This document shows, in pieces, positions 1 through 64,000 of a stretch of 64,000 nucleotides of DNA (positions are counted from its first letter, which is position 1; each line of letters begins with the position of its first letter). The position numbers were made by a program, and so were the translations under genes. A model generated the notes under the pieces. That model searched no databases, was not told the DNA's origin, and saw only the letters and a program-made list of their open reading frames with translations. Source of the stretch: Halopseudomonas litoralis. GTDB lineage: Bacteria; Pseudomonadota; Gammaproteobacteria; Pseudomonadales; Pseudomonadaceae. The stretch is from assembly GCF_900105005.1 (NCBI RefSeq), contig NZ_LT629748.1, positions 2,542,001 to 2,606,000 on the forward strand. Reading direction: 5' to 3'.

Positions 1-645
1 TACCCCGACCGCGCCGGAACCGGCGATTTCATCAAGAAACAGCAGGTCCTTGCTGAACACCAGATCATCCACATAACTGACGAAGCGGTGCTGTGCCAGA
101 TCGTTGCGGCTGGTGATCGGGCCGTGCTGCTGCAGGTAATCCTTGCCGGCATACAGGCGCAACACATAGTCAGTGAGCTTGGTAATGATGAACGGCCCGC
201 GCTCTGGGCGCTCCAGGGTGATGACGATATCGGCCTCATGGCGGGACAGGCGCACGGCGCGCGGCAGCGCCAGCAGATCGAGGTGCAGGTGCGGGTGGCG
301 GTGACTGAGCTCACTCAATTGGCCGGCCACCAGCATGGTGCCGTAACCCTCGGTAGCACCGATGCGCACCTGGCCGGACAGGGTTTCACCCGGATTGGGC
401 AGCGCCTGTTCGATACGCACGCTGGCCCCTTCCATCAACTCCACTTGCGGCAACAGGCTGCGCCCGGCTTCGGTCAGGGTGTAGCCACTGGTATCACGGA
501 GGAATAGCGCCACGCCGAGACTTTTCTCCAAGGCCTGCAGCCGTCTGGATACCGTAGTGTGGTCCACGCCGAGGCGCCGCGCCGCTGTGGTCAACCGCCC
601 TGCTCTGCTTAATTCGAGAAAAAACCGCAGGTTATCCCAATCCAT
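1..645 (-). CDS. LysR-family transcriptional regulator (C-terminus beyond the window)
   Basis: Read on the minus strand from an ATG at 645, the protein opens [16 protein letters not shown], followed by a winged helix-turn-helix ([20 protein letters not shown], about residues 21-40) typical of LysR regulators. Next come a linker helix and the start of the effector domain ([21 protein letters not shown]). The frame stays open for 215 codons to the window edge; family members are usually about 300 residues, so roughly a third is missing. It is divergent from the valine-degradation operon with 124 bp between the starts, the usual arrangement for a LysR activator of its neighbour. The inducer is unknown. 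Family assignment is firm; the link to valine catabolism is inferred from position only. Confidence 0.9.
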
Positions 646-769
646 AACACCGCCCTGTGCAAAAACGCAGACCCAACTTGCGAATGAGCCAATTGTTTAT
701 AGGAAAAATGCACTGCTACTATCCATGACATCTTTCAAGACGACAAGGGCGGCTGCCCAGAGGACCATA
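646..769. promoter_or_regulatory. Divergent LysR / mmsA control region
   Basis: This 124-bp gap separates two divergent starts and should hold both promoters and the LysR operator. The AT-rich stretch around 670-715 stands out against the GC-rich surroundings and contains TATAGG preceded by TTGCGA, but the spacing is too short for a convincing sigma-70 promoter. No palindromic T-N11-A box could be fixed with confidence. Treat as a regulatory region by context only. Confidence 0.45.
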
Positions 770-2278
<1,509 letters not shown>

Positions 2279-2286
2279 CTTTTTAC

Positions 2287-2318
2287 AGGCCGGCCAACGA
2301 TTGGGCCGGCCTCTTTCT
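2287..2318 (+). terminator. Hairpin between mmsA and the enoyl-CoA hydratase gene
   Basis: A perfect 9-bp stem AGGCCGGCC / GGCCGGCCT with an 8-nt loop lies 8 nt after the mmsA stop and is followed by a short pyrimidine-rich tail (CTTTCTGTT). The tail is weak, so it probably acts as a partial terminator or an mRNA-stabilising structure that sets the ratio of mmsA to the distal genes. Confidence 0.55.
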
Positions 2319-2332
2319 GTTGGAGTAGAGAC

Positions 2333-3106
2333 ATGAGTTTTGAAACCATTCTGGTTGAGACCCGCGAGCGTGTAGGCCTGATTACCCTGAACCGTCCGCA
2401 GGCGCTGAATGCACTGAATACCCAAGTGCTGGATGACCTGAACCAGGCACTCGACCAGTTCGAGAATGACCCAAACATCGGCTGCGTGGTACTGACCGGC
2501 TCCAGCAAGGCCTTTGCCGCTGGCGCAGACATCAAGCAGATGGTCGACCTGCAGTACCCTGGCGTGTTCATGGATGACTTCTTCTCCCCCGCCGACCGCA
2601 TCGCCAACCGCCGCAAGCCGTTGATCGCGGCAGTTGCCGGTTATGCGCTGGGCGGTGGTTGCGAGCTGGCGATGATCTGCGACTTCATCTACGCCGCCGA
2701 CAACGCCCGCTTCGGTCAGCCCGAGATCAATCTGGGCGTACTACCCGGTATCGGCGGCACCCAGCGTCTGACCCGTGCCATTGGCAAGGCCAAAGCGATG
2801 GAAATGTGCCTGACCGGTCGCCAGATGGATGCTCAGGAAGCCGAACAGGCCGGCCTGGTTGCCCGTATCATTCCGGTCGATCAGCTGCTGGAAGAAACCC
2901 TGAAGACTGCCAAGGTGATTGCCGAGAAATCTCTGCCCAGCGTGATGATGACCAAGGAATGCGTCAACCGCGTGTTCGAGACCAATCTGGCCGAGGGCGT
3001 ACGCTTCGAGCGCCGGGTGTTCCACTCGATCTTCGCCACCGCCGATCAGACCGAAGGCATGAAGGCGTTCGCCGAGAAGCGCAAACCCAACTTCAAGCAC
3101 AATTGA
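2333..3106 (+). CDS. Enoyl-CoA hydratase (methacrylyl-CoA hydratase role in valine pathway)
   Basis: A 257-residue crotonase-fold protein. The oxyanion-hole segments [11 protein letters not shown] (59-70) and [10 protein letters not shown] (105-114) are present, as are both catalytic glutamates of true hydratases, Glu111 and Glu131 (in [12 protein letters not shown]). It adds water across the double bond of short-chain enoyl-CoAs. Placed between mmsA and mmsB it most likely converts methacrylyl-CoA to 3-hydroxyisobutyryl-CoA; similar enzymes also serve general fatty acid oxidation, so specificity is inferred. A GGAG Shine-Dalgarno (TTGGAGTAGAGAC) precedes the start. Confidence 0.92.
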
Positions 3107-3136
3107 GCCAACGCCGCGCATCGCCGGCGAGCCGAC

Positions 3137-3150
3137 AACAATAAAGAGGT
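3137..3150 (+). promoter_or_regulatory. Candidate Hfq/Crc motif overlapping the mmsB ribosome binding site
   Basis: AACAATAAA (AANAANAA type) runs directly into the Shine-Dalgarno AAAGAGGT, 8-15 nt before the mmsB ATG at 3158. This is the classical placement for Hfq/Crc translational repression sites. Together with the motif in mmsA it suggests that the operon is controlled at two starts. Function is inferred. Confidence 0.5.
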
Positions 3151-3157
3151 AGCTCAT

Positions 3158-4051
3158 ATGAAAATCGGATTTCTTGGTTTAGGCAACATGGGTGGGCCAA
3201 TGGCTCATAATCTTATCAAGGCCGGCCATCAGCTGACTGTATTCGACCTGTCCCAGGCCGCCGCAGCCAATCTGGTGGAAGCTGGCGCCAACGCCGCCTC
3301 CAGCATTGCCGAGCTGGCCAAAAGCGATATCGACCTGATCATTACCATGCTTCCGGCTGCCCAGCATGTGAAGTCGGTTTATCTGGGTGACGACGGCCTG
3401 CTGGCCAATATTGCTCCAGCGGTTCGCCTGATCGACAGCTCCACCATCGATCCCATGAGCGCCCGCGAAGTTGCCGACGCCGCCGCCAAAAACGGCAATG
3501 CCATGGTCGACGCACCGGTATCCGGGGGGACCGGCGGTGCCACCGCTGGCACCTTGACCTTTATGGTCGGCGGTGAACAGGCCGACTTCGACGTCGCTCT
3601 GCCGATTCTCGAGGCCATGGGCAAGAACATCGTCTATTGCGGACCGAGTGGCAATGGCCAGGTCGCCAAGGTGGCCAACAACATGCTGCTGGGCATCTCA
3701 ATGATCGGCGCCGCCGAGGCCATGAACCTGGGCGTGTCCCTGGGCATGGACCCCAAGGTGCTGGCCAGCATCATCAACACCTCCAGCGGTCGCTGCTGGA
3801 GCACCGATACCTACAACCCCTACCCCGGCGTGCTGGAAAGCGCCCCAGCCTCCCGCGGCTACACCGGCGGTTTCGGCACCGACCTGATGCTCAAGGACCT
3901 GGGCCTGGCTACCGAAGCAGCAAAACAGGCACGCCAGCCAGTGGTGCTCGGCGCCCTCGCCCAGCAGTTGTATCAGACCTTCAGCGGCCAGGGTAATGGC
4001 GGGTTGGACTTCTCCGCCATCATCAAGATGTACAACGGAGAGATCGAATGA
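3158..4051 (+). CDS. mmsB: 3-hydroxyisobutyrate dehydrogenase
   Basis: Oxidises 3-hydroxyisobutyrate to methylmalonate semialdehyde with NAD, feeding MmsA. The 297-residue protein has the N-terminal Rossmann motif GFLGLGNMGGPM (4-15), the beta-hydroxyacid dehydrogenase signature DAPVSGGTGGA (118-128) and the catalytic lysine Lys171 in GQVAKVANNMLL. Length matches the family. The stop overlaps the next start by 4 nt (ATGA), so the next gene is translationally coupled. The Shine-Dalgarno is strong but overlaps an A-rich Hfq/Crc-type motif. Confidence 0.95.
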   Translation: MKIGFLGLGNMGGPMAHNLIKAGHQLTVFDLSQAAAANLVEAGANAASSIAELAKSDIDLIITMLPAAQHVKSVYLGDDGLLANIAPAVRLIDSSTIDPMSAREVADAAAKNGNAMVDAPVSGGTGGATAGTLTFMVGGEQADFDVALPILEAMGKNIVYCGPSGNGQVAKVANNMLLGISMIGAAEAMNLGVSLGMDPKVLASIINTSSGRCWSTDTYNPYPGVLESAPASRGYTGGFGTDLMLKDLGLATEAAKQARQPVVLGALAQQLYQTFSGQGNGGLDFSAIIKMYNGEIE

Positions 4052-5130
4052 CCGAACAGAGCGTACTGGTCGACGTGCGTAACGGCGTCGGCCACCTGAT
4101 CCTCAACCGCCCGGCCGGCCTCAATGCCATCAGCCTGGATATGGTCCGCAGCCTGCGCCAACAGCTGGATGCCTGGCAGAACGACCCGGCCATCCGCCTG
4201 GTGGTGCTGCGCGCTAGTGGTGAGAAGGCCTTCTGCGCCGGTGGCGACATCCGTGGTCTTTATGACAGCTTCAAGAAGGGTGATGGCATGTACCTCACCT
4301 TCTTTGAAGAGGAATACGCCATGGATCAGGTGCTTCATGGCTACTCCAAGCCGGTATTGGCACTGATGGACGGTTTCGTACTGGGCGGTGGCATGGGCCT
4401 GGCCCAGGCCGCCTCGCACCGCGTGGTCACCGAGCGGGTGAAAATGGGCATGCCGGAAACCGGCATCGGCTACTTCCCTGATGTCGGCGGCAGCTATTTC
4501 CTGTCTCGCCTGGAGGGCGCCATCGGCCAATACCTGGGCGTGACCGGCTCGCATATCCGCGCTGCCGACGCCCTGTACTGCGGCCTGGCCGATCACTGCA
4601 TCAGCAGCGACCTTGTCGCGGAACTGGATCAAGCGCTGAACAGCCAGAGCTGGTCGGATGACCCGGCCGGCGATCTGGATCAACTGCTGCACAAACGCGC
4701 CTCGCAGAAGATTCCCGGCTCCGAGGTCAAGGCGCTGCGCTCGGCCATCGACCGACATTTCAGCCACCCGGACATGCTCAAGATTCGCGCTTCCCTGGCC
4801 GCCGAGGACTGCCCCGCCTATCAAGACTGGGCAGAACGCACCCTGACCGCCATCGACAGCAAGTCGCCACTGGCGATGAACGTGACCTTGGAACTGCTGC
4901 GTCGTGGCCGTGAGCTGAGTCTTGCAGACTGCTTCGAACTGGAGCTGCACCTCGATCGCCAGTGGTTCGCAAAGGGCGACATCATGGAGGGCGTGCGCGC
5001 ATTGATAGTCGACAAGGACAAGAATCCCCGCTGGAATCCGCCTACGCTGGCCGAAGTAAAAGCGGAACAGGTCGCGGAGTTCTTTGCTGGTTTCACCGCG
5101 CGCAGCACTGATGAACGACGTCAGGCCTGA
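4048..5130 (+). CDS. 3-hydroxyisobutyryl-CoA hydrolase (enoyl-CoA hydratase/isomerase family)
   Basis: A 360-residue crotonase-fold protein, about 100 residues longer than simple hydratases, as expected for HIBCH-type hydrolases. Diagnostic segments are [12 protein letters not shown] (61-72), [10 protein letters not shown] (111-120), [16 protein letters not shown] (135-150) with Glu137 and Asp145, and a helical C-terminal extension. It releases CoA from 3-hydroxyisobutyryl-CoA, giving the free acid that MmsB oxidises. The 4-nt overlap with mmsB and the pathway order support this over an enoyl-CoA hydratase label. Confidence 0.9.
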
Positions 5131-5144
5131 GGGGGACACAGAAG

Positions 5145-6296
5145 ATGCACGATATTGAACTCAACGAAGACCAGCGCATGATCCGCGACATGGCCCGCCA
5201 GTTCGCCCGGAGCGAATTGGCGCCGCGCGCCGCCGAATGGGACAAGTCCGGCTGGATCGATGACGCCGTGGTACGCCAGATGGGCGAACTCGGCCTGCTG
5301 GGCATGGTGGTGCCGGAAGAATGGGGCGGCAGTTACGTCGACTACGTCGCCTATGCCTTGGCCGTGGAAGAAATCGCCGCCGGCTGCAGCGCTACCGGAG
5401 CCATGATGAGCATTCACAACTCGGTGGGCTGCGGTCCTGTGCTCAAGTTCGGCACCCCTGAGCAACAGGAAGCCTGGCTGCCCGATCTCGCTGCCGGCAA
5501 GGCCATCGGCTGCTTTGCCCTGACCGAACCCCAGGCGGGTTCCGAAGCGAATAATCTGCGCACCCGCGCGGTGCTGGAAAATGGCGAGTGGATAATCACT
5601 GGCGCCAAACAGTTCGTCAGTAACGCCAAGCGTGCGCAGCTGGCTGTTGTTTTTGCGGTGACCGATCCGGAGCTGGGCAAGAAGGGCTTATCCGCGTTTC
5701 TGGTACCCACCGACAACCCCGGCTTCAAGATCGAGCGCATGGAACATAAGATGGGCATTCGCGGCTCGGATACCTGCGCCGTGACCTTGGACAACTGCCG
5801 GATTCCCGAGGCCAACCTGCTCGGTCCGCGCGGCAAAGGACTGGCCATCGCCCTGTCCAACCTGGAAGGCGGCCGTATCGGCATCGCCGCTCAGGCACTG
5901 GGCATCGCTCGCTCGGCCTTCGAAGCCGCCCTCACCTACGCTCGCGAGCGCACTCAATTTGGTGTAGCCCTGACCGAACACCAGAGCATCGCCAACATGC
6001 TCGCCGACATGCACACCCGCCTCAACGCCACGCGTTTGCTGATACTACATGCAGCTCGCCTGCGCACTGAAGGTGTGCCTTGCCTCTCGGAGGCGTCCCA
6101 AGCCAAGCTGTTCGCCAGCGAAATGGCCGAGGACGTCTGCTCCAAGGCAGTACAGATCCATGGCGGCTATGGCTACCTGGAAGACTACCCGGTGGAGCGG
6201 CTGTATCGCGACGCGCGGATCACCCAGATCTACGAAGGCACCAGTGAAATTCAGCGCCTGCTGATTGCCCGAGAGCTGAAGAACTACCCGTTGTAA
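5145..6296 (+). CDS. Acyl-CoA dehydrogenase, probable isobutyryl-CoA dehydrogenase
   Basis: A 383-residue FAD-dependent acyl-CoA dehydrogenase. It shows the two family signatures, [20 protein letters not shown] in the N-terminal half and [34 protein letters not shown] near the C-terminus (quoted in two overlapping parts: [20 protein letters not shown] and [12 protein letters not shown]), with the likely catalytic base Glu364. In this operon it should oxidise isobutyryl-CoA to methacrylyl-CoA, the first step after the branched-chain keto acid dehydrogenase. Short-chain specificity is inferred from neighbours. It is the last operon gene, with a hairpin just downstream. Confidence 0.9.
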
Positions 6297-6304
6297 GCAT
6301 CAGA

Positions 6305-6327
6305 ATGGCCGGGCTGACCCCGGCCAT
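6305..6327 (+). terminator. Stem-loop after the valine operon
   Basis: A perfect 9-bp inverted repeat ATGGCCGGG / CCCGGCCAT with a 5-nt loop starts 8 nt after the acyl-CoA dehydrogenase stop. No U-tract follows, so it is either a weak terminator or a 3'-end protecting structure. Confidence 0.55.
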
Positions 6328-6379
6328 CAAAGAGAGGTCAAGCGGATTGTTTTCCGGAGAGATCTCGACTAGGATCGAC

Positions 6380-6436
6380 AACAACAAAGTCAGCCGCTGA
6401 TACACTCAGCCGGCGTAAGACAGAACAAGAACAATA
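6380..6436 (+). promoter_or_regulatory. Two A-rich AANAANAA motifs in the leader of the 57-aa gene
   Basis: AACAACAAA at 6380-6388 and AACAAGAACAATA at 6424-6436 both match the Hfq/Crc AANAANAA pattern; the second contains overlapping copies. They lie 67 and 19 nt upstream of the ATG at 6455, the second just before the Shine-Dalgarno AGGATCC. Role in catabolite repression is inferred. Confidence 0.4.
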
Positions 6437-6454
6437 GAGCAGGATCCTGATGCC

Positions 6455-6628
6455 ATGCTGAAGCACGTTATCAATGATGTAACCGTGGTTACCTTCGCCA
6501 TCGCCGTACTGGCAGCGCTAAGCCTCGTAGCCCTGCAACGCGCCCATGAAGTTCAGGTCGCTGAAACGACCATTCCTTCCTGCCATACTGCGCACTGTCA
6601 TGCGATGAATCCCGGGCATTGGTTGTAG
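6455..6628 (+). CDS. Small membrane-anchored protein with a Cys/His-rich tail (57 aa)
   Basis: A short open frame, unrecognised. The product starts MLKHVINDVTVVTFAIAVL, giving one hydrophobic segment at about residues 8-27, then a polar linker, and ends IPSCHTAHCHAMNPGHWL. The tail holds two Cys and four His within about 14 residues, a composition suited to metal binding. AGGA lies 11 nt before the ATG. It is isolated between the valine operon and a convergent GST gene, and its leader carries two A-rich Hfq/Crc-type motifs. The function is unknown. Coding status rests on the start signal, hydrophobic profile and Cys/His pattern, with no homolog check. Confidence 0.5.
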   Translation: MLKHVINDVTVVTFAIAVLAALSLVALQRAHEVQVAETTIPSCHTAHCHAMNPGHWL

Positions 6629-6638
6629 GGTTTTTTCC

Positions 6639-7307
6639 TCAGTGACTGCTTTGCGGAAACCGCACCAACTCATTCTCTACCTGCCAGGGTTGGAACTTGA
6701 TCATGGCTTGCCGAAACAGAGGATGCTCCAACCATTTTCGCAGCCAACGTTGTAGATTCGGATAAGGCAGACTGTAAAATACCTCCTGATTCACATGGGC
6801 AAACTGCCGTACAAAGGGCATGATGCCGATATCCGCCACGCTGACCTTGCTACCCATCAGATACTCACTCTCGGTCAGTAAAACCTCCAGAACCTGCAAA
6901 AACACCTCGCCCTGCTCCCGGCACTCCAGTTGAGTCAGCTCCGGATACCGGTCAGAGTATTTGTAACGATCCAGCCAATACTTGAACTGCTGATCATTAT
7001 GGTCAATCAGCTCGTTGGCTAGCTCCGGATTGACATTCAACAGGTCCTGCGGATCGTTCTGCCGCAGCGCCCATTCCACGATCTCCCTGCTCTCTTCAAT
7101 AACCACACTGCCAACGCCATCACTTCCAACCCACTCCAGTACCGGCACAGTACCTTTCGGGCTGACAGCCAGCATCTGCAACGGCTTGTCCTTCAATACC
7201 ACCTCCCGCAGCTCCACCTGCAGTCCGGCAAACAGAATGCCAAGCCGAGCGCGCATAGCGTAGGGGCAGCGGCGAAAGGAGTAAAAGCGGGGTAATGACG
7301 CGGACAT
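6639..7307 (-). CDS. Glutathione S-transferase family protein
   Basis: A 222-residue protein with an N-terminal thioredoxin-like GST domain and an all-helical C-terminal domain. The active-site region FRRCPYAMRARLG (Cys14) is the Cys-type motif of omega-like and glutaredoxin-like GSTs, not the Ser/Tyr type, pointing to thioltransferase or dehydroascorbate-type chemistry. KGTVPVLEW carries the cis-proline that binds glutathione, and EESREIVEWAL supplies the usual Glu-Ser pair. A GGAGCTCCTG ribosome site precedes the ATG. It converges on the 57-aa gene and stands alone. The substrate cannot be told from sequence. Confidence 0.88.
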   Translation of the reverse strand: MSASLPRFYSFRRCPYAMRARLGILFAGLQVELREVVLKDKPLQMLAVSPKGTVPVLEWVGSDGVGSVVIEESREIVEWALRQNDPQDLLNVNPELANELIDHNDQQFKYWLDRYKYSDRYPELTQLECREQGEVFLQVLEVLLTESEYLMGSKVSVADIGIMPFVRQFAHVNQEVFYSLPYPNLQRWLRKWLEHPLFRQAMIKFQPWQVENELVRFPQSSH

Positions 7308-7364
7308 CAGGAGCTCCTTGGTTAACTCAGTTATTGCTTTTCAAATGTATCTGACCCACTTCCC

Positions 7365-7440
7365 TTGACCCATTTTCCTGTTGATACCCGGCATGCTTCG
7401 TGATCACTTCATGGGTATCATCATCTGCCATGGGGTCAAT
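7365..7440. repeat. Nested imperfect inverted repeats between the GST gene and dnaE2
   Basis: TGATACCC (7382-7389) pairs with GGGTATCA (7413-7420), and outside it TTGACCCAT pairs with ATGGGGTCAA apart from one extra G. The 171-bp gap lies between the dnaE2 3' end and the GST start, so the structure could form the end of the imuA-imuB-dnaE2 transcript or an operator for the GST gene. No U-tract is present. Confidence 0.4.
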
Positions 7441-7478
7441 CTACAGCGGTAATCTGCAGAAAGCAGGTCATTGAGCAA

Positions 7479-10400
7479 TCAATGAAAATCCCTGCTGCGA
7501 GTAGTCAGGCCATTCAACATGGGCGTCAGGTCGACCAGATGAGAGGCAATGAGATGGTGAATGCCTTCCTTGGTCTCCAGCCTGCCATGTACCTGGAGCA
7601 TGCTCGATAACACCAGCTCCTTGCGCTGGCGCTCGGCCAGGGCGCGCCAGACCACCACGTTGATCATGCCGTGTTCATCTTCCAGGGTGACGAAGGTCAC
7701 TCCACTGGCAGTGCCGGGACGCTGTCGGCCAGTCACCAGCCCGGCGACCGTCACCGGACGACCATGCTCAAGCGTCTTCAGCTCCTTCGAATCGCAGCAG
7801 CGTCGAGCGCGCAGTTGGGGGCGCAGGATGGCCATGGGGTGACGTCCCATGGTGGTACCGACCAGCGCATAATCAGCCTGCATCTCCTCCGCTTCCGACG
7901 GTAGAGGTAATGCTACCGTGCACTCAGCCTGCGCAGGCTGCCCGGCAAACAACGGCAATTGGGGCTCGATACCGGCAACAGCCCAGCGAGCGCGATGGCG
8001 ATTACCAGCCAGCCCACGCAAAGCCCCCGCATCAGCCAACAGATTGCAGGCACGAGTATTCAAGCACGCTCGCAGACTCAGATCACTGACATCGGTAAAG
8101 CACTGTTGCTGGCGGGCCTGCTCGATACGATGAGCATCCTCGACATGAAAGCCAGCTACCATGCGCAGTCCCAGACGAATGCCGAGCTGGTCATCGCCGC
8201 AGCGCTCCAATGAACAATCCCAATTGCTGTAACGGGCATCCACCGGAAACGTCTGAATGCCATGTCGGCGAGCGTCCTGCAGTAACTGATCCGGGCTGTA
8301 GAACCCCATTGGCCAGCTGTTGATCAAGGCGCAGGTAAAGGCGGCCGGTTCATGGCATTTCAACCAACTGCTGGCATAGGTCAACAGGGCGAAGCTGGCC
8401 GAGTGGGATTCAGGGAAGCCGTACTCACCAAAACCCTTGATCTGTTCGAACAGACGTTCGGCAAAAGCCACATCATAGCCACGCTCAAGCATGCCGTTAG
8501 TGAGCTTTTCGCGGTGTGGCTCCAGTCCACCCCGGCGCTTCCAGGCTGCCATCGAGCGGCGCAGCTGATCCGCTTCGCCAGCGCTGTAACCCGCGGCGAC
8601 AATGGCCAGCTCCATCACCTGCTCTTGGAACAGCGGAACACCCAAGGTCCGCTCTAACACCTTTTTCAGCGCTTCTGACGGATAGGTGACCGGTTCTTCG
8701 CGGTTTCGTCGGCGCAGATACGGATGCACCATGTCGCCCTGGATCGGACCCGGTCGCACGATAGCCACCTCGATCACCAGATCATAGAATTTACGCGGTT
8801 TGAGCCGTGGCAACATGCTCATCTGCGCCCGCGACTCAATCTGGAACACGCCAATGGTGTCCGCGCGACTGATCATGTCATAGGTAGGCTCGTCATCAGC
8901 CGGAATGGTCGCCAAGGTCAGTTCACGGCCGCGGTAATGACGGACCAGATCGAAGCAACGTCGCAAAGCAGTCAACATGCCGAGCGCCAGGATATCCACC
9001 TTGAGCAGGCCGACGGCGTCCAGATCATCCTTGTCCCACTGGATGATGGTGCGCCCATCCATGGCGGCGTTTTCCACCGGTACCAGAGTGTCCAGCGGTT
9101 GTTCGGAGATGACGAAGCCACCCGGATGCTGGGACAGATGCCGGGGAAAGCCGATCAATTGTCCACTGAGGGTCAGCACCCGATGCAGTATCGGACTGTC
9201 CGGATCGAAACCGGCCTCGCGCAGCCGCTCCGGTGTGGGGATATGATCGCTCCAACGCCCGCAACAACGGGCCAGGGTATCAACCTGCTCGGCCGGCAGG
9301 CCCAGCGCCTTGCCCACATCGCGCACCGCGCCAGCGGCATGGTAGCTGCTGACCACCGCGGTCAGTGCGGCCCGACGGCGACCATAGCGGCGGAACACAT
9401 ACTGGATCACTTCTTCCCGCCGCTCGTGTTCGAAGTCCACATCGATGTCCGGCGGCTCGTCGCGCTCGCGGGACAGGAAACGCTCGAACAGCAGATTGCT
9501 GTGCGCCGGGTCGATCTCGGTAATACCCAGGGCAAAGCACACCGCCGAGTTGGCCGCCGAGCCGCGGCCCTGACAGAGGATATGCTGGCTGCGGGCAAAG
9601 CGGACGATGTCATGTACGGTCAGGAAATAGCTTTCGTATTCCAGATCGCAAATCAGCGTCAGCTCTGTCTCGATCTGCCCGCGCAGCTTGGCGGAAATAC
9701 CGGCGGGCCAACGCCAGGCGATGCCTTCCTCGGTCAACTGCCGCAACCAGGATGCGGGGGTATGCCTGGCGGGCACCAGCTCATGAGGATATTGATATTT
9801 CAGTTGATCCAAATCGAACTGGCAGCGTCCGGCAACACGCAACGTTTCGGCCAACAACTCTGCGGGATAGATTTCGGCCAGTGCCGTACGACTGCGCAGA
9901 TGCCGCTCGCCATTGGCAAACAGCCGGTGACCCGCTTCGTCCACCCGACAATGATGCCGGATGGAAGTGATGCTGTCCTGTAATGCCCGGCGTCCACGGG
10001 CGTGCATGTGCACATCCCCGACGGCCACCGCCGGGATATCCTGGATGACGGCCAACGCCTGCAGCCGGGCCAGGCGTTGGTCATCATCAGGCCCCCGATG
10101 CAGCTCGATGGCCAGCCACAGACAACCGGGGAAACGGTCTTTCAGCCAGGCGCCGGTACTGCCGTCCTCGTCTTCCCCAGGCAACCATAACGCCAGCAAC
10201 CCGGACATATCAGCATCGATATCGTCGCGCAGCAGCCGATAGCACCCTTTTTCCGCACGCCGCCGGGCCAGGGTGATCAACTGGCACAGCCGTTGATAGC
10301 CCTGCAGGTTCTCCACCAGCAATACCAGCTTCGGCCCGTTCTCCACCTGCATTTCACTGCCGATGATCAGCGGCAAGTGGTGCTCCTTCGACGCCTGCCA

Positions 10401-10556
10401 GGCCCGCACGATCCCCGCCAGGGTACATTCGTCAGTAATTGCCAGGGCCTGATAACCATGTTGATGCGCCCGGGCAAACAGTTCATCGGCACTGGAAGCA
10501 CCACGCTGAAAGCTGAAATTACTCAGACAATGCAACTCGGCATAAGCTGCGCTCAT
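7479..10556 (-). CDS. dnaE2: Error-prone DNA polymerase (alpha subunit homolog DnaE2/ImuC)
   Basis: A 1025-residue C-family polymerase used in damage-induced mutagenesis with ImuA and ImuB. The N-terminus [22 protein letters not shown] starts a PHP domain. The palm contains [20 protein letters not shown] with the catalytic acidic residues. [20 protein letters not shown] precedes a helix-hairpin-helix region, and an OB-fold sits near the C-terminus ([19 protein letters not shown]). It is shorter than replicative DnaE, as expected for DnaE2. The start at 10556 overlaps the imuB stop by 4 nt, so translation is coupled; longer in-frame starts would run into imuB. Expression should follow the LexA-controlled imuA promoter. 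Confidence 0.96.
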
Positions 10557-11965
10557 GCGAACCAGCCCTGCAGCATGAACGGCCCCGAGCCGTCTACTGT
10601 CTGCCAGACCCAGGCACGACGCCCATCTCGAGTGCGAACCAGATAATAGTCTCGGCGCAGATCCCCGGCATCCCACCAGCCGGACTCGATACGCTCCGGT
10701 CCGGCAAGAATCTCCGGCAGCAAATCACCCAACGGCTGTGGCTCAGTCAGCAGCCAGCCCGGACGCGGCCGACTATCATGCAGCCCTGCTCCACCACCGG
10801 TGACATCAGCACGCCAACTGCACTCGGGACGATGATCAGCCACCGCAACCAGGCCCTGGATAGCCCGATCCCCCAAACGCGCCCGCAACCGTTCACGCAG
10901 CTGCTCCCAGGGTTGGGATTGTTGCGGCCTTTCGTCAAACAACGTCTGGGGCTGCGGCACAAACGCAGGCAGGTTCTGCGCTGACAGCCGCAGCGCCAAC
11001 ACCGGCGCCGGCAGCTGCAACTGCTCCAGCCGGCTGCGAACCACGTCAAACAGCAGCTGCGTATCGCGTTCCGGCGTCAACAGACCTATGGGCAACGGAG
11101 TAACGGCTTGGCTGCGGTGCTCCAGGCCCAGCATGAATTGCTGCACTCCACAGTCCCTGCCGGCGAGAAAGGCGTTCAGATCAGTGACCAGCCGCCGCAC
11201 AGGAAACAACAGTGCCTGATGGGTCTGGATCTCGAAGTTGAACTCGATGCGCGCCTCAAATTCATCAGCTGGCTGATAACTGCCAAGCGCCAGCGGCTGA
11301 TGACCCAACAAGGTATCCAGATGCGGCAGCACACGCTTGGGAAAGCGTTTGGCCAAGGTATCTCGCGGCAAAACCAGCAGCTGCTTTACCTGTCGCAGTC
11401 CCATGCGGGACAAAGCAGACACGCTATCGGTATCCAACCCGCAGCGACTGATGGGCAAGCACTCGATCTGCTCGCGCAGCCCCGCCTCAGCGACAGCAAA
11501 GCTATCATGCACATTGGTCAATACCCGCGCGGCAGCCGGGTTGGGCGCCAGCACAATGCGATGTTGAAATCCCAGCTCTTTCAATTCGTGGCGCAAACGC
11601 TGCTCAAATTGCGGCCAGGGACCGAACAGGCTCAAACTGGACTCGACCTCCATCAACAATGCCCGTGGATAATCCAGACTGACATGGGAACTGAAGCGGT
11701 ATCCCCAGGCGGCCAGGAAATGCTGCCATTGATCGATCTGTTGTTGATCATACTCGGCCACGGCAAAACCACTGGTCAGGGTCTGTGCTGCCAGCAAGGT
11801 CTGGCCAGGCTTGAGCCCGAGTTGTCGCGCCGCCGGGTTGGCAGCCCTGATCACCCTGTGCTGTGCCGGACCGGCAACCAATACCAGCGGCTGTTCCTGA
11901 TCGGTACGGCTGCGCAGAGCGCCATCCAGTGCCAATTGGGTGAACAGAATACAGGCCCAGCGCAT
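10553..11965 (-). CDS. imuB: ImuB, catalytically degenerate Y-family polymerase homolog
   Basis: A 470-residue protein with the Y-family polymerase layout but without the N-terminal catalytic acidic residue ([15 protein letters not shown] replaces the usual D-x-D segment). It therefore acts as a scaffold, binding the beta clamp and recruiting DnaE2 and ImuA at lesions. [20 protein letters not shown] is the helix-hairpin-helix segment, followed by a little-finger-like domain and a C-terminal extension rich in aromatic residues. It lies 3 nt after imuA and overlaps dnaE2 by 4 nt, so the three genes form one operon. Confidence 0.94.
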
Positions 11966-11968
11966 CTC

Positions 11969-12577
11969 TTAACCCAACGCAACAGGACGTGACGACTGCA
12001 AGGCGCCGCGACTCTTGAGCACCCTCACCTGTCGCGGATGACAATCCACAACCAGGCGCAACGCCGCAGGCGAAGGGTTCACCGCTTCGCGCAAGGACCG
12101 GCAGGCAAATCCCAGAGTCTGTCCGGTCGCCGCTGCCAATTGCAGTCGCCGCAACCCTCGATCATCGATACGCTGCGGCCAGCACAGCACGGCAGCGCAA
12201 CTGCCGGAACGCAGGCATTGCTCCGCCGCCCACAGTGCTTCTCGCTCATCGGCATTGATCACCGTCATCCAGCGCAGATCAACACCCGCCGCAAGCCAGG
12301 CGTGGGGATAAGGTATATGCGGCGGCGCCACCAGCACTATTCTTTCACTGGCCCTGGTCAACCGCGCCAGTGTCGGCCACAACAACTGCAACTCCCCTGC
12401 TCCCGGTGCCGCCAGCAGAATCTCACTGAGCGCCGCCTCCGGCCAGCCTCCCCCGGGCAGCACCGCATCCAGCTGCAAATGACCGGTGGGCTGAGCGGCT
12501 GCCGGGGCGTTTTCAGTGCGGCCTTTCCATACTTTCTGCTGACGCAGCAGTGTGTCGAGCGATACCACGGCACTCAT
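11969..12577 (-). CDS. imuA: ImuA, RecA/SulA-like translesion accessory protein
   Basis: A 202-residue protein related to the RecA core and to cell-division inhibitor SulA: GHLQLDAVLPGGGWPEAALSEILL opens the domain (GHLQLDAVLPGGGWPEAALS), followed by GELQLLWPTLARLT and the beta-strand RIVLVAPPHIPYPHAW. No full Walker A is present. It works with ImuB and DnaE2 in SOS mutagenesis. The start MSAVVSLDTLLRQQKVWKGR at 12577 is chosen because GGAG lies 6-7 nt upstream and because longer frames would cross the LexA box and promoter. First gene of the operon. Confidence 0.93.
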   Translation of the reverse strand: MSAVVSLDTLLRQQKVWKGRTENAPAAAQPTGHLQLDAVLPGGGWPEAALSEILLAAPGAGELQLLWPTLARLTRASERIVLVAPPHIPYPHAWLAAGVDLRWMTVINADEREALWAAEQCLRSGSCAAVLCWPQRIDDRGLRRLQLAAATGQTLGFACRSLREAVNPSPAALRLVVDCHPRQVRVLKSRGALQSSRPVALG

Positions 12578-12662
12578 CAACGCTGCTCCATGAACAGTGC
12601 AGCAACGCCAGCTGGCGGAAACGGAAGGAGAAATGAAAAAGCGACCATGGGGCACCATAAAA

Positions 12663-12678
12663 CTGTATAGACATACAG
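12663..12678 (-). promoter_or_regulatory. LexA (SOS) box of the imuA operon
   Basis: CTGTATAGACATACAG matches the CTGT-N8-ACAG LexA consensus exactly, with near-consensus inner bases. It lies 85 bp upstream of the imuA start and overlaps the promoter -10 element (12677-12682), so bound LexA would block RNA polymerase directly. Confidence 0.9.
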
Positions 12679-12705
12679 CATATGAAGTCACACAAGGACG
12701 GTCAA
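12677..12705 (-). promoter_or_regulatory. Sigma-70 promoter of the imuA-imuB-dnaE2 operon
   Basis: On the minus strand TTGACC (12700-12705) and TATGCT (12677-12682) are separated by exactly 17 bp. The -10 hexamer shares two bases with the LexA box. The hexamers are read directly; transcription start is inferred at about 12670, inside the box. Confidence 0.7.
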
Positions 12706-12938
12706 TCCTCTAGTGATGAATGGATGCCTGGTGGCAGAAATATTGATAGCCGGCCAGGTTGGAAATAGCCTGGCGGAACGAAGGCAACCAGCTCTGCGCA
12801 GGATCTGAGCTATGCCGGAATCCGGGTATCTACAGGAATCCGAATTTGTGGAGGCAGGCTGTATGGGAACAGTTTTTGGGAGCGGGCTAGCCCGCGAAGA
12901 GGCCGAGCAGAAAGATCTCACGACCAAGGCCGCCCAAG
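12694..12938. other. Intergenic region between imuA and ispD
   Basis: This gap holds no convincing gene. A minus-strand frame of 84 codons spans most of it but has no ribosome site and ends across the REP element, so it is not called. Visible elements are two GGAATCCG direct repeats near 12818-12842 and the REP palindrome at 12878-12904. Minus-strand transcription from ispD ends here, yet no U-tailed terminator is seen. Confidence 0.5.
12878..12904. repeat. REP palindrome of Pseudomonas type
   Basis: GGGAGCGGGCTAGCCCGCGA followed by AGAGGCC is the well-known REP sequence found in many copies between Pseudomonas genes (core GCGGGCTAGCCCGC palindrome). Only one copy was found in the window. 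It may serve as the ispD 3' end and as a target for insertion sequences or DNA gyrase. Confidence 0.8.
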
Positions 12939-13631
12939 TCAACGCCGCCGCAGAAACTCCAGATCTTCCGGCCGGGTCACCTTGATGTTATCCGCCCGAC
13001 CTTCGACCAGCCTTGGCGAATGGCCAGCCCATTCCATGGCAGAGGCTTCATCGGTGATGACCGCACCAGCTACCAGAGCGTCACTCAAGGCCGTGCGCAG
13101 CGCACCCAGACGAAACATCTGTGGGGTATAAGCCTGCCAGAACAGCGAGCGGTCCGGAGTCGAGCTGACCCGACCATCGGGTCCGGCCAGTTTCAGGGTG
13201 TCGCGCACCGGCACCGCCAGCAGACCACCGACGGAATCATTCTGCAGCGTGATCAACAGTATCTGCAGATCGGACAGGGTCAGGTTGGGCCTGGCTGCAT
13301 CGTGCACCAGTACCCAGTCCCGCTCGTCGGCGCCCAGCGACGTGAGCGCTTGCAGTCCGTTGAGCACCGAGTCGGCGCGTTCGTCACCGCCATCGGCCCG
13401 GGTGATGCGCGAGTCAGTCGCACAGGCCAATACCGGCCACCACTCATCAAGCGGCGACAGGCAGACCACCAGTCCGGACAGTCCGGGCTGGTCGAGGAAA
13501 CAGTCGAGGGTATGCTCGATCAGACAGCGCCCATTCAAGGGCAGGTATTGCTTGGGACGATCGGCGCGCATGCGCGAGCCGACGCCTGCAGCGGGGATAA
13601 CCACCCAGAAAGACGGGGTGGTCTCAGTCAT
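12939..13631 (-). CDS. ispD: 2-C-methyl-D-erythritol 4-phosphate cytidylyltransferase
   Basis: Third enzyme of the MEP isoprenoid pathway; couples MEP to CTP giving CDP-methylerythritol. The 230-residue protein begins with the nucleotidyltransferase signature VVIPAAGVGSRMRADRPKQYL (VVIPAAGVGSRMRADRPKQY), then carries VLVHDAARPN with the metal-binding Asp, and RPEDLEFLRRR at the C-terminus. Length is typical. It overlaps ftsB by 8 nt, so it is coupled to it. In many gammaproteobacteria ispF follows ispD; here a REP-bearing gap and the imuA operon follow instead, so ispF must lie elsewhere. Confidence 0.96.
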   Translation of the reverse strand: MTETTPSFWVVIPAAGVGSRMRADRPKQYLPLNGRCLIEHTLDCFLDQPGLSGLVVCLSPLDEWWPVLACATDSRITRADGGDERADSVLNGLQALTSLGADERDWVLVHDAARPNLTLSDLQILLITLQNDSVGGLLAVPVRDTLKLAGPDGRVSSTPDRSLFWQAYTPQMFRLGALRTALSDALVAGAVITDEASAMEWAGHSPRLVEGRADNIKVTRPEDLEFLRRR

Positions 13632-13899
13632 TACCGCTCAACTGGAACAGGGTTTCGCCTTCCTTGACCATGCCCAGCTCATGCCGGGCACGCTCTTCGA
13701 TGGTTTCCAGCCCCTGTTTCAGCTCGATGACCTCTGCTGTCAGCACGCGATTGCGCTCCAGCAGTTTTTCGTTTTCGCTCTGCTGACTGGAGATGTCCTG
13801 CTTGAGCTGGGCGACATGAGCCAAACTACCCTCGCCTACCCACAGGCGATACTGCAGCCCGGCAAACAAGATCAGTGAAATCACCCAGAGCCATTTCAA
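13624..13899 (-). CDS. ftsB: Cell division protein FtsB
   Basis: A 91-residue bitopic membrane protein: MKWLWVISLILFAGLQYRLW is the single transmembrane helix, then a periplasmic coiled coil (QLKQDISSQQSENEKLLERN, about residues 32-72) and a C-terminal segment HELGMVKEGETLFQL typical of FtsB. It forms the FtsQ-FtsL-FtsB complex that activates septal peptidoglycan synthesis. Neighbours eno (upstream) and ispD (downstream, 8-nt overlap) match the conserved eno-ftsB-ispD order. Confidence 0.95.
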   Translation of the reverse strand: MKWLWVISLILFAGLQYRLWVGEGSLAHVAQLKQDISSQQSENEKLLERNRVLTAEVIELKQGLETIEERARHELGMVKEGETLFQLSGND

Positions 13900-13926
13900 G
13901 CAGAGAACCTCCCCGGCAACCGGCTA

Positions 13927-17830
<3,904 letters not shown>

Positions 17831-17870
17831 TCAAGATGGGAAGTCAGGATACCAGACAGCCTGGATTTGC

Positions 17871-19211
17871 TCAATCCAAAACCGGCATCAAACCCGGCTC
17901 CCATGTCACCGCCCAGCCAGCTTCACCAGCCCCAGCATTCGCCCCTTCGGCGTTCCAGCGTCCGGCCACGGAAATCAGCCGATCGTCGCAGTATAGCAAC
18001 GGGATTGCCGGGCGTATCCAGGCCGGAACACCGGCTTCCTGAAACAGCTTTTTCAGCATCTGATGCGGCCGACCGGGTAATTTTATCTGCTCACCGCCTC
18101 GGCGATAGGCAATTCGCCAGGCACCCGGCCGTGCGGCGATATCACCGCCACCGGGAGCCATGTGCAGCCAGCCATTACCAGCTGTCAACGCAGTATCGGC
18201 AAAGTGCGACAGCGGTTGTTCAATACCAGCGGGCACGCCACCTGTCGGCAATAGCCACAGGCGACCTGACGAACGGTATAACTGCGCCCGCCCCAGCTGC
18301 ACCGCAGGCTGAGTATCCGGCGCAGCGCCCAACTGGATAATCAGACTGTGCAGATGACGCTGATCAGGCAGCTGCATGCCGTTGTCATGCAACCAGTAAC
18401 GCAGCAGATTCTTTTGCCGTACCGGGGTCAGTGCAGCAACTGCGGCCACATCCAGACTGGGCCAGGCTGCCAGCCAGGCATCAGTCAGCATGCCTTGGGC
18501 CAGTTGCAGATCCTCACTCGCCCGCTCGTCCAGCAACTGATTGGCTTCTTCAGCATGCTCGGCCAGCCGCAGCAGGTTTTCCGGCATCGCCGGCCAACGC
18601 TGGCGCAGATCAGGCAACAACTCATGACGCAGCGCGGTGCGCGCATACCGGGGATCGGCGTTGGCCGGATCTTCAATCCAGCTCAACTGTTGCTCACTGG
18701 CCCAGCCATGCAACTCTCGCCGCCCCCAAGGCAGCAACGGCCGCAGCAATCGCCCTGCGCCCAGCGCTCGGCTGCGCGGCATGCCAGCCAGACCCCTCAA
18801 TCCCGTGCCGCGCAGCAAGCGAAACAGCAGGGTTTCCAGCTGATCGTCGCGGTGGTGAGCCAACAGCAAACAGTCATCACGGCTCATCAGCCGTTCAAAT
18901 ACCGAGTACCGCGCGTCCCGAGCCCGCTCTTCAATACTGCCCGCCGAAGCCAGACACACTCTTTCGATGTGCAACTCTACACCGCGGGCAGCGCACTCAC
19001 GCGCGCAATGCTCCGCCCATTGATCGGCATCGGCATGCAGACCGTGATGTACATGTATGGCTTTGATGGGAGGGAGAGGATGGTCTTGGCGCAGCTGGAC
19101 CAAGGCATCCAACAGCACCATGGAATCCAGACCACCGGACAGCCCCAGCCAGCAGACCGGGGCATCCACACAGGGTGCCAGTTGCTCAAGCAGCCCCTGC
19201 GGATTGAACAC
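17871..19211 (-). CDS. tilS: tRNA(Ile)-lysidine synthase
   Basis: Adds lysine to C34 of the CAU-anticodon tRNA(Ile), switching it to read AUA. The 446-residue protein has the PP-loop LGLSGGLDSMVLLDALV near residue 23, HVHHGLHADADQWAEHC, and LLAHHRDDQLETLLFRLLRGTGLRGL (LLAHHRDDQLETLLFRLLRG), all diagnostic, plus central and C-terminal substrate-binding domains. Translation starts with GTG at 19211, directly abutting the accA stop codon, so it probably depends on ribosomes finishing accA. Confidence 0.94.
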   Translation of the reverse strand: MFNPQGLLEQLAPCVDAPVCWLGLSGGLDSMVLLDALVQLRQDHPLPPIKAIHVHHGLHADADQWAEHCARECAARGVELHIERVCLASAGSIEERARDARYSVFERLMSRDDCLLLAHHRDDQLETLLFRLLRGTGLRGLAGMPRSRALGAGRLLRPLLPWGRRELHGWASEQQLSWIEDPANADPRYARTALRHELLPDLRQRWPAMPENLLRLAEHAEEANQLLDERASEDLQLAQGMLTDAWLAAWPSLDVAAVAALTPVRQKNLLRYWLHDNGMQLPDQRHLHSLIIQLGAAPDTQPAVQLGRAQLYRSSGRLWLLPTGGVPAGIEQPLSHFADTALTAGNGWLHMAPGGGDIAARPGAWRIAYRRGGEQIKLPGRPHQMLKKLFQEAGVPAWIRPAIPLLYCDDRLISVAGRWNAEGANAGAGEAGWAVTWEPGLMPVLD

Positions 19212-20168
19212 TTACTGAATACCGAAGGCCATCAGTCGCTCGTAACGGCTTTCCAGCAGCTCATCAGCAGACTGACCTTCCAGCTCGTCCAGCTCAGCCA
19301 GCAACTGCGCCTTGAGTCGGGCCGCCATTTCTTCCGGCTCGCGATGCGCACCACCCAGCGGCTCGGGGATCAGATTGTCCACCAGACCCAGTTCCTGCAG
19401 TCGTGCGGCTGTCACACCCATGGCTTCGGCCGCATCGGAGGCTTTTTCCGACTTCTTCCACAGAATCGAGGCACAGCCTTCCGGGGAGATCACCGAATAA
19501 ATGGAATATTGCAGCATCATCAGACGATCACAGACACCGATGGCCAGCGCACCGCCGGAGCCACCCTCACCGATAACGGTGGAGATGATCGGCGTCTTCA
19601 GACGCGACATGACCTGCAGGTTCCAGGCGATGGCTTCGCTCTGACCGCGCTCTTCAGCGTCGATACCGGGATAGGCACCGGGGGTGTCGATGAAGGTCAG
19701 GATGGGCATCTTGAAACGCTCAGCCATCTGCATCAGACGACAGGCCTTGCGGTACCCTTCGGGCTTGGGCATGCCGAAGTTGCGGCGCACCTTTTCCTTC
19801 ACATCACGGCCTTTCTGATGACCGATAACCATCACCGGACGACCATCGAGACGGGCGATGCCACCGACGATGGCAGCATCATCGGCGAAATGCCGGTCAC
19901 CATGCAGCTCTTCGAAGTCGGTGAAGATGTGGCGGATGTAATCCAGCGTGTAAGGGCGCTGCGGATGCCGCGACATCTGCGTCACCTGCCAGCTCGACAG
20001 ATTGGAGAAAATGCTCTCGGTGAGCGAACGACTCTTGTCCTTCAGACGAGTGATTTCTTCAGTGATGTTCAGCGAATTGTCGCTGCCCACCAGACGCAGC
20101 TCTTCGATCTTGGCCTGCAAGTCGGCAATCGGCTGTTCAAATTCGAGGTATTTCTGGCTCTTGCTCAT
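19212..20168 (-). CDS. accA: Acetyl-CoA carboxylase carboxyltransferase subunit alpha
   Basis: With AccD forms the carboxyltransferase that makes malonyl-CoA for fatty acid synthesis. The 318-residue protein has the N-terminal helical segment [18 protein letters not shown] and the conserved core [60 protein letters not shown] and [13 protein letters not shown] (oxyanion glycines). Length fits. It lies 114 bp downstream of dnaE, as in other Pseudomonas genomes, and is followed without a gap by tilS. Confidence 0.97.
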
Positions 20169-20282
20169 AAGCGTCGATTATCCGCGTAGCCCCAATCGGG
20201 GCATCCTGTTTTTGCGTTACCTTACGGGATTGCCATGCCTGCGTCGAGCAGGTGCACCCCGTGAGAATGTCCAAATTCTGCT

Positions 20283-23200
20283 TTACCTGTAATGCAGAGA
20301 GACGCTGCCTTTGCCCAGCTGGTCACGCAGCGTCTGTACCAGGTCATCGGCAGGCTCGACCCGCCACGCTTCGCCCAGACGCAGCAGGGCCTGCGCATCG
20401 GGGCGCTGCAACTCGATGGTGACCGCGCAACTGCCCTTGTACTGCTGCAGCACGCCGGCCAACCGGCCCAGGCATTCCGGGCCGTGCCGGCTGGTATCCA
20501 GATTGATACGCACGCTGTCCAGCAGCGAGGTGCGGGCCTCCTCCAGGCTCATTACCCGTTTGGCGCGCACACGCATGCCGCCGGAAAAGTCATCCACCGC
20601 CACCTCACCCTCCACCACCAGCAGCGCGTCCTTCTGCAGCAAGGATTGCGCAGCCTGATAGGCCTCGGCGAAAAGGGATACTTCGACTCGTGCCGAGCGG
20701 TCATCCAGCGTCACGAAACCGACCTTGTCGCCGCGCTTGCTTTTCATCACCCGCAGGTCGAACACCAGCCCCGCAATAGTCTGCGAATCCCGCGAGGGTT
20801 TGAGATCGATAATGCGCTGACGGGCAAAACGCCGGACTTCCTTCTCGTACTCATCGATGGGATGGCCGGTCAGATACAAGCCAAGCGTTTCCTTTTCGCC
20901 GCGCAGACGCTCCTTGAAGGTCCATTCACGCTCGTTGCGATAAGCTTCAAACAGGTCCCGCTCGGCCGCTGGCCCGAGCAGAGCGCCAAACAGATCATCA
21001 TGCCCACTGTCCGCGCTGCGCAGGGTCTGCTCGGCCGCTGCAATGGCTTCTTCCATGGCGGCCGCCAGCGCCGCCCGGTTGCGATCCACTTTCTGCAGAT
21101 AAGCCTGAGGTTCAGTATCGAAGAAGGGTCCCATGGCGTCCAGCGCGCCGGAACGAATCAATGCTTCCATGACCCGCTTGTTGATCCGCTTGAGGTCCAC
21201 GCGTGCACAGAAATCAAACAGGTCGGCAAAGGGGCCGCCCTGCTGCCGGGTCCGCACTATGGTTTCCACCGGGCCCTCGCCCACGCCCTTGATGGCACCG
21301 AGACCGTATACGACACTGCCACTGTCATCCACGGTGAACTTGTATTCGGAGATATTTACATCCGGCGCCTTCATCCGCAGCTTCATGCTGCGGCACTCCT
21401 CGATCAGCGTCACCACCTTGTCGGTGTTGTGCATGTCTGCCGAGAGCACTGCAGCCATGAAAGGCGCCGGATAATGCGCCTTCAGCCAGGCGGTCTGGTA
21501 GGACACCAGGCCATAGGCTGCCGAGTGCGACTTGTTGAAGCCGTAACCGGCGAATTTCTCCACCAGATCGAAGATGTTGCCCGCCAGATCAGCATCGATA
21601 TTGTTGCCACTGCAGCCCTCAAGGAAGATCTGCCGTTGCTGAGCCATTTCCTCGGGCTTTTTCTTGCCCATGGCCCGACGCAGCATATCCGCACCGCCAA
21701 GGGTGTAACCGCCCATGACCTGGGCGATCTGCATCACCTGTTCCTGATACAGAATAATGCCGTAGGTCGGTTTGAGTACTGGCTCCAGACCCGGATATTG
21801 GTAGTTCGGGTGCGGATAGGAGATCTGCTCACGGCCGTGCTTACGGTTGATGAAGTCGTCGACCATGCCTGACTGCAACGGCCCCGGGCGGAACAGGGCC
21901 ACCAGTGCGATCATGTCTTCCAGGCAGTCGGGCTTGAGCTTCTTGATCAGCTCCTTCATACCACGCGATTCTAGCTGGAATACCGCCGTGGTCTCGGCCT
22001 TCTGCAGCATCTGATAGGTAGGCGCGTCATCCAGCGGGATGAAGTTGATATCCAGCGCGTCCTTGCCTTCCTCGGCACGGATACGATTGATGGTCTCCAT
22101 GGCCCAGTCGATGATGGTCAGGGTACGCAGGCCGAGAAAGTCGAACTTCACCAGACCGGCAGATTCGACATCATCCTTGTCGAACTGGGTTACCAATCCC
22201 TCGCCCGCCTCATCGCAATACAGCGGTGCGAAATCGGTCAGTTTGGTCGGCGCAATCACCACACCCCCGGCGTGCTTGCCGACGTTGCGGGTGATGCCTT
22301 CCAGCTTCAATGCCATGTCCCAGATTTCCTGGGCTTCCTCATCAGCCGCCAGGAAATCACGCAGGATTTCCTCCTGCTCGTGGGCCTTGGCCAGGGTCAT
22401 GCCGACCTCGAAGGGAATCATCTTCGATAGCCTGTCGGCCAAACCGTAGGACTTGCCCTGCACCCGCGCCACGTCGCGCACCACCGCCTTGGCGGCCATG
22501 GTGCCGAAGGTGATGATCTGTGATACCGCGTTGCGGCCATAGGCCTCGGCAACGTATTCGATGACCCGGTCACGGCCTTCCATGCAGAAGTCGATATCGA
22601 AGTCGGGCATGGATACCCGTTCCGGGTTGAGGAAGCGCTCGAACAGCAGATCGTATTGCAGAGGATCGAGATCGGTGATCAACAGGGAATAGGCGACCAG
22701 CGACCCTGCGCCCGACCCCCGGCCCGGCCCCACTGGCACGCCATTGTTCTTGGCCCACTTGATGAAGTCCATGACGATCAGGAAGTAACCGGGAAAACCC
22801 ATCTGGATGATGATATCCAGTTCAAACTTCAACCGATCCAGATAGACTTGGCGGCGCGCCTCATAGTTTTCCGAGTCCGGCGGCAATACCACTTTGAGGC
22901 GCTCTTCCAGCCCTTCCAGCGAGACCTCGCGGAAATAGTCATCCATGGTCATGCCGTCAGGCACGGGGAAATCTGGCAGGAAGTAAGTACCCAGCTGGAC
23001 GTCGATATTGCAGCGTTTGGCAATTTCCACGCTGTTGGCCAGCGCCTCGGGGATATCCGAAAACAGCTCAGCCATTTCCTCGGGTGACTTCAGATACTGC
23101 TCTTCGCTGTATTGCTTGACCCGGCGCGGATCACCCAGAGCACGACCTTCGCCGATGCAGACGCGGGTTTCGTGGGCCTCGTAATCTTCACGATAGATGA

Positions 23201-23807
23201 AGCGCACATCGTTGGTGGCGACCACCGGACAGCTGAACCGACCAGCCAGGGCTACCGCAGCGTGCAGATGCTCTTCGTCATTGGGGCGTTTGGTGCGTTG
23301 CAGCTCCAGATAGAAACGCCCGGGAAAGACACTCATCCAGTATTGCAGCAGATCATCGGCGTGCGCCGGATCGCTGGACAGCAGAGTCTGCCCAATCTCC
23401 CCTTCCTTGGCACCGGACAGCGCAATTACCCCTTCACTGGCTTCCGCCACCCATTCGCGGCGAATGGTCACCAGACCATTACGTTGTCCATGCGTGTATC
23501 CACGGGAAATCAGCTCGGTGAGGTTGCGATAGCCTTGCCGATTCATGGCCAGCAGGGTCATGCGGCTCAGATGGTTTTCATCTTCCGCATCGGTCAGCCA
23601 GATATCCACACCGGAAATCGGCTTGATGCCGGCGCCCATGGCAGCCTTGTAGAACTTCACCAGACTGCACATGTTGTGTTGATCGGTCACCGCCACCGCC
23701 GGCATCCCTGCTCCGCCCACCGCCTTGATCAAGGGCTTGATTCGTACCAGGCCGTCGACCAGGGAGTATTCGCTGTGGACACGCAGATGGATGAAGGAAA
23801 CGCTCAT
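20283..23807 (-). CDS. dnaE: DNA polymerase III subunit alpha (replicative)
   Basis: Catalytic subunit of the replicative polymerase. The 1174-residue protein starts MSVSFIHLRVHSEYSLVDGL, the PHP domain (first 280 residues). The polymerase domain contains GPGRGSGAGSLVAYSLLITD and MPDFDIDFCMEGRDRVIEYV with the active-site aspartates, then KPTYGIILYQEQVMQIAQVM and GYGFNKSHSAAYGLVSYQTA. The C-terminus holds an OB-fold region and a beta-binding tail. Length matches Pseudomonas DnaE and is distinct from the shorter dnaE2 also present in this window. Confidence 0.97.
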   Translation of the reverse strand: MSVSFIHLRVHSEYSLVDGLVRIKPLIKAVGGAGMPAVAVTDQHNMCSLVKFYKAAMGAGIKPISGVDIWLTDAEDENHLSRMTLLAMNRQGYRNLTELISRGYTHGQRNGLVTIRREWVAEASEGVIALSGAKEGEIGQTLLSSDPAHADDLLQYWMSVFPGRFYLELQRTKRPNDEEHLHAAVALAGRFSCPVVATNDVRFIYREDYEAHETRVCIGEGRALGDPRRVKQYSEEQYLKSPEEMAELFSDIPEALANSVEIAKRCNIDVQLGTYFLPDFPVPDGMTMDDYFREVSLEGLEERLKVVLPPDSENYEARRQVYLDRLKFELDIIIQMGFPGYFLIVMDFIKWAKNNGVPVGPGRGSGAGSLVAYSLLITDLDPLQYDLLFERFLNPERVSMPDFDIDFCMEGRDRVIEYVAEAYGRNAVSQIITFGTMAAKAVVRDVARVQGKSYGLADRLSKMIPFEVGMTLAKAHEQEEILRDFLAADEEAQEIWDMALKLEGITRNVGKHAGGVVIAPTKLTDFAPLYCDEAGEGLVTQFDKDDVESAGLVKFDFLGLRTLTIIDWAMETINRIRAEEGKDALDINFIPLDDAPTYQMLQKAETTAVFQLESRGMKELIKKLKPDCLEDMIALVALFRPGPLQSGMVDDFINRKHGREQISYPHPNYQYPGLEPVLKPTYGIILYQEQVMQIAQVMGGYTLGGADMLRRAMGKKKPEEMAQQRQIFLEGCSGNNIDADLAGNIFDLVEKFAGYGFNKSHSAAYGLVSYQTAWLKAHYPAPFMAAVLSADMHNTDKVVTLIEECRSMKLRMKAPDVNISEYKFTVDDSGSVVYGLGAIKGVGEGPVETIVRTRQQGGPFADLFDFCARVDLKRINKRVMEALIRSGALDAMGPFFDTEPQAYLQKVDRNRAALAAAMEEAIAAAEQTLRSADSGHDDLFGALLGPAAERDLFEAYRNEREWTFKERLRGEKETLGLYLTGHPIDEYEKEVRRFARQRIIDLKPSRDSQTIAGLVFDLRVMKSKRGDKVGFVTLDDRSARVEVSLFAEAYQAAQSLLQKDALLVVEGEVAVDDFSGGMRVRAKRVMSLEEARTSLLDSVRINLDTSRHGPECLGRLAGVLQQYKGSCAVTIELQRPDAQALLRLGEAWRVEPADDLVQTLRDQLGKGSVSLHYR

Positions 23808-23885
23808 ATCTATCCTGATTCAGGGGTGGGATTAACCGGGTGATTGTAACGACGGGGCAGGCTCGGGGCCAGTGATGAGATTTAT

Positions 23886-23950
23886 CGATCGTTCCCACGC
23901 AGAGCATGGGAGCCATCGGAAACCGAGTACCGACTCCGTGCCAGATCGTT
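23886..23950. repeat. Palindromic intergenic repeat, left of the IS element
   Basis: Contains GATCGTTCCCACGC (23887-23900), an intact version of the sequence split by the IS, and then AGAGCATGGGAGCCATCGGA and AACCGAGTACCGACTCCG. The 47-nt stretch 23892-23938 matches 25244-25290 on the other side at about 40 of 47 positions. It belongs to the CCCACGC-type palindromic repeats common between genes in pseudomonads. The final GATCGTT (23944-23950) is the left half of the IS target. Confidence 0.7.
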
Positions 23951-23962
23951 TGTATGGTTCAT

Positions 23963-24140
23963 CTGCAGGTCCAAAATGGACCTGTCAGGGTGGAGGGGCT
24001 CAATCGTTTTCCGGCCTTTCGGCACGGACTGTGGGAGATTTCGCCCCACCCTCACCATAAACGCCAATAGAGAATCCATCGGCAGAGCCAAGCCGCTCAG
24101 ACCGACGATACGTCGCAAGCCAGCGTCTGGTGAGCCCTGA
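23963..24140 (+). ncRNA. Predicted bridge RNA / seekRNA of the IS110 element
   Basis: The region 5' of the transposase gene folds into three domains in the order known for IS110 guide RNAs. First is a hairpin, CAGGTCC-AAAAT-GGACCTG (23966-23984). Second is a target-binding loop closed by GGGT..GGGGC (23988-23999) with GCCCCACCC (24043-24051); it holds AATCGTT (24002-24008), an inner hairpin CCGGCC-TTTC-GGCACGG, and GTGGGAG (24031-24037). Third is a donor loop closed by CTCACCA (24051-24057) with TGGTGAG (24128-24134) and ACGC with GCGT. ATCGTT equals the left flank, GTGGGAG is the complement of the right flank CTCCCAC, and AGAATC (24071-24076) equals the element's right end (25138-25143). The fold was drawn by eye. 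Confidence 0.7.
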
Positions 24141-24175
24141 CAAGTCAAAGACTACTTTAGCTTGGAGGACGCGCC

Positions 24176-25114
24176 ATGACAAAATCTGTTGAATCTATCC
24201 TGGTGGGTATCGATGTCAGCAAGGCGGAGCTGGTGATCGCTCGCAGTGACGCCCCTCAGATCGACACGATCAACAACTCCCCCAGCGCTATTAAGCGCTG
24301 GTTGAAGTCGTTGCCGCAGGGCTCAAGGATCGCGCTGGAAGCCACCGGAATTTATCATCGGCAACTGGCCACGCTGGCTCATGCAGCAGCACACCCGCTC
24401 TACTTACTGGATGGTTATCGGCTCAGCCGTTACCGCGATGGGGTAGGTACCCGGGCCAAGACCGACCCGTCTGATGCCAGACTGATCCTGCGTTATTTGA
24501 GCAACGAGCTTGAGGAGCTCAAGCCTTGGATCCCTGCCCATGATGCGTTTTACCGCATCCAAAGCCTGATGCGCCGTCGAGCCTCGCTGGTTCATACCCG
24601 AGTAGCGTTGAGCCAGAGCTTGCAGGATGTACCTGAGTTGAAGCAGGCGAGCAAACAGCTGGATACCCATATCCGTCGCGTTGAGCTGCTGATTACCCAG
24701 CGCCTGAAGCAGGCCTTGGCAGACGTAGGCTGGGACGCAGATGCAAAACGCTGCATGGACATCGAAGGCATTGGCGAGCTGAGCTCAATGGCACTCGCCA
24801 ACACCTTCCACCGAGGTCGCTTCAAGAGCAGTGACGCCTTCATCGCTTACCTGGGGATGGATGTCAAAGTCCGAGACTCTGGCAAGCAGGCAGGCCGACG
24901 AAAACTCACCAAGAAAGGCGACCCGGAATTACGCCGCCTGCTCTACAACGCGGCTATGGCTGCCCGTAAAACCGCTGCCTGGAAGGCGTTATACGAGACC
25001 TATCTATCACAGGGACTCAAGCCCATCCAGGCGCTGATCAAGCTGGCAAGAAAGTTGGCGCGCATTGCCTTTGCCTTGATGCAGAATCAAACGGTTTATC
25101 GGCCCAAAACCTGA
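24176..25114 (+). CDS. IS110-family transposase (DEDD recombinase)
   Basis: A 312-residue recombinase. The N-terminal RuvC-like DEDD domain shows Asp13 (VGIDVSKAEL), Glu55 (ALEATGIYH) and Asp97/Asp100 (TDPSDARLI). A helical linker follows (about 110-190), then the C-terminal domain with IEGIGELSSMALAN, and DVKVRDSGKQAGRRKLTKKG where Ser235 is the likely nucleophile, ending GDPELRRLLYNAAMAA. All catalytic residues are present and the frame is intact, so the element may be active. TGGAGGA gives a good ribosome site 7 nt before the ATG. It should work with the RNA encoded just upstream. Confidence 0.95.
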   Translation: MTKSVESILVGIDVSKAELVIARSDAPQIDTINNSPSAIKRWLKSLPQGSRIALEATGIYHRQLATLAHAAAHPLYLLDGYRLSRYRDGVGTRAKTDPSDARLILRYLSNELEELKPWIPAHDAFYRIQSLMRRRASLVHTRVALSQSLQDVPELKQASKQLDTHIRRVELLITQRLKQALADVGWDADAKRCMDIEGIGELSSMALANTFHRGRFKSSDAFIAYLGMDVKVRDSGKQAGRRKLTKKGDPELRRLLYNAAMAARKTAAWKALYETYLSQGLKPIQALIKLARKLARIAFALMQNQTVYRPKT

Positions 25115-25144
25115 TAAAAGGGGTTGGCATGAACCATAGAATCT

Positions 25145-25290
25145 CCCACGCTCCAGCGTGGGAATGCCTGCTGGGACGCTCTGCGTCCCGACCTTGCTCT
25201 GGCGCAGGTTGCTGTCCGGACGCTGGAGCGTCCACAGCACAGGCTCCCATGCAGAACATGGGAGCCCTCGGAAATCGAGTACGGGCTCCG
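25145..25290. repeat. Array of four palindromic hairpins downstream of ispH
   Basis: Four inverted repeats lie within 146 bp. TCCCACGC/GCGTGGGA (25144-25163), GGGACGC/GCGTCCC (25173-25189), GGACGC/GCGTCC (25218-25233) and CTCCCATG/CATGGGAG (25244-25264). The last 47 nt repeat the segment left of the IS element. Such arrays are intergenic repeats in pseudomonads. The IS interrupted the first palindrome at its left edge. The array abuts the ispH stop and may form its mRNA 3' end. Confidence 0.75.
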
Positions 25291-25291
25291 C

Positions 25292-26239
25292 TTACTGCAC
25301 TTCGACTACCCGCAGCTCCTTCGGCATGCTGAAGACGATATTTTCTGCCCGTCCCGCCAGCTCCTCGACACTCTCGGCACCATTGTCGCGCAGATGCTGA
25401 ATAACCTGCTGCACCAATACGTCCGGAGCGGAAGCGCCGGCGGTGACGCCGATATTGCGCACATTCTCCAGCCACTCAGGGCGGATCTCGTCAGCACCAT
25501 CAATCAGGTAGGCCGGCGTACCCATACGATCCGACAGCTCACGCAGACGGTTGGAGTTGGAACTGTTCGGGCTACCGACCACCAGCACCAGCTCGCACTC
25601 GCTGGCCAGTTGCTTGACCGCATCCTGGCGGTTCTGGGTGGCGTAGCAGATATCGTCCTTGCGCGGGCCGTCGATAGCCGGGAAGCGCGCACGCAAAGCA
25701 TCGATGACGCGGGCGGTATCATCCATGGACAACGTAGTCTGGGTGACGAAGGCCAGTCGTGAGGGATCTTTCACCTGCAACCTGGCTACGTCCTCCTCGT
25801 TTTCCACCAGGTAGATAGCGCCACCGCTGCTGTCATCGTACTGACCCATGGTGCCTTCGACTTCCGGGTGTCCAGCATGGCCGATAAGAATGCATTCGCG
25901 ACCATCCCGGCTGTAGCGCACCACTTCCATATGCACCTTGGTGACCAGCGGGCAGGTGGCATCGAACACTTTCAAACCACGAACCTCGGCATCATCGCGT
26001 ACGGCTTTGGATACGCCGTGGGCGCTGAAAATGACGATGACATCGTCGGGGATCTCATCCAGCTCATCGACAAAGATCGCACCGCGGTTACGCAGATCTT
26101 CGACAACGAACTTGTTGTGCACGACTTCGTGACGCACATAGATCGGCGGGCCGAATACTTCCAGCGCTCGGTTGACGATTTCGATGGCACGATCGACGCC
26201 GGCACAGAAGCCGCGCGGGTTGGCCAGTTTGATCTGCAT
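25292..26239 (-). CDS. ispH: 4-hydroxy-3-methylbut-2-enyl diphosphate reductase
   Basis: Last enzyme of the MEP pathway; an iron-sulfur enzyme making IPP and DMAPP. The 315-residue protein starts [20 protein letters not shown]; the Cys in this segment, the one in [13 protein letters not shown] and the one in [11 protein letters not shown] bind the cluster. EGTMGQYDD and [15 protein letters not shown] are also conserved. The start at 26239 is preferred over an in-frame ATG 21 nt upstream because family members begin here. It is the last gene of the run ileS-lspA-fkpB-ispH, and its 3' end abuts the hairpin array next to the IS. Confidence 0.96.
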
Positions 26240-26274
26240 GGGGAGCCTCGATTGAGTCATGGATGTAGGGCGGC

Positions 26275-26715
26275 TCAGGCCGCCTTCACCTCGATGATTT
26301 CCACTTCGAAGGTGATGATCTTGCCGGCCAGCGGATGATTGAAATCCACATCGACGACCGTATCATGAATAGTTTTGACCACTCCGGGCATTTCGCCTCC
26401 GGCGGCATCCTTGAAGATGACCAGCAGACCGGGTTCCAATTCCATTTCGTTGAACTGGTCGCGGGGCACAGTCTGGATGTTCTGCGGGCTGCCGGGGCCA
26501 AAGCCTTTTTCGGGTTCGATCTCGAAGGTGCGCTGATCACCGGCCTTGAGGCCAAACAGGCTGCTCTCGAAACCCGGCAGCAGACTGCCATCACCGACCT
26601 TGAAGGTGGCCGGGGACTTGCCCAAAGTAGAGTCGACTACGTCACCGCTGGGCAGTTTCAGGGTGAAGTGCAGGGTGACTTCGGTGTCGTGGTTGATACG
26701 AAGGATGTCTGTCAT
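26275..26715 (-). CDS. fkpB: FKBP-type peptidyl-prolyl isomerase, SlpA/FkpB type
   Basis: A 146-residue cytoplasmic FKBP with an inserted SlyD-like flap domain: the FKBP core begins [20 protein letters not shown] and [20 protein letters not shown], and the insert-in-flap region covers about residues 75-125. It lacks the His-rich metal tail of SlyD. It acts as a proline isomerase and chaperone. The conserved lspA-fkpB-ispH order is kept, though a 184-bp gap with an inverted repeat separates it from lspA. Confidence 0.93.
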
Positions 26716-26841
26716 GGTGTCGAATCTCTAAATTGAATGTATCCGGTGTGGGCGATGGTGCGGCACTGGCCAGGGGCACAAAACTCGGAGCGTTCCCTGA
26801 ACGCCGTCGCCCGACTGCATGGATGCAGGAGTTAGGGCGAC

Positions 26842-26877
26842 GCAGGACGCCAAAGCCGAGCGAGGCGCCCGTCCTGC
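26842..26877. repeat. Inverted repeat between lspA and fkpB
   Basis: GCAGGACG (26842-26849) pairs with CGTCCTGC (26870-26877) around a 20-nt GC-rich loop; the flanking text GGATGCAGGAGTTAGGGCGA resembles dispersed intergenic repeats of pseudomonads. There is no U-tract on the minus strand, so it is more likely a repeat element or RNA-stability structure than a terminator. Confidence 0.45.
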
Positions 26878-26899
26878 AAAACCATGCGGGCTGCCGAAT

Positions 26900-27394
26900 C
26901 TACGCGGTTTTCGCCTTGGGCCGAAACATGTCCAGAATCATCAGTGCCGCCCCTACAGTGATGGCGCTGTCGGCGATATTGAATGCCGGGAAGAACCAGC
27001 TCTGCTGCCAATGCACCAGAATGAAATCCACTACATGGCCGTGCACCATGCGGTCATACAGATTACCCAGCGCGCCACCCAGAATCAGGCTCAGCGCCAT
27101 GGCTTCCAGCCATTTATCCCGGGCCAGCCGGGCCAGCCAGACCAGCAGCATGACACTGACACCCACCGCGATCGCGGCAAAGAACCAACGCTGCCAGCCA
27201 CCGGCATCCGACAGGAAACTGAAGGCAGCGCCAGTATTATAGGCCAGCATGAAGCTGAACAAACCGTCGATCACCGACACCTGCTGATACAGACTGAGGC
27301 TCGACTCGGCAACCCATTTGCTCAGCAGATCCAGCGCGATGACCACAGCACTGAGCCATAGCCATACCAAGCCGCTACGACGCGCCTCAGGCAT
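26900..27394 (-). CDS. lspA: Lipoprotein signal peptidase (signal peptidase II)
   Basis: A 164-residue inner-membrane aspartyl protease that cleaves prolipoprotein signal peptides. Four transmembrane helices are visible (about residues 8-26, 64-84, 91-108, 130-152). The catalytic aspartates lie in [16 protein letters not shown] and [12 protein letters not shown], and [10 protein letters not shown] is conserved. The start codon lies inside the ileS 3' end (8-nt overlap), so translation is coupled to ileS. Substrates include the lipoprotein at 41941. Confidence 0.96.
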
Positions 27395-30218
27395 GCTGGC
27401 GAACCTCGCCCTGCCATTCGATGTTCTCTATGCAGCGACCGCAGATTTCCGGGTGCTCGGCATGACTGCCCACGTCCGGCAGGAAATGCCAGCAGCGTAC
27501 GCATTTGCTGTGCGCTGACTTGACGATGCTCAGCTTCAGCTCCGGCAGCTCGGTTGCCACAGCGTCTTCACCGGCGTCGGCCAGCGGCGCAACCCGGGCG
27601 GCCGAGGTGATCAGAACAAAACGCAGCTCATCACCCAGCCTGCCCAAAGTGGCGCTGAGCTGATCGTCAGCATACAGGGTCACTTCAGCCTGCAGGTTGC
27701 CGCCCAGCACCTTGGCGTTACGCAGGTTCTCCAGCTCCTTGTTGACGGCGATCTTGACCGCCAGCACCTGATCCCAGAAAGCACGATCCAGCTCGCTGTC
27801 ATCCGGCAGCGCCGTCAGGCCGTCGTACCAGGTGTTGAGCATCACCGACTCGTTACGCTCGCCCGGCAGATACTGCCAGAGCTCTTCGGAGGTAAAGGCC
27901 AGAATCGGCGCGATCCAGCGCACCAGCGCCTCGGCAATGTGGTACATGGCGGTCTGACAGGAGCGCCGCGCCGTGCTGTTGGCACCGGTGGTGTACTGGC
28001 GATCCTTGATGATATCCAGATAGAAACCGCCCAGCTCCTGCACGCAGAAGTTATGCACCTTCTGGTAGACATTCCAGAATTTGTAGGTGTCGTAGGCTTC
28101 GCTGATTTCCTGTTGCAGCAACAGCGCACGATCCACGGCCCAGCGGTCCAGATCGAGCATCTGCTCGGGTGCTAGAGCGTGCTGCCTGGGGTCGAAACCG
28201 TTGAGGTTGGACAGCAGGAAGCGTGCGGTATTGCGGATACGGCGATAGGCATCGGCGCTGCGCTGCAGAATCTGCTTGGAGACGGCCATCTCACCGGAGT
28301 AGTCGGTCGAGGACACCCACAAACGCAGAATGTCGGCACCCAGGCTGTCGTTGACCTCCTGCGGAGCGACCACGTTGCCCAGCGACTTGGACATCTTGCG
28401 GCCGTTCTCATCGACTACGAAGCCGTGGGTCAGCAGACCACGATAAGGCGCGTGCCCATCGATCATGCACCCGGTCAAAAGCGACGAATGGAACCAGCCA
28501 CGATGCTGGTCTGAGCCTTCCAGATACAGGTCGGCACGTGGGCCTTCTTCGTGACCCATGGGGTGCGAGCCGCGCATGACGTGCCAGTGGGTGGTGCCGG
28601 AGTCGAACCACACATCCAGGGTGTCGGTGACCTTGTCGTACTGGGCGGCTTCTTCACCGAGCAGCTCTGCAGCATCGAGCTTGAACCAGGCTTCGATGCC
28701 CTCTTGCTCAACGCGCTGTGCGACCTCTTCCATCAGTTCGACAGTGCGTGGGTGCAATTCACCGCTTTCCTTGTGCAGGAAGAACGGGATAGGCACGCCC
28801 CAGTTACGCTGACGGGAGATACACCAATCCGGGCGACCGGCGATCATGCCGTGCAGGCGCGCCTGGCCCCAGGCAGGAACGAAGTGCGTGTTTTCGATAG
28901 CATCCAGAGCGCGACGACGCAGGGAGCTGCCATCGTGAGCAATCTTGTCCATACCGACGAACCACTGTGCAGTGGCGCGGTAGATCAGCGGCGTCTTGTG
29001 GCGCCAGCAATGCATGTAGCTGTGCTCGATCGGCTCATGCTTGAGCAGCGCGCCGACTTCTTCCAGCTTGGCGACGATATTGGCGTTGGCTTTCCAGATA
29101 AACTGGCCACCGAAGAACGGCAGGTCACTGACATAGACACCGTTGCTCTGCACCGGCGTGAGAATGTCATCGTTCTCCATGCCGTAGTGCTTGCAGGTAC
29201 GGAAGTCTTCCTCACCATAGGCCGGGGATGAGTGGACGATGCCGGTACCAGCGCCGGTCTCGACGTAGTCCGCCAGGTTCACCGGCGAAAAGCGATCATA
29301 GAACGGGTGGCGGAAGCGAATACTCTCCAGCGCCACACCTTCGCAACGGGCGATGATCTCGCCGCTCAGACTATAGCGCTGCAGACTGGATTCAACCAGC
29401 TCTTCGGCCAGTACCAGCAGGCTGTCGCCGGTATCAACCAGCGCATAGATGAACTCGGGATGAACGTTCAGCGCCTGGTTGGCCGGGATGGTCCAGGGGG
29501 TGGTGGTCCAGATGACAACGCTGGCGGGCTTGGGCAAGCCGTCCAGACCAAAGGCGGTGGCCAGTTTATCGGCATCCTCGACGACAAAAGCCACGTCGAT
29601 GGCGTCAGATTTCTTATCCTGATATTCGACTTCCGCTTCGGCCAACGCCGACCCACAGTCAAAGCACCAGTTGACCGGTTTCAGGCCCTTGAACACATAG
29701 CCGCCTTCGACCATTTTCGCCAACGCACGGATTTCGCCCGCTTCATTGGAGAAATCCATGGTCTTGTAGGGGTTGCTCCAGTCACCCAGCACACCGAGGC
29801 GAATGAAGTCGTTCTTCTGGCCTTCAATCTGCTTGGCGGCATATTCGCGACTGCGTTCACGGGTCTTGTCCGCCGGCTGGTTCTTGCCGAAGGTGGTCTC
29901 GACCTTGTGCTCGATCGGCAGACCGTGGCAGTCCCAACCCGGTACGTAGGGCGCATCAAAGCCGGACAGAGTCTTGGACCGGGTAATCATGTCCTTGATG
30001 ATCTTGTTGACCGCGTGACCGATATGAATGCTGCCGTTGGCATAGGGCGGGCCATCATGCAGCACGAATTGCGGGCGACCCTGGCTGATTTCCCGGATCT
30101 TCTGGTAGAGGCCGATACTGTCCAGACGTTTCTGGGTTTCCGGCTCGCGGACCGGCAGGCCGGCCTTCATCGGGAAGTCCGTGGCGGGCAGGTTCAGCGT
30201 CGCTTTGTAATCAGTCAT
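27387..30218 (-). CDS. ileS: Isoleucyl-tRNA synthetase
   Basis: Class-I synthetase of 943 residues. Motifs: HIGH ([15 protein letters not shown]), editing-domain [20 protein letters not shown] ([15 protein letters not shown]), and a C-terminal zinc finger, [12 protein letters not shown] then CGRCIENI. The start [20 protein letters not shown] at 30218 has AGGA 5-6 nt upstream; an upstream in-frame ATG adds 12 residues without homology. It lies 11 bp after ribF and overlaps lspA, the standard ribF-ileS-lspA order. Confidence 0.97.
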
Positions 30219-30229
30219 CTTGTCCTGGC

Positions 30230-31168
30230 TCACTTGTTCAATTCGGCGGCCCACTGGGCTCGTGCGGTGGCAAAATCGGCCTTGATGGCAGCTTGCAGAT
30301 CATCCAGCGAGCCGAACTTCTGTTCGTCACGCAGTTTTTCATGGAATACCACGGTAAGGCGGCGCCCGTACAGGTCGCCGCTGAAGTCCAGCAAGTGGAC
30401 CTCCAGATGCGCCTGACCATCGCCATTCACCGAGGGACGGCTGCCAATACTGGCCACGCCGATCTGGTTGATACCGTCCAGCTCGACGCTGACCCGATAT
30501 ACCCCATTCAGGGGCGCACTGAGGCGCTTGAGCTGAACGTTGGCCGTCGGGGCGCCCAAGGTTCGACCCAACTTCTGGCCATGCAATACCCGACCGGTAA
30601 TACTGAACGGGCGACCCAGCAGACGCTCGGCCTGGGCAAAATCGCCTTCAGCCAATACCTGGCGTACACGGCTGCTGCTGATGCGCTCACCACTTTCGGC
30701 AACGGTATTGGCTGACTCAACGGTAAAGCCGCTGCGCTTGCCGCTGGCTTTCAACAGCTCGAAGTCACCGGCACGATCACAGCCGAAGCGAAAATCATCA
30801 CCGACTTCGAGGTGTCGCACACCCAGACCTTCGATCAGCACCTGCTGAATGAATTCATCCGCACTGAGCTCTCGCAGGCGACGATTGAATGCCAGGCACA
30901 GCACCCGATCAACACCCTGCTCTTCCAGCAAGGCGAGCTTGTCGCGCAAGCGAGTCAGGCGTGGAGGTGCGCTGTGGGGGGCGAAGTATTCTCTGGGTTG
31001 CGGCTCGAAAATCACCACGCAACCCGGCAACCCCAGACGTGCAGCATGACGACTCAGACGATTGAGAATCGCCTGATGCCCGGCATGCACGCCGTCGAAA
31101 TTACCAATTGTCGCCACGCACCCACGATGACGGGGGCGCAGATTATGCAGGCCGCGGACCAGTTCCAT
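30230..31168 (-). CDS. ribF: Bifunctional riboflavin kinase / FAD synthetase
   Basis: Phosphorylates riboflavin to FMN and adenylates FMN to FAD. The 312-residue protein starts [20 protein letters not shown]. The nucleotidyltransferase domain has [17 protein letters not shown], and the [30 protein letters not shown] stretch links to the C-terminal kinase domain ([41 protein letters not shown]). The ATG at 31168 gives the family length; the frame is open further upstream but that part is not homologous. Confidence 0.96.
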
Positions 31169-31245
31169 AACACTCGTTATCGGCAGATGGATCAAAGCCG
31201 AGAAGTATACAGGGTTACGGGGGCTGACGTCATCGGGGCAGGCTG

Positions 31246-32814
31246 TCAGCGACGCAGGTGATTCACCCGCATCCCGCTCGCTGCCAAGGTGGCAATGAAC
31301 ACACCAATACCCGCCGCCACCAGAATGCTCATCTGCCAGACCTTCTGCTGCCACCCCCAAAGGAACCATTGTTCCACACCCGGCACCAACCACAGCACCA
31401 CCACCGCCAAGGCAACACAGGCCAGTACCAGCCGCAGCGTGAACAGCAACCAGCCCGGCTGGGCCTGATAGATACCAGCCTTGCGCAACCCCCACCACAG
31501 CAGGCCGGCATTGAGCAAAGCAGACATCGAGGTCGCCAGTGCCAGCCCGGCATGCGCCAGCGGCCAGACCAGAATCAGGTTGAAGACCATGTTTGCGCCC
31601 ATGCAGGTGATGGCGATCTTCACCGGCGTCTTCATGTCCTGACGGGCGAAATACCCAGGCGCCAGCACCTTGATCAGCATAAAGGTCATCACTCCCACTG
31701 CGTAAGCGCGCAGGGCGTTGGCCGACTGCACCACATCACCTTCGGTCATGGCGCCGTAGTGAAACAGCGTTGCGATCAAGGGTTCAGCCAGCAGCAACAA
31801 TGCCAGGGCGGCCGGAACGCCAACCAGCAGCACCATGCGCACCGCCCAATCCAGGGTCGCGGCAAAGGCTTTCGGATCCTCACCGGCATGCTGGCGGGAC
31901 AGCGCTGGCAAGATCACGGTGCCGATAGCGATACCGAACGCACCGAGAGGCAGCTCCGACAGCCGGTCGGCGTAGTACAACCAGGAAATACTGCCGGTCT
32001 GCAGAAATGAGGCCAGAACCGTATCCAACAATAGATTGATCTGGCTTACCGAGACGCCAAACAGCGCCGGCACCATCAACGTCATGATGCGCTTCACGCC
32101 TTCATGGCGGCGGTCCGGGCGCGGCACCGGCAACAGCTTTATCTGTGCCAGGAACGGCAACTGAAACAACAGCTGTGCGATACCGGCGATGAACACACCC
32201 CAGGCCAGCGCCATGATCGGCTGGTCGAAGTACGGCGTCAGGAACAGGGTCGCGCCGATCATGCTCAGGTTGAGCAACACCGGCGTGAAAGCCGGCACTG
32301 CAAAGCGGCCATAGCTGTTGAGAATGGATCCGCACAGCGCTGTCAACGAAATCAGAAACAGGTAAGGAAAGGTGATGCGCAGCATGTCCGTGGCCAGCGC
32401 GAGCTTTTCCGTCTGGCCATGAAAGCCGGGTGCAAACAGTGTAATCAGCACCGGCGCGCCAGCTACCCCAAGCAGAGTGATCCCGGCCAGGGTCACTCCC
32501 AGCGTGCCGCTCACCCGGTTCACCAGATTCTGCACCTCGGCAAGAGTGAAGCGAGTGCGGTATTCCGACAGCACAGGGACAAAAGCCTGGGCAAATGCAC
32601 CTTCGGCAAACAGACGACGCAGGAAGTTGGGGATCTTGAAGGCAATGAAGAAAGCATCCGCTTCGGATTTTGAGCCGAAGTACGCCGCCACCACCACATC
32701 GCGCACCATACCCAGTATCCGAGATAGCAGGGTCATGATGCTGACCACCATGCCGGATCGCAGCAGACTGGGCGCTTTGCGCTCGGGCGCGGCAGGGGGA
32801 GTTGTATCGGTCAT
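31246..32814 (-). CDS. murJ: Lipid II flippase MurJ
   Basis: A 522-residue integral membrane protein of the MVF/MOP superfamily with about 14 hydrophobic segments; it moves lipid II across the inner membrane for peptidoglycan synthesis. The N-terminus LLRSGMVVSIMTLLSRILGM followed by VRDVVVAAYFGSKSEADAFF (conserved Arg and Asp), IPNFLRRLFAEGAFAQAFVP and the central conserved charged residues are typical. The start MTDTTPPAAPERK at 32814 is chosen by homology. It lies upstream of ribF and completes, with the dcw genes at the other end of the window, the lipid II path. Confidence 0.95.
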   Translation of the reverse strand: MTDTTPPAAPERKAPSLLRSGMVVSIMTLLSRILGMVRDVVVAAYFGSKSEADAFFIAFKIPNFLRRLFAEGAFAQAFVPVLSEYRTRFTLAEVQNLVNRVSGTLGVTLAGITLLGVAGAPVLITLFAPGFHGQTEKLALATDMLRITFPYLFLISLTALCGSILNSYGRFAVPAFTPVLLNLSMIGATLFLTPYFDQPIMALAWGVFIAGIAQLLFQLPFLAQIKLLPVPRPDRRHEGVKRIMTLMVPALFGVSVSQINLLLDTVLASFLQTGSISWLYYADRLSELPLGAFGIAIGTVILPALSRQHAGEDPKAFAATLDWAVRMVLLVGVPAALALLLLAEPLIATLFHYGAMTEGDVVQSANALRAYAVGVMTFMLIKVLAPGYFARQDMKTPVKIAITCMGANMVFNLILVWPLAHAGLALATSMSALLNAGLLWWGLRKAGIYQAQPGWLLFTLRLVLACVALAVVVLWLVPGVEQWFLWGWQQKVWQMSILVAAGIGVFIATLAASGMRVNHLRR

Positions 32815-32907
32815 GTATCGCGTCGCCAGATAAAAGCGCGATGATAGCGCTAACCGGATAGAATTGGACACTTCGACGGTGCGACCGATGTTTGGTCATT
32901 CCGGCGC

Positions 32908-32985
32908 TTGACATTACCCAAGGCCTGCGGCACAGTACGCGACCTTATTTATACCCTAATTCACTGATTTCTGAGGAGCACGACG
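32908..32985 (+). promoter_or_regulatory. rpsT leader with candidate promoter
   Basis: A consensus -35 hexamer TTGACA is at 32908-32913, in the gap between divergent murJ and rpsT. A matching -10 at 17-18 bp is poor (ACAGTA), and the AT-rich stretch TTATTTATA at 32945-32953 lies too far away for the same promoter. GAGGAG gives a strong ribosome site 9 nt before the GTG. The hexamers are seen; the promoter is inferred. Confidence 0.35.
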
Positions 32986-33258
32986 GTGGCCAACTCACCT
33001 CAAGCCAAGAAACGCGCCAAGCAGGCCGAGAAGCGCCGCAATCACAATGCAAGCCTGCGCTCCATGGTTCGTACCTACATCAAGAACGTAGTCAAGGCGA
33101 TCGACGCCAAAGACCTCGAGCAAGCCAAAACCGCCTATACTGCAGCTGTTCCGGTCATCGACCGCATGGCTGACAAAGGCATCATCAACAAGAACAAGGC
33201 CGCTCGCCACAAGAGCCGCCTGAACGCACACATCAAGGCCATGGCTACTGCCGCCTGA
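32986..33258 (+). CDS. rpsT: 30S ribosomal protein S20
   Basis: A 90-residue very basic protein, [20 protein letters not shown] at the N-terminus and ending [14 protein letters not shown]; it binds 16S rRNA helices during early 30S assembly. The start codon is GTG, following GAGGAG. A non-AUG start is also known for E. coli rpsT (UUG), where it takes part in autoregulation. It is divergent from murJ and single, with a strong terminator after it. Confidence 0.97.
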
Positions 33259-33278
33259 TCTGCGTTCCGCGTTGATAC

Positions 33279-33308
33279 AAAAAACCGACTCACTGAGTCG
33301 GTTTTTTT
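33279..33308 (+). terminator. Rho-independent terminator of rpsT
   Basis: Stem ACCGACT (33284-33290) / AGTCGGT (33296-33302) with loop CACTG, preceded by an A-tract and followed by seven T. The flanking A and T tracts make it work on both strands, so it may also end proB transcription. A second hairpin, GTGTCGAG/CTCGACAC at 33326-33347, lies between it and the proB stop. Confidence 0.92.
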
Positions 33309-33355
33309 ATGCCCGGGTCCTTGGTGTGTCGAGCTCCATCTCGACACAAGACAAA

Positions 33356-34474
33356 CTACACCAGCACCAGATTCTCTCGGTGCACCAGCTCCGGCTCATC
33401 GACGTAACCGAGCACTCCGACAATCTCCTCACTGGACCGGCCGATGATGCGTGCCGCCTCCTGCGCGCCATAGTTGACCAGGCCGCGTGCGATTTCTTGC
33501 CCATCGAGCCCGGCGCAGACGACCATCTCACCGCGACGGAAGTTGCCTTCCACTGCCTTGACGCCAACCGGCAACAGACTGGAGTGCCCGCCCTGCAATG
33601 CACGCACCGCCCCCTCATCGATGAGCAAGCGACCACGCGTCTGCAGATGGCCGGCGAGCCACTGCTTACGCGCCGCCAGCATACCCTTTTCCGGCAGCAA
33701 CAGTGTACCCAGCTGCTCCCCCGCCTTCAGCCGAGCCACCACCTGATCGATGCGCCCGCCGACGATAATAGTACTGGCCCCTGAGCGAGCCGCCAGCCGC
33801 GCAGCGCGCAACTTGGTCTGCATGCCACCCCGACCCAACGCACCGGCGCTGCCGCCAGCCATGGCATCCAGCTTGGGGTCATCCGCCATGGCACGGGAAA
33901 TGAGTTCAGCATCGGGATTGCTGCGCGGGTCAGCGGTAAACAGCCCATCGCGATCGGTGAGGATCACCAGCAGATCCGCCTCAACCAGGTTGGCCACCAG
34001 CGCACCAAGGGTATCGTTGTCACCAAAACGAATCTCGTCGGTGACCACGGTATCATTCTCGTTGATCACCGGAATCACGCCAAGATCCAGCAACCCCCGC
34101 AAGGTGCTGCGCGCATTGAGGTAGCGCTTGCGATCCGACAGGTCGTCATGCGTGACCAACACCTGAGCCGTTGTCAGCCCATGGGCTTCAAAACTGGTCT
34201 CCCAAGCCTGAACCAGCCCCATCTGCCCCACCGCAGCCGCAGCCTGCAAGCGATGAATACTCTTCGGGCGCTCGGACCAGCCCAGCCGGGTCATACCTGC
34301 CGCCACGGCGCCGGACGAGACCAGCACCACATCCACACCACTGTCACGCAGCGCAGCCAACTGACGAACCCAGATCGCCATGGCTTCACGGTCCAGAGCG
34401 CGACCATCGCCCGTCAGCAATGCACTTCCGATCTTCACCACCCAACGCCGGGCAGCCACTACCTTGTCACGCAT
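33356..34474 (-). CDS. proB: Glutamate 5-kinase
   Basis: First step of proline synthesis: phosphorylates glutamate. The 372-residue protein has an amino-acid kinase domain ([66 protein letters not shown]) and a C-terminal PUA domain (about 280-370), the long form that is feedback-inhibited by proline. It lies 18 bp after obgE, the conserved rplU-rpmA-obgE-proB order. Confidence 0.96.
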
Positions 34475-34492
34475 GCCTGTTCAGCTCCGCAA

Positions 34493-35752
<1,260 letters not shown>

Positions 35753-35754
35753 CT

Positions 35755-35789
35755 ACAAACAAAAAAGCCCCGTCGCAAGACAGGGCTTT
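35755..35789 (-). terminator. Rho-independent terminator downstream of rpmA
   Basis: On the minus strand AAAGCCC (35783-35789) pairs with GGGCTTT (35764-35770) around a 12-nt loop and is followed by a T-rich run. It lies 17 bp past the rpmA stop and before obgE, so it should reduce read-through from the ribosomal genes. Confidence 0.85.
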
Positions 35790-35806
35790 CTGAAACCGGG
35801 AAACTA

Positions 35807-36064
35807 TCAGCCGGCTACGACACTGACGTAGCGACGGTTGAACTCACCCTTGACTTCAAACTTGATCACGCCGCCAGCCTTGGCAAACAGAGTGTGATCC
35901 TTGCCCATGCCAACGTTCTTGCCGGCGTGGAACTGGGTGCCACGCTGACGGACGATAATGTTGCCAGGTACGATGGTCTGGCCGCCGTACATTTTCACGC
36001 CAAGGCGTTTGGCTTCTGAATCGCGACCGTTACGTGTGGAACCGCCTGCTTTTTTGTGTGCCAT
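35807..36064 (-). CDS. rpmA: 50S ribosomal protein L27
   Basis: An 85-residue basic protein, [20 protein letters not shown] at the N-terminus with [20 protein letters not shown] in the core. The N-terminal tail reaches the peptidyl transferase centre. There is no cleavable N-terminal extension. It lies 20 bp after rplU; the two are co-transcribed. Confidence 0.97.
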
Positions 36065-36084
36065 GAGTCTTTACTCCTCAATAC

Positions 36085-36396
36085 TTAGGCAGAGATGCCG
36101 GTGATCTTGATTTCGGTGTACCACTGACGGTGGCCCATGCGCTTCATGTGGTGCTTACGACGACGGAACTTGATGATCCGGATCTTATCGCCACGGCCAT
36201 GAGCGCTGATTTCAGCAGTCACCTTGGCACCTTCGACGACCGGCGCACCGATGGTGACGTCATCACCGTTACCGATCAGCAGTACACGATCGAACTCAAT
36301 GCTGGCGCCGGTTTCGGCTTCCAGCTTCTCTACTCTCAGGTATTCGCCTTCGGCGACCTTGTACTGCTTGCCACCAGTAACAATTACTGCGTACAT
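36085..36396 (-). CDS. rplU: 50S ribosomal protein L21
   Basis: A 103-residue protein starting [20 protein letters not shown] and ending with the L21 signature [20 protein letters not shown]. It binds 23S rRNA. The start at 36396 is chosen by homology and the GGAG ribosome site (ACGGAGAAAGCAAC); an upstream in-frame ATG adds 20 non-conserved residues. First gene of the rplU-rpmA pair, divergent from ispB. Confidence 0.97.
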
Positions 36397-36692
36397 GTTG
36401 CTTTCTCCGTAATCCTGCTCACCCGGCGCTTGGGTATAATCGTTAATGGCCGGCATGGCTGCAAGTGAACCCGCCTATCGGGCCCGAGCTTGCCATTGTC
36501 AAAACAGGGATGCTGTAAATCGGGTTTTCAGGGGCGGGGATTCTACCGACAAATGACCCACAGTGCAATGCCGAGCTTCGTTTCAGGACCAGGGCTGCGC
36601 ATCTTGCAACGCACGCCGATCCGCGTGCTTCCTTGACAGCACGCAAGCCGCCGCCTAGCATGCCGCGCAACCCTTCTGAAAGCGTGCTGTAG
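36397..36692. promoter_or_regulatory. Divergent rplU / ispB promoter region
   Basis: This 296-bp gap holds no gene. On the minus strand TTGACA (plus 36497-36502) is followed after exactly 17 bp by GATAGG (plus 36474-36479), a plausible rplU promoter with a strong -35 and weak -10. On the plus strand TATAAT occurs at 36435-36440 without a good -35. The plausible rplU leader would be about 70 nt long. Confidence 0.5.
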
Positions 36693-37661
36693 ATGACGAC
36701 CCTGCCTTTTTACAATGCAGTCACGGATGATTTCGAGGCTGTAAACCAGTTGATCATGCGTCAACTGCACTCCCGCGTCCCCCTCGTTGAGAAAATCGGC
36801 AGCTATATCATCAGCGCCGGCGGCAAACGACTTCGCCCTCTGGTAGTACTGCTGGGTGCGCGTGCCTGCGGTTTGACTGATACTCGCCCGCATACCCTGG
36901 CCGCGATCATTGAGTTCATGCACACCTCGACTCTGCTGCACGACGATGTGGTCGATACATCCGACCTGCGCCGGGGCCGCTCCACCGCCAACGCTTTGTG
37001 GGGCAACGCCGCGAGTGTACTGGTAGGTGACTTTCTGTATTCACGCTCCTTCGAGATGATGGTCGAACTCGATGACATGCGCATCATGCAGGTACTGGCC
37101 GGCGCGACCAACGTGATTGCCGAGGGCGAAGTCCTGCAGTTATCGAAGGTGCGTGACGCCAATACTGATGAAGCCACCTATATGGAGGTCATTCGCAGCA
37201 AGACCGCCATGCTGTTCGAGGCCTCGACCCACACCGCAGCCATCCTGGCCGGTGCGCCAACGGAGCAGGCCGAAGCTCTGCGCCGTTACGGTGACGCTCT
37301 GGGCATCGCCTTTCAGCTGGTGGACGACCTGCTGGACTACAACGGCGACGCCGACGCCATGGGCAAGAACGTTGGCGACGACCTGGCCGAAGGCAAGCCC
37401 ACACTACCGCTGATCTATACCATGCGCGAAGGCACCGCCGAACAGGCCAGTCTGGTACGCAAGGCCATTCAGAAAGGCGGCAGCGACGATATCGCACCGA
37501 TCCGCGAGGCCGTTGAAAGCAGCGGTGCGCTGGAATACACCGCCAAACTGGCCCATCAGCATGCCGATGAGGCCATCAACCTGCTGCAGGTTCTACCGCC
37601 GTCCATCTACCGAGACGCGCTGGAGCAACTGGCGCGATTCGCGGTAGATCGGTCTTTCTGA
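36693..37661 (+). CDS. ispB: Octaprenyl/nonaprenyl diphosphate synthase
   Basis: Makes the long isoprenoid side chain of ubiquinone. The 322-residue trans-prenyltransferase has the first aspartate-rich motif LLHDDVVDTSDLRRGR and the second LVDDLLDYNGDADAMGKNVG, plus GGKRLRPLVVLL near the N-terminus. Length and divergent placement against rplU-rpmA match the conserved arrangement. The exact chain length (C40 or C45) cannot be read from sequence. Confidence 0.95.
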   Translation: MTTLPFYNAVTDDFEAVNQLIMRQLHSRVPLVEKIGSYIISAGGKRLRPLVVLLGARACGLTDTRPHTLAAIIEFMHTSTLLHDDVVDTSDLRRGRSTANALWGNAASVLVGDFLYSRSFEMMVELDDMRIMQVLAGATNVIAEGEVLQLSKVRDANTDEATYMEVIRSKTAMLFEASTHTAAILAGAPTEQAEALRRYGDALGIAFQLVDDLLDYNGDADAMGKNVGDDLAEGKPTLPLIYTMREGTAEQASLVRKAIQKGGSDDIAPIREAVESSGALEYTAKLAHQHADEAINLLQVLPPSIYRDALEQLARFAVDRSF

Positions 37662-37734
37662 CCCGGAACCGCTACTGCGGTCATGGCCGCTGCCACAGCA
37701 AATGGCGACCCTCGGGTCGCCACATCTGAACCGC

Positions 37735-38349
37735 TTACAGTACCTCGATCAGCTCGATATCGAAGATCAGCGTGCTGTGCGGCGGGATGCTGCCGGCGGC
37801 GCGCTCGCCGTAAGCCAGATTGGAAGGAATGTACAGACGCCATTTGGCGCCTTCTTGCATCAGCTGCAGCGCTTCAGTCCAACCAGCAATGACCCCACCT
37901 ACCGGGAACTCGGCCGGCTGGCCGCGCTTGTAGGAACTGTCGAACACTTCGCCGCTGATCAGCGTGCCTTCGTAATGGGTGCGCACGGTGGAGCTGGCGG
38001 CCGGTGTAGCACCGGTACCGGCATTGACCACTTCGTACTGCAGACCGGATGGCAGCGTCACTACGCCGTCACGCGTCGCGTTGCGCTCGAGAAACTCCAG
38101 ACCAGCCTTGCCTGCGGCACGAGCGGAGTCCTCAGCCAGCGCCTGCATCTTGCCTTGCAGGGTCTGGAAAGCCGCCTGCATGGCCGCCTCTTCAACCTGG
38201 CTGGGCTGTTGAGTGTACGCATCACGCAGGCCAGCCATGACCAGATCAACGGCCAGATCAGGAATATTACTGGACAGCAGCTGGTCGCCCATCTGGCGGC
38301 CAATGCCGTAGCTCACGCGTTGCTCATCGGTTTCGAATGTAGTGCTCAT
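37735..38349 (-). CDS. fklB: FKBP-type peptidyl-prolyl cis-trans isomerase, FklB type
   Basis: A 204-residue protein with an N-terminal dimerisation helix domain (MSTTFETDEQRVSYGIGRQM, about 1-95) and a C-terminal FKBP domain (SGLQYEVVNAGTGATPAASS, then VRTHYEGTLISGEVFDSSYK, GWTEALQLMQEGAKWRLYIP, STLIFDIELIEVL). No signal peptide is present, so it is cytoplasmic FklB, not periplasmic FkpA. The start at 38349 is chosen by homology; an upstream in-frame start adds 32 unconserved residues. It converges on ispB. Confidence 0.93.
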   Translation of the reverse strand: MSTTFETDEQRVSYGIGRQMGDQLLSSNIPDLAVDLVMAGLRDAYTQQPSQVEEAAMQAAFQTLQGKMQALAEDSARAAGKAGLEFLERNATRDGVVTLPSGLQYEVVNAGTGATPAASSTVRTHYEGTLISGEVFDSSYKRGQPAEFPVGGVIAGWTEALQLMQEGAKWRLYIPSNLAYGERAAGSIPPHSTLIFDIELIEVL

Positions 38350-38514
38350 GGCGGCTCTCCGCAAAAAAGGGTCGTAAAGCCTGACACAAGAACTGCAAAA
38401 ATTCATCCTCAGCGCCGCCTCGGTAACAATCACTGCGTCCGGCAATGCTGCGCCGAGCGTGGGAATAGGCTAAAATGCCGCGCTTTTCGGCCCCACCCTA
38501 ACCGAGACCGCCCC

Positions 38515-39807
38515 ATGCTGGATAAACTGTTCCAACTCAAAGCCCACGGCACCAATGTCCGCACCGAGATAATTGCCGGCGTCACCACCTTCCTGACGAT
38601 GGCTTACATCATCTTTGTCAACCCGATGATGATGGCGGATGCAGGCATTGATCCAGGTGCCGCGTTCGTCGCTACCTGTCTGGCAGCGGCCATCGGCTCA
38701 CTGATCATGGGTTTGTGGGCCAACTACCCGATCGCGCTGGCGCCAGGCATGGGCCTGAATGCCTTCTTCAGCTACACGGTGGTCGGCTCCATGGGCTACA
38801 GCTGGCAGGTGGCATTGGGGGCGGTGTTCATTTCCGGCCTGATATTCTTCCTGCTGAGCATTTTCAAGGTCCGTGAGTGGGTAATCAACAGTATTCCCTT
38901 GCCACTGCGTTCAGCGATTGCCGCCGGCATCGGTCTCTTCCTGGCGCTGATCGCCCTGGAAAGTGCCGGCATCGTGGTCGACAACCCAGCCACCCTGGTC
39001 AGTGCCGGTGACATGACCCAACCCGGTCCGATACTGGCCTCGCTGGGCTTCGCCGTCATCGTTGCGCTGGCCTACCGCCGAGTGACCGGTGCAGTGATGA
39101 TCGGCATTCTGCTGGTTACTCTGATCAGCCTGATGCTTGGCCTGACCAACGCCAGCGGCTTCGTCTCGGCACCACCGAGCCTGACCCCTACCCTGTTGCA
39201 GCTGGATATCAAGGGCGCTATGGAAGTCGGCCTTATCAGTGTGATCTTTGCCTTCCTGTTCGTTGACCTGTTCGACACCTCCGGCACCCTGATCGGCGTC
39301 GCGCAGAAGGCCGGGCTTGTGGACAAGGACGGCAAGCTGCCGCGCCTGGGCCGCGCGCTCATGGCGGACAGCACCGCCACCATGGCCGGCTCGCTGATGG
39401 GCACCTCCACTACCACCAGTTACGTTGAGTCCGCCGCCGGCACCGCGGCTGGTGGCCGCACTGGCCTCACCGCCTGCGTGGTTGCCGTGCTGTTCCTGCT
39501 CAGCCTGTTTCTTTCACCGCTGGCTGGAGCAGTACCTGCGTTTGCCACCGCTCCGGCGCTGTTCTTTGTCGCCGTGCTGATGACCAGCGGCCTGGTTCAG
39601 GTTGATTGGGAGGACCTGACCGAGGCCGCCCCGGTGGTGGTGACGGCACTGGTCATGCCGCTGACCTTCTCCATCGCCAACGGTATCGCGCTGGGCTTCA
39701 TTTCCTGGACCGCAATCAAACTGCTGTCCGGCCGCTGGCGCGAACTCAACCTGAGCCTGTATGTGCTGTCGGCACTGTTCATCGTCAAACTCGGGTTTTT
39801 CAGCTGA
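38515..39807 (+). CDS. NCS2-family purine (adenine/guanine/hypoxanthine) permease
   Basis: A 430-residue membrane protein of the AzgA-like branch of NCS2 transporters, with about 12-14 hydrophobic segments. Diagnostic parts are [20 protein letters not shown] at the N-terminus, [40 protein letters not shown] and [20 protein letters not shown], the substrate and cation sites of the family. It imports purine bases with protons. The start [13 protein letters not shown] at 38515 is chosen by homology; the ribosome site is weak. It overlaps trmA by 1 nt (TGATG). Confidence 0.92.
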
Positions 39808-40892
39808 TGGGCCTGGCATTCGATCCCACCGGCTATGAACGCCAGCTCGAGGAAAAGCGCCAACAGTTGACTGCACTGCTGCAGCCCTTCGCTGCGCCCG
39901 CCCCCGAGGTGTTCACCTCGCCGCTGGAGCATTTTCGTTTAAGGGCCGAATTCCGCCTGTGGTATGAACAGGGCCAACCGCATTACGCCATGTTCGAGCC
40001 AGGCAACAATCGCCAGCCGATCCTGATCGAACAGCTGCCCATCGCCAGCGAGCGTATCAATGCCCTGATGATGCCACTGCTGGAAGCCTGCAAGGCCGAT
40101 CCGGTACTGGGTCGCAAACTGTTTCAGGTAGAGTTCCTCACCACGCTGTCCGGTGAGGCGCTGGTTACCCTGTGCTATCACCGCCCTATCGACGAGCAGT
40201 GGGATATCGCCGCCCAGCAATTGGCCGACCAACTGAATATCCTGCTGATCGGGCGCAGCCGCGGGCGCAGACGCGTATTGCAACGTGATCATGTGCTGGA
40301 AGAGCTGACCGTCAATGGACGCACCTGGCGCTATCAGCAAGCGGAAGGCGGCTTCACCCAGCCCAACGGGCAGGTCAACCAGCATATGCTCGGCTGGGCG
40401 CTGGATGCGGCCGGTGATAACGCCGATGATCTGCTGGAGCTGTATTGCGGCAACGGCAATTTTACCCTGCCATTGTCCACCCGCTTCCGCCGTGTGCTGG
40501 CCACGGAGTTGTCCAAGAGTTCGGTGCGCTCCGCGCTGGAAAACATCGCCCTCAATCAGGTGGATAACGTCACTCTGGTGCGCCTTTCCAGTGAGGAAGT
40601 CACCCAGGCATTGACCGGCGTACGCGCGTTCCGCCGCCTGCAAGGCGTCGATCTGAGCGGTTATGAGTTCGGCACCGTATTCGTCGATCCACCCCGCGCC
40701 GGGCTGGATCCAGCCACACTTGAGCTGGTCAAGGGCTACCGCCGCATACTTTACGTATCCTGCAATCCGCTGACCCTGGCGGCCAACCTCGACGAACTGC
40801 ACAAGACTCACCGCATCGTCCGCTGCGCCCTGTTCGACCAGTTTCCCTATACCCATCACATGGAGTCAGGGGTGTTGCTGGAGCGCCGCTGA
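39807..40892 (+). CDS. trmA: tRNA (uracil-54-C5)-methyltransferase
   Basis: Makes ribothymidine at position 54 of tRNA. The 361-residue protein has the SAM-binding motif [19 protein letters not shown], the [11 protein letters not shown] segment and the catalytic cysteine in [15 protein letters not shown], with the general base Glu in the C-terminal [12 protein letters not shown]. It lacks the N-terminal iron-sulfur TRAM domain of RlmD, which separates TrmA from its paralogs. The start ATG overlaps the permease stop (TGATG), so the two are coupled, though functionally unrelated. Confidence 0.95.
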
Positions 40893-41133
40893 TTCAGCGG
40901 CATACCCGCGCTCGCCGAAAACTCCTTGCTGTGTATCAGCGCGCCGGATGACCCCGAAGCAGATGCGAGGGACAGGGTCCGGATATCCTTTAGCGTGAAC
41001 CCTCTCGCATATTTCATCTGTATTGAGCCGATATCCACAGGCTTGCATTACAATTTCAACTCCGGACGATCCGGATTGTTCATTGTTCAACGGGCAGCGT
41101 AGGCAGTAGCCCTTTTCCAGGGAGGACTGTGCC

Positions 41134-41649
41134 ATGCGTTGTCGTGGATTTACCTTGATTGAAATAATGGTGGCACTCGCCGTGCTGGCGATCCTGCTGG
41201 CGGTAGGACTGCCCACGTTCGGCGGTCTGATTGACGTCCAGCGTATGGACAGCAGCGTCAGCAGCATGGTGCGCAGCATCAACCACACCCGCACCGAAGC
41301 CACTCGCCGCAATCGCTACGTCAGCATGGCGCCCCTCTCCGGGGACTGGAACAATGGCTGGACCATCTTTATTGACACGAACAACAATGGCGCTCTTGAT
41401 GCCGGCGAGACGCTGCTCCATGAAGAACAGCCGCCCCGCGTTCATCACATACACACCAGCACCACGATCACGCCCTATCTGCGCTATAACCCCCAGGGCG
41501 AGTCGGAGCTACTGAACGGCGGCTTCCAGTCCGGTACCTTTTCCATCTGTCCACGGGACCCGGGTGTGAAGGGGCGCAAGGTGATCATCAACCGTATTGG
41601 TCGTGCGCGGGTGGAGCGGGCGGTGATCGGAGCGGATTGCCCCGCCTGA
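41134..41649 (+). CDS. Type IV pilin-like protein, FimT/GspH family
   Basis: A 171-residue pseudopilin. The N-terminus MRCRGFTLIEIMVALAVLAI is a class-III signal: prepilin peptidase would cut after Gly5, with Phe6 first and Glu10 as mature position 5. A hydrophobic helix follows, then a GspH/FimT-like globular domain with LLHEEQPPRVHH and a C-terminal disulfide-type pair (SICPRDPG, GADCPA). GGGAGGAC gives a good ribosome site. It stands alone, without pilV, pilW, pilX, pilY1 or pilE beside it. FimT-type pilins are linked to DNA binding in natural transformation in other bacteria; the role here is open. Confidence 0.85.
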   Translation: MRCRGFTLIEIMVALAVLAILLAVGLPTFGGLIDVQRMDSSVSSMVRSINHTRTEATRRNRYVSMAPLSGDWNNGWTIFIDTNNNGALDAGETLLHEEQPPRVHHIHTSTTITPYLRYNPQGESELLNGGFQSGTFSICPRDPGVKGRKVIINRIGRARVERAVIGADCPA

Positions 41650-41940
41650 TTTCTCTGGAAATGGCGGTTTTTTGATCCCCATCTATACTGATGGCGCTTG
41701 AACGCAACAAAAACCCAACAAGGCGTTCAGCAAGCTGAGGCGACCAGACCCATGGCCCACGCACGCTTTTCGCATGCAACAGCAGTGCGCATCGGCGCCC
41801 CCGTGCCGCCAGCGCGGCATCTATTATCCCTACGCCTCGTCCCCTCCCTGCCACGTTCGTCTCTGCTCTTCGCGGAGGTGAACCCATGCACGGGCGCATA
41901 ACAATAACAACAAAGGCTTCGGCCACCAGAGGGAAATACG
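41650..41940 (+). other. Leader region of the lipoprotein gene
   Basis: The 291-bp gap has no convincing gene; a 67-codon frame starting at 41698 lacks a ribosome site. Visible elements are a GAACGC/GCGTTC inverted repeat near 41699-41727, and near the end the A-rich 41900-41914 tract. AGAGGGAAATACG gives the ribosome site of the next gene. No U-tailed terminator was found after the pilin gene. Confidence 0.45.
41900..41914 (+). promoter_or_regulatory. Candidate Hfq/Crc motif ahead of the lipoprotein gene
   Basis: AACAATAACAACAAA consists of five AAN triplets in a row, a strong form of the AANAANAA Hfq/Crc site. It lies 26-41 nt upstream of the ATG at 41941 and just before the ribosome site. 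It suggests that the esterase-like lipoprotein is repressed while preferred carbon sources are present. Function is inferred. Confidence 0.5.
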
Positions 41941-44334
41941 ATGTCAAACATGAGACGTTATGGATTACCTTGTGCAATCAGCCTTCTCACCCTTGTCCTG
42001 ACTGGCTGCCTCGGCGGCTCGGGAGGCTCCGACTCCCGCTCTGATAATACCCCCGATCTGGAGTTGCGCACGCTCTCCAGTGCGGCGGATCAGGTCAGTG
42101 GCGGCAGCGTTCTGGTATCCCTGGAAGGCGACGCTGACCTGACCGATGAGGAGCTGGACCAATTGGAGTTCTGGCTCAATGACCAGCAAGTGGAACCTGC
42201 TCGCCTGACCCGCCGCAACAATCAACTGGAGATTCTGCTGGAAGACCTCGTCGAAGGGGACAACCAGCTTGAACTACACCATGCCAAGCACGGTCCGCTG
42301 GATGACATCACCCTGGTCAATCATCCGATAACCGGGCCTATTTTCTCCGGTCCGCAACAATATCCCTTTGTCTGCACCTCCGTCTCCGAACTGGGCAAAC
42401 AGCCACTGGTGGATACCGATGGTAATACCGGCTTTCCGGTTCTTGACGACAATGGCGACCAGATCGGTCTGAGCAAGGATTGCTCGATAGCGCCATACGT
42501 GGTGTTTCTCTACCGCACCAATACCGCCAACCCCACCTACCAACCGCTGCCTACGGATGGTTCACGCCCCTCTGACATGGCGACCACCACCCTGACCGAC
42601 GGCCGGGCGGTGGATTTCATCGTCCGCCAGGAGCGCGGCACCATCAACCGCTTCCTCTACAGTTTCGCCACCTTGGCGACCCTGGGAGACGCCGCCGATG
42701 CCGCGGCCACGAACAACTGGAACGGTCGGCTGTTATTCCATTTTGAAGGTGGCGTCGCCATCGGCCACACCCAGGGCCGCATCAGTGGTCGAGCGCTGGC
42801 GCCGGAAGTGTTGGGCAAGGGTTATGCCGTCATCTATTCTTCGGGCACTCGCACCAATGCCCATTACAGCCTGCAGGTGGGTGGCGAGACCGCACTGATG
42901 GTGAAGGAGCACTTCATCAAACGCTTCGGCAACCCGGACTACACCGTCGCCATTGGCGGCTCCGGTGGCGGTATCCAGCAGTATGTCTACTCGCAGAATC
43001 ACCCGGACCTGCTGGACGCCGGTGTACCGCAATATTCTTATCCCGACATGGTCACGCAAACAATCCATATCGGTGACTGCGAGCTACTGGAATATTATAT
43101 GGACGCCACCGACCGCACCAACCCGTTCTGGCGCACCACAACCAACCGCAGCCTGCTGGTTGGTCTGAACTCGACCGACGCCTACCCTGACCCATTCGCT
43201 GACGCTAAAACCATGCTGGGCTACAGCACCGCGCCCGGCATGACCGAGTGCATTCCCGCCTGGCGCGGCCTGACGCCGCTGGTGATGAATCCGCACTATG
43301 GCCAGGCAACCAACCAGCAACTGATGCAGCCGCCTGGTGTGATGGATAACGTGCAATGGACCCACTATGACGACCTGCGCAATATCTATGGCGTCGATGA
43401 CAACGGCAATCCGCGCACCCTGTTCGACAACGTGGGCGTTCAGTATGGCTTGCAGGCGCTGACAGATGGCGATATCACCCCGGCGGAGTTTCTCAAGCTG
43501 AACAGCCAGATCGGCGGTTGGAAACACCCCAACGACATGGTGCAGGAAGGCTTTCCGTTTATCGGGTCCGAACAGGACGTTCTGAACGATCCCTCCGTGT
43601 TCGACCCTTGGAGCAGCCGGAACATGCGCCTGAGCCCGGACGGCGTCAGCCCGGCGCCACGCACCGAAGGTGATCTGCTGGCCATCAATGCTGCCTATGA
43701 TTCGGGGATGGTGTTCAATGGACAATTGAACATGCCGGTCATCGACTGGCGTCATTATCTGGAAGAGGTGCTGGACATGCACAACAGTCACCAGTCCTTC
43801 TCCGCCCGCCAGCGTATCCGCAACCAGATGGGCGATTCGGACAACCAGGTCATCTGGTTCACTGATACCCGCCCGACCGATTTGAGCGACCCCGACGAGC
43901 CTCGCTCCCGGGAGGAGTTCGATCAGACCTGGATGGCCCTGGAGGTGCTGCATGAATGGCTGATGAATATCCGCGACAATCCCGAAGGCGGCATCGCCGA
44001 CAACAAGCCCGCCGAGGCGGTGGACAGTTGCTTTGAAACCAATGGAGAGTTGATTGCGTCGGGCGACGATGTGTGGGACGGCATACTCGATGCCAACCCC
44101 ACTGGCAGCTGTACCAACCAGTTCCCGACCTATACCACCTCAAGAATGATTGCGGGTGGGCCAATCGAGGGCAGCATCTTCAAGTGTGCTTTGAAACCGG
44201 TCAGCACCGCGTTGAATGACGGGACTTATGGCAGCTGGGATCCCACCAGCGAACAGCTGAACGAACTGAACGCGATCTTCCCGCAGGGAGTCTGTGATTA
44301 CGCTCAGCCAGATCAGGGTCGGCCACAAGGTTGA
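41941..44334 (+). CDS. Large alpha/beta-hydrolase-like lipoprotein (DUF6351-like)
   Basis: A 797-residue secreted lipoprotein. The signal peptide ends in the lipobox LTGC (Cys23), followed by a Gly/Ser/Asp-rich linker. A probable beta-sandwich segment follows (about 40-130), then the hydrolase part. The nucleophile elbow is AIGGSGGGIQQY (Ser341, GxSxG type); GRLLFHFEGGVAIGHTQGRI and GYAVIYSSGTRTNAHYSLQV precede it. Candidates for Asp and His of a triad lie in VIDWRHYLEEVLDMHNSHQS. No residue is proven. The sequence looks like DUF6351 proteins, related to esterases and PHA-oligomer hydrolases, but the substrate is unknown. A strong hairpin follows the stop. Confidence 0.75.
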   Translation: MSNMRRYGLPCAISLLTLVLTGCLGGSGGSDSRSDNTPDLELRTLSSAADQVSGGSVLVSLEGDADLTDEELDQLEFWLNDQQVEPARLTRRNNQLEILLEDLVEGDNQLELHHAKHGPLDDITLVNHPITGPIFSGPQQYPFVCTSVSELGKQPLVDTDGNTGFPVLDDNGDQIGLSKDCSIAPYVVFLYRTNTANPTYQPLPTDGSRPSDMATTTLTDGRAVDFIVRQERGTINRFLYSFATLATLGDAADAAATNNWNGRLLFHFEGGVAIGHTQGRISGRALAPEVLGKGYAVIYSSGTRTNAHYSLQVGGETALMVKEHFIKRFGNPDYTVAIGGSGGGIQQYVYSQNHPDLLDAGVPQYSYPDMVTQTIHIGDCELLEYYMDATDRTNPFWRTTTNRSLLVGLNSTDAYPDPFADAKTMLGYSTAPGMTECIPAWRGLTPLVMNPHYGQATNQQLMQPPGVMDNVQWTHYDDLRNIYGVDDNGNPRTLFDNVGVQYGLQALTDGDITPAEFLKLNSQIGGWKHPNDMVQEGFPFIGSEQDVLNDPSVFDPWSSRNMRLSPDGVSPAPRTEGDLLAINAAYDSGMVFNGQLNMPVIDWRHYLEEVLDMHNSHQSFSARQRIRNQMGDSDNQVIWFTDTRPTDLSDPDEPRSREEFDQTWMALEVLHEWLMNIRDNPEGGIADNKPAEAVDSCFETNGELIASGDDVWDGILDANPTGSCTNQFPTYTTSRMIAGGPIEGSIFKCALKPVSTALNDGTYGSWDPTSEQLNELNAIFPQGVCDYAQPDQGRPQG

Positions 44335-44341
44335 AGCCGAG

Positions 44342-44370
44342 CCGGTACGCCTGGGCAGGCGTACCGGTTT
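44342..44370 (+). terminator. Hairpin terminator between the lipoprotein gene and argJ
   Basis: A perfect 11-bp stem CCGGTACGCCT / AGGCGTACCGG with loop GGGC, followed by TTT. It lies between two convergent stops (44334 and 44376) and can act on both transcripts. The T-run is short. Confidence 0.75.
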
Positions 44371-44375
44371 CCGTG

Positions 44376-45593
44376 TCAGGTCCGGTATTCCGCATTGATG
44401 CGTACGTATTCGTGGGACAGGTCGGTGGTCCAGATGGTCTCGCTGAACTCGCCCCGGCTCAATTCGATGCGGATGCTGATCTCGGCCTGCGCCATGACGC
44501 GAGCCCCCTGCTCTTCGGTGTACTCCGCTGCCCGCCCGCCGTTGCGGGTGATGCAGACGTCATCGAGATAAACATCAATTTTTTCAACATCCAGATCCGG
44601 CACTCCGGCATAACCGACCGCAGCCAGAATGCGGCCCCAGTTCGGGTCGGAAGCGAACAGCGCGGTCTTGATCAGCGGCGAATGGGCAACGGCGTAAGCC
44701 ACGTCCAGACATTCGTCACGATTACCGCCGCCATTCACCTGTACGGTGACGAACTTGGTTGCGCCTTCACCATCACGCACAATCGCTTGGGCAAGTTCCA
44801 ACATGACCGAATTTACTGCTTCGGACAGCAGTATGTATTCGCTGCTGGTGGGATCGCCGATCTCTTCCATCGCCGCCTGACCGGTAGCGATCAGCATGCA
44901 GGAGTCGTTGGTGCTGGTGTCACCGTCGATGGTGATGCGGTTGAAGGACAGGTCGGCAGCCTGTTTCAGCATCTGCTGCAACACCGGCTGCGCAACACGC
45001 GCATCGGTTGCTATGTAACCCAGCATGGTGGCCATGTTCGGACGGATCATCCCCGCGCCTTTGGACATGCCGGTGATGGTGACTGTCTGGCCATTCAGCG
45101 TGATCTGCCGGCTGGCACCCTTGGGTAAGGTGTCGGTAGTCATGATGCCTTCAGCAGCAGTAGTCCAGTTGTTCTCGGCCAGATCAGCCAACGCTTGCGG
45201 CAACACCGCAATGATCTTGTCCGCCGGCAGAACCTCACCAATGACGCCGGTGCTGAACGGCAGGATCTGACCAGGCTCGACCTTGGTCAAACGCGCCAGC
45301 GCCTCGCAGGTCGTCAGTGCCGCCTGCATGCCGGGTTTGCCGCTGCCTGCATTGGCGTTGCCGGTATTGACCAGTAGATAACGGGGTGCATTGCTCAGAT
45401 GTTGCTTGCACAGGGTAACCGGTGCGGCGCAGAAGGCGTTGGTGGTGAAGACTCCAGCGATTCGTGCATCCGCGGCGACCTCCATGACCACCACGTCCTT
45501 GCGCCCCGCCTTCTTGATGCCGGCAGAAGCAATACCAAGACGAAAACCCGGAACCGGGTGAAGGGTCGGGAGGGGACCGAGTCCAACGGGCAT
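44376..45593 (-). CDS. argJ: Bifunctional glutamate N-acetyltransferase / amino-acid acetyltransferase
   Basis: Transfers acetyl from N-acetylornithine to glutamate (and in bifunctional forms from acetyl-CoA), closing the arginine cycle. The 405-residue precursor cleaves itself at the motif [13 protein letters not shown], before Thr189, giving two subunits; [14 protein letters not shown] and [14 protein letters not shown] are also conserved. It lies beside secA, as in other Pseudomonas genomes. The 102-bp gap to secA holds a secA terminator. Confidence 0.95.
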
Positions 45594-45624
45594 GATGTCA
45601 CTCCAATAAATGTGGTTCTGAATG

Positions 45625-45660
45625 AAAAAACGACAAGCAACCCAGGAGTCACTTGCCGTT
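45625..45660 (-). terminator. Terminator of secA
   Basis: On the minus strand AACGGCAAG (45652-45660) pairs with CTTGTCGTT (45629-45637), with one G-T pair, and is followed by six T. It lies 36 bp past the secA stop and ahead of the co-directional argJ. Confidence 0.8.
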
Positions 45661-45695
45661 TCACTACGTGAGACTTGACGCTGAGACCTACCGGC

Positions 45696-48437
45696 TCAGC
45701 TGATCTTGCCGTGGCACTGCTTGTACTTCTTGCCGGACCCGCAGGGGCAGGGGTCATTCCGACCGATCTTCGGACCCTCACGGGTAATCGGCGTGCTGGG
45801 TGCAGGTGCAGCGGGCTCCGCATGCTGCTCTTGCTCTTCCTCGCCGACCCCAGGCAACTCTTCGTGCTTGAACTGCATGCGCTTGGCCAGCTCTTCGGCC
45901 TGCTGCCGCAGACGCGCTTCTTCCTCGGCCGGATCTTCGCGACGCACCTGTACGTGACTCAATACTCGAATGGTATCTTTCTTGATCGAGTCGAGCATTT
46001 CCTCGAACAGGTTGAAAGCTTCGCGCTTGTATTCCTGCTTCGGGTTCTTCTGAGCGTAGCCACGCAGGTGGATACCCTGGCGCAGATGATCCATGGTTGC
46101 CAGATGCTCTTTCCAGAGATCGTCGAGCACCCGCAACAGCATCTGCTTCTCGAAGGAGCGCAACGCTTCCGACCCGGTCAGGGCCTCTTTTTCTGCGTAG
46201 GCATTGATCAGTGCTTCCTGCACCCGCTGACGCACGCCCTCTTCATGCAGAGTATCGTCCTCGTCCAGCCATTGCTGGACCGGCAGATCCAGTGCGAACT
46301 CGGTACGCAGATGGGTTTCCAGACCGGCAATATCCCACTGCTCGGGGACGCTTTGCGGCGGCATGTACTGGCTGATAGCAGCCTGCACCACATCCTCGCG
46401 GATGGCCTTGATGGTGTCCTCCACGGATTCGGCAGCGAGTATCTCGTTGCGCTGGGTATAGATCACCTTGCGCTGCTCGTTGGCGACGTCGTCGTATTCC
46501 AGCAACTGCTTGCGGATATCGAAGTTGCGACCCTCGACCTTGCGCTGGGCCTTTTCAATGGCGTTGGTGACCATCCGGTGTTCGATGGCCTCGCCCTTTT
46601 CCATTCCCAGCGCCTTCATGAAGTTCTTCACCCGATCAGAGGCGAAGATGCGCATGAGATTGTCTTCCAGCGACAGATAGAAGCGGCTGGAACCCGGATC
46701 GCCCTGACGCCCGGAACGGCCGCGCAGCTGGTTGTCGATACGCCGTGACTCATGACGCTCGCAAGCAATGATCTGTAGACCGCCGGCATCGAGCACCTGC
46801 TGGTGACGCTCCTGCCATTCGGCCTTGATCTGGGCAATCTGTTCCGCGGTGGGATCTTCCAGGCTCGCTATCTCGGCTTCCCAGCTGCCACCGAGAATGA
46901 TATCGGTACCACGACCCGCCATGTTGGTGGCGATGGTCACCGCGCCAGGACGACCCGCCTGGGCGATGATCTCAGCTTCCTTCTCGTGGTATTTGGCGTT
47001 CAGAACCTTGTGCTCGATACCTTCCTTCTTCAGCAGTTGCGACACCACTTCAGAAGAGTCGATCGACGCAGTACCAACCAGGACCGGCCTGCCGGCTTGC
47101 ATGCAATCTTTGATATCAGCAGCAATCGCTGCGAATTTCTCACCGATGGTCAGATACACCAGGTCGTTGTAATCCTTGCGGATCATCGGCTTGTTGGTGG
47201 GGATCACCACCACATCGAGACCATAGATCTGACGGAACTCGAAAGCTTCCGTGTCCGCGGTCCCGGTCATACCGGCCAGTTTGTTGTACAGACGGAAGTA
47301 GTTCTGGAAGGTGGTCGAGGCGAGGGTCTGACTCTCGGCCTGGATGTTAAGTCCTTCCTTGGCCTCGATGGCCTGGTGCAGCCCTTCGGAGAGGCGGCGA
47401 CCGGGCATGGTACGGCCGGTATGCTCGTCGACCAACAATACCTGGCCGTCCTGCACTATGTATTCGACGTCCCGGTGGAACAAGGTGTGGGCACGCAGGC
47501 CAGAATGCACATGGTGCAGCAGGTTCAGGTTCTGCGCCTGGTACAGACTGTCGCCCTCGGCCAGCAGGCCTTCCTGGGTGAGCAGCTCCTCGACATACTG
47601 GTGGCCATCTTCGTTGAGTTCGACCTGACGGGTCTTCTCATCGATGAAGTAATGACCGTCGACACCTTCCTCGCCCTCCTCCGCCTTCACTCCGCGCTTG
47701 AGCAGCGGAATCAGCTTGTTGATGGCAGTGTATAGCTTGGAGCTGTCCTGCGCCGGGCCGGAAATGATCAGCGGGGTGCGCGCCTCGTCAATCAGAATGG
47801 AGTCCACTTCGTCAACAATGGCGAAATTCAATTCGCGCTGGAACTTGTCTTCCAGGCGAAAGGCCATGTTGTCGCGCAGGTAATCGAAACCGAATTCGTT
47901 GTTGGTGCCGTAGGTAATGTCGCAACGGTAGGCGGCGCGTTTCTCTTCCGGATCCTGGAAAGGTACCACCACGCCGACGCTGAGCCCCAGGAACTCATGC
48001 AGCGGACGCATCAGATTCGCGTCCCGCCGGGCCAGGTAATCGTTGACCGTGACCACATGCACACCTTTGCCGGACAGGGCATTCAGGTAGGCTGGCAAGG
48101 TAGACACCAGGGTCTTGCCTTCCCCGGTCTTCATTTCCGCGATCCGGCCTTCATGCAGGACCAGCCCACCAATGAGCTGCACGTCGAAGTGGCGCATGCC
48201 CATGACCCGCTTGCTCGCCTCACGCACCAGAGCAAAGGCCTCTGGCAGAATGATATCGAGGCTCTCGCCTTTGCTCACGCGCTCCTTGTATTCACTGGTC
48301 TTGGCTTTGAGCTCATCGTCACTCAGACCATTCAAGCCTTCTTCGAGGGCGTTGATCGCTTGTACAAGCTTGGTCATGCGTTTCAACTCACGCTCGTTCT
48401 TGCTTCCAAACATTTTCTTCAATAAAGGCGCAAACAT
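45696..48437 (-). CDS. secA: Preprotein translocase ATPase SecA
   Basis: The motor of Sec export. The 913-residue protein starts [20 protein letters not shown]. Walker A MKTGEGKT is at residues 102-109; [20 protein letters not shown] is the DEAD-type region; [16 protein letters not shown] and the [20 protein letters not shown] segment belong to the second nucleotide-binding domain. The C-terminus has the zinc-binding [17 protein letters not shown] that contacts SecB and lipids. The start at 48437 is chosen by homology over an upstream in-frame ATG. Exported clients in this window include the lipoprotein at 41941. Confidence 0.97.
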
Positions 48438-48581
48438 AATCGACTTCGATATCCATTTGATGATGGCAAGGCTGGCCCATGCACAGGCCATTCACCGAAA
48501 AAACCATTCTACTCCGAAAGTCTCGGGACAATAAACCGTCGTGATAGCAGAGGGCGTGGAGAGCGGGAAGCGGAAGGACAT

Positions 48582-48609
48582 CCAGAGCCCGATCATCACA
48601 AGGCTCTGG
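48582..48609 (-). terminator. Stem-loop after the M23 peptidase gene
   Basis: CCAGAGCC (48582-48589) and GGCTCTGG (48602-48609) form a perfect 8-bp stem with a 12-nt loop, 17 bp past the stop on the minus strand. There is no T-run, so termination is doubtful. The secA start lies beyond. Confidence 0.4.
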
Positions 48610-48625
48610 AGCAGGAGTGGAGTGA

Positions 48626-49558
48626 TTATTTCAGTGCGAGGAAGCGTGCCGGATTGATGGCCATACCCTTGTGATAAACCTCAAGGTGCAGATGCGGCCC
48701 GGTGGAGCGTCCGGTGGAACCCACCGTAGCGATCTGCTGGCCCTTCTTCACCAGGTCTCCCTTCTTGGCCTGCAGCTCCTGTGCGTGAGCGTAGCGGGTT
48801 TTGTAACCGCCCGCATGACTGATCTCTATCATGTTGCCATAGGCACCCCGGCGACCTGCGAAGGTCACTACGCCGGCACCCACCGCATGAATCGCAGTGC
48901 CACGTGGCGCGGCGAAATCCAGCCCGGAATGCATGGCTGAACGCTTGGTGATGGGATCGGTGCGCCGGCCGAAACCGGATGAGATACGACCAACCTGTAC
49001 CGGAGTGAAGTCCAGCAACGCATTGGCATCGATCTGCCGGTTGCGCATGAGCTCCTCGAGCAGACGAAGCTGTCGAGTACGATTATCGATACGGTCGGAC
49101 AGCTGATCGAGTACCGTCTGTACGTCCGCGCCTTCATAAAACTCGCTATGTGTCGGCAGTTCCGGGCCACCCATACCGGAGTCGGTATTGAAATCGAATT
49201 CGCCGTCGGACAGATCGGCCAGTTCGGTGAGCCGCTCCCCAAGCGCGTCAAGACGGGACAGGCGGGTCTGCAGCCGGCTCAATTGCTGAGTCATATGCTC
49301 CAGCTGAACTTGAGACTCTTCCTTTATATAATCAGCGCCCAGCTCGTATTCATTCAGGGATTGCTCCCATATACGGTCGTAATCCGTCGCAACGCTGGGA
49401 CTTTCGGTGGTATTACCTGAACCACTGAGTTGCCAGGTCACTATCGCGGCGGCGATCGGCATGGCGATGATGGACACCAGGCCGGCGAAAACCCAGGGAG
49501 AACCCAGCGTCAACGCTTTCGTAGCGCCCTGGCGCCCGGTAAGAATAATGATGTTCAC
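48626..49558 (-). CDS. Membrane-anchored M23-family metallopeptidase
   Basis: A 310-residue protein with a transmembrane segment near residues 24-44 (WVFAGLVSIIAMPIAAAIVT), a coiled-coil region (about 70-110 and 150-175) and a C-terminal LytM domain. The zinc ligands are visible in MHSGLDFAAPRGT and the HLHLE motif (GPHLHLEVYHKG). It cleaves peptidoglycan cross-bridges or acts near the septum. The position between secA and the DUF721 gene next to lpxC is conserved in Pseudomonas (PA4404-like). It is divergent from the DUF721 gene. Confidence 0.92.
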   Translation of the reverse strand: MNIIILTGRQGATKALTLGSPWVFAGLVSIIAMPIAAAIVTWQLSGSGNTTESPSVATDYDRIWEQSLNEYELGADYIKEESQVQLEHMTQQLSRLQTRLSRLDALGERLTELADLSDGEFDFNTDSGMGGPELPTHSEFYEGADVQTVLDQLSDRIDNRTRQLRLLEELMRNRQIDANALLDFTPVQVGRISSGFGRRTDPITKRSAMHSGLDFAAPRGTAIHAVGAGVVTFAGRRGAYGNMIEISHAGGYKTRYAHAQELQAKKGDLVKKGQQIATVGSTGRSTGPHLHLEVYHKGMAINPARFLALK

Positions 49559-49630
49559 TGTCTATATCCCCAAAAACCTTTCTTGCGGTTCTGTTACGAT
49601 GACCGCTGTTCAGTCACTCCGGACGACACT

Positions 49631-50086
49631 ATGTCATTTCATCCTCTGGATGCCCGCCGCCCGGGCGACCTGTTAAGAAGCCATTCCACCCTGAAGGGCT
49701 TGTTCAAACAGGCTCGAGCTGTCGAGCGACTGCAGACGCTGTTCGAGTCGGTACTCGAACCCGCTGCACGCGAACATTGTCACGTAGCCTCCTATCGCGA
49801 CGGCCTGCTGCGGCTGCTGATTTCCGATAGCCAATGGGCAACTCGGGTTCGATATCAGCAAAAACGACTCATTCGACAGTTGCAGGCCTATTCGGAGTTC
49901 GCAACCTTAACGAAAATCCACTGCAAGGTACAACCACCATTGGTCAAAAAACCACCACCAGTTCGCAAAATGAAACGTTCGGAGGTGGCGGCCGAGAGTT
50001 TGATCGAGACAGCCAACCATATCAGTGACCCTGATTTGCGCTCAGCCCTGGAACGATTGGCACGGCATCATCGGGGCGAATCCTGA
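49631..50086 (+). CDS. DUF721 protein (DciA-like)
   Basis: A 151-residue basic protein with the DUF721 domain in the first 95 residues (LKGLFKQARAVERLQTLFES, VASYRDGLLRLLISDSQWAT, RVRYQQKRLIRQL) and a Lys/Pro-rich linker (KKPPPVRKMKR), then a helical tail. DUF721 proteins include DciA, the loader of the replicative helicase in bacteria without DnaC, to which this protein may correspond. The start MSFHPLDARRPG at 49631 is preferred by homology. It converges on lpxC and is divergent from the M23 gene. Confidence 0.88.
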   Translation: MSFHPLDARRPGDLLRSHSTLKGLFKQARAVERLQTLFESVLEPAAREHCHVASYRDGLLRLLISDSQWATRVRYQQKRLIRQLQAYSEFATLTKIHCKVQPPLVKKPPPVRKMKRSEVAAESLIETANHISDPDLRSALERLARHHRGES

Positions 50087-50164
50087 GATCATGGTATTGC
50101 AGTTGATTGCCACGAGCCCAGGCTCTAAGTGCACTTTCTGGAAAACCGGAATCAACTTCTCGCA

Positions 50165-50191
50165 ATAAAAAACGGCCACCGAGGTGGCCGT
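50165..50191 (-). terminator. Rho-independent terminator of the dcw/lpxC transcript
   Basis: On the minus strand the stem ACGGCCACC / GGTGGCCGT is followed by TTTTTT. It lies 20 bp past the lpxC stop and ends the leftward dcw cluster. It also faces the convergent DUF721 gene. Confidence 0.92.
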
Positions 50192-50210
50192 CAAACGAAA
50201 CGAGGAAATG

Positions 50211-51122
50211 TCAGACCGCAGCGGCCGGCCGCATGAAGGAGATGGGCGCGGTACCGGCATCTTCAAAGGTGACGATTTCCCAGGCGTCGGCATTGGCCAA
50301 CAGCGCGCGCAACAGTTTGTTGTTGAGCGCATGTCCCGACTTGAAGCCGCGGAACTCACCGATCAGGCTCTTGCCCAGTAGGTAAAGATCGCCGATGGCA
50401 TCGAGAATCTTGTGCTTGACGAATTCGTCCTCGTAACGCAGGCCGTCTTCATTGAGTACGCGATACTCATCCACCACAATGGCGTTGTCCACACTGCCGC
50501 CCAGCGCCAGGTTCTGCGAACGCAGATACTCGATATCCCGCATGAACCCGAAGGTCCGAGCGCGACTGACTTCCTTGACAAAGGAGGTGCTGGAAAAGTC
50601 CACACTCGCGGACTGGCTGCGGCCACGGAATACCGGATGGTCGAAGTCGATACCGAAAGTCACCTTGAACCCTTCGAAGGGGACAAAGGTAGCTGTCTTG
50701 CCGTCTTCTTCCACAGTGATTTCACGTTTGATGCGAATGAACTGCTTCGGCGCCTCCTGCTCCTCGATCCCTGCTGACTGGATCAGGAATACGAAGGGGC
50801 CGGCACTGCCATCCATGATCGGAACTTCGGGCGCACTGAGTTCCACCACCGCGTTGTCGATCCCCAGACCGGCCATGGCCGACAGCAGGTGCTCGACGGT
50901 ATCCACCTTGATGCCATCCTTGATCAGGGTGGTGGACATGGTAGTTTCGCCCACGAATTCCGCCCGCGCCGGGATCTCGACCACAGGGTCGAGATCCGTC
51001 CGGAGAAACACGATGCCGGAATCCACCGGCGCCGGTTTCAGCGTGAGATAAACCTTCTCACCCGAATGCAGGCCAACACCGGTGGCCCGGATGATGTTCT
51101 TCAGTGTGCGTTGTCTGATCAT
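50211..51122 (-). CDS. lpxC: UDP-3-O-acyl-N-acetylglucosamine deacetylase
   Basis: Zinc deacetylase, first committed step of lipid A synthesis. The 303-residue protein starts [20 protein letters not shown]. Zinc ligand His78 lies in [13 protein letters not shown], and the other ligands in [20 protein letters not shown] (His and Asp). A catalytic His is in [15 protein letters not shown]. Length is typical. It is the last gene of the cluster after ftsZ, as in other Pseudomonas, and ends at a strong terminator. Confidence 0.97.
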
Positions 51123-51234
51123 GCTTGAACTGGCTTCCGCTGTAGTTGCGAATAATTTTCAACAAGTGGCGCGTAGCATAGCAAATTACGCCTTTGTTGA
51201 ACACCAATCAGCCTTACCCCACCGATTGAATAAA

Positions 51235-52404
51235 TCAATCGGCCTGCCGCCGCAGGAACGCCGGAATATCCAGATAATCCAGATCTTCCACTGGCTGGGT
51301 GAAGCTTGCCTGCGCCGCTTGAGCACCACCGGAGTTACGCATGACCGTCGGACGATCCAGGTCGCGGTAGTTCGGCGTGGAGGCTTCCGGCTTCCGAGCA
51401 GGCTGCGATGCAGCAGTGTTATCCACTACCTTGACCGGCTTTTCCATACGGGCGCCCAGACCAGTGGCGACCACGGTTACCCGCAGCTCGTCGCGCAGTT
51501 CCGGGTCGATTACGGTACCCACGACCACGGTTGCGGTTTCCGAGGCAAACTCTTCCACGGTGTTACCCACTTCCGTGAACTCACCCAGCGACAGATCCGG
51601 ACCAGCAGTGATGTTGACCAGAATACCGCGAGCACCCATCAGGTTGACGTCTTCCAGCAGCGGACTGCGGATCGCTGCTTCGGCCGCCTCACGGGCACGA
51701 TTGGCTCCACTGGCGTGGCCGGTACCCATCATCGCCATACCCATTTCGCTCATCACTGTCTTCACGTCGGCGAAGTCGACGTTGATCATACCCGGACGCA
51801 TGATCAGGTCGGCAATACCCTGAACCGCACCCAACAGCACGTCGTTGGCCTTGCTGAAGGCTGACAGCAGGCTGGCATCCTTACCCAGCACGGTGAGCAG
51901 CTTCTCGTTGGGAATGGTGATCAGCGAGTCGACATGCTCACCCAGCTCACGGATGCCTTCTTCGGCAATCTGCATACGCTTGCGGCCTTCGAAGGGGAAC
52001 GGCTTGGTGACCACAGCCACCGTCAGGATGCCCATTTCCCGTGCCACTTCGGCAATGATCGGTGCTGCACCAGTGCCGGTGCCGCCGCCCATACCGGCGG
52101 TGATGAACACCATATCCGAGCCTTGCAGCACTTCAGCGATACGCTCGCGGTCCTCGATTGCCGCTTCACGGCCGATCAGCGGGTTGGCACCGGCGCCCAG
52201 CCCCTTGGTCACCGCGGAGCCCAGTTGCAGTACGGTCCGCGCCGTCATGTTCTTCAATGCCTGAGCATCGGTATTGGCGCAGATAAAATCCACACCTTCA
52301 ACGTTGTTGATCACCATATGCTGCAGGGCGTTACCACCGCCACCGCCCACACCGACGACCTTGATCACTGCGTTCTGCGGAAGGTTATCAATCAATTCAA
52401 ACAT
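51235..52404 (-). CDS. ftsZ: Cell division GTPase FtsZ
   Basis: Tubulin homolog that forms the Z-ring. The 389-residue protein has VVGVGGGGGNALQHM near the N-terminus and the tubulin signature GGGTGTG at residues 106-112. The NVDFADVKTVM T7-like loop follows (DFAD region), then a variable linker and the conserved C-terminal peptide LDYLDIPAFLRRQAD that binds FtsA and ZipA. Length fits. The gaps to lpxC (112 bp) and ftsA (100 bp) may hold promoters; a CCCGC/GCGGG hairpin is at 52487-52500. Confidence 0.97.
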   Translation of the reverse strand: MFELIDNLPQNAVIKVVGVGGGGGNALQHMVINNVEGVDFICANTDAQALKNMTARTVLQLGSAVTKGLGAGANPLIGREAAIEDRERIAEVLQGSDMVFITAGMGGGTGTGAAPIIAEVAREMGILTVAVVTKPFPFEGRKRMQIAEEGIRELGEHVDSLITIPNEKLLTVLGKDASLLSAFSKANDVLLGAVQGIADLIMRPGMINVDFADVKTVMSEMGMAMMGTGHASGANRAREAAEAAIRSPLLEDVNLMGARGILVNITAGPDLSLGEFTEVGNTVEEFASETATVVVGTVIDPELRDELRVTVVATGLGARMEKPVKVVDNTAASQPARKPEASTPNYRDLDRPTVMRNSGGAQAAQASFTQPVEDLDYLDIPAFLRRQAD

Positions 52405-52504
52405 GGTTCCATCTCCTCGAGTTTGACACTCGTTTTGTTTCAGCTGGTTTCGTTTCGTCGTTTACCGCACCCGGTTTACCCGGCCGCCCGCTCATGCGGG
52501 TCTG

Positions 52505-53737
52505 TTAAAAATTCCCCTTGAACCACCGCTTCACTTTTATCAGCGGCGACTCCCTGCTCTGCTCCGAACTGTTGTGATTGCCGTCGGCATGGTGTTGCAT
52601 GCCGTAGTGCAGCAACCCGACTCCGGTGGAGTAGATGGGGTTGCGCACTACGTCAGCCAGTCCCTTGAATTCCTGCGGTACGCCCAGGCGCACCGGCATG
52701 TGGAATATCTCTTCGGCCAGTTCGACGGCACCTTCCATCTTGGCGGTGCCACCGGTGAGTACGATGCCGGCCGGGATCATGTCTTCGTAACCTGAACGGC
52801 GCAGCTCGGCCTGGATCAGGGTGAACAATTCGTCGTAACGTGGCTCGACCACTTCCGCCAGTGCCTGGCGTGACAGGTCGCGCGGCGGGCGTTCGCCGAC
52901 GCTGGGAACCTTGATGGTCTCCTCCGGGCCGGCCAGTTTCGCCAGCGCACAGGCATAGCGAATCTTGATTTCCTCGGCATACTGGGTCGGCGTGCGCAGG
53001 GCCATGGCGATGTCATTGGTGACCTGATCACCGGCAATCGGAATCACCGCGGTGTGGCGAATCGCACCCTCGGTGAAAATGGCGATATCGGTGGTTCCGC
53101 CGCCGACATCCACCATGCACACGCCCAGCTCCTTCTCGTCTTCGGTCAGCACCGAGTAGCTGGAGGCCAGCTGCTCGAGAATCACGTCCTCGACTTCCAA
53201 TCCGCAACGGCGGATACATTTCTCGATGTTCTGCACGGCATTCATGGCGCAGGTAACCAGGTGCACCTTGGCTTCCAGACGCACCCCGGACATGCCACGG
53301 GGTTCGCGCACGCCTTCCTGGTTATCGATCACGTATTCCTGCGGCAGGATGTGCAGCACCTTCTGATCAGCCGGAATGGCAACCGCCTGGGCGGCATCCA
53401 GTACGCGCTCGATATCGGCCTGCACCACTTCGCCTTCGCGGATGGCAACGATGCCGTGGGAGTTCAGGCTGCGGATGTGGTTGCCGGCAATGCCGGCGAA
53501 TACCGAGTGGATCTGGCAACCAGCCATCAGCTCGGCCTCTTCGATGGCGCGCTGAATGGATTGCACGGTGGATTCGATATTCACCACCACACCCTTCTTC
53601 ATGCCGCGAGACGGATGCGAGCCGATGCCGACAATCTCGAGTTGACCGTCTGCACCTATCTCGCCGACCAGCGCGACCACCTTGGAGGTGCCGATATCCA
53701 GTCCGACGATCATCCTGCTACCCAGCTTGCTTGCCAT
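52505..53737 (-). CDS. ftsA: Cell division protein FtsA
   Basis: Actin-like protein tethering FtsZ to the membrane. The 410-residue protein starts MASKLGSRMIVGLDIGTSKV (phosphate-binding loop). GVCMVDVGGGTTDIAIFTEG is the second phosphate loop, IVLTGGTAKMEGAVELAEEI the adenosine motif, and the C-terminal amphipathic helix SPLIKVKRWFKGNF is the membrane anchor. It lies 2 bp after ftsQ. Confidence 0.97.
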   Translation of the reverse strand: MASKLGSRMIVGLDIGTSKVVALVGEIGADGQLEIVGIGSHPSRGMKKGVVVNIESTVQSIQRAIEEAELMAGCQIHSVFAGIAGNHIRSLNSHGIVAIREGEVVQADIERVLDAAQAVAIPADQKVLHILPQEYVIDNQEGVREPRGMSGVRLEAKVHLVTCAMNAVQNIEKCIRRCGLEVEDVILEQLASSYSVLTEDEKELGVCMVDVGGGTTDIAIFTEGAIRHTAVIPIAGDQVTNDIAMALRTPTQYAEEIKIRYACALAKLAGPEETIKVPSVGERPPRDLSRQALAEVVEPRYDELFTLIQAELRRSGYEDMIPAGIVLTGGTAKMEGAVELAEEIFHMPVRLGVPQEFKGLADVVRNPIYSTGVGLLHYGMQHHADGNHNSSEQSRESPLIKVKRWFKGNF

Positions 53738-53739
53738 GA

Positions 53740-54609
53740 TTACTCGTTACTCCCCGATTGAATCGTTGCAGGCTCGCGCCATGCCACTGCCATGCCGTTG
53801 CTGTAGCGCAGGTCGACCCGCGCTATGAGTTCACGGCGCTCTGACAACATCAGCTTGTCGATGGTCAGGAACCGTTGCATTTTTTCGACTACGTCGCCCT
53901 GTCCCAGCAGCATTTCGATACCGTCACGGGTGGTCAGAAACCAGCTGCCACGATCACGTAATTCCAGCTGTGCCACACCATGCCCGTATGGCCGCAGTAG
54001 GCGATTGAATTGTTGATAGGTCTGCATCACCCGGCGCTTGGCCCGTTCCGGGCCATTGAGCAGGGGCAGTCCCTCGAACCGGTTGACCTGATCTGGGGCA
54101 AACGCAAAACCCGCGTTGTTCAACAGCGCTGAATCACCCCAGCGCGCCACCGGCAGATGCTCATCCAGGGTGATGACCAGTTGATCCGGCCAGACACGGG
54201 TAACGGCTGCACCGGCGACCCAGGGCATGGCGATGAGATCGGCACGCAGCGCCTCCAGATCAATGGTCAGCAGGCTGTCGTTGAGATAGGGCTCAATACG
54301 CTGATGTACCGAATCACGGTCTATGTACTGCAGGTCGCCTTCCACACTGATCAGGCTGATGGGTCGCTGAGCCAGCGGCTGCAGGCGGTTAGCCAGCTCG
54401 TACAGCCCCATGCCCAGCATCACCAGCAGTAATGGCCAGAGCAGATGTTGCATTCGGCGCCGCGCTTCACTCAGCGATGGCAGCGTCAGGCGTGACCATT
54501 TGCGCGGGGCTGCCGGGGTCACGCGTACGGCACCGCGGTTCGGCGCGTTGCGCCGTCCCGCAGCTTTACCTGCGCGTTGATCCCGAATCAGCAGTCCCAG
54601 CATGCTCAT
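53740..54609 (-). CDS. ftsQ: Cell division protein FtsQ
   Basis: A bitopic membrane protein of the divisome. With a start at 54609 it has 289 residues: a cytoplasmic basic N-terminus, one transmembrane helix near residues 58-76 (LLWPLLLVMLGMGLYELANR), a POTRA domain (ISLISVEGDLQYIDRDSVHQ onward), and a beta domain. The ATG at 54609 follows GGGAG closely; a second ATG six nt downstream has more usual spacing and a GTG 27 nt upstream is also in frame. It binds FtsB (encoded at 13624) and FtsL. Confidence 0.92.
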   Translation of the reverse strand: MSMLGLLIRDQRAGKAAGRRNAPNRGAVRVTPAAPRKWSRLTLPSLSEARRRMQHLLWPLLLVMLGMGLYELANRLQPLAQRPISLISVEGDLQYIDRDSVHQRIEPYLNDSLLTIDLEALRADLIAMPWVAGAAVTRVWPDQLVITLDEHLPVARWGDSALLNNAGFAFAPDQVNRFEGLPLLNGPERAKRRVMQTYQQFNRLLRPYGHGVAQLELRDRGSWFLTTRDGIEMLLGQGDVVEKMQRFLTIDKLMLSERRELIARVDLRYSNGMAVAWREPATIQSGSNE

Positions 54610-54622
54610 CAGCTCCCGTAGA

Positions 54623-56980
<2,358 letters not shown>

Positions 56981-56991
<11 letters not shown>

Positions 56992-58054
56992 GGGCAACCT
57001 CCAGGCAGGCGCGGACCACATCCGCTGTAGCATCGGGTTTGGCCTGCTTGCGGGCATGTTCTGCCATCTGTCGTAACGTCTCCGGTTGGGTAAACAGGGT
57101 ATTCAGCCGCTGCGCCAGCTGCGCAGCGGTCAATGTCTTCTGCGGCAGCAGCTCGGCTGCGCCGCGATCGGCCAGGTAGCGCGCGTTAGCGCTTTGATGA
57201 TCATCAATGGCATGCGGCAGAGGGATCAGCAGTGCCGGACGGCCGGCTGCCGCCAGTTCGGCCACCGTCAGGGCACCGGCGCGGCATACCACCAGATCGG
57301 CCCAGGCGTAGGCCTCGGCCATATCGGCAATAAAGGGCTCCACTTCGGCTTGGATGCCAGACTCGATGTACGCCTGCCCGGCTGCTGCCACGTGTTGCTT
57401 ACCACATTGATGACGCACCTGCGGCCGCTGCTCTGCGGGCAACAGCGCCAGCGCCTCGGGCAGCAGCTTGTTCAGCGGCAAGGCGCCCAGACTGCCGCCA
57501 AGCACCAGCAGGCGCGGGGCACGATTGCCATCCCAGGCCATCGGCGGCGCGGCAAAAATGTCACTGCGCACCGGGTTGCCGGTACTGCGCCGCTGGGCGC
57601 CATTGGCAAAACTGCCATCGAAACCTTCACAACGGCGTACGGCCAGTTTCGCCAACAGCCGGTTGGTGGTGCCAACCACCGCGTTCTGCTCGTGGATCAC
57701 CAATGGAACGCGACGCAGCCAGGCTGCCAGACCGCCCGGCCCGGTGACATAGCCCCCTGCACCCAGCACACAGACTGGCTGCAGTTCGCGCACCACCGCC
57801 AGCGACTGCCACAGCGCACGCAGCAGGCGTATCGGTGCTTTCAGCAGGTCGACCTTACCTTTGCCACGCAGGCCTTGAATATCGATGTAATGCACGGGAA
57901 TACCGGCCGCCGGAATCAGTTCCGCCTCGATGCCACGGCGTGTTCCCAACCAGTGCACCTGATAGCCCTGCTCTTGTAGCAGCCGAGCACAGGCCAGCGC
58001 CGGGAACACGTGACCGCCGGTACCGCCGGCCATGATCAGTACGTTACTGGCCAT
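56981..58054 (-). CDS. murG: UDP-GlcNAc:lipid I N-acetylglucosaminyltransferase
   Basis: Adds GlcNAc to lipid I, giving lipid II on the inner leaflet. The 357-residue GT28 protein starts [20 protein letters not shown] (glycine-rich loop) and contains [32 protein letters not shown] and the donor site [20 protein letters not shown]. It overlaps ftsW by 11 nt and murC by 11 nt. Confidence 0.97.
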
Positions 58055-59222
58055 TGGCAGCCTCCCGCAGCGCCTGACGGCGCTCCCAGTCGATGCGCAG
58101 CAGCAAGCCCAGACTGATACAGCAGACCACCAGTGAACTGCCGCCGTAACTGAGGAACGGCAGCGTCAGCCCCTTGGTCGGCAGCAGGCCGATATTCACG
58201 CCGACATTGATCAGCACCTGGCCACACCACATGATCGCCAGACCGTAGGCCAGATAGGCGGAAAAATAGCGTCCGGCCTTTTCGGCCCAGAGCCCGATAT
58301 ACAGCGCACGTACCGCAACGAAGATCAACAGGGCAAAGGCCGCCAGCGCACCAATCAGGCCCAACTCCTCGGCCAGCACGGCAAATACGAAGTCGGTATG
58401 GGCCTCTGGCAGGTAGTACTGCTTCTGGATACTGTTGCCCAGACCGGTGCCCAGCCATTCGCCACGGCCGAACGCGATCAACGCCTGGGTCAACTGATAA
58501 CCGGTGCCATAGGGATCATTCCAGGGATTGAGGAAGCTGGTCAGACGCTGCAGGCGATAGGGTTCAAAGATAACCAGTAGCGCCGCAAGGCCGCCGAGTG
58601 AACCGAACAGCATGGTAAAGCGGATCAGACCCACACCACCGAGAAACAGCATGCCGGTGGCCGCGCCCATGAGCACCACAGTGGCACCAAAATCCGGTTC
58701 GATGATCAGCAGCCAGGCCATCGGGCCCAAAACCATGAAAGGTTTGATGAAGCCGAACCACTGCTCCTTGACCTCATCCCGGCGGTGCACCAGATACCCG
58801 GCCAGGAAGACCACTGCAAACAGCTTGGCCAGTTCAGATGGCTGCACGTTGATCGGCCCGACGGCGATCCAGCGCCAGCTGCCGTTGACCTCACGGCCGA
58901 TACCCGGGATCAGTACAGCAATCAACAGAGCAAAGCCCAGAAACAGCAGCGGAAAGCGGAACTGCTCCCACAACCCGACCGGCACCGCCAGGGTGGCGAG
59001 CATGGCGATGATGCCGATCAGCATGTATACCAGCTGACGGTTCATATAATAGAGGGGGTTGCCCAGTTGTCCGGCGGCCACTTCCATCGACGCCGAGGTG
59101 ACCATCACCAGACCAAGGCCAAGCAGCGCCAGGCCGCCTACCAGTAACGGCAGGTCCAGATCGAAACGGCGTTCGCCAATCAGCGGTGCCAGTGAGCGTT
59201 GCACGACATCGGTGAAGATCAT
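58044..59222 (-). CDS. ftsW: SEDS-family septal glycosyltransferase FtsW
   Basis: A 392-residue membrane protein with about ten hydrophobic segments, of the SEDS family that polymerises septal glycan with FtsI. FIKPFMVLGPMAWLLIIEPD carries the conserved catalytic-region Asp, and GLGNSIQKQYYLPEAHTDFV and FLSYGGSSLVVCCISLGLLL are diagnostic. It overlaps murD by 4 nt (ATGA) and murG by 11 nt. Confidence 0.96.
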   Translation of the reverse strand: MIFTDVVQRSLAPLIGERRFDLDLPLLVGGLALLGLGLVMVTSASMEVAAGQLGNPLYYMNRQLVYMLIGIIAMLATLAVPVGLWEQFRFPLLFLGFALLIAVLIPGIGREVNGSWRWIAVGPINVQPSELAKLFAVVFLAGYLVHRRDEVKEQWFGFIKPFMVLGPMAWLLIIEPDFGATVVLMGAATGMLFLGGVGLIRFTMLFGSLGGLAALLVIFEPYRLQRLTSFLNPWNDPYGTGYQLTQALIAFGRGEWLGTGLGNSIQKQYYLPEAHTDFVFAVLAEELGLIGALAAFALLIFVAVRALYIGLWAEKAGRYFSAYLAYGLAIMWCGQVLINVGVNIGLLPTKGLTLPFLSYGGSSLVVCCISLGLLLRIDWERRQALREAANGQ

Positions 59223-60568
59223 GCCGGCAACCTCCCGACGGCGTCGGCAAACAGCCGGCCGCGTTCTTCAAAATTGCGAAACATATCCAGACTGGCGCAG
59301 GCGGGTGACAACAACACCGCATCGCCCGGCTCGGCAGCGGCGGCGGCGGCAACCACCGCCTCATCCAGGGTCGCTACACGCTGCACCGAAACATGACCAG
59401 CGAACAATTGCTCCAATAGCGGTGCATCACGCCCGAGCAGAATCACCGCGCGGCAATGACGAGCGACCGGGCCGAGCAACGCGGAGAAATCGGCACCCTT
59501 GCCATCGCCGCCGGCGATCAACACCTGCTTGCCCTGCAGATCAGCGGCAAAACCTTCAATGGCGGCCAGCGCCGCACCAACGTTGGTCGCCTTGGAGTCG
59601 TCGTAGTAGTCCACTCCAGCATATTGGCCAAGCCACTGGCAGCGGTGCGGCAGGCCGGCGAACTCGCGCAGCGCCGCCAGCATTGCCGGCATCGGCAAAC
59701 CAACCGCATGCCCCAGCGCCAGGGCTGCAAGAGCATTGGCCTGATTATGCGCGCCGCGAATCTTCAGTTCAGCGGTGGGCATCAGCGCCTCGAATTCGAA
59801 TGCCAACCAGCTCTGGCCGCCCTTTTCAATCAGGCCGAAACCCTTGAAATCCGGGCGCGACAGACCAAAGTTCCAGCAAGGCAGCTGATCCGCCACCAAC
59901 GGCCGCGTCAAGGCGTCATCCCGATTGAACACCACCTGCTGGGCGCCGCGGAAGATCCGATGCTTGGCCAGATGGTAGGCGGCCAGACCGGTGTAGCGGT
60001 CCATATGGTCTTCGCTGACATTCAGCACCACAGCCACCGCTGCATTCAGCGTCTGAGTGGTTTCAAGCTGGAAGCTGGACAGCTCCAGTACATACAGGTC
60101 GGCTTTCTCGTCCAGCAGATCCAGCGTCGGCGTACCGATATTGCCACCCACGGCGACACGCTTGCCCACCTGCTCGACCATGGCACCCACCAACGTGGTG
60201 ACCGTAGTCTTGGCATTGGAGCCGGTGATCGCGATGATCGGCGCATCCGCCTCACGGGCGAACAGCTCGATATCGCCAACCACGCTGACACCTGCGTCGA
60301 TCGCAGACTTGATCGCCGGCGTGGACAGCGCGATACCGGGGCTGACGATCAGCTCTCCGGCGCCGCTCAGCAGCTCGGCATCCAGCTCACCCAGATACAG
60401 GTCTGCCATGGGCGCGAAACGCTTGAGCTTATCCAGGCCCGGCGGCTCAGCGCGCGTGTCACAGACCGCAAACGGCAGATCACGGCCAGCCAGATACCGG
60501 GCAACCGATAAACCGGTGGCCCCGAGTCCGACGATGATCCGCTGTTTGTCCGTAGTGATCAGTGACAC
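59219..60568 (-). CDS. murD: UDP-N-acetylmuramoyl-L-alanine--D-glutamate ligase
   Basis: Adds D-glutamate to the peptidoglycan precursor. The 449-residue Mur ligase has the N-terminal Rossmann start RIIVGLGATGLSVARYLAGR, the ATP loop AITGSNAKTTVTTLVGAMV, SEDHMDRY and the C-terminal segment DYYDDSKATNVGAALAAIEG. It lies 10 bp after mraY and overlaps ftsW by 4 nt. Confidence 0.97.
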   Translation of the reverse strand: MSLITTDKQRIIVGLGATGLSVARYLAGRDLPFAVCDTRAEPPGLDKLKRFAPMADLYLGELDAELLSGAGELIVSPGIALSTPAIKSAIDAGVSVVGDIELFAREADAPIIAITGSNAKTTVTTLVGAMVEQVGKRVAVGGNIGTPTLDLLDEKADLYVLELSSFQLETTQTLNAAVAVVLNVSEDHMDRYTGLAAYHLAKHRIFRGAQQVVFNRDDALTRPLVADQLPCWNFGLSRPDFKGFGLIEKGGQSWLAFEFEALMPTAELKIRGAHNQANALAALALGHAVGLPMPAMLAALREFAGLPHRCQWLGQYAGVDYYDDSKATNVGAALAAIEGFAADLQGKQVLIAGGDGKGADFSALLGPVARHCRAVILLGRDAPLLEQLFAGHVSVQRVATLDEAVVAAAAAAEPGDAVLLSPACASLDMFRNFEERGRLFADAVGRLPA

Positions 60569-60578
60569 CTTGTATTCC

Positions 60579-61661
60579 TCAACGCAACTTGAGCGTGGAT
60601 AGACCGATCAGCACCAGTACCACGGTGATGATCCAGAAACGTACGATGACCCGCGGCTCGGGCCAGCCCTTCAATTCAAAATGGTGATGGATGGGCGCCA
60701 TGCGAAACACCCGGCGCCCGGTCAGCTTGAACGAGGCCACCTGGACGATCACCGACAGGGTCTCGACCACGAAGATGCCGCCCATGATGAACAACACGAT
60801 TTCCTGGCGGACGATGACCGCAATCACCCCCAGCGCAGCGCCCAGCGCCAGCGCACCCACGTCCCCCATGAACACCTGCGCCGGGTAGGTGTTGAACCAT
60901 AGGAAACCGAGGCCGGCGCCGATCAGCGCGCCGCAGAAGATCAGCAGTTCGCCCGATCCCTCTACGTAGGGAATCAGCAGATATTGGGAGAACTGGAAGT
61001 TGCCCGACAGATAGGCAAAGATGCCCAGCGCGCCACCGACCATCACCGTCGGCAGGATTGCCAGACCATCCAGGCCGTCAGTCAGGTTGACCGCGTTGCT
61101 GGAACCGACGATGACGAAGTAGGTCAGCACCACGAAAAAGATGCCCAGCTGGAACTCGACGTTCTTGAAGAAAGGCACGATCAGCGTGGTATCCACCGGC
61201 GTATCGGCGGCCAGATACAGCACCACAGCGGCCACCAGGCCGAACACCGATTGCCAGAGATATTTCCAGCGCGACGCCAGACCACGGGAGTTCTTTTCCA
61301 CCACCTTGCGGTAGTCATCGACCCAGCCGATGGCCCCGAAGCTGACCGTGACGCCCAATACCACCCAGACGTACAGGTTGCTCAGATCAGCCCACAGCAG
61401 TGTGCTGATGGTGATCGCCATCAGAATGAGCGCGCCGCCCATGGTTGGCGTACCGGCCTTGGACAGGTGCGACTGAGGACCATCGTGGCGTACCGACTGG
61501 CCGATCTGGCGGAAACTCAGGGTCCGGATCATCCACGGCCCGAGAAACAACGCCAGGCCCAGCGCGGTGAGCACACCGAAAATGCCGCGCAGTGTCAGAT
61601 ACTGGAAAACCCCGAACCCGGTGTGAAACTGTTGTAGATATTGCGCAAGTATCAGCAGCAT
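60579..61661 (-). CDS. mraY: Phospho-N-acetylmuramoyl-pentapeptide-transferase
   Basis: Transfers phospho-MurNAc-pentapeptide to undecaprenyl phosphate, giving lipid I. The 360-residue membrane protein has about ten helices. [37 protein letters not shown] (Asp-Asp motif), [20 protein letters not shown] and [20 protein letters not shown] are diagnostic, and [20 protein letters not shown] is the His motif. It lies 5 bp after murF. Confidence 0.97.
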
Positions 61662-61666
61662 GTCGG

Positions 61667-63040
61667 CTAGCCCCCTTCCATGATTTGCGAGCCTGCCACC
61701 AGAGCGGCGACGACTTCTTCCATTCCCGCACTACGCGAGCCCTTGACCAGTACCCGGGTCTGCGGGTCCAGCTTTGTCTTGAGAGCTGCAGCCAGTTCGG
61801 CGCGATCAGCGAAGACCTGTGCACCTTCACCGAATTTTTCAGCCGCCAGGGCCGACAAACGACCCGTGGCATACAGACCGTCCAGTCCCTGCGCCTTGGC
61901 ATAGGCGCCTACCTCGGCGTGTGCCTGTTCTTCCAGTTGCCCCAGCTCCCCCATATCGCCGAGCACCAGCAGACGTTGGCCGTCCAGGCCGGCCAGCAGG
62001 TCTATTGCCACGCATACCGACACCGGATTGGCGTTGTAGCTGTCATCAATGATCACTGCGCCGTTGTATCCCGGCAGGCTTTGACCGCGACCAGCCATCG
62101 GCTGCAACTTACGGAGCCCGCGGCTGATCGCTTCCAGCGGAACCTTAAGCGCCAGCGCCGCACCTGTTGCAGCCAGGGCGTTGGCCACGTTGTGCCGACC
62201 CAGCAGATCGAGCTGGATGTCGACTGCTCCGCTCGGAGTCACCAACCTGAAACCCGAGCAGCCGCGTTCGTCGAGGCGAATGTCTTCAGCGCGCAGTTCG
62301 GCGGTCGGATTCTGGGTACTGAAGACATGCGCCTTACGGTTGCCCAAGGTCTGATACCAGCTCTCGAACCAGGGGCTGTCGAGATTGATCACGCCCTGCC
62401 CCTGACTGTCCAGACCGGCAAAGATTTCGCCCTTGGCCTCGGCGATGGCCTGCTCGCTGCCGAATCGGCCGAGATGTGCTACGCCTGCATTGGTCAGCAC
62501 GCTCACACTGGGCTTGGCCAGGCGCATGCTGTAGGCGATATCACCCAGCGCAGCGGCGCCCATTTCCACCACCGCGTACTGGTGTTCCGGCGCCAGCTCC
62601 AGCAGGGTCAGCGGCACACCCAATTCATTGTTGAGGTTGCCACGGGTGGCCAATACCGGACCACACTCTCCCAGAATCGACGCCAGCATTTCCTTGACCG
62701 TGGTTTTACCGCTGGAGCCGGTAATAGCTACCAGCGGTCCGGCGAAGGCGGCGCGATTCAGCGCACCGAGCTGACCCAGCGCATGGGCACAGTCATGCAC
62801 GACCAGTTGCGGTAAGGCATCGTCCACAGCGTGTTCGACCAGCGCAGCAGCAGCCCCATTGACACGCGCCTGGGCGATAAAATCATGTCCATCGACGCGG
62901 GTGCCCGGCAGCGCCACAAATAGCCCACCGGGTTGGATGTGACGAGCATCGATACTGACGTTGTCGAAGCTGGCATCGATAGCATGCAGGCTTGCATTGA
63001 GCGGTTTGACCAGATCCGACAGGCGCATGGCTTCAAGCAT
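61667..63040 (-). CDS. murF: UDP-MurNAc-tripeptide--D-alanyl-D-alanine ligase
   Basis: Adds the D-Ala-D-Ala made by Ddl. The 457-residue Mur ligase has an N-terminal UDP-binding domain ([20 protein letters not shown]), the ATP loop [19 protein letters not shown], the NEIG-like [12 protein letters not shown] segment and [12 protein letters not shown]. It overlaps murE by 8 nt at its start and precedes mraY. Confidence 0.97.
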
Positions 63041-64000
63041 GATGCTCCTCCCGGTACTTCAAGGCGCGTTCGGCCTGTTCGATATCACTGAAAGGATGAC
63101 GCACCCCATCAATCTCCTGATATATTTCGTGGCCCTTGCCGGCAACCAGGATGATGTCTCCGGCGTCGGCACTGGCAATGGTCTGGCCGATGGCCTCGGC
63201 ACGGTTGGCTATGACTGCCGCCCGTTGTGGATGTTCAATACCGGCGCTGATTTCGCTGATAATTGCCGCCGAAGCTTCGGTACGCGGATTGTCATCGGTC
63301 AGCACCAAATGATCGGCGCCCAGCTCGGCGATGCGGCCCATCAAGGGACGCTTGCCACGATCGCGATCACCACCGCAGCCGAACACACAGATCAGCCGTC
63401 CGGCAACGTGGGCCCGCAGGGCGGCGAGCGCCTTCTCCAATGCGTCCGGTGTGTGCGCATAATCGATAACCACCAATGGCTGACCATTACCGCCCAGACG
63501 CTGCATGCGGCCGGTCGGCGGTAACAGTTCGCCGATCAGCGCAGCGATCCGCTGCAGTGGCACGTCCAGCGCCAGCAAGGCGCCCGCGACGGCCAGCACA
63601 TTCGACAGATTGAAGCTGCCCAGCAGCGGACTGCACAGGTCGACCATTCCAACCGGCGTGTGCAAGCGCGCCTTGATACCCTCGGCGTCGAAGCGGATAT
63701 CACTGCAATACAGGTCTGCGGTGTTGTCGCTCACGCCGTAGGTCGACACAGGCACCGGAGAGCCGGCTGCCAACGCTCGGCCAAAAGCATCGTCGATATT
63801 CACCACAGCCGTGCGGGACTGCGTCAACAGACGGGCTTTCGCCGCACCGTAGCTGGCCATGTCGCCGTGGTAGTCCAGATGGTCGCGGCTGAGGTTGGTG
63901 AAGATGCCCACCTCGAACTGCAGTGCAGCAACACGCCCCTGATCCAGTGCATGGGATGACACCTCCATGCTTACCCGCTGCGCTCCCTCATCACGCAAGC
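63033..64000 (-). CDS. murE: UDP-MurNAc-L-Ala-D-Glu--diaminopimelate ligase (N-terminal part beyond the window)
   Basis: The final 322 residues of MurE are present; the frame runs off the right edge. Visible are VSMEVSSHALDQGRVAALQF, the TNLSRDHLDYHGDMASY segment, and the diaminopimelate-recognition motif DNPRTEASAAII (DNPR). GKGHEIYQ follows near the end. The full protein is usually about 490 residues, so about a third, with the ATP loop, is missing. It adds meso-diaminopimelate (the DNPR motif indicates this over lysine). It overlaps murF by 8 nt. Confidence 0.96.
   Translation of the reverse strand, partial: LRDEGAQRVSMEVSSHALDQGRVAALQFEVGIFTNLSRDHLDYHGDMASYGAAKARLLTQSRTAVVNIDDAFGRALAAGSPVPVSTYGVSDNTADLYCSDIRFDAEGIKARLHTPVGMVDLCSPLLGSFNLSNVLAVAGALLALDVPLQRIAALIGELLPPTGRMQRLGGNGQPLVVIDYAHTPDALEKALAALRAHVAGRLICVFGCGGDRDRGKRPLMGRIAELGADHLVLTDDNPRTEASAAIISEISAGIEHPQRAAVIANRAEAIGQTIASADAGDIILVAGKGHEIYQEIDGVRHPFSDIEQAERALKYREEHHA

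Follow-up and report, generated by a model that had tools for sequence, protein, structure and literature searches.

The question raised by this locus is whether the non-coding 5' region of an IS110-family insertion sequence encodes a bridge RNA whose guides can be read against the element's own flanks, and which target sequence those guides specify. The locus lies in a stretch of Halopseudomonas litoralis DNA of 64,000 nucleotides (the window), in which the element occupies 1,192 bp and carries the bridge RNA in its left end, with 225 nt of non-coding sequence to the left of its gene and 28 nt to the right. It is flanked by what we take to be a DnaE-like gene (20283-23807) and an IspH-like gene (25292-26260). 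We consider it highly probable (roughly 0.94) that this is an IS110-family insertion sequence which moves by bridge-RNA-guided recombination, a reading drawn from features of the DNA itself, namely the ends, the target, the agreement and covariation of guides and flanks, the covariation of the stems, the promoter words and the catalytic residues. The element, its surroundings and its gene are as follows:

23951 to 25142, plus strand: IS110-family insertion sequence with left end TGTATGG and right end CATAGAAT, core dinucleotides excluded; ends set by comparison of copies
23944 to 23950, plus strand: left target GATCG with the target-derived left core TT (23949-23950), from the left flanks of the copies and uninterrupted repeats GATCGTTCCCACGC
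25143 to 25151, plus strand: donor-derived right core CT (25143-25144) and right target CCCACGC, from copy comparison and genomic target repeats
23887 to 23900, plus strand: intact target repeat GATCGTTCCCACGC, 50 bp upstream of the element, from the sequence and a genome pattern search
24176 to 25114, plus strand: IS110 recombinase of 312 aa, the element's single gene, from its domains, the NCBIfam cut-off and alignments with proteins of known structure

The recombinase contains both IS110 domains (Pfam PF01548 and PF02371), exceeds the NCBIfam cut-off of the IS110 RNA-guided transposase (NF033542), and in phmmer searches of solved structures matched ISCro4 (E 2.3e-20) and IS621 (E 5.1e-18). 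Counterparts of the IS621 catalytic residues, as named in PMC11208158, are D13, E55, D97, D100 and S235, where D13, which the printed IS621 alignment does not cover, was assigned via the ISCro4 alignment and a common motif; in 29 proteins, the window's included, the first four are invariant and S235 is nearly so. The combination of a DEDD/RuvC domain with a Tnp domain carrying a catalytic serine, by which the IS110 family is recognised, is present in this protein. The same frame (24176-25114) also gave a weak match to a TIGR-Tas endonuclease model (E 3.9e-05), which stayed under the cut-off.

The target was defined from the other copies of the element. BLAST gave 11 matches in the same genome, the window's own and 10 further ones, five of the latter being near full-length at 100% identity (rounded; one is 2 bases short) and one at 96%. 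Both ends are present at eight insertion sites (L001 in the window, L002 to L006, L008, and L007 with L010, the last two being a single copy split by another insertion); L009 is a deletion derivative with the left end and an intact right-target flank, and of L011 only a fragment of the right end is present. Left flanks could be read in nine cases (L001 to L009) and are GATCGTT or the near variants GATGGTT, TATCGTT, GACCGTT and GATCGCT, with the left core being TT in eight and CT in L008, and the right flank is CTCCCACGC in all nine copies counted (L001 to L006, L008, L010 and L009), L011 being omitted because its right flank starts with CCCCCC and has no core. The genome contains 16 exact uninterrupted matches to GATCGYTCCCACGC, all with TT, and a further 22 places with one-base variants of the target, while the reversed control pattern of GATCGTTCCCACGC had no match in the genome; a CT core was found in a minority of the repeat copies. 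From the flanks and the uninterrupted repeats together, the target is therefore GATCG-YT-CCCACGC, and the target predicted by the sequence-only reading matches both the flanks of the copies and the 16 intact repeats. All eight insertion sites and the deletion derivative fit it, with no more than one of the five left letters changed, and the expectation that the sites of copies would all read ATCGTT/CCCAC holds for 9/9 readable left flanks, near variants included. Most of the listed target sites form the foot of a REP-like palindrome, GATCGTTCCCACGCTCC(n)GCGTGGGAA, and four lie uninterrupted and spaced 212 bp apart inside a 212-bp tandem array (L182, 161-956; 3.8 copies).

Some of the copies carry changes of their own. 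The interrupter of the split copy, presumably an IS3-like element (L181, about 197-1431; genome 838797-840029), contains two frames that overlap and is bounded by a 4-bp GACT repeat. The copy in L006 (genome 896535-897724) is 2 bases shorter and has its recombinase frame split in two. When compared with L008, the deletion derivative L009 (genome 1972616-1973107) has ...TTATCGG-CT fused exactly to the CT-CCCACGC of the right target, as if an internal CT had recombined with the right core and the deletion had been made at the core dinucleotide, the plain alternative being a 3-bp microhomology (CTC).

For comparison with relatives, the best 80 of 203 loci were retained from one genome-contig scan, and 125 protein matches were parsed, including loci from other searches. 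Both ends were readable in 114 of these (11 were dropped), corresponding to 98 unique sites, and the left non-coding regions were thinned by k-mer similarity to 36, the window's among them. One relative was found in viral contigs, and none in a plasmid collection searched with tblastn at E 1e-60. The left ends of L120 and L063 have an altered letter (CGTATG and TGGATG, respectively), and these ends are possibly decayed. The RNA structure in the left end was assigned as follows:

23979 to 24145, plus strand: bridge RNA region with outer helix, target-binding loop and donor-binding loop, from covariation and a covariance model built without the window
23965 to 23984, plus strand: 5' stem-loop GCAGGTCC/GGACCTG, overlapping a strand of the outer helix, from folds
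23992 to 24050, plus strand: target-binding loop, from fold, covariation and covariance model
24010 to 24028, plus strand: inner hairpin of the target loop, TCCG(GCC...GGC)CGGA, with three double-change pairs
24052 to 24133, plus strand: donor-binding loop, from fold, covariation and covariance model, its outermost stem being unconfirmed on the alignment (44.4% of cells paired)

The order of 5' hairpin, target loop and donor loop, which had been proposed by eye, was recovered both by folding and by an independent covariance model. The fold of 23951-24175 had a z-score of -2.02 (5/200 shuffles were as low), and that of 23960-24145 one of -2.94 (1/200). RNAalifold on a MAFFT alignment of the 36 regions gave a sparse structure of 18 pairs, 9 of them with double changes, since loop lengths and guide regions vary. 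Stem covariation, named beforehand as a check, was tested on the 19 of the 36 sequences which share the stem layout of the window, with a structure drawn mostly from the window's fold. In this alignment 88.9% of cells were paired and 12 pairs had changed on both sides (40 such cells), whereas shifting the 3' partners by 1-3 columns left 2-5 pairs and 2-8 cells; four of five measures were unreached by any shuffle, and further pair types were not above the shuffles (284/500). As one of the aligned sequences had itself supplied the tested structure, a second model was built from 17 relatives, excluding the window and its nearest relative L123, and omitting the outermost stem of the donor loop because of its low pairing on the alignment. 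Over the 64 kb this model found 23979-24145 at 144.6 bits (E 1.4e-29), with a sole other match at E 5.9, and in the whole genome (150 of 1248 first-look candidates scored) all nine matches were at copies of the element. It also recovered 37/37 source sequences, 17 of which were its training set, together with four weak matches (E 0.024 to 0.99). The whole window gave no match to Rfam at gathering scores. The 5' stem-loop is absent in relatives with a short non-coding region, and possibly acts as a switch.

Within the target loop, two guides were assigned:

24003 to 24008, plus strand: left target guide ATCGTT, equal to 23945-23950, from flank covariation and shuffles
24031 to 24037, plus strand: right target guide GTGGGAG, pairing with the core CT and CCCAC, from the sequence and flank covariation

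The claimed identity of ATCGTT with the left flank can be read directly. GTGGGAG is, as had also been claimed, the reverse complement of CTCCCAC (25143-25149), but its CT (25143-25144) is the donor core and not target, so that the independent match on the right side is five letters (CCCAC) and not seven. The chance of finding such words was estimated from 20000 dinucleotide shuffles of the non-coding region: single words appeared in 633 (ATCGTT), 309 (GTGGGAG) and 1526 (AGAATC, from the donor loop), and ATCGTT followed by GTGGG within 50 nt in 22; no shuffle had ATCGTT followed by GTGGGAG within 50 nt, nor the three words in order. Across the 36 elements, the left guide agrees with its own flank at a mean of 6.0 of 7 non-core positions, compared with 3.84 for permuted flanks, and none of 20000 permutations, which ignore relatedness, reached 6.0. 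The window's element alone agrees at four of the seven non-core positions plus both core letters, a value close to that for permuted flanks, and its left guide is matched equally well by the flank of L146. In 34 of the 36 the right guide complements the core and the right target letter for letter, and the remaining two have one wobble each (G-T in L061, U-G in L046). The guide CGTTGAG of L046 and its target CTCGACG represent a two-sided switch and read as the strongest single case of guide and target changing together, the pairs in the other elements being GTGGGAG or GTAGGAG with CTCCCAC or CTCCTAC.

These comparisons also bear on whether the region acts as a guide at all. The recombinase protein alone could recognise the REP-like palindrome, with the non-coding region being a translation-regulating leader, as its place directly upstream of tnp would allow and as is described in PMC8450116 for ISPpu9, where tnp is regulated by its 5' UTR and sRNAs, a proposal which predates bridge RNAs. 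This is very unlikely given that recombinases which are 88% (L057/L061) and 91% (L082/L127) identical lie in different targets, with different left guides each fitting its own flank, and that right guide and right target switch together. We give even less credence to the matches being a by-product of captured REP-derived sequence without guide function: while REP words are abundant in such hosts and the REP-like word CCCAC is common to target and guide, the target matches are on opposite strands, on either side of a conserved hairpin and at the same place in the alignment, the right guide is present in 36/36 (two with wobble) and the left guide matches 4-7 of 7 positions in 35/36, and the guides covary with the flanks. 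For the bridge RNA as a guide, the case named as refuting it (the same region next to unrelated targets with the guide unchanged) was not the rule, as guides and flanks change together, with L097, L146 and L086 as exceptions. The poor fits are the site of L097, with three mismatches, and those of L086 (3/7), L146 (4/7) and L129 (4/7). The retargeted series (the 88-91% identical recombinase pairs and L046) shows guide positions that changed together in nature. The guides also follow the order given for the IS110 group in section 12 of PMC11187229, the guide pairing with the top strand (24031-24037) being 3' of that pairing with the bottom strand (24003-24008). Two copies in one genome, L146 and L125, lie in the same sequence CCCTAACCCTCT/CCCACAAGTGGGAGAGGG with a poor guide match, and this site is perhaps another repeat or a secondary target.

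The donor and handshake guides were assigned as follows:

24071 to 24076, plus strand: left donor guide AGAATC, equal to 25138-25143, from the co-change in L060
24108 to 24110, plus strand: outer part of the right donor guide, AT, pairing with A23954 and T23955, with A24110 able to pair with T23953, from conservation in the 36 elements
24115 to 24119, plus strand: core part of the right donor guide, GCAAG, pairing with CT and then with left-end T, G and, through a wobble, T; CAAG in 36/36
24038 to 24039, plus strand: target-loop handshake guide AT, which could pair with the donor T and A before the core, from the sequence and the position rule, only its first letter being invariant in the 36
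24120 to 24121, plus strand: donor-loop handshake guide CC, its first C pairing with G23948 of the target, from a pairing test

The match of AGAATC to the right end of the element can again be read directly, and consists of the right end plus the first core letter; donor covariation was seen in one relative only, L060, which has AGGATC in both the right end and the left donor guide. The right donor guide had been read as ATACG (24108-24112), and this survives in part: the word is present and AT(A) is kept (AT in 33/36, the third A in at least 32/36), but CG does not belong to the guide as re-read here, with a C in the fourth place in only 7/36 despite the left-end TGTAT being invariant in all 36, and the core part is GCAAG instead. 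In every one of the 36, AT is followed after 4 or 5 letters by (G/A)CAAG (G in 25, A in 11), which pairs with CT plus TG(T). By its sequence this split guide agrees with the discontiguous one of IS621, where nine RNA letters pair with seven DNA letters (PMC11208160), with a longer looped-out part (4-5 letters in the window's element and relatives versus 2 in IS621); the partner of T23953 is either the third A of ATA or the G of GCAAG. The donor guides of IS110-family elements fit the joined ends, as do AGAATC and AT(A) plus GCAAG. The handshake guides were placed by the position rule of PMC11208158, and position 1 of the donor-loop handshake guide pairs with target position 7 in 32/36 (permuted mean 27.7, with 29/50000 permutations as high), and position 2 in 7/36.

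A promoter word was found in the right end:

25124 to 25129, plus strand: -35 box TTGGCA, which closure of the circle would place 17 bp from the -10 box TATGGT (23953-23958), from a spacing test

When right end, CT and left end are joined in silico, TTGGCA comes to lie 17 bp before TATGGT, and TTG was found at a spacing of 17 in 20/36 elements and in 0 or 1 at each other spacing between 13 and 21. IS621 has the same arrangement of a promoter across the RE-LE junction. By analogy with IS621, which serves as the model for expression, the RNA-protein complex, the circle, the cut positions and strand exchange, the element would be excised as a circle, the joined ends of which (RE-CT-LE) would form a promoter for transcription of the left end into an RNA some 170 nt long. 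In this RNA, the donor loop would pair with the joined ends AGAAT-CT-TGTAT, and the target loop with GATCG-YT-CCCAC at the foot of the host REP-like palindrome. A recombinase tetramer would then cleave the two top strands immediately after the core dinucleotide, on its 3' side, and swap them, which would leave the target core TT at the left junction and the donor core CT at the right one.

The target core of the window's element (TT) differs from its donor core (CT), so that cleavage of the top strands on the 3' side of the core, as described for IS621, should give TT on the left and CT on the right. This strand footprint was indeed seen, with TT at 8/9 left and CT at 9/9 right junctions, and L008 may have met a copy of the repeat with a CT core. 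Because of the TT/CT difference, the junctions reveal the source DNA of each top strand, and this mark could make the resolution of the Holliday junction and of mismatched cores testable in living cells. The uniform junctions suggest that the bottom-strand core information is not kept, although their number is small and directed repair could explain them; for this step PMC11208158 goes no further than a possibility.

By the position of its RNA and the order of its guides, the element resembles the IS110 group in how it would work, and it has the long left end with bridge RNA and short right end of that group. Subterminal inverted repeats are absent or short in the IS110 group, whereas that of the window's element is 10 bp (TATGGTTCAT), and we have therefore filed it at the level of the IS110 family, with the group label left open on that criterion. 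A repeat of this length is inside the 7-17 bp range of the IS1111 group, as are the 7 bp of L008, but an IS1111-type element, in which the RNA would act like a seekRNA with another guide order, is highly improbable: the guide RNA of that group is in the right end downstream of tnp, while the non-coding region here is upstream (225 nt versus 28 nt) and the guides are ordered as in IS110. Repeats in the other 35 elements of the sample are 4-7 bp long, and as the 96% identical copy in L008 shares only 7 bp, the 10-bp repeat is taken as an oddity of this copy type.

The closest parallel to a bridge-RNA-guided element of this kind is found in the descriptions of IS621 in PMC11208160 and PMC11208158, with which it shares a left-end bridge RNA made up of 5' stem-loop, target loop and donor loop, the inclusion of the core in the guides, a REP target and the catalytic residues. 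In contrast, the IS621 recombinase is only a remote match to that of the window (the phmmer E-value given above), its target differs, and the window's element has a 7-letter right target guide, a longer subterminal repeat, and a TT target core against a CT donor core. ISPpu10 of P. putida is likewise an IS110-family element of the Pseudomonadaceae that inserts in REP sequences with a 2-bp repeat (PMC1525189), and an extended-data legend of PMC11208160 lists it among elements with a predicted bridge RNA; this likeness is one of published description. The seekRNA element ISEc21 is also of IS110 type with an upstream RNA and the same order of bottom- and top-strand guides, but has its target in a transposase gene instead of a REP sequence and a longer recombinase of 358 aa (PMC11187229), and natural redirection is described for its relative ISMch6 in section 12 of that paper. 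Insertion of IS110 elements in REP sequences has been known since 2006 at the latest (PMC1525189), and bridge RNAs were published in 2024 (PMC11208160, PMC11208158). In the open-licence literature we found no account of the target of this element or of guides following host REP families, and four spellings of the target repeat had no match in open-licence papers, which is not proof of novelty. The element thus represents a new case of a known type of RNA-guided insertion, and offers a well-defined natural bridge-RNA system in which the target and, within a single genome, nine sites can be read.

Finally, we compared the guides with the repeats of their hosts. A REP-associated transposase was considered as the source of the host repeats, and no link is claimed: the genome has one Y1_Tnp gene above the Pfam cut-off (L183, genome 2287678-2288013), and beside it only the repeat word GCGTGGGAA was matched, in one place, with the rest of the repeat absent. 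It is possible, if somewhat short of an even chance, that the clade tracks its hosts, with guides being rewritten to the REP repeats of each lineage, the switch to a TT core in the window's lineage leaving the CT donor core unmatched, and the bottom-strand core information being discarded after strand exchange; were this so, the guide read from an element would predict the repeat family of its host. The window's genome has 16 copies of its own target and none of the 15-mers AGGCTCGCTCCCACA and AAGCCCGCTCCCACA, two targets that are typical of the Pseudomonas relatives. Among the 24 genomes searched, those with guides of the AGGCTCG or AAGCCCG class were used to test for an excess of the own target (the rest have other guides), with the class of each genome being read from one or two sampled loci. 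Counts of AGGCTCGCTCCCACA/AAGCCCGCTCCCACA on both strands were 1156/18 (G320), 815/103 (G229) and 519/176 (G237) in genomes with the guide AGGCTCG, and 14/1188 (G262), 1/457 (G383) and 0/256 (G303) in those with AAGCCCG, so that the own target is in excess in 6/6 genomes in which the guide is exactly one of these two. With the one-letter variant AGACTCG the counts were 35/116 (G364), 248/386 (G207) and 527/33 (G346), two of which are against the rule. Judged by these counts, guides appear mostly to follow host repeats. The target of the window's element is present in 159/398 genomes of the family, with hundreds of copies in some, and G237 has 275 copies of it, yet its sampled element aims elsewhere; the presence of a repeat alone therefore does not set the guide.
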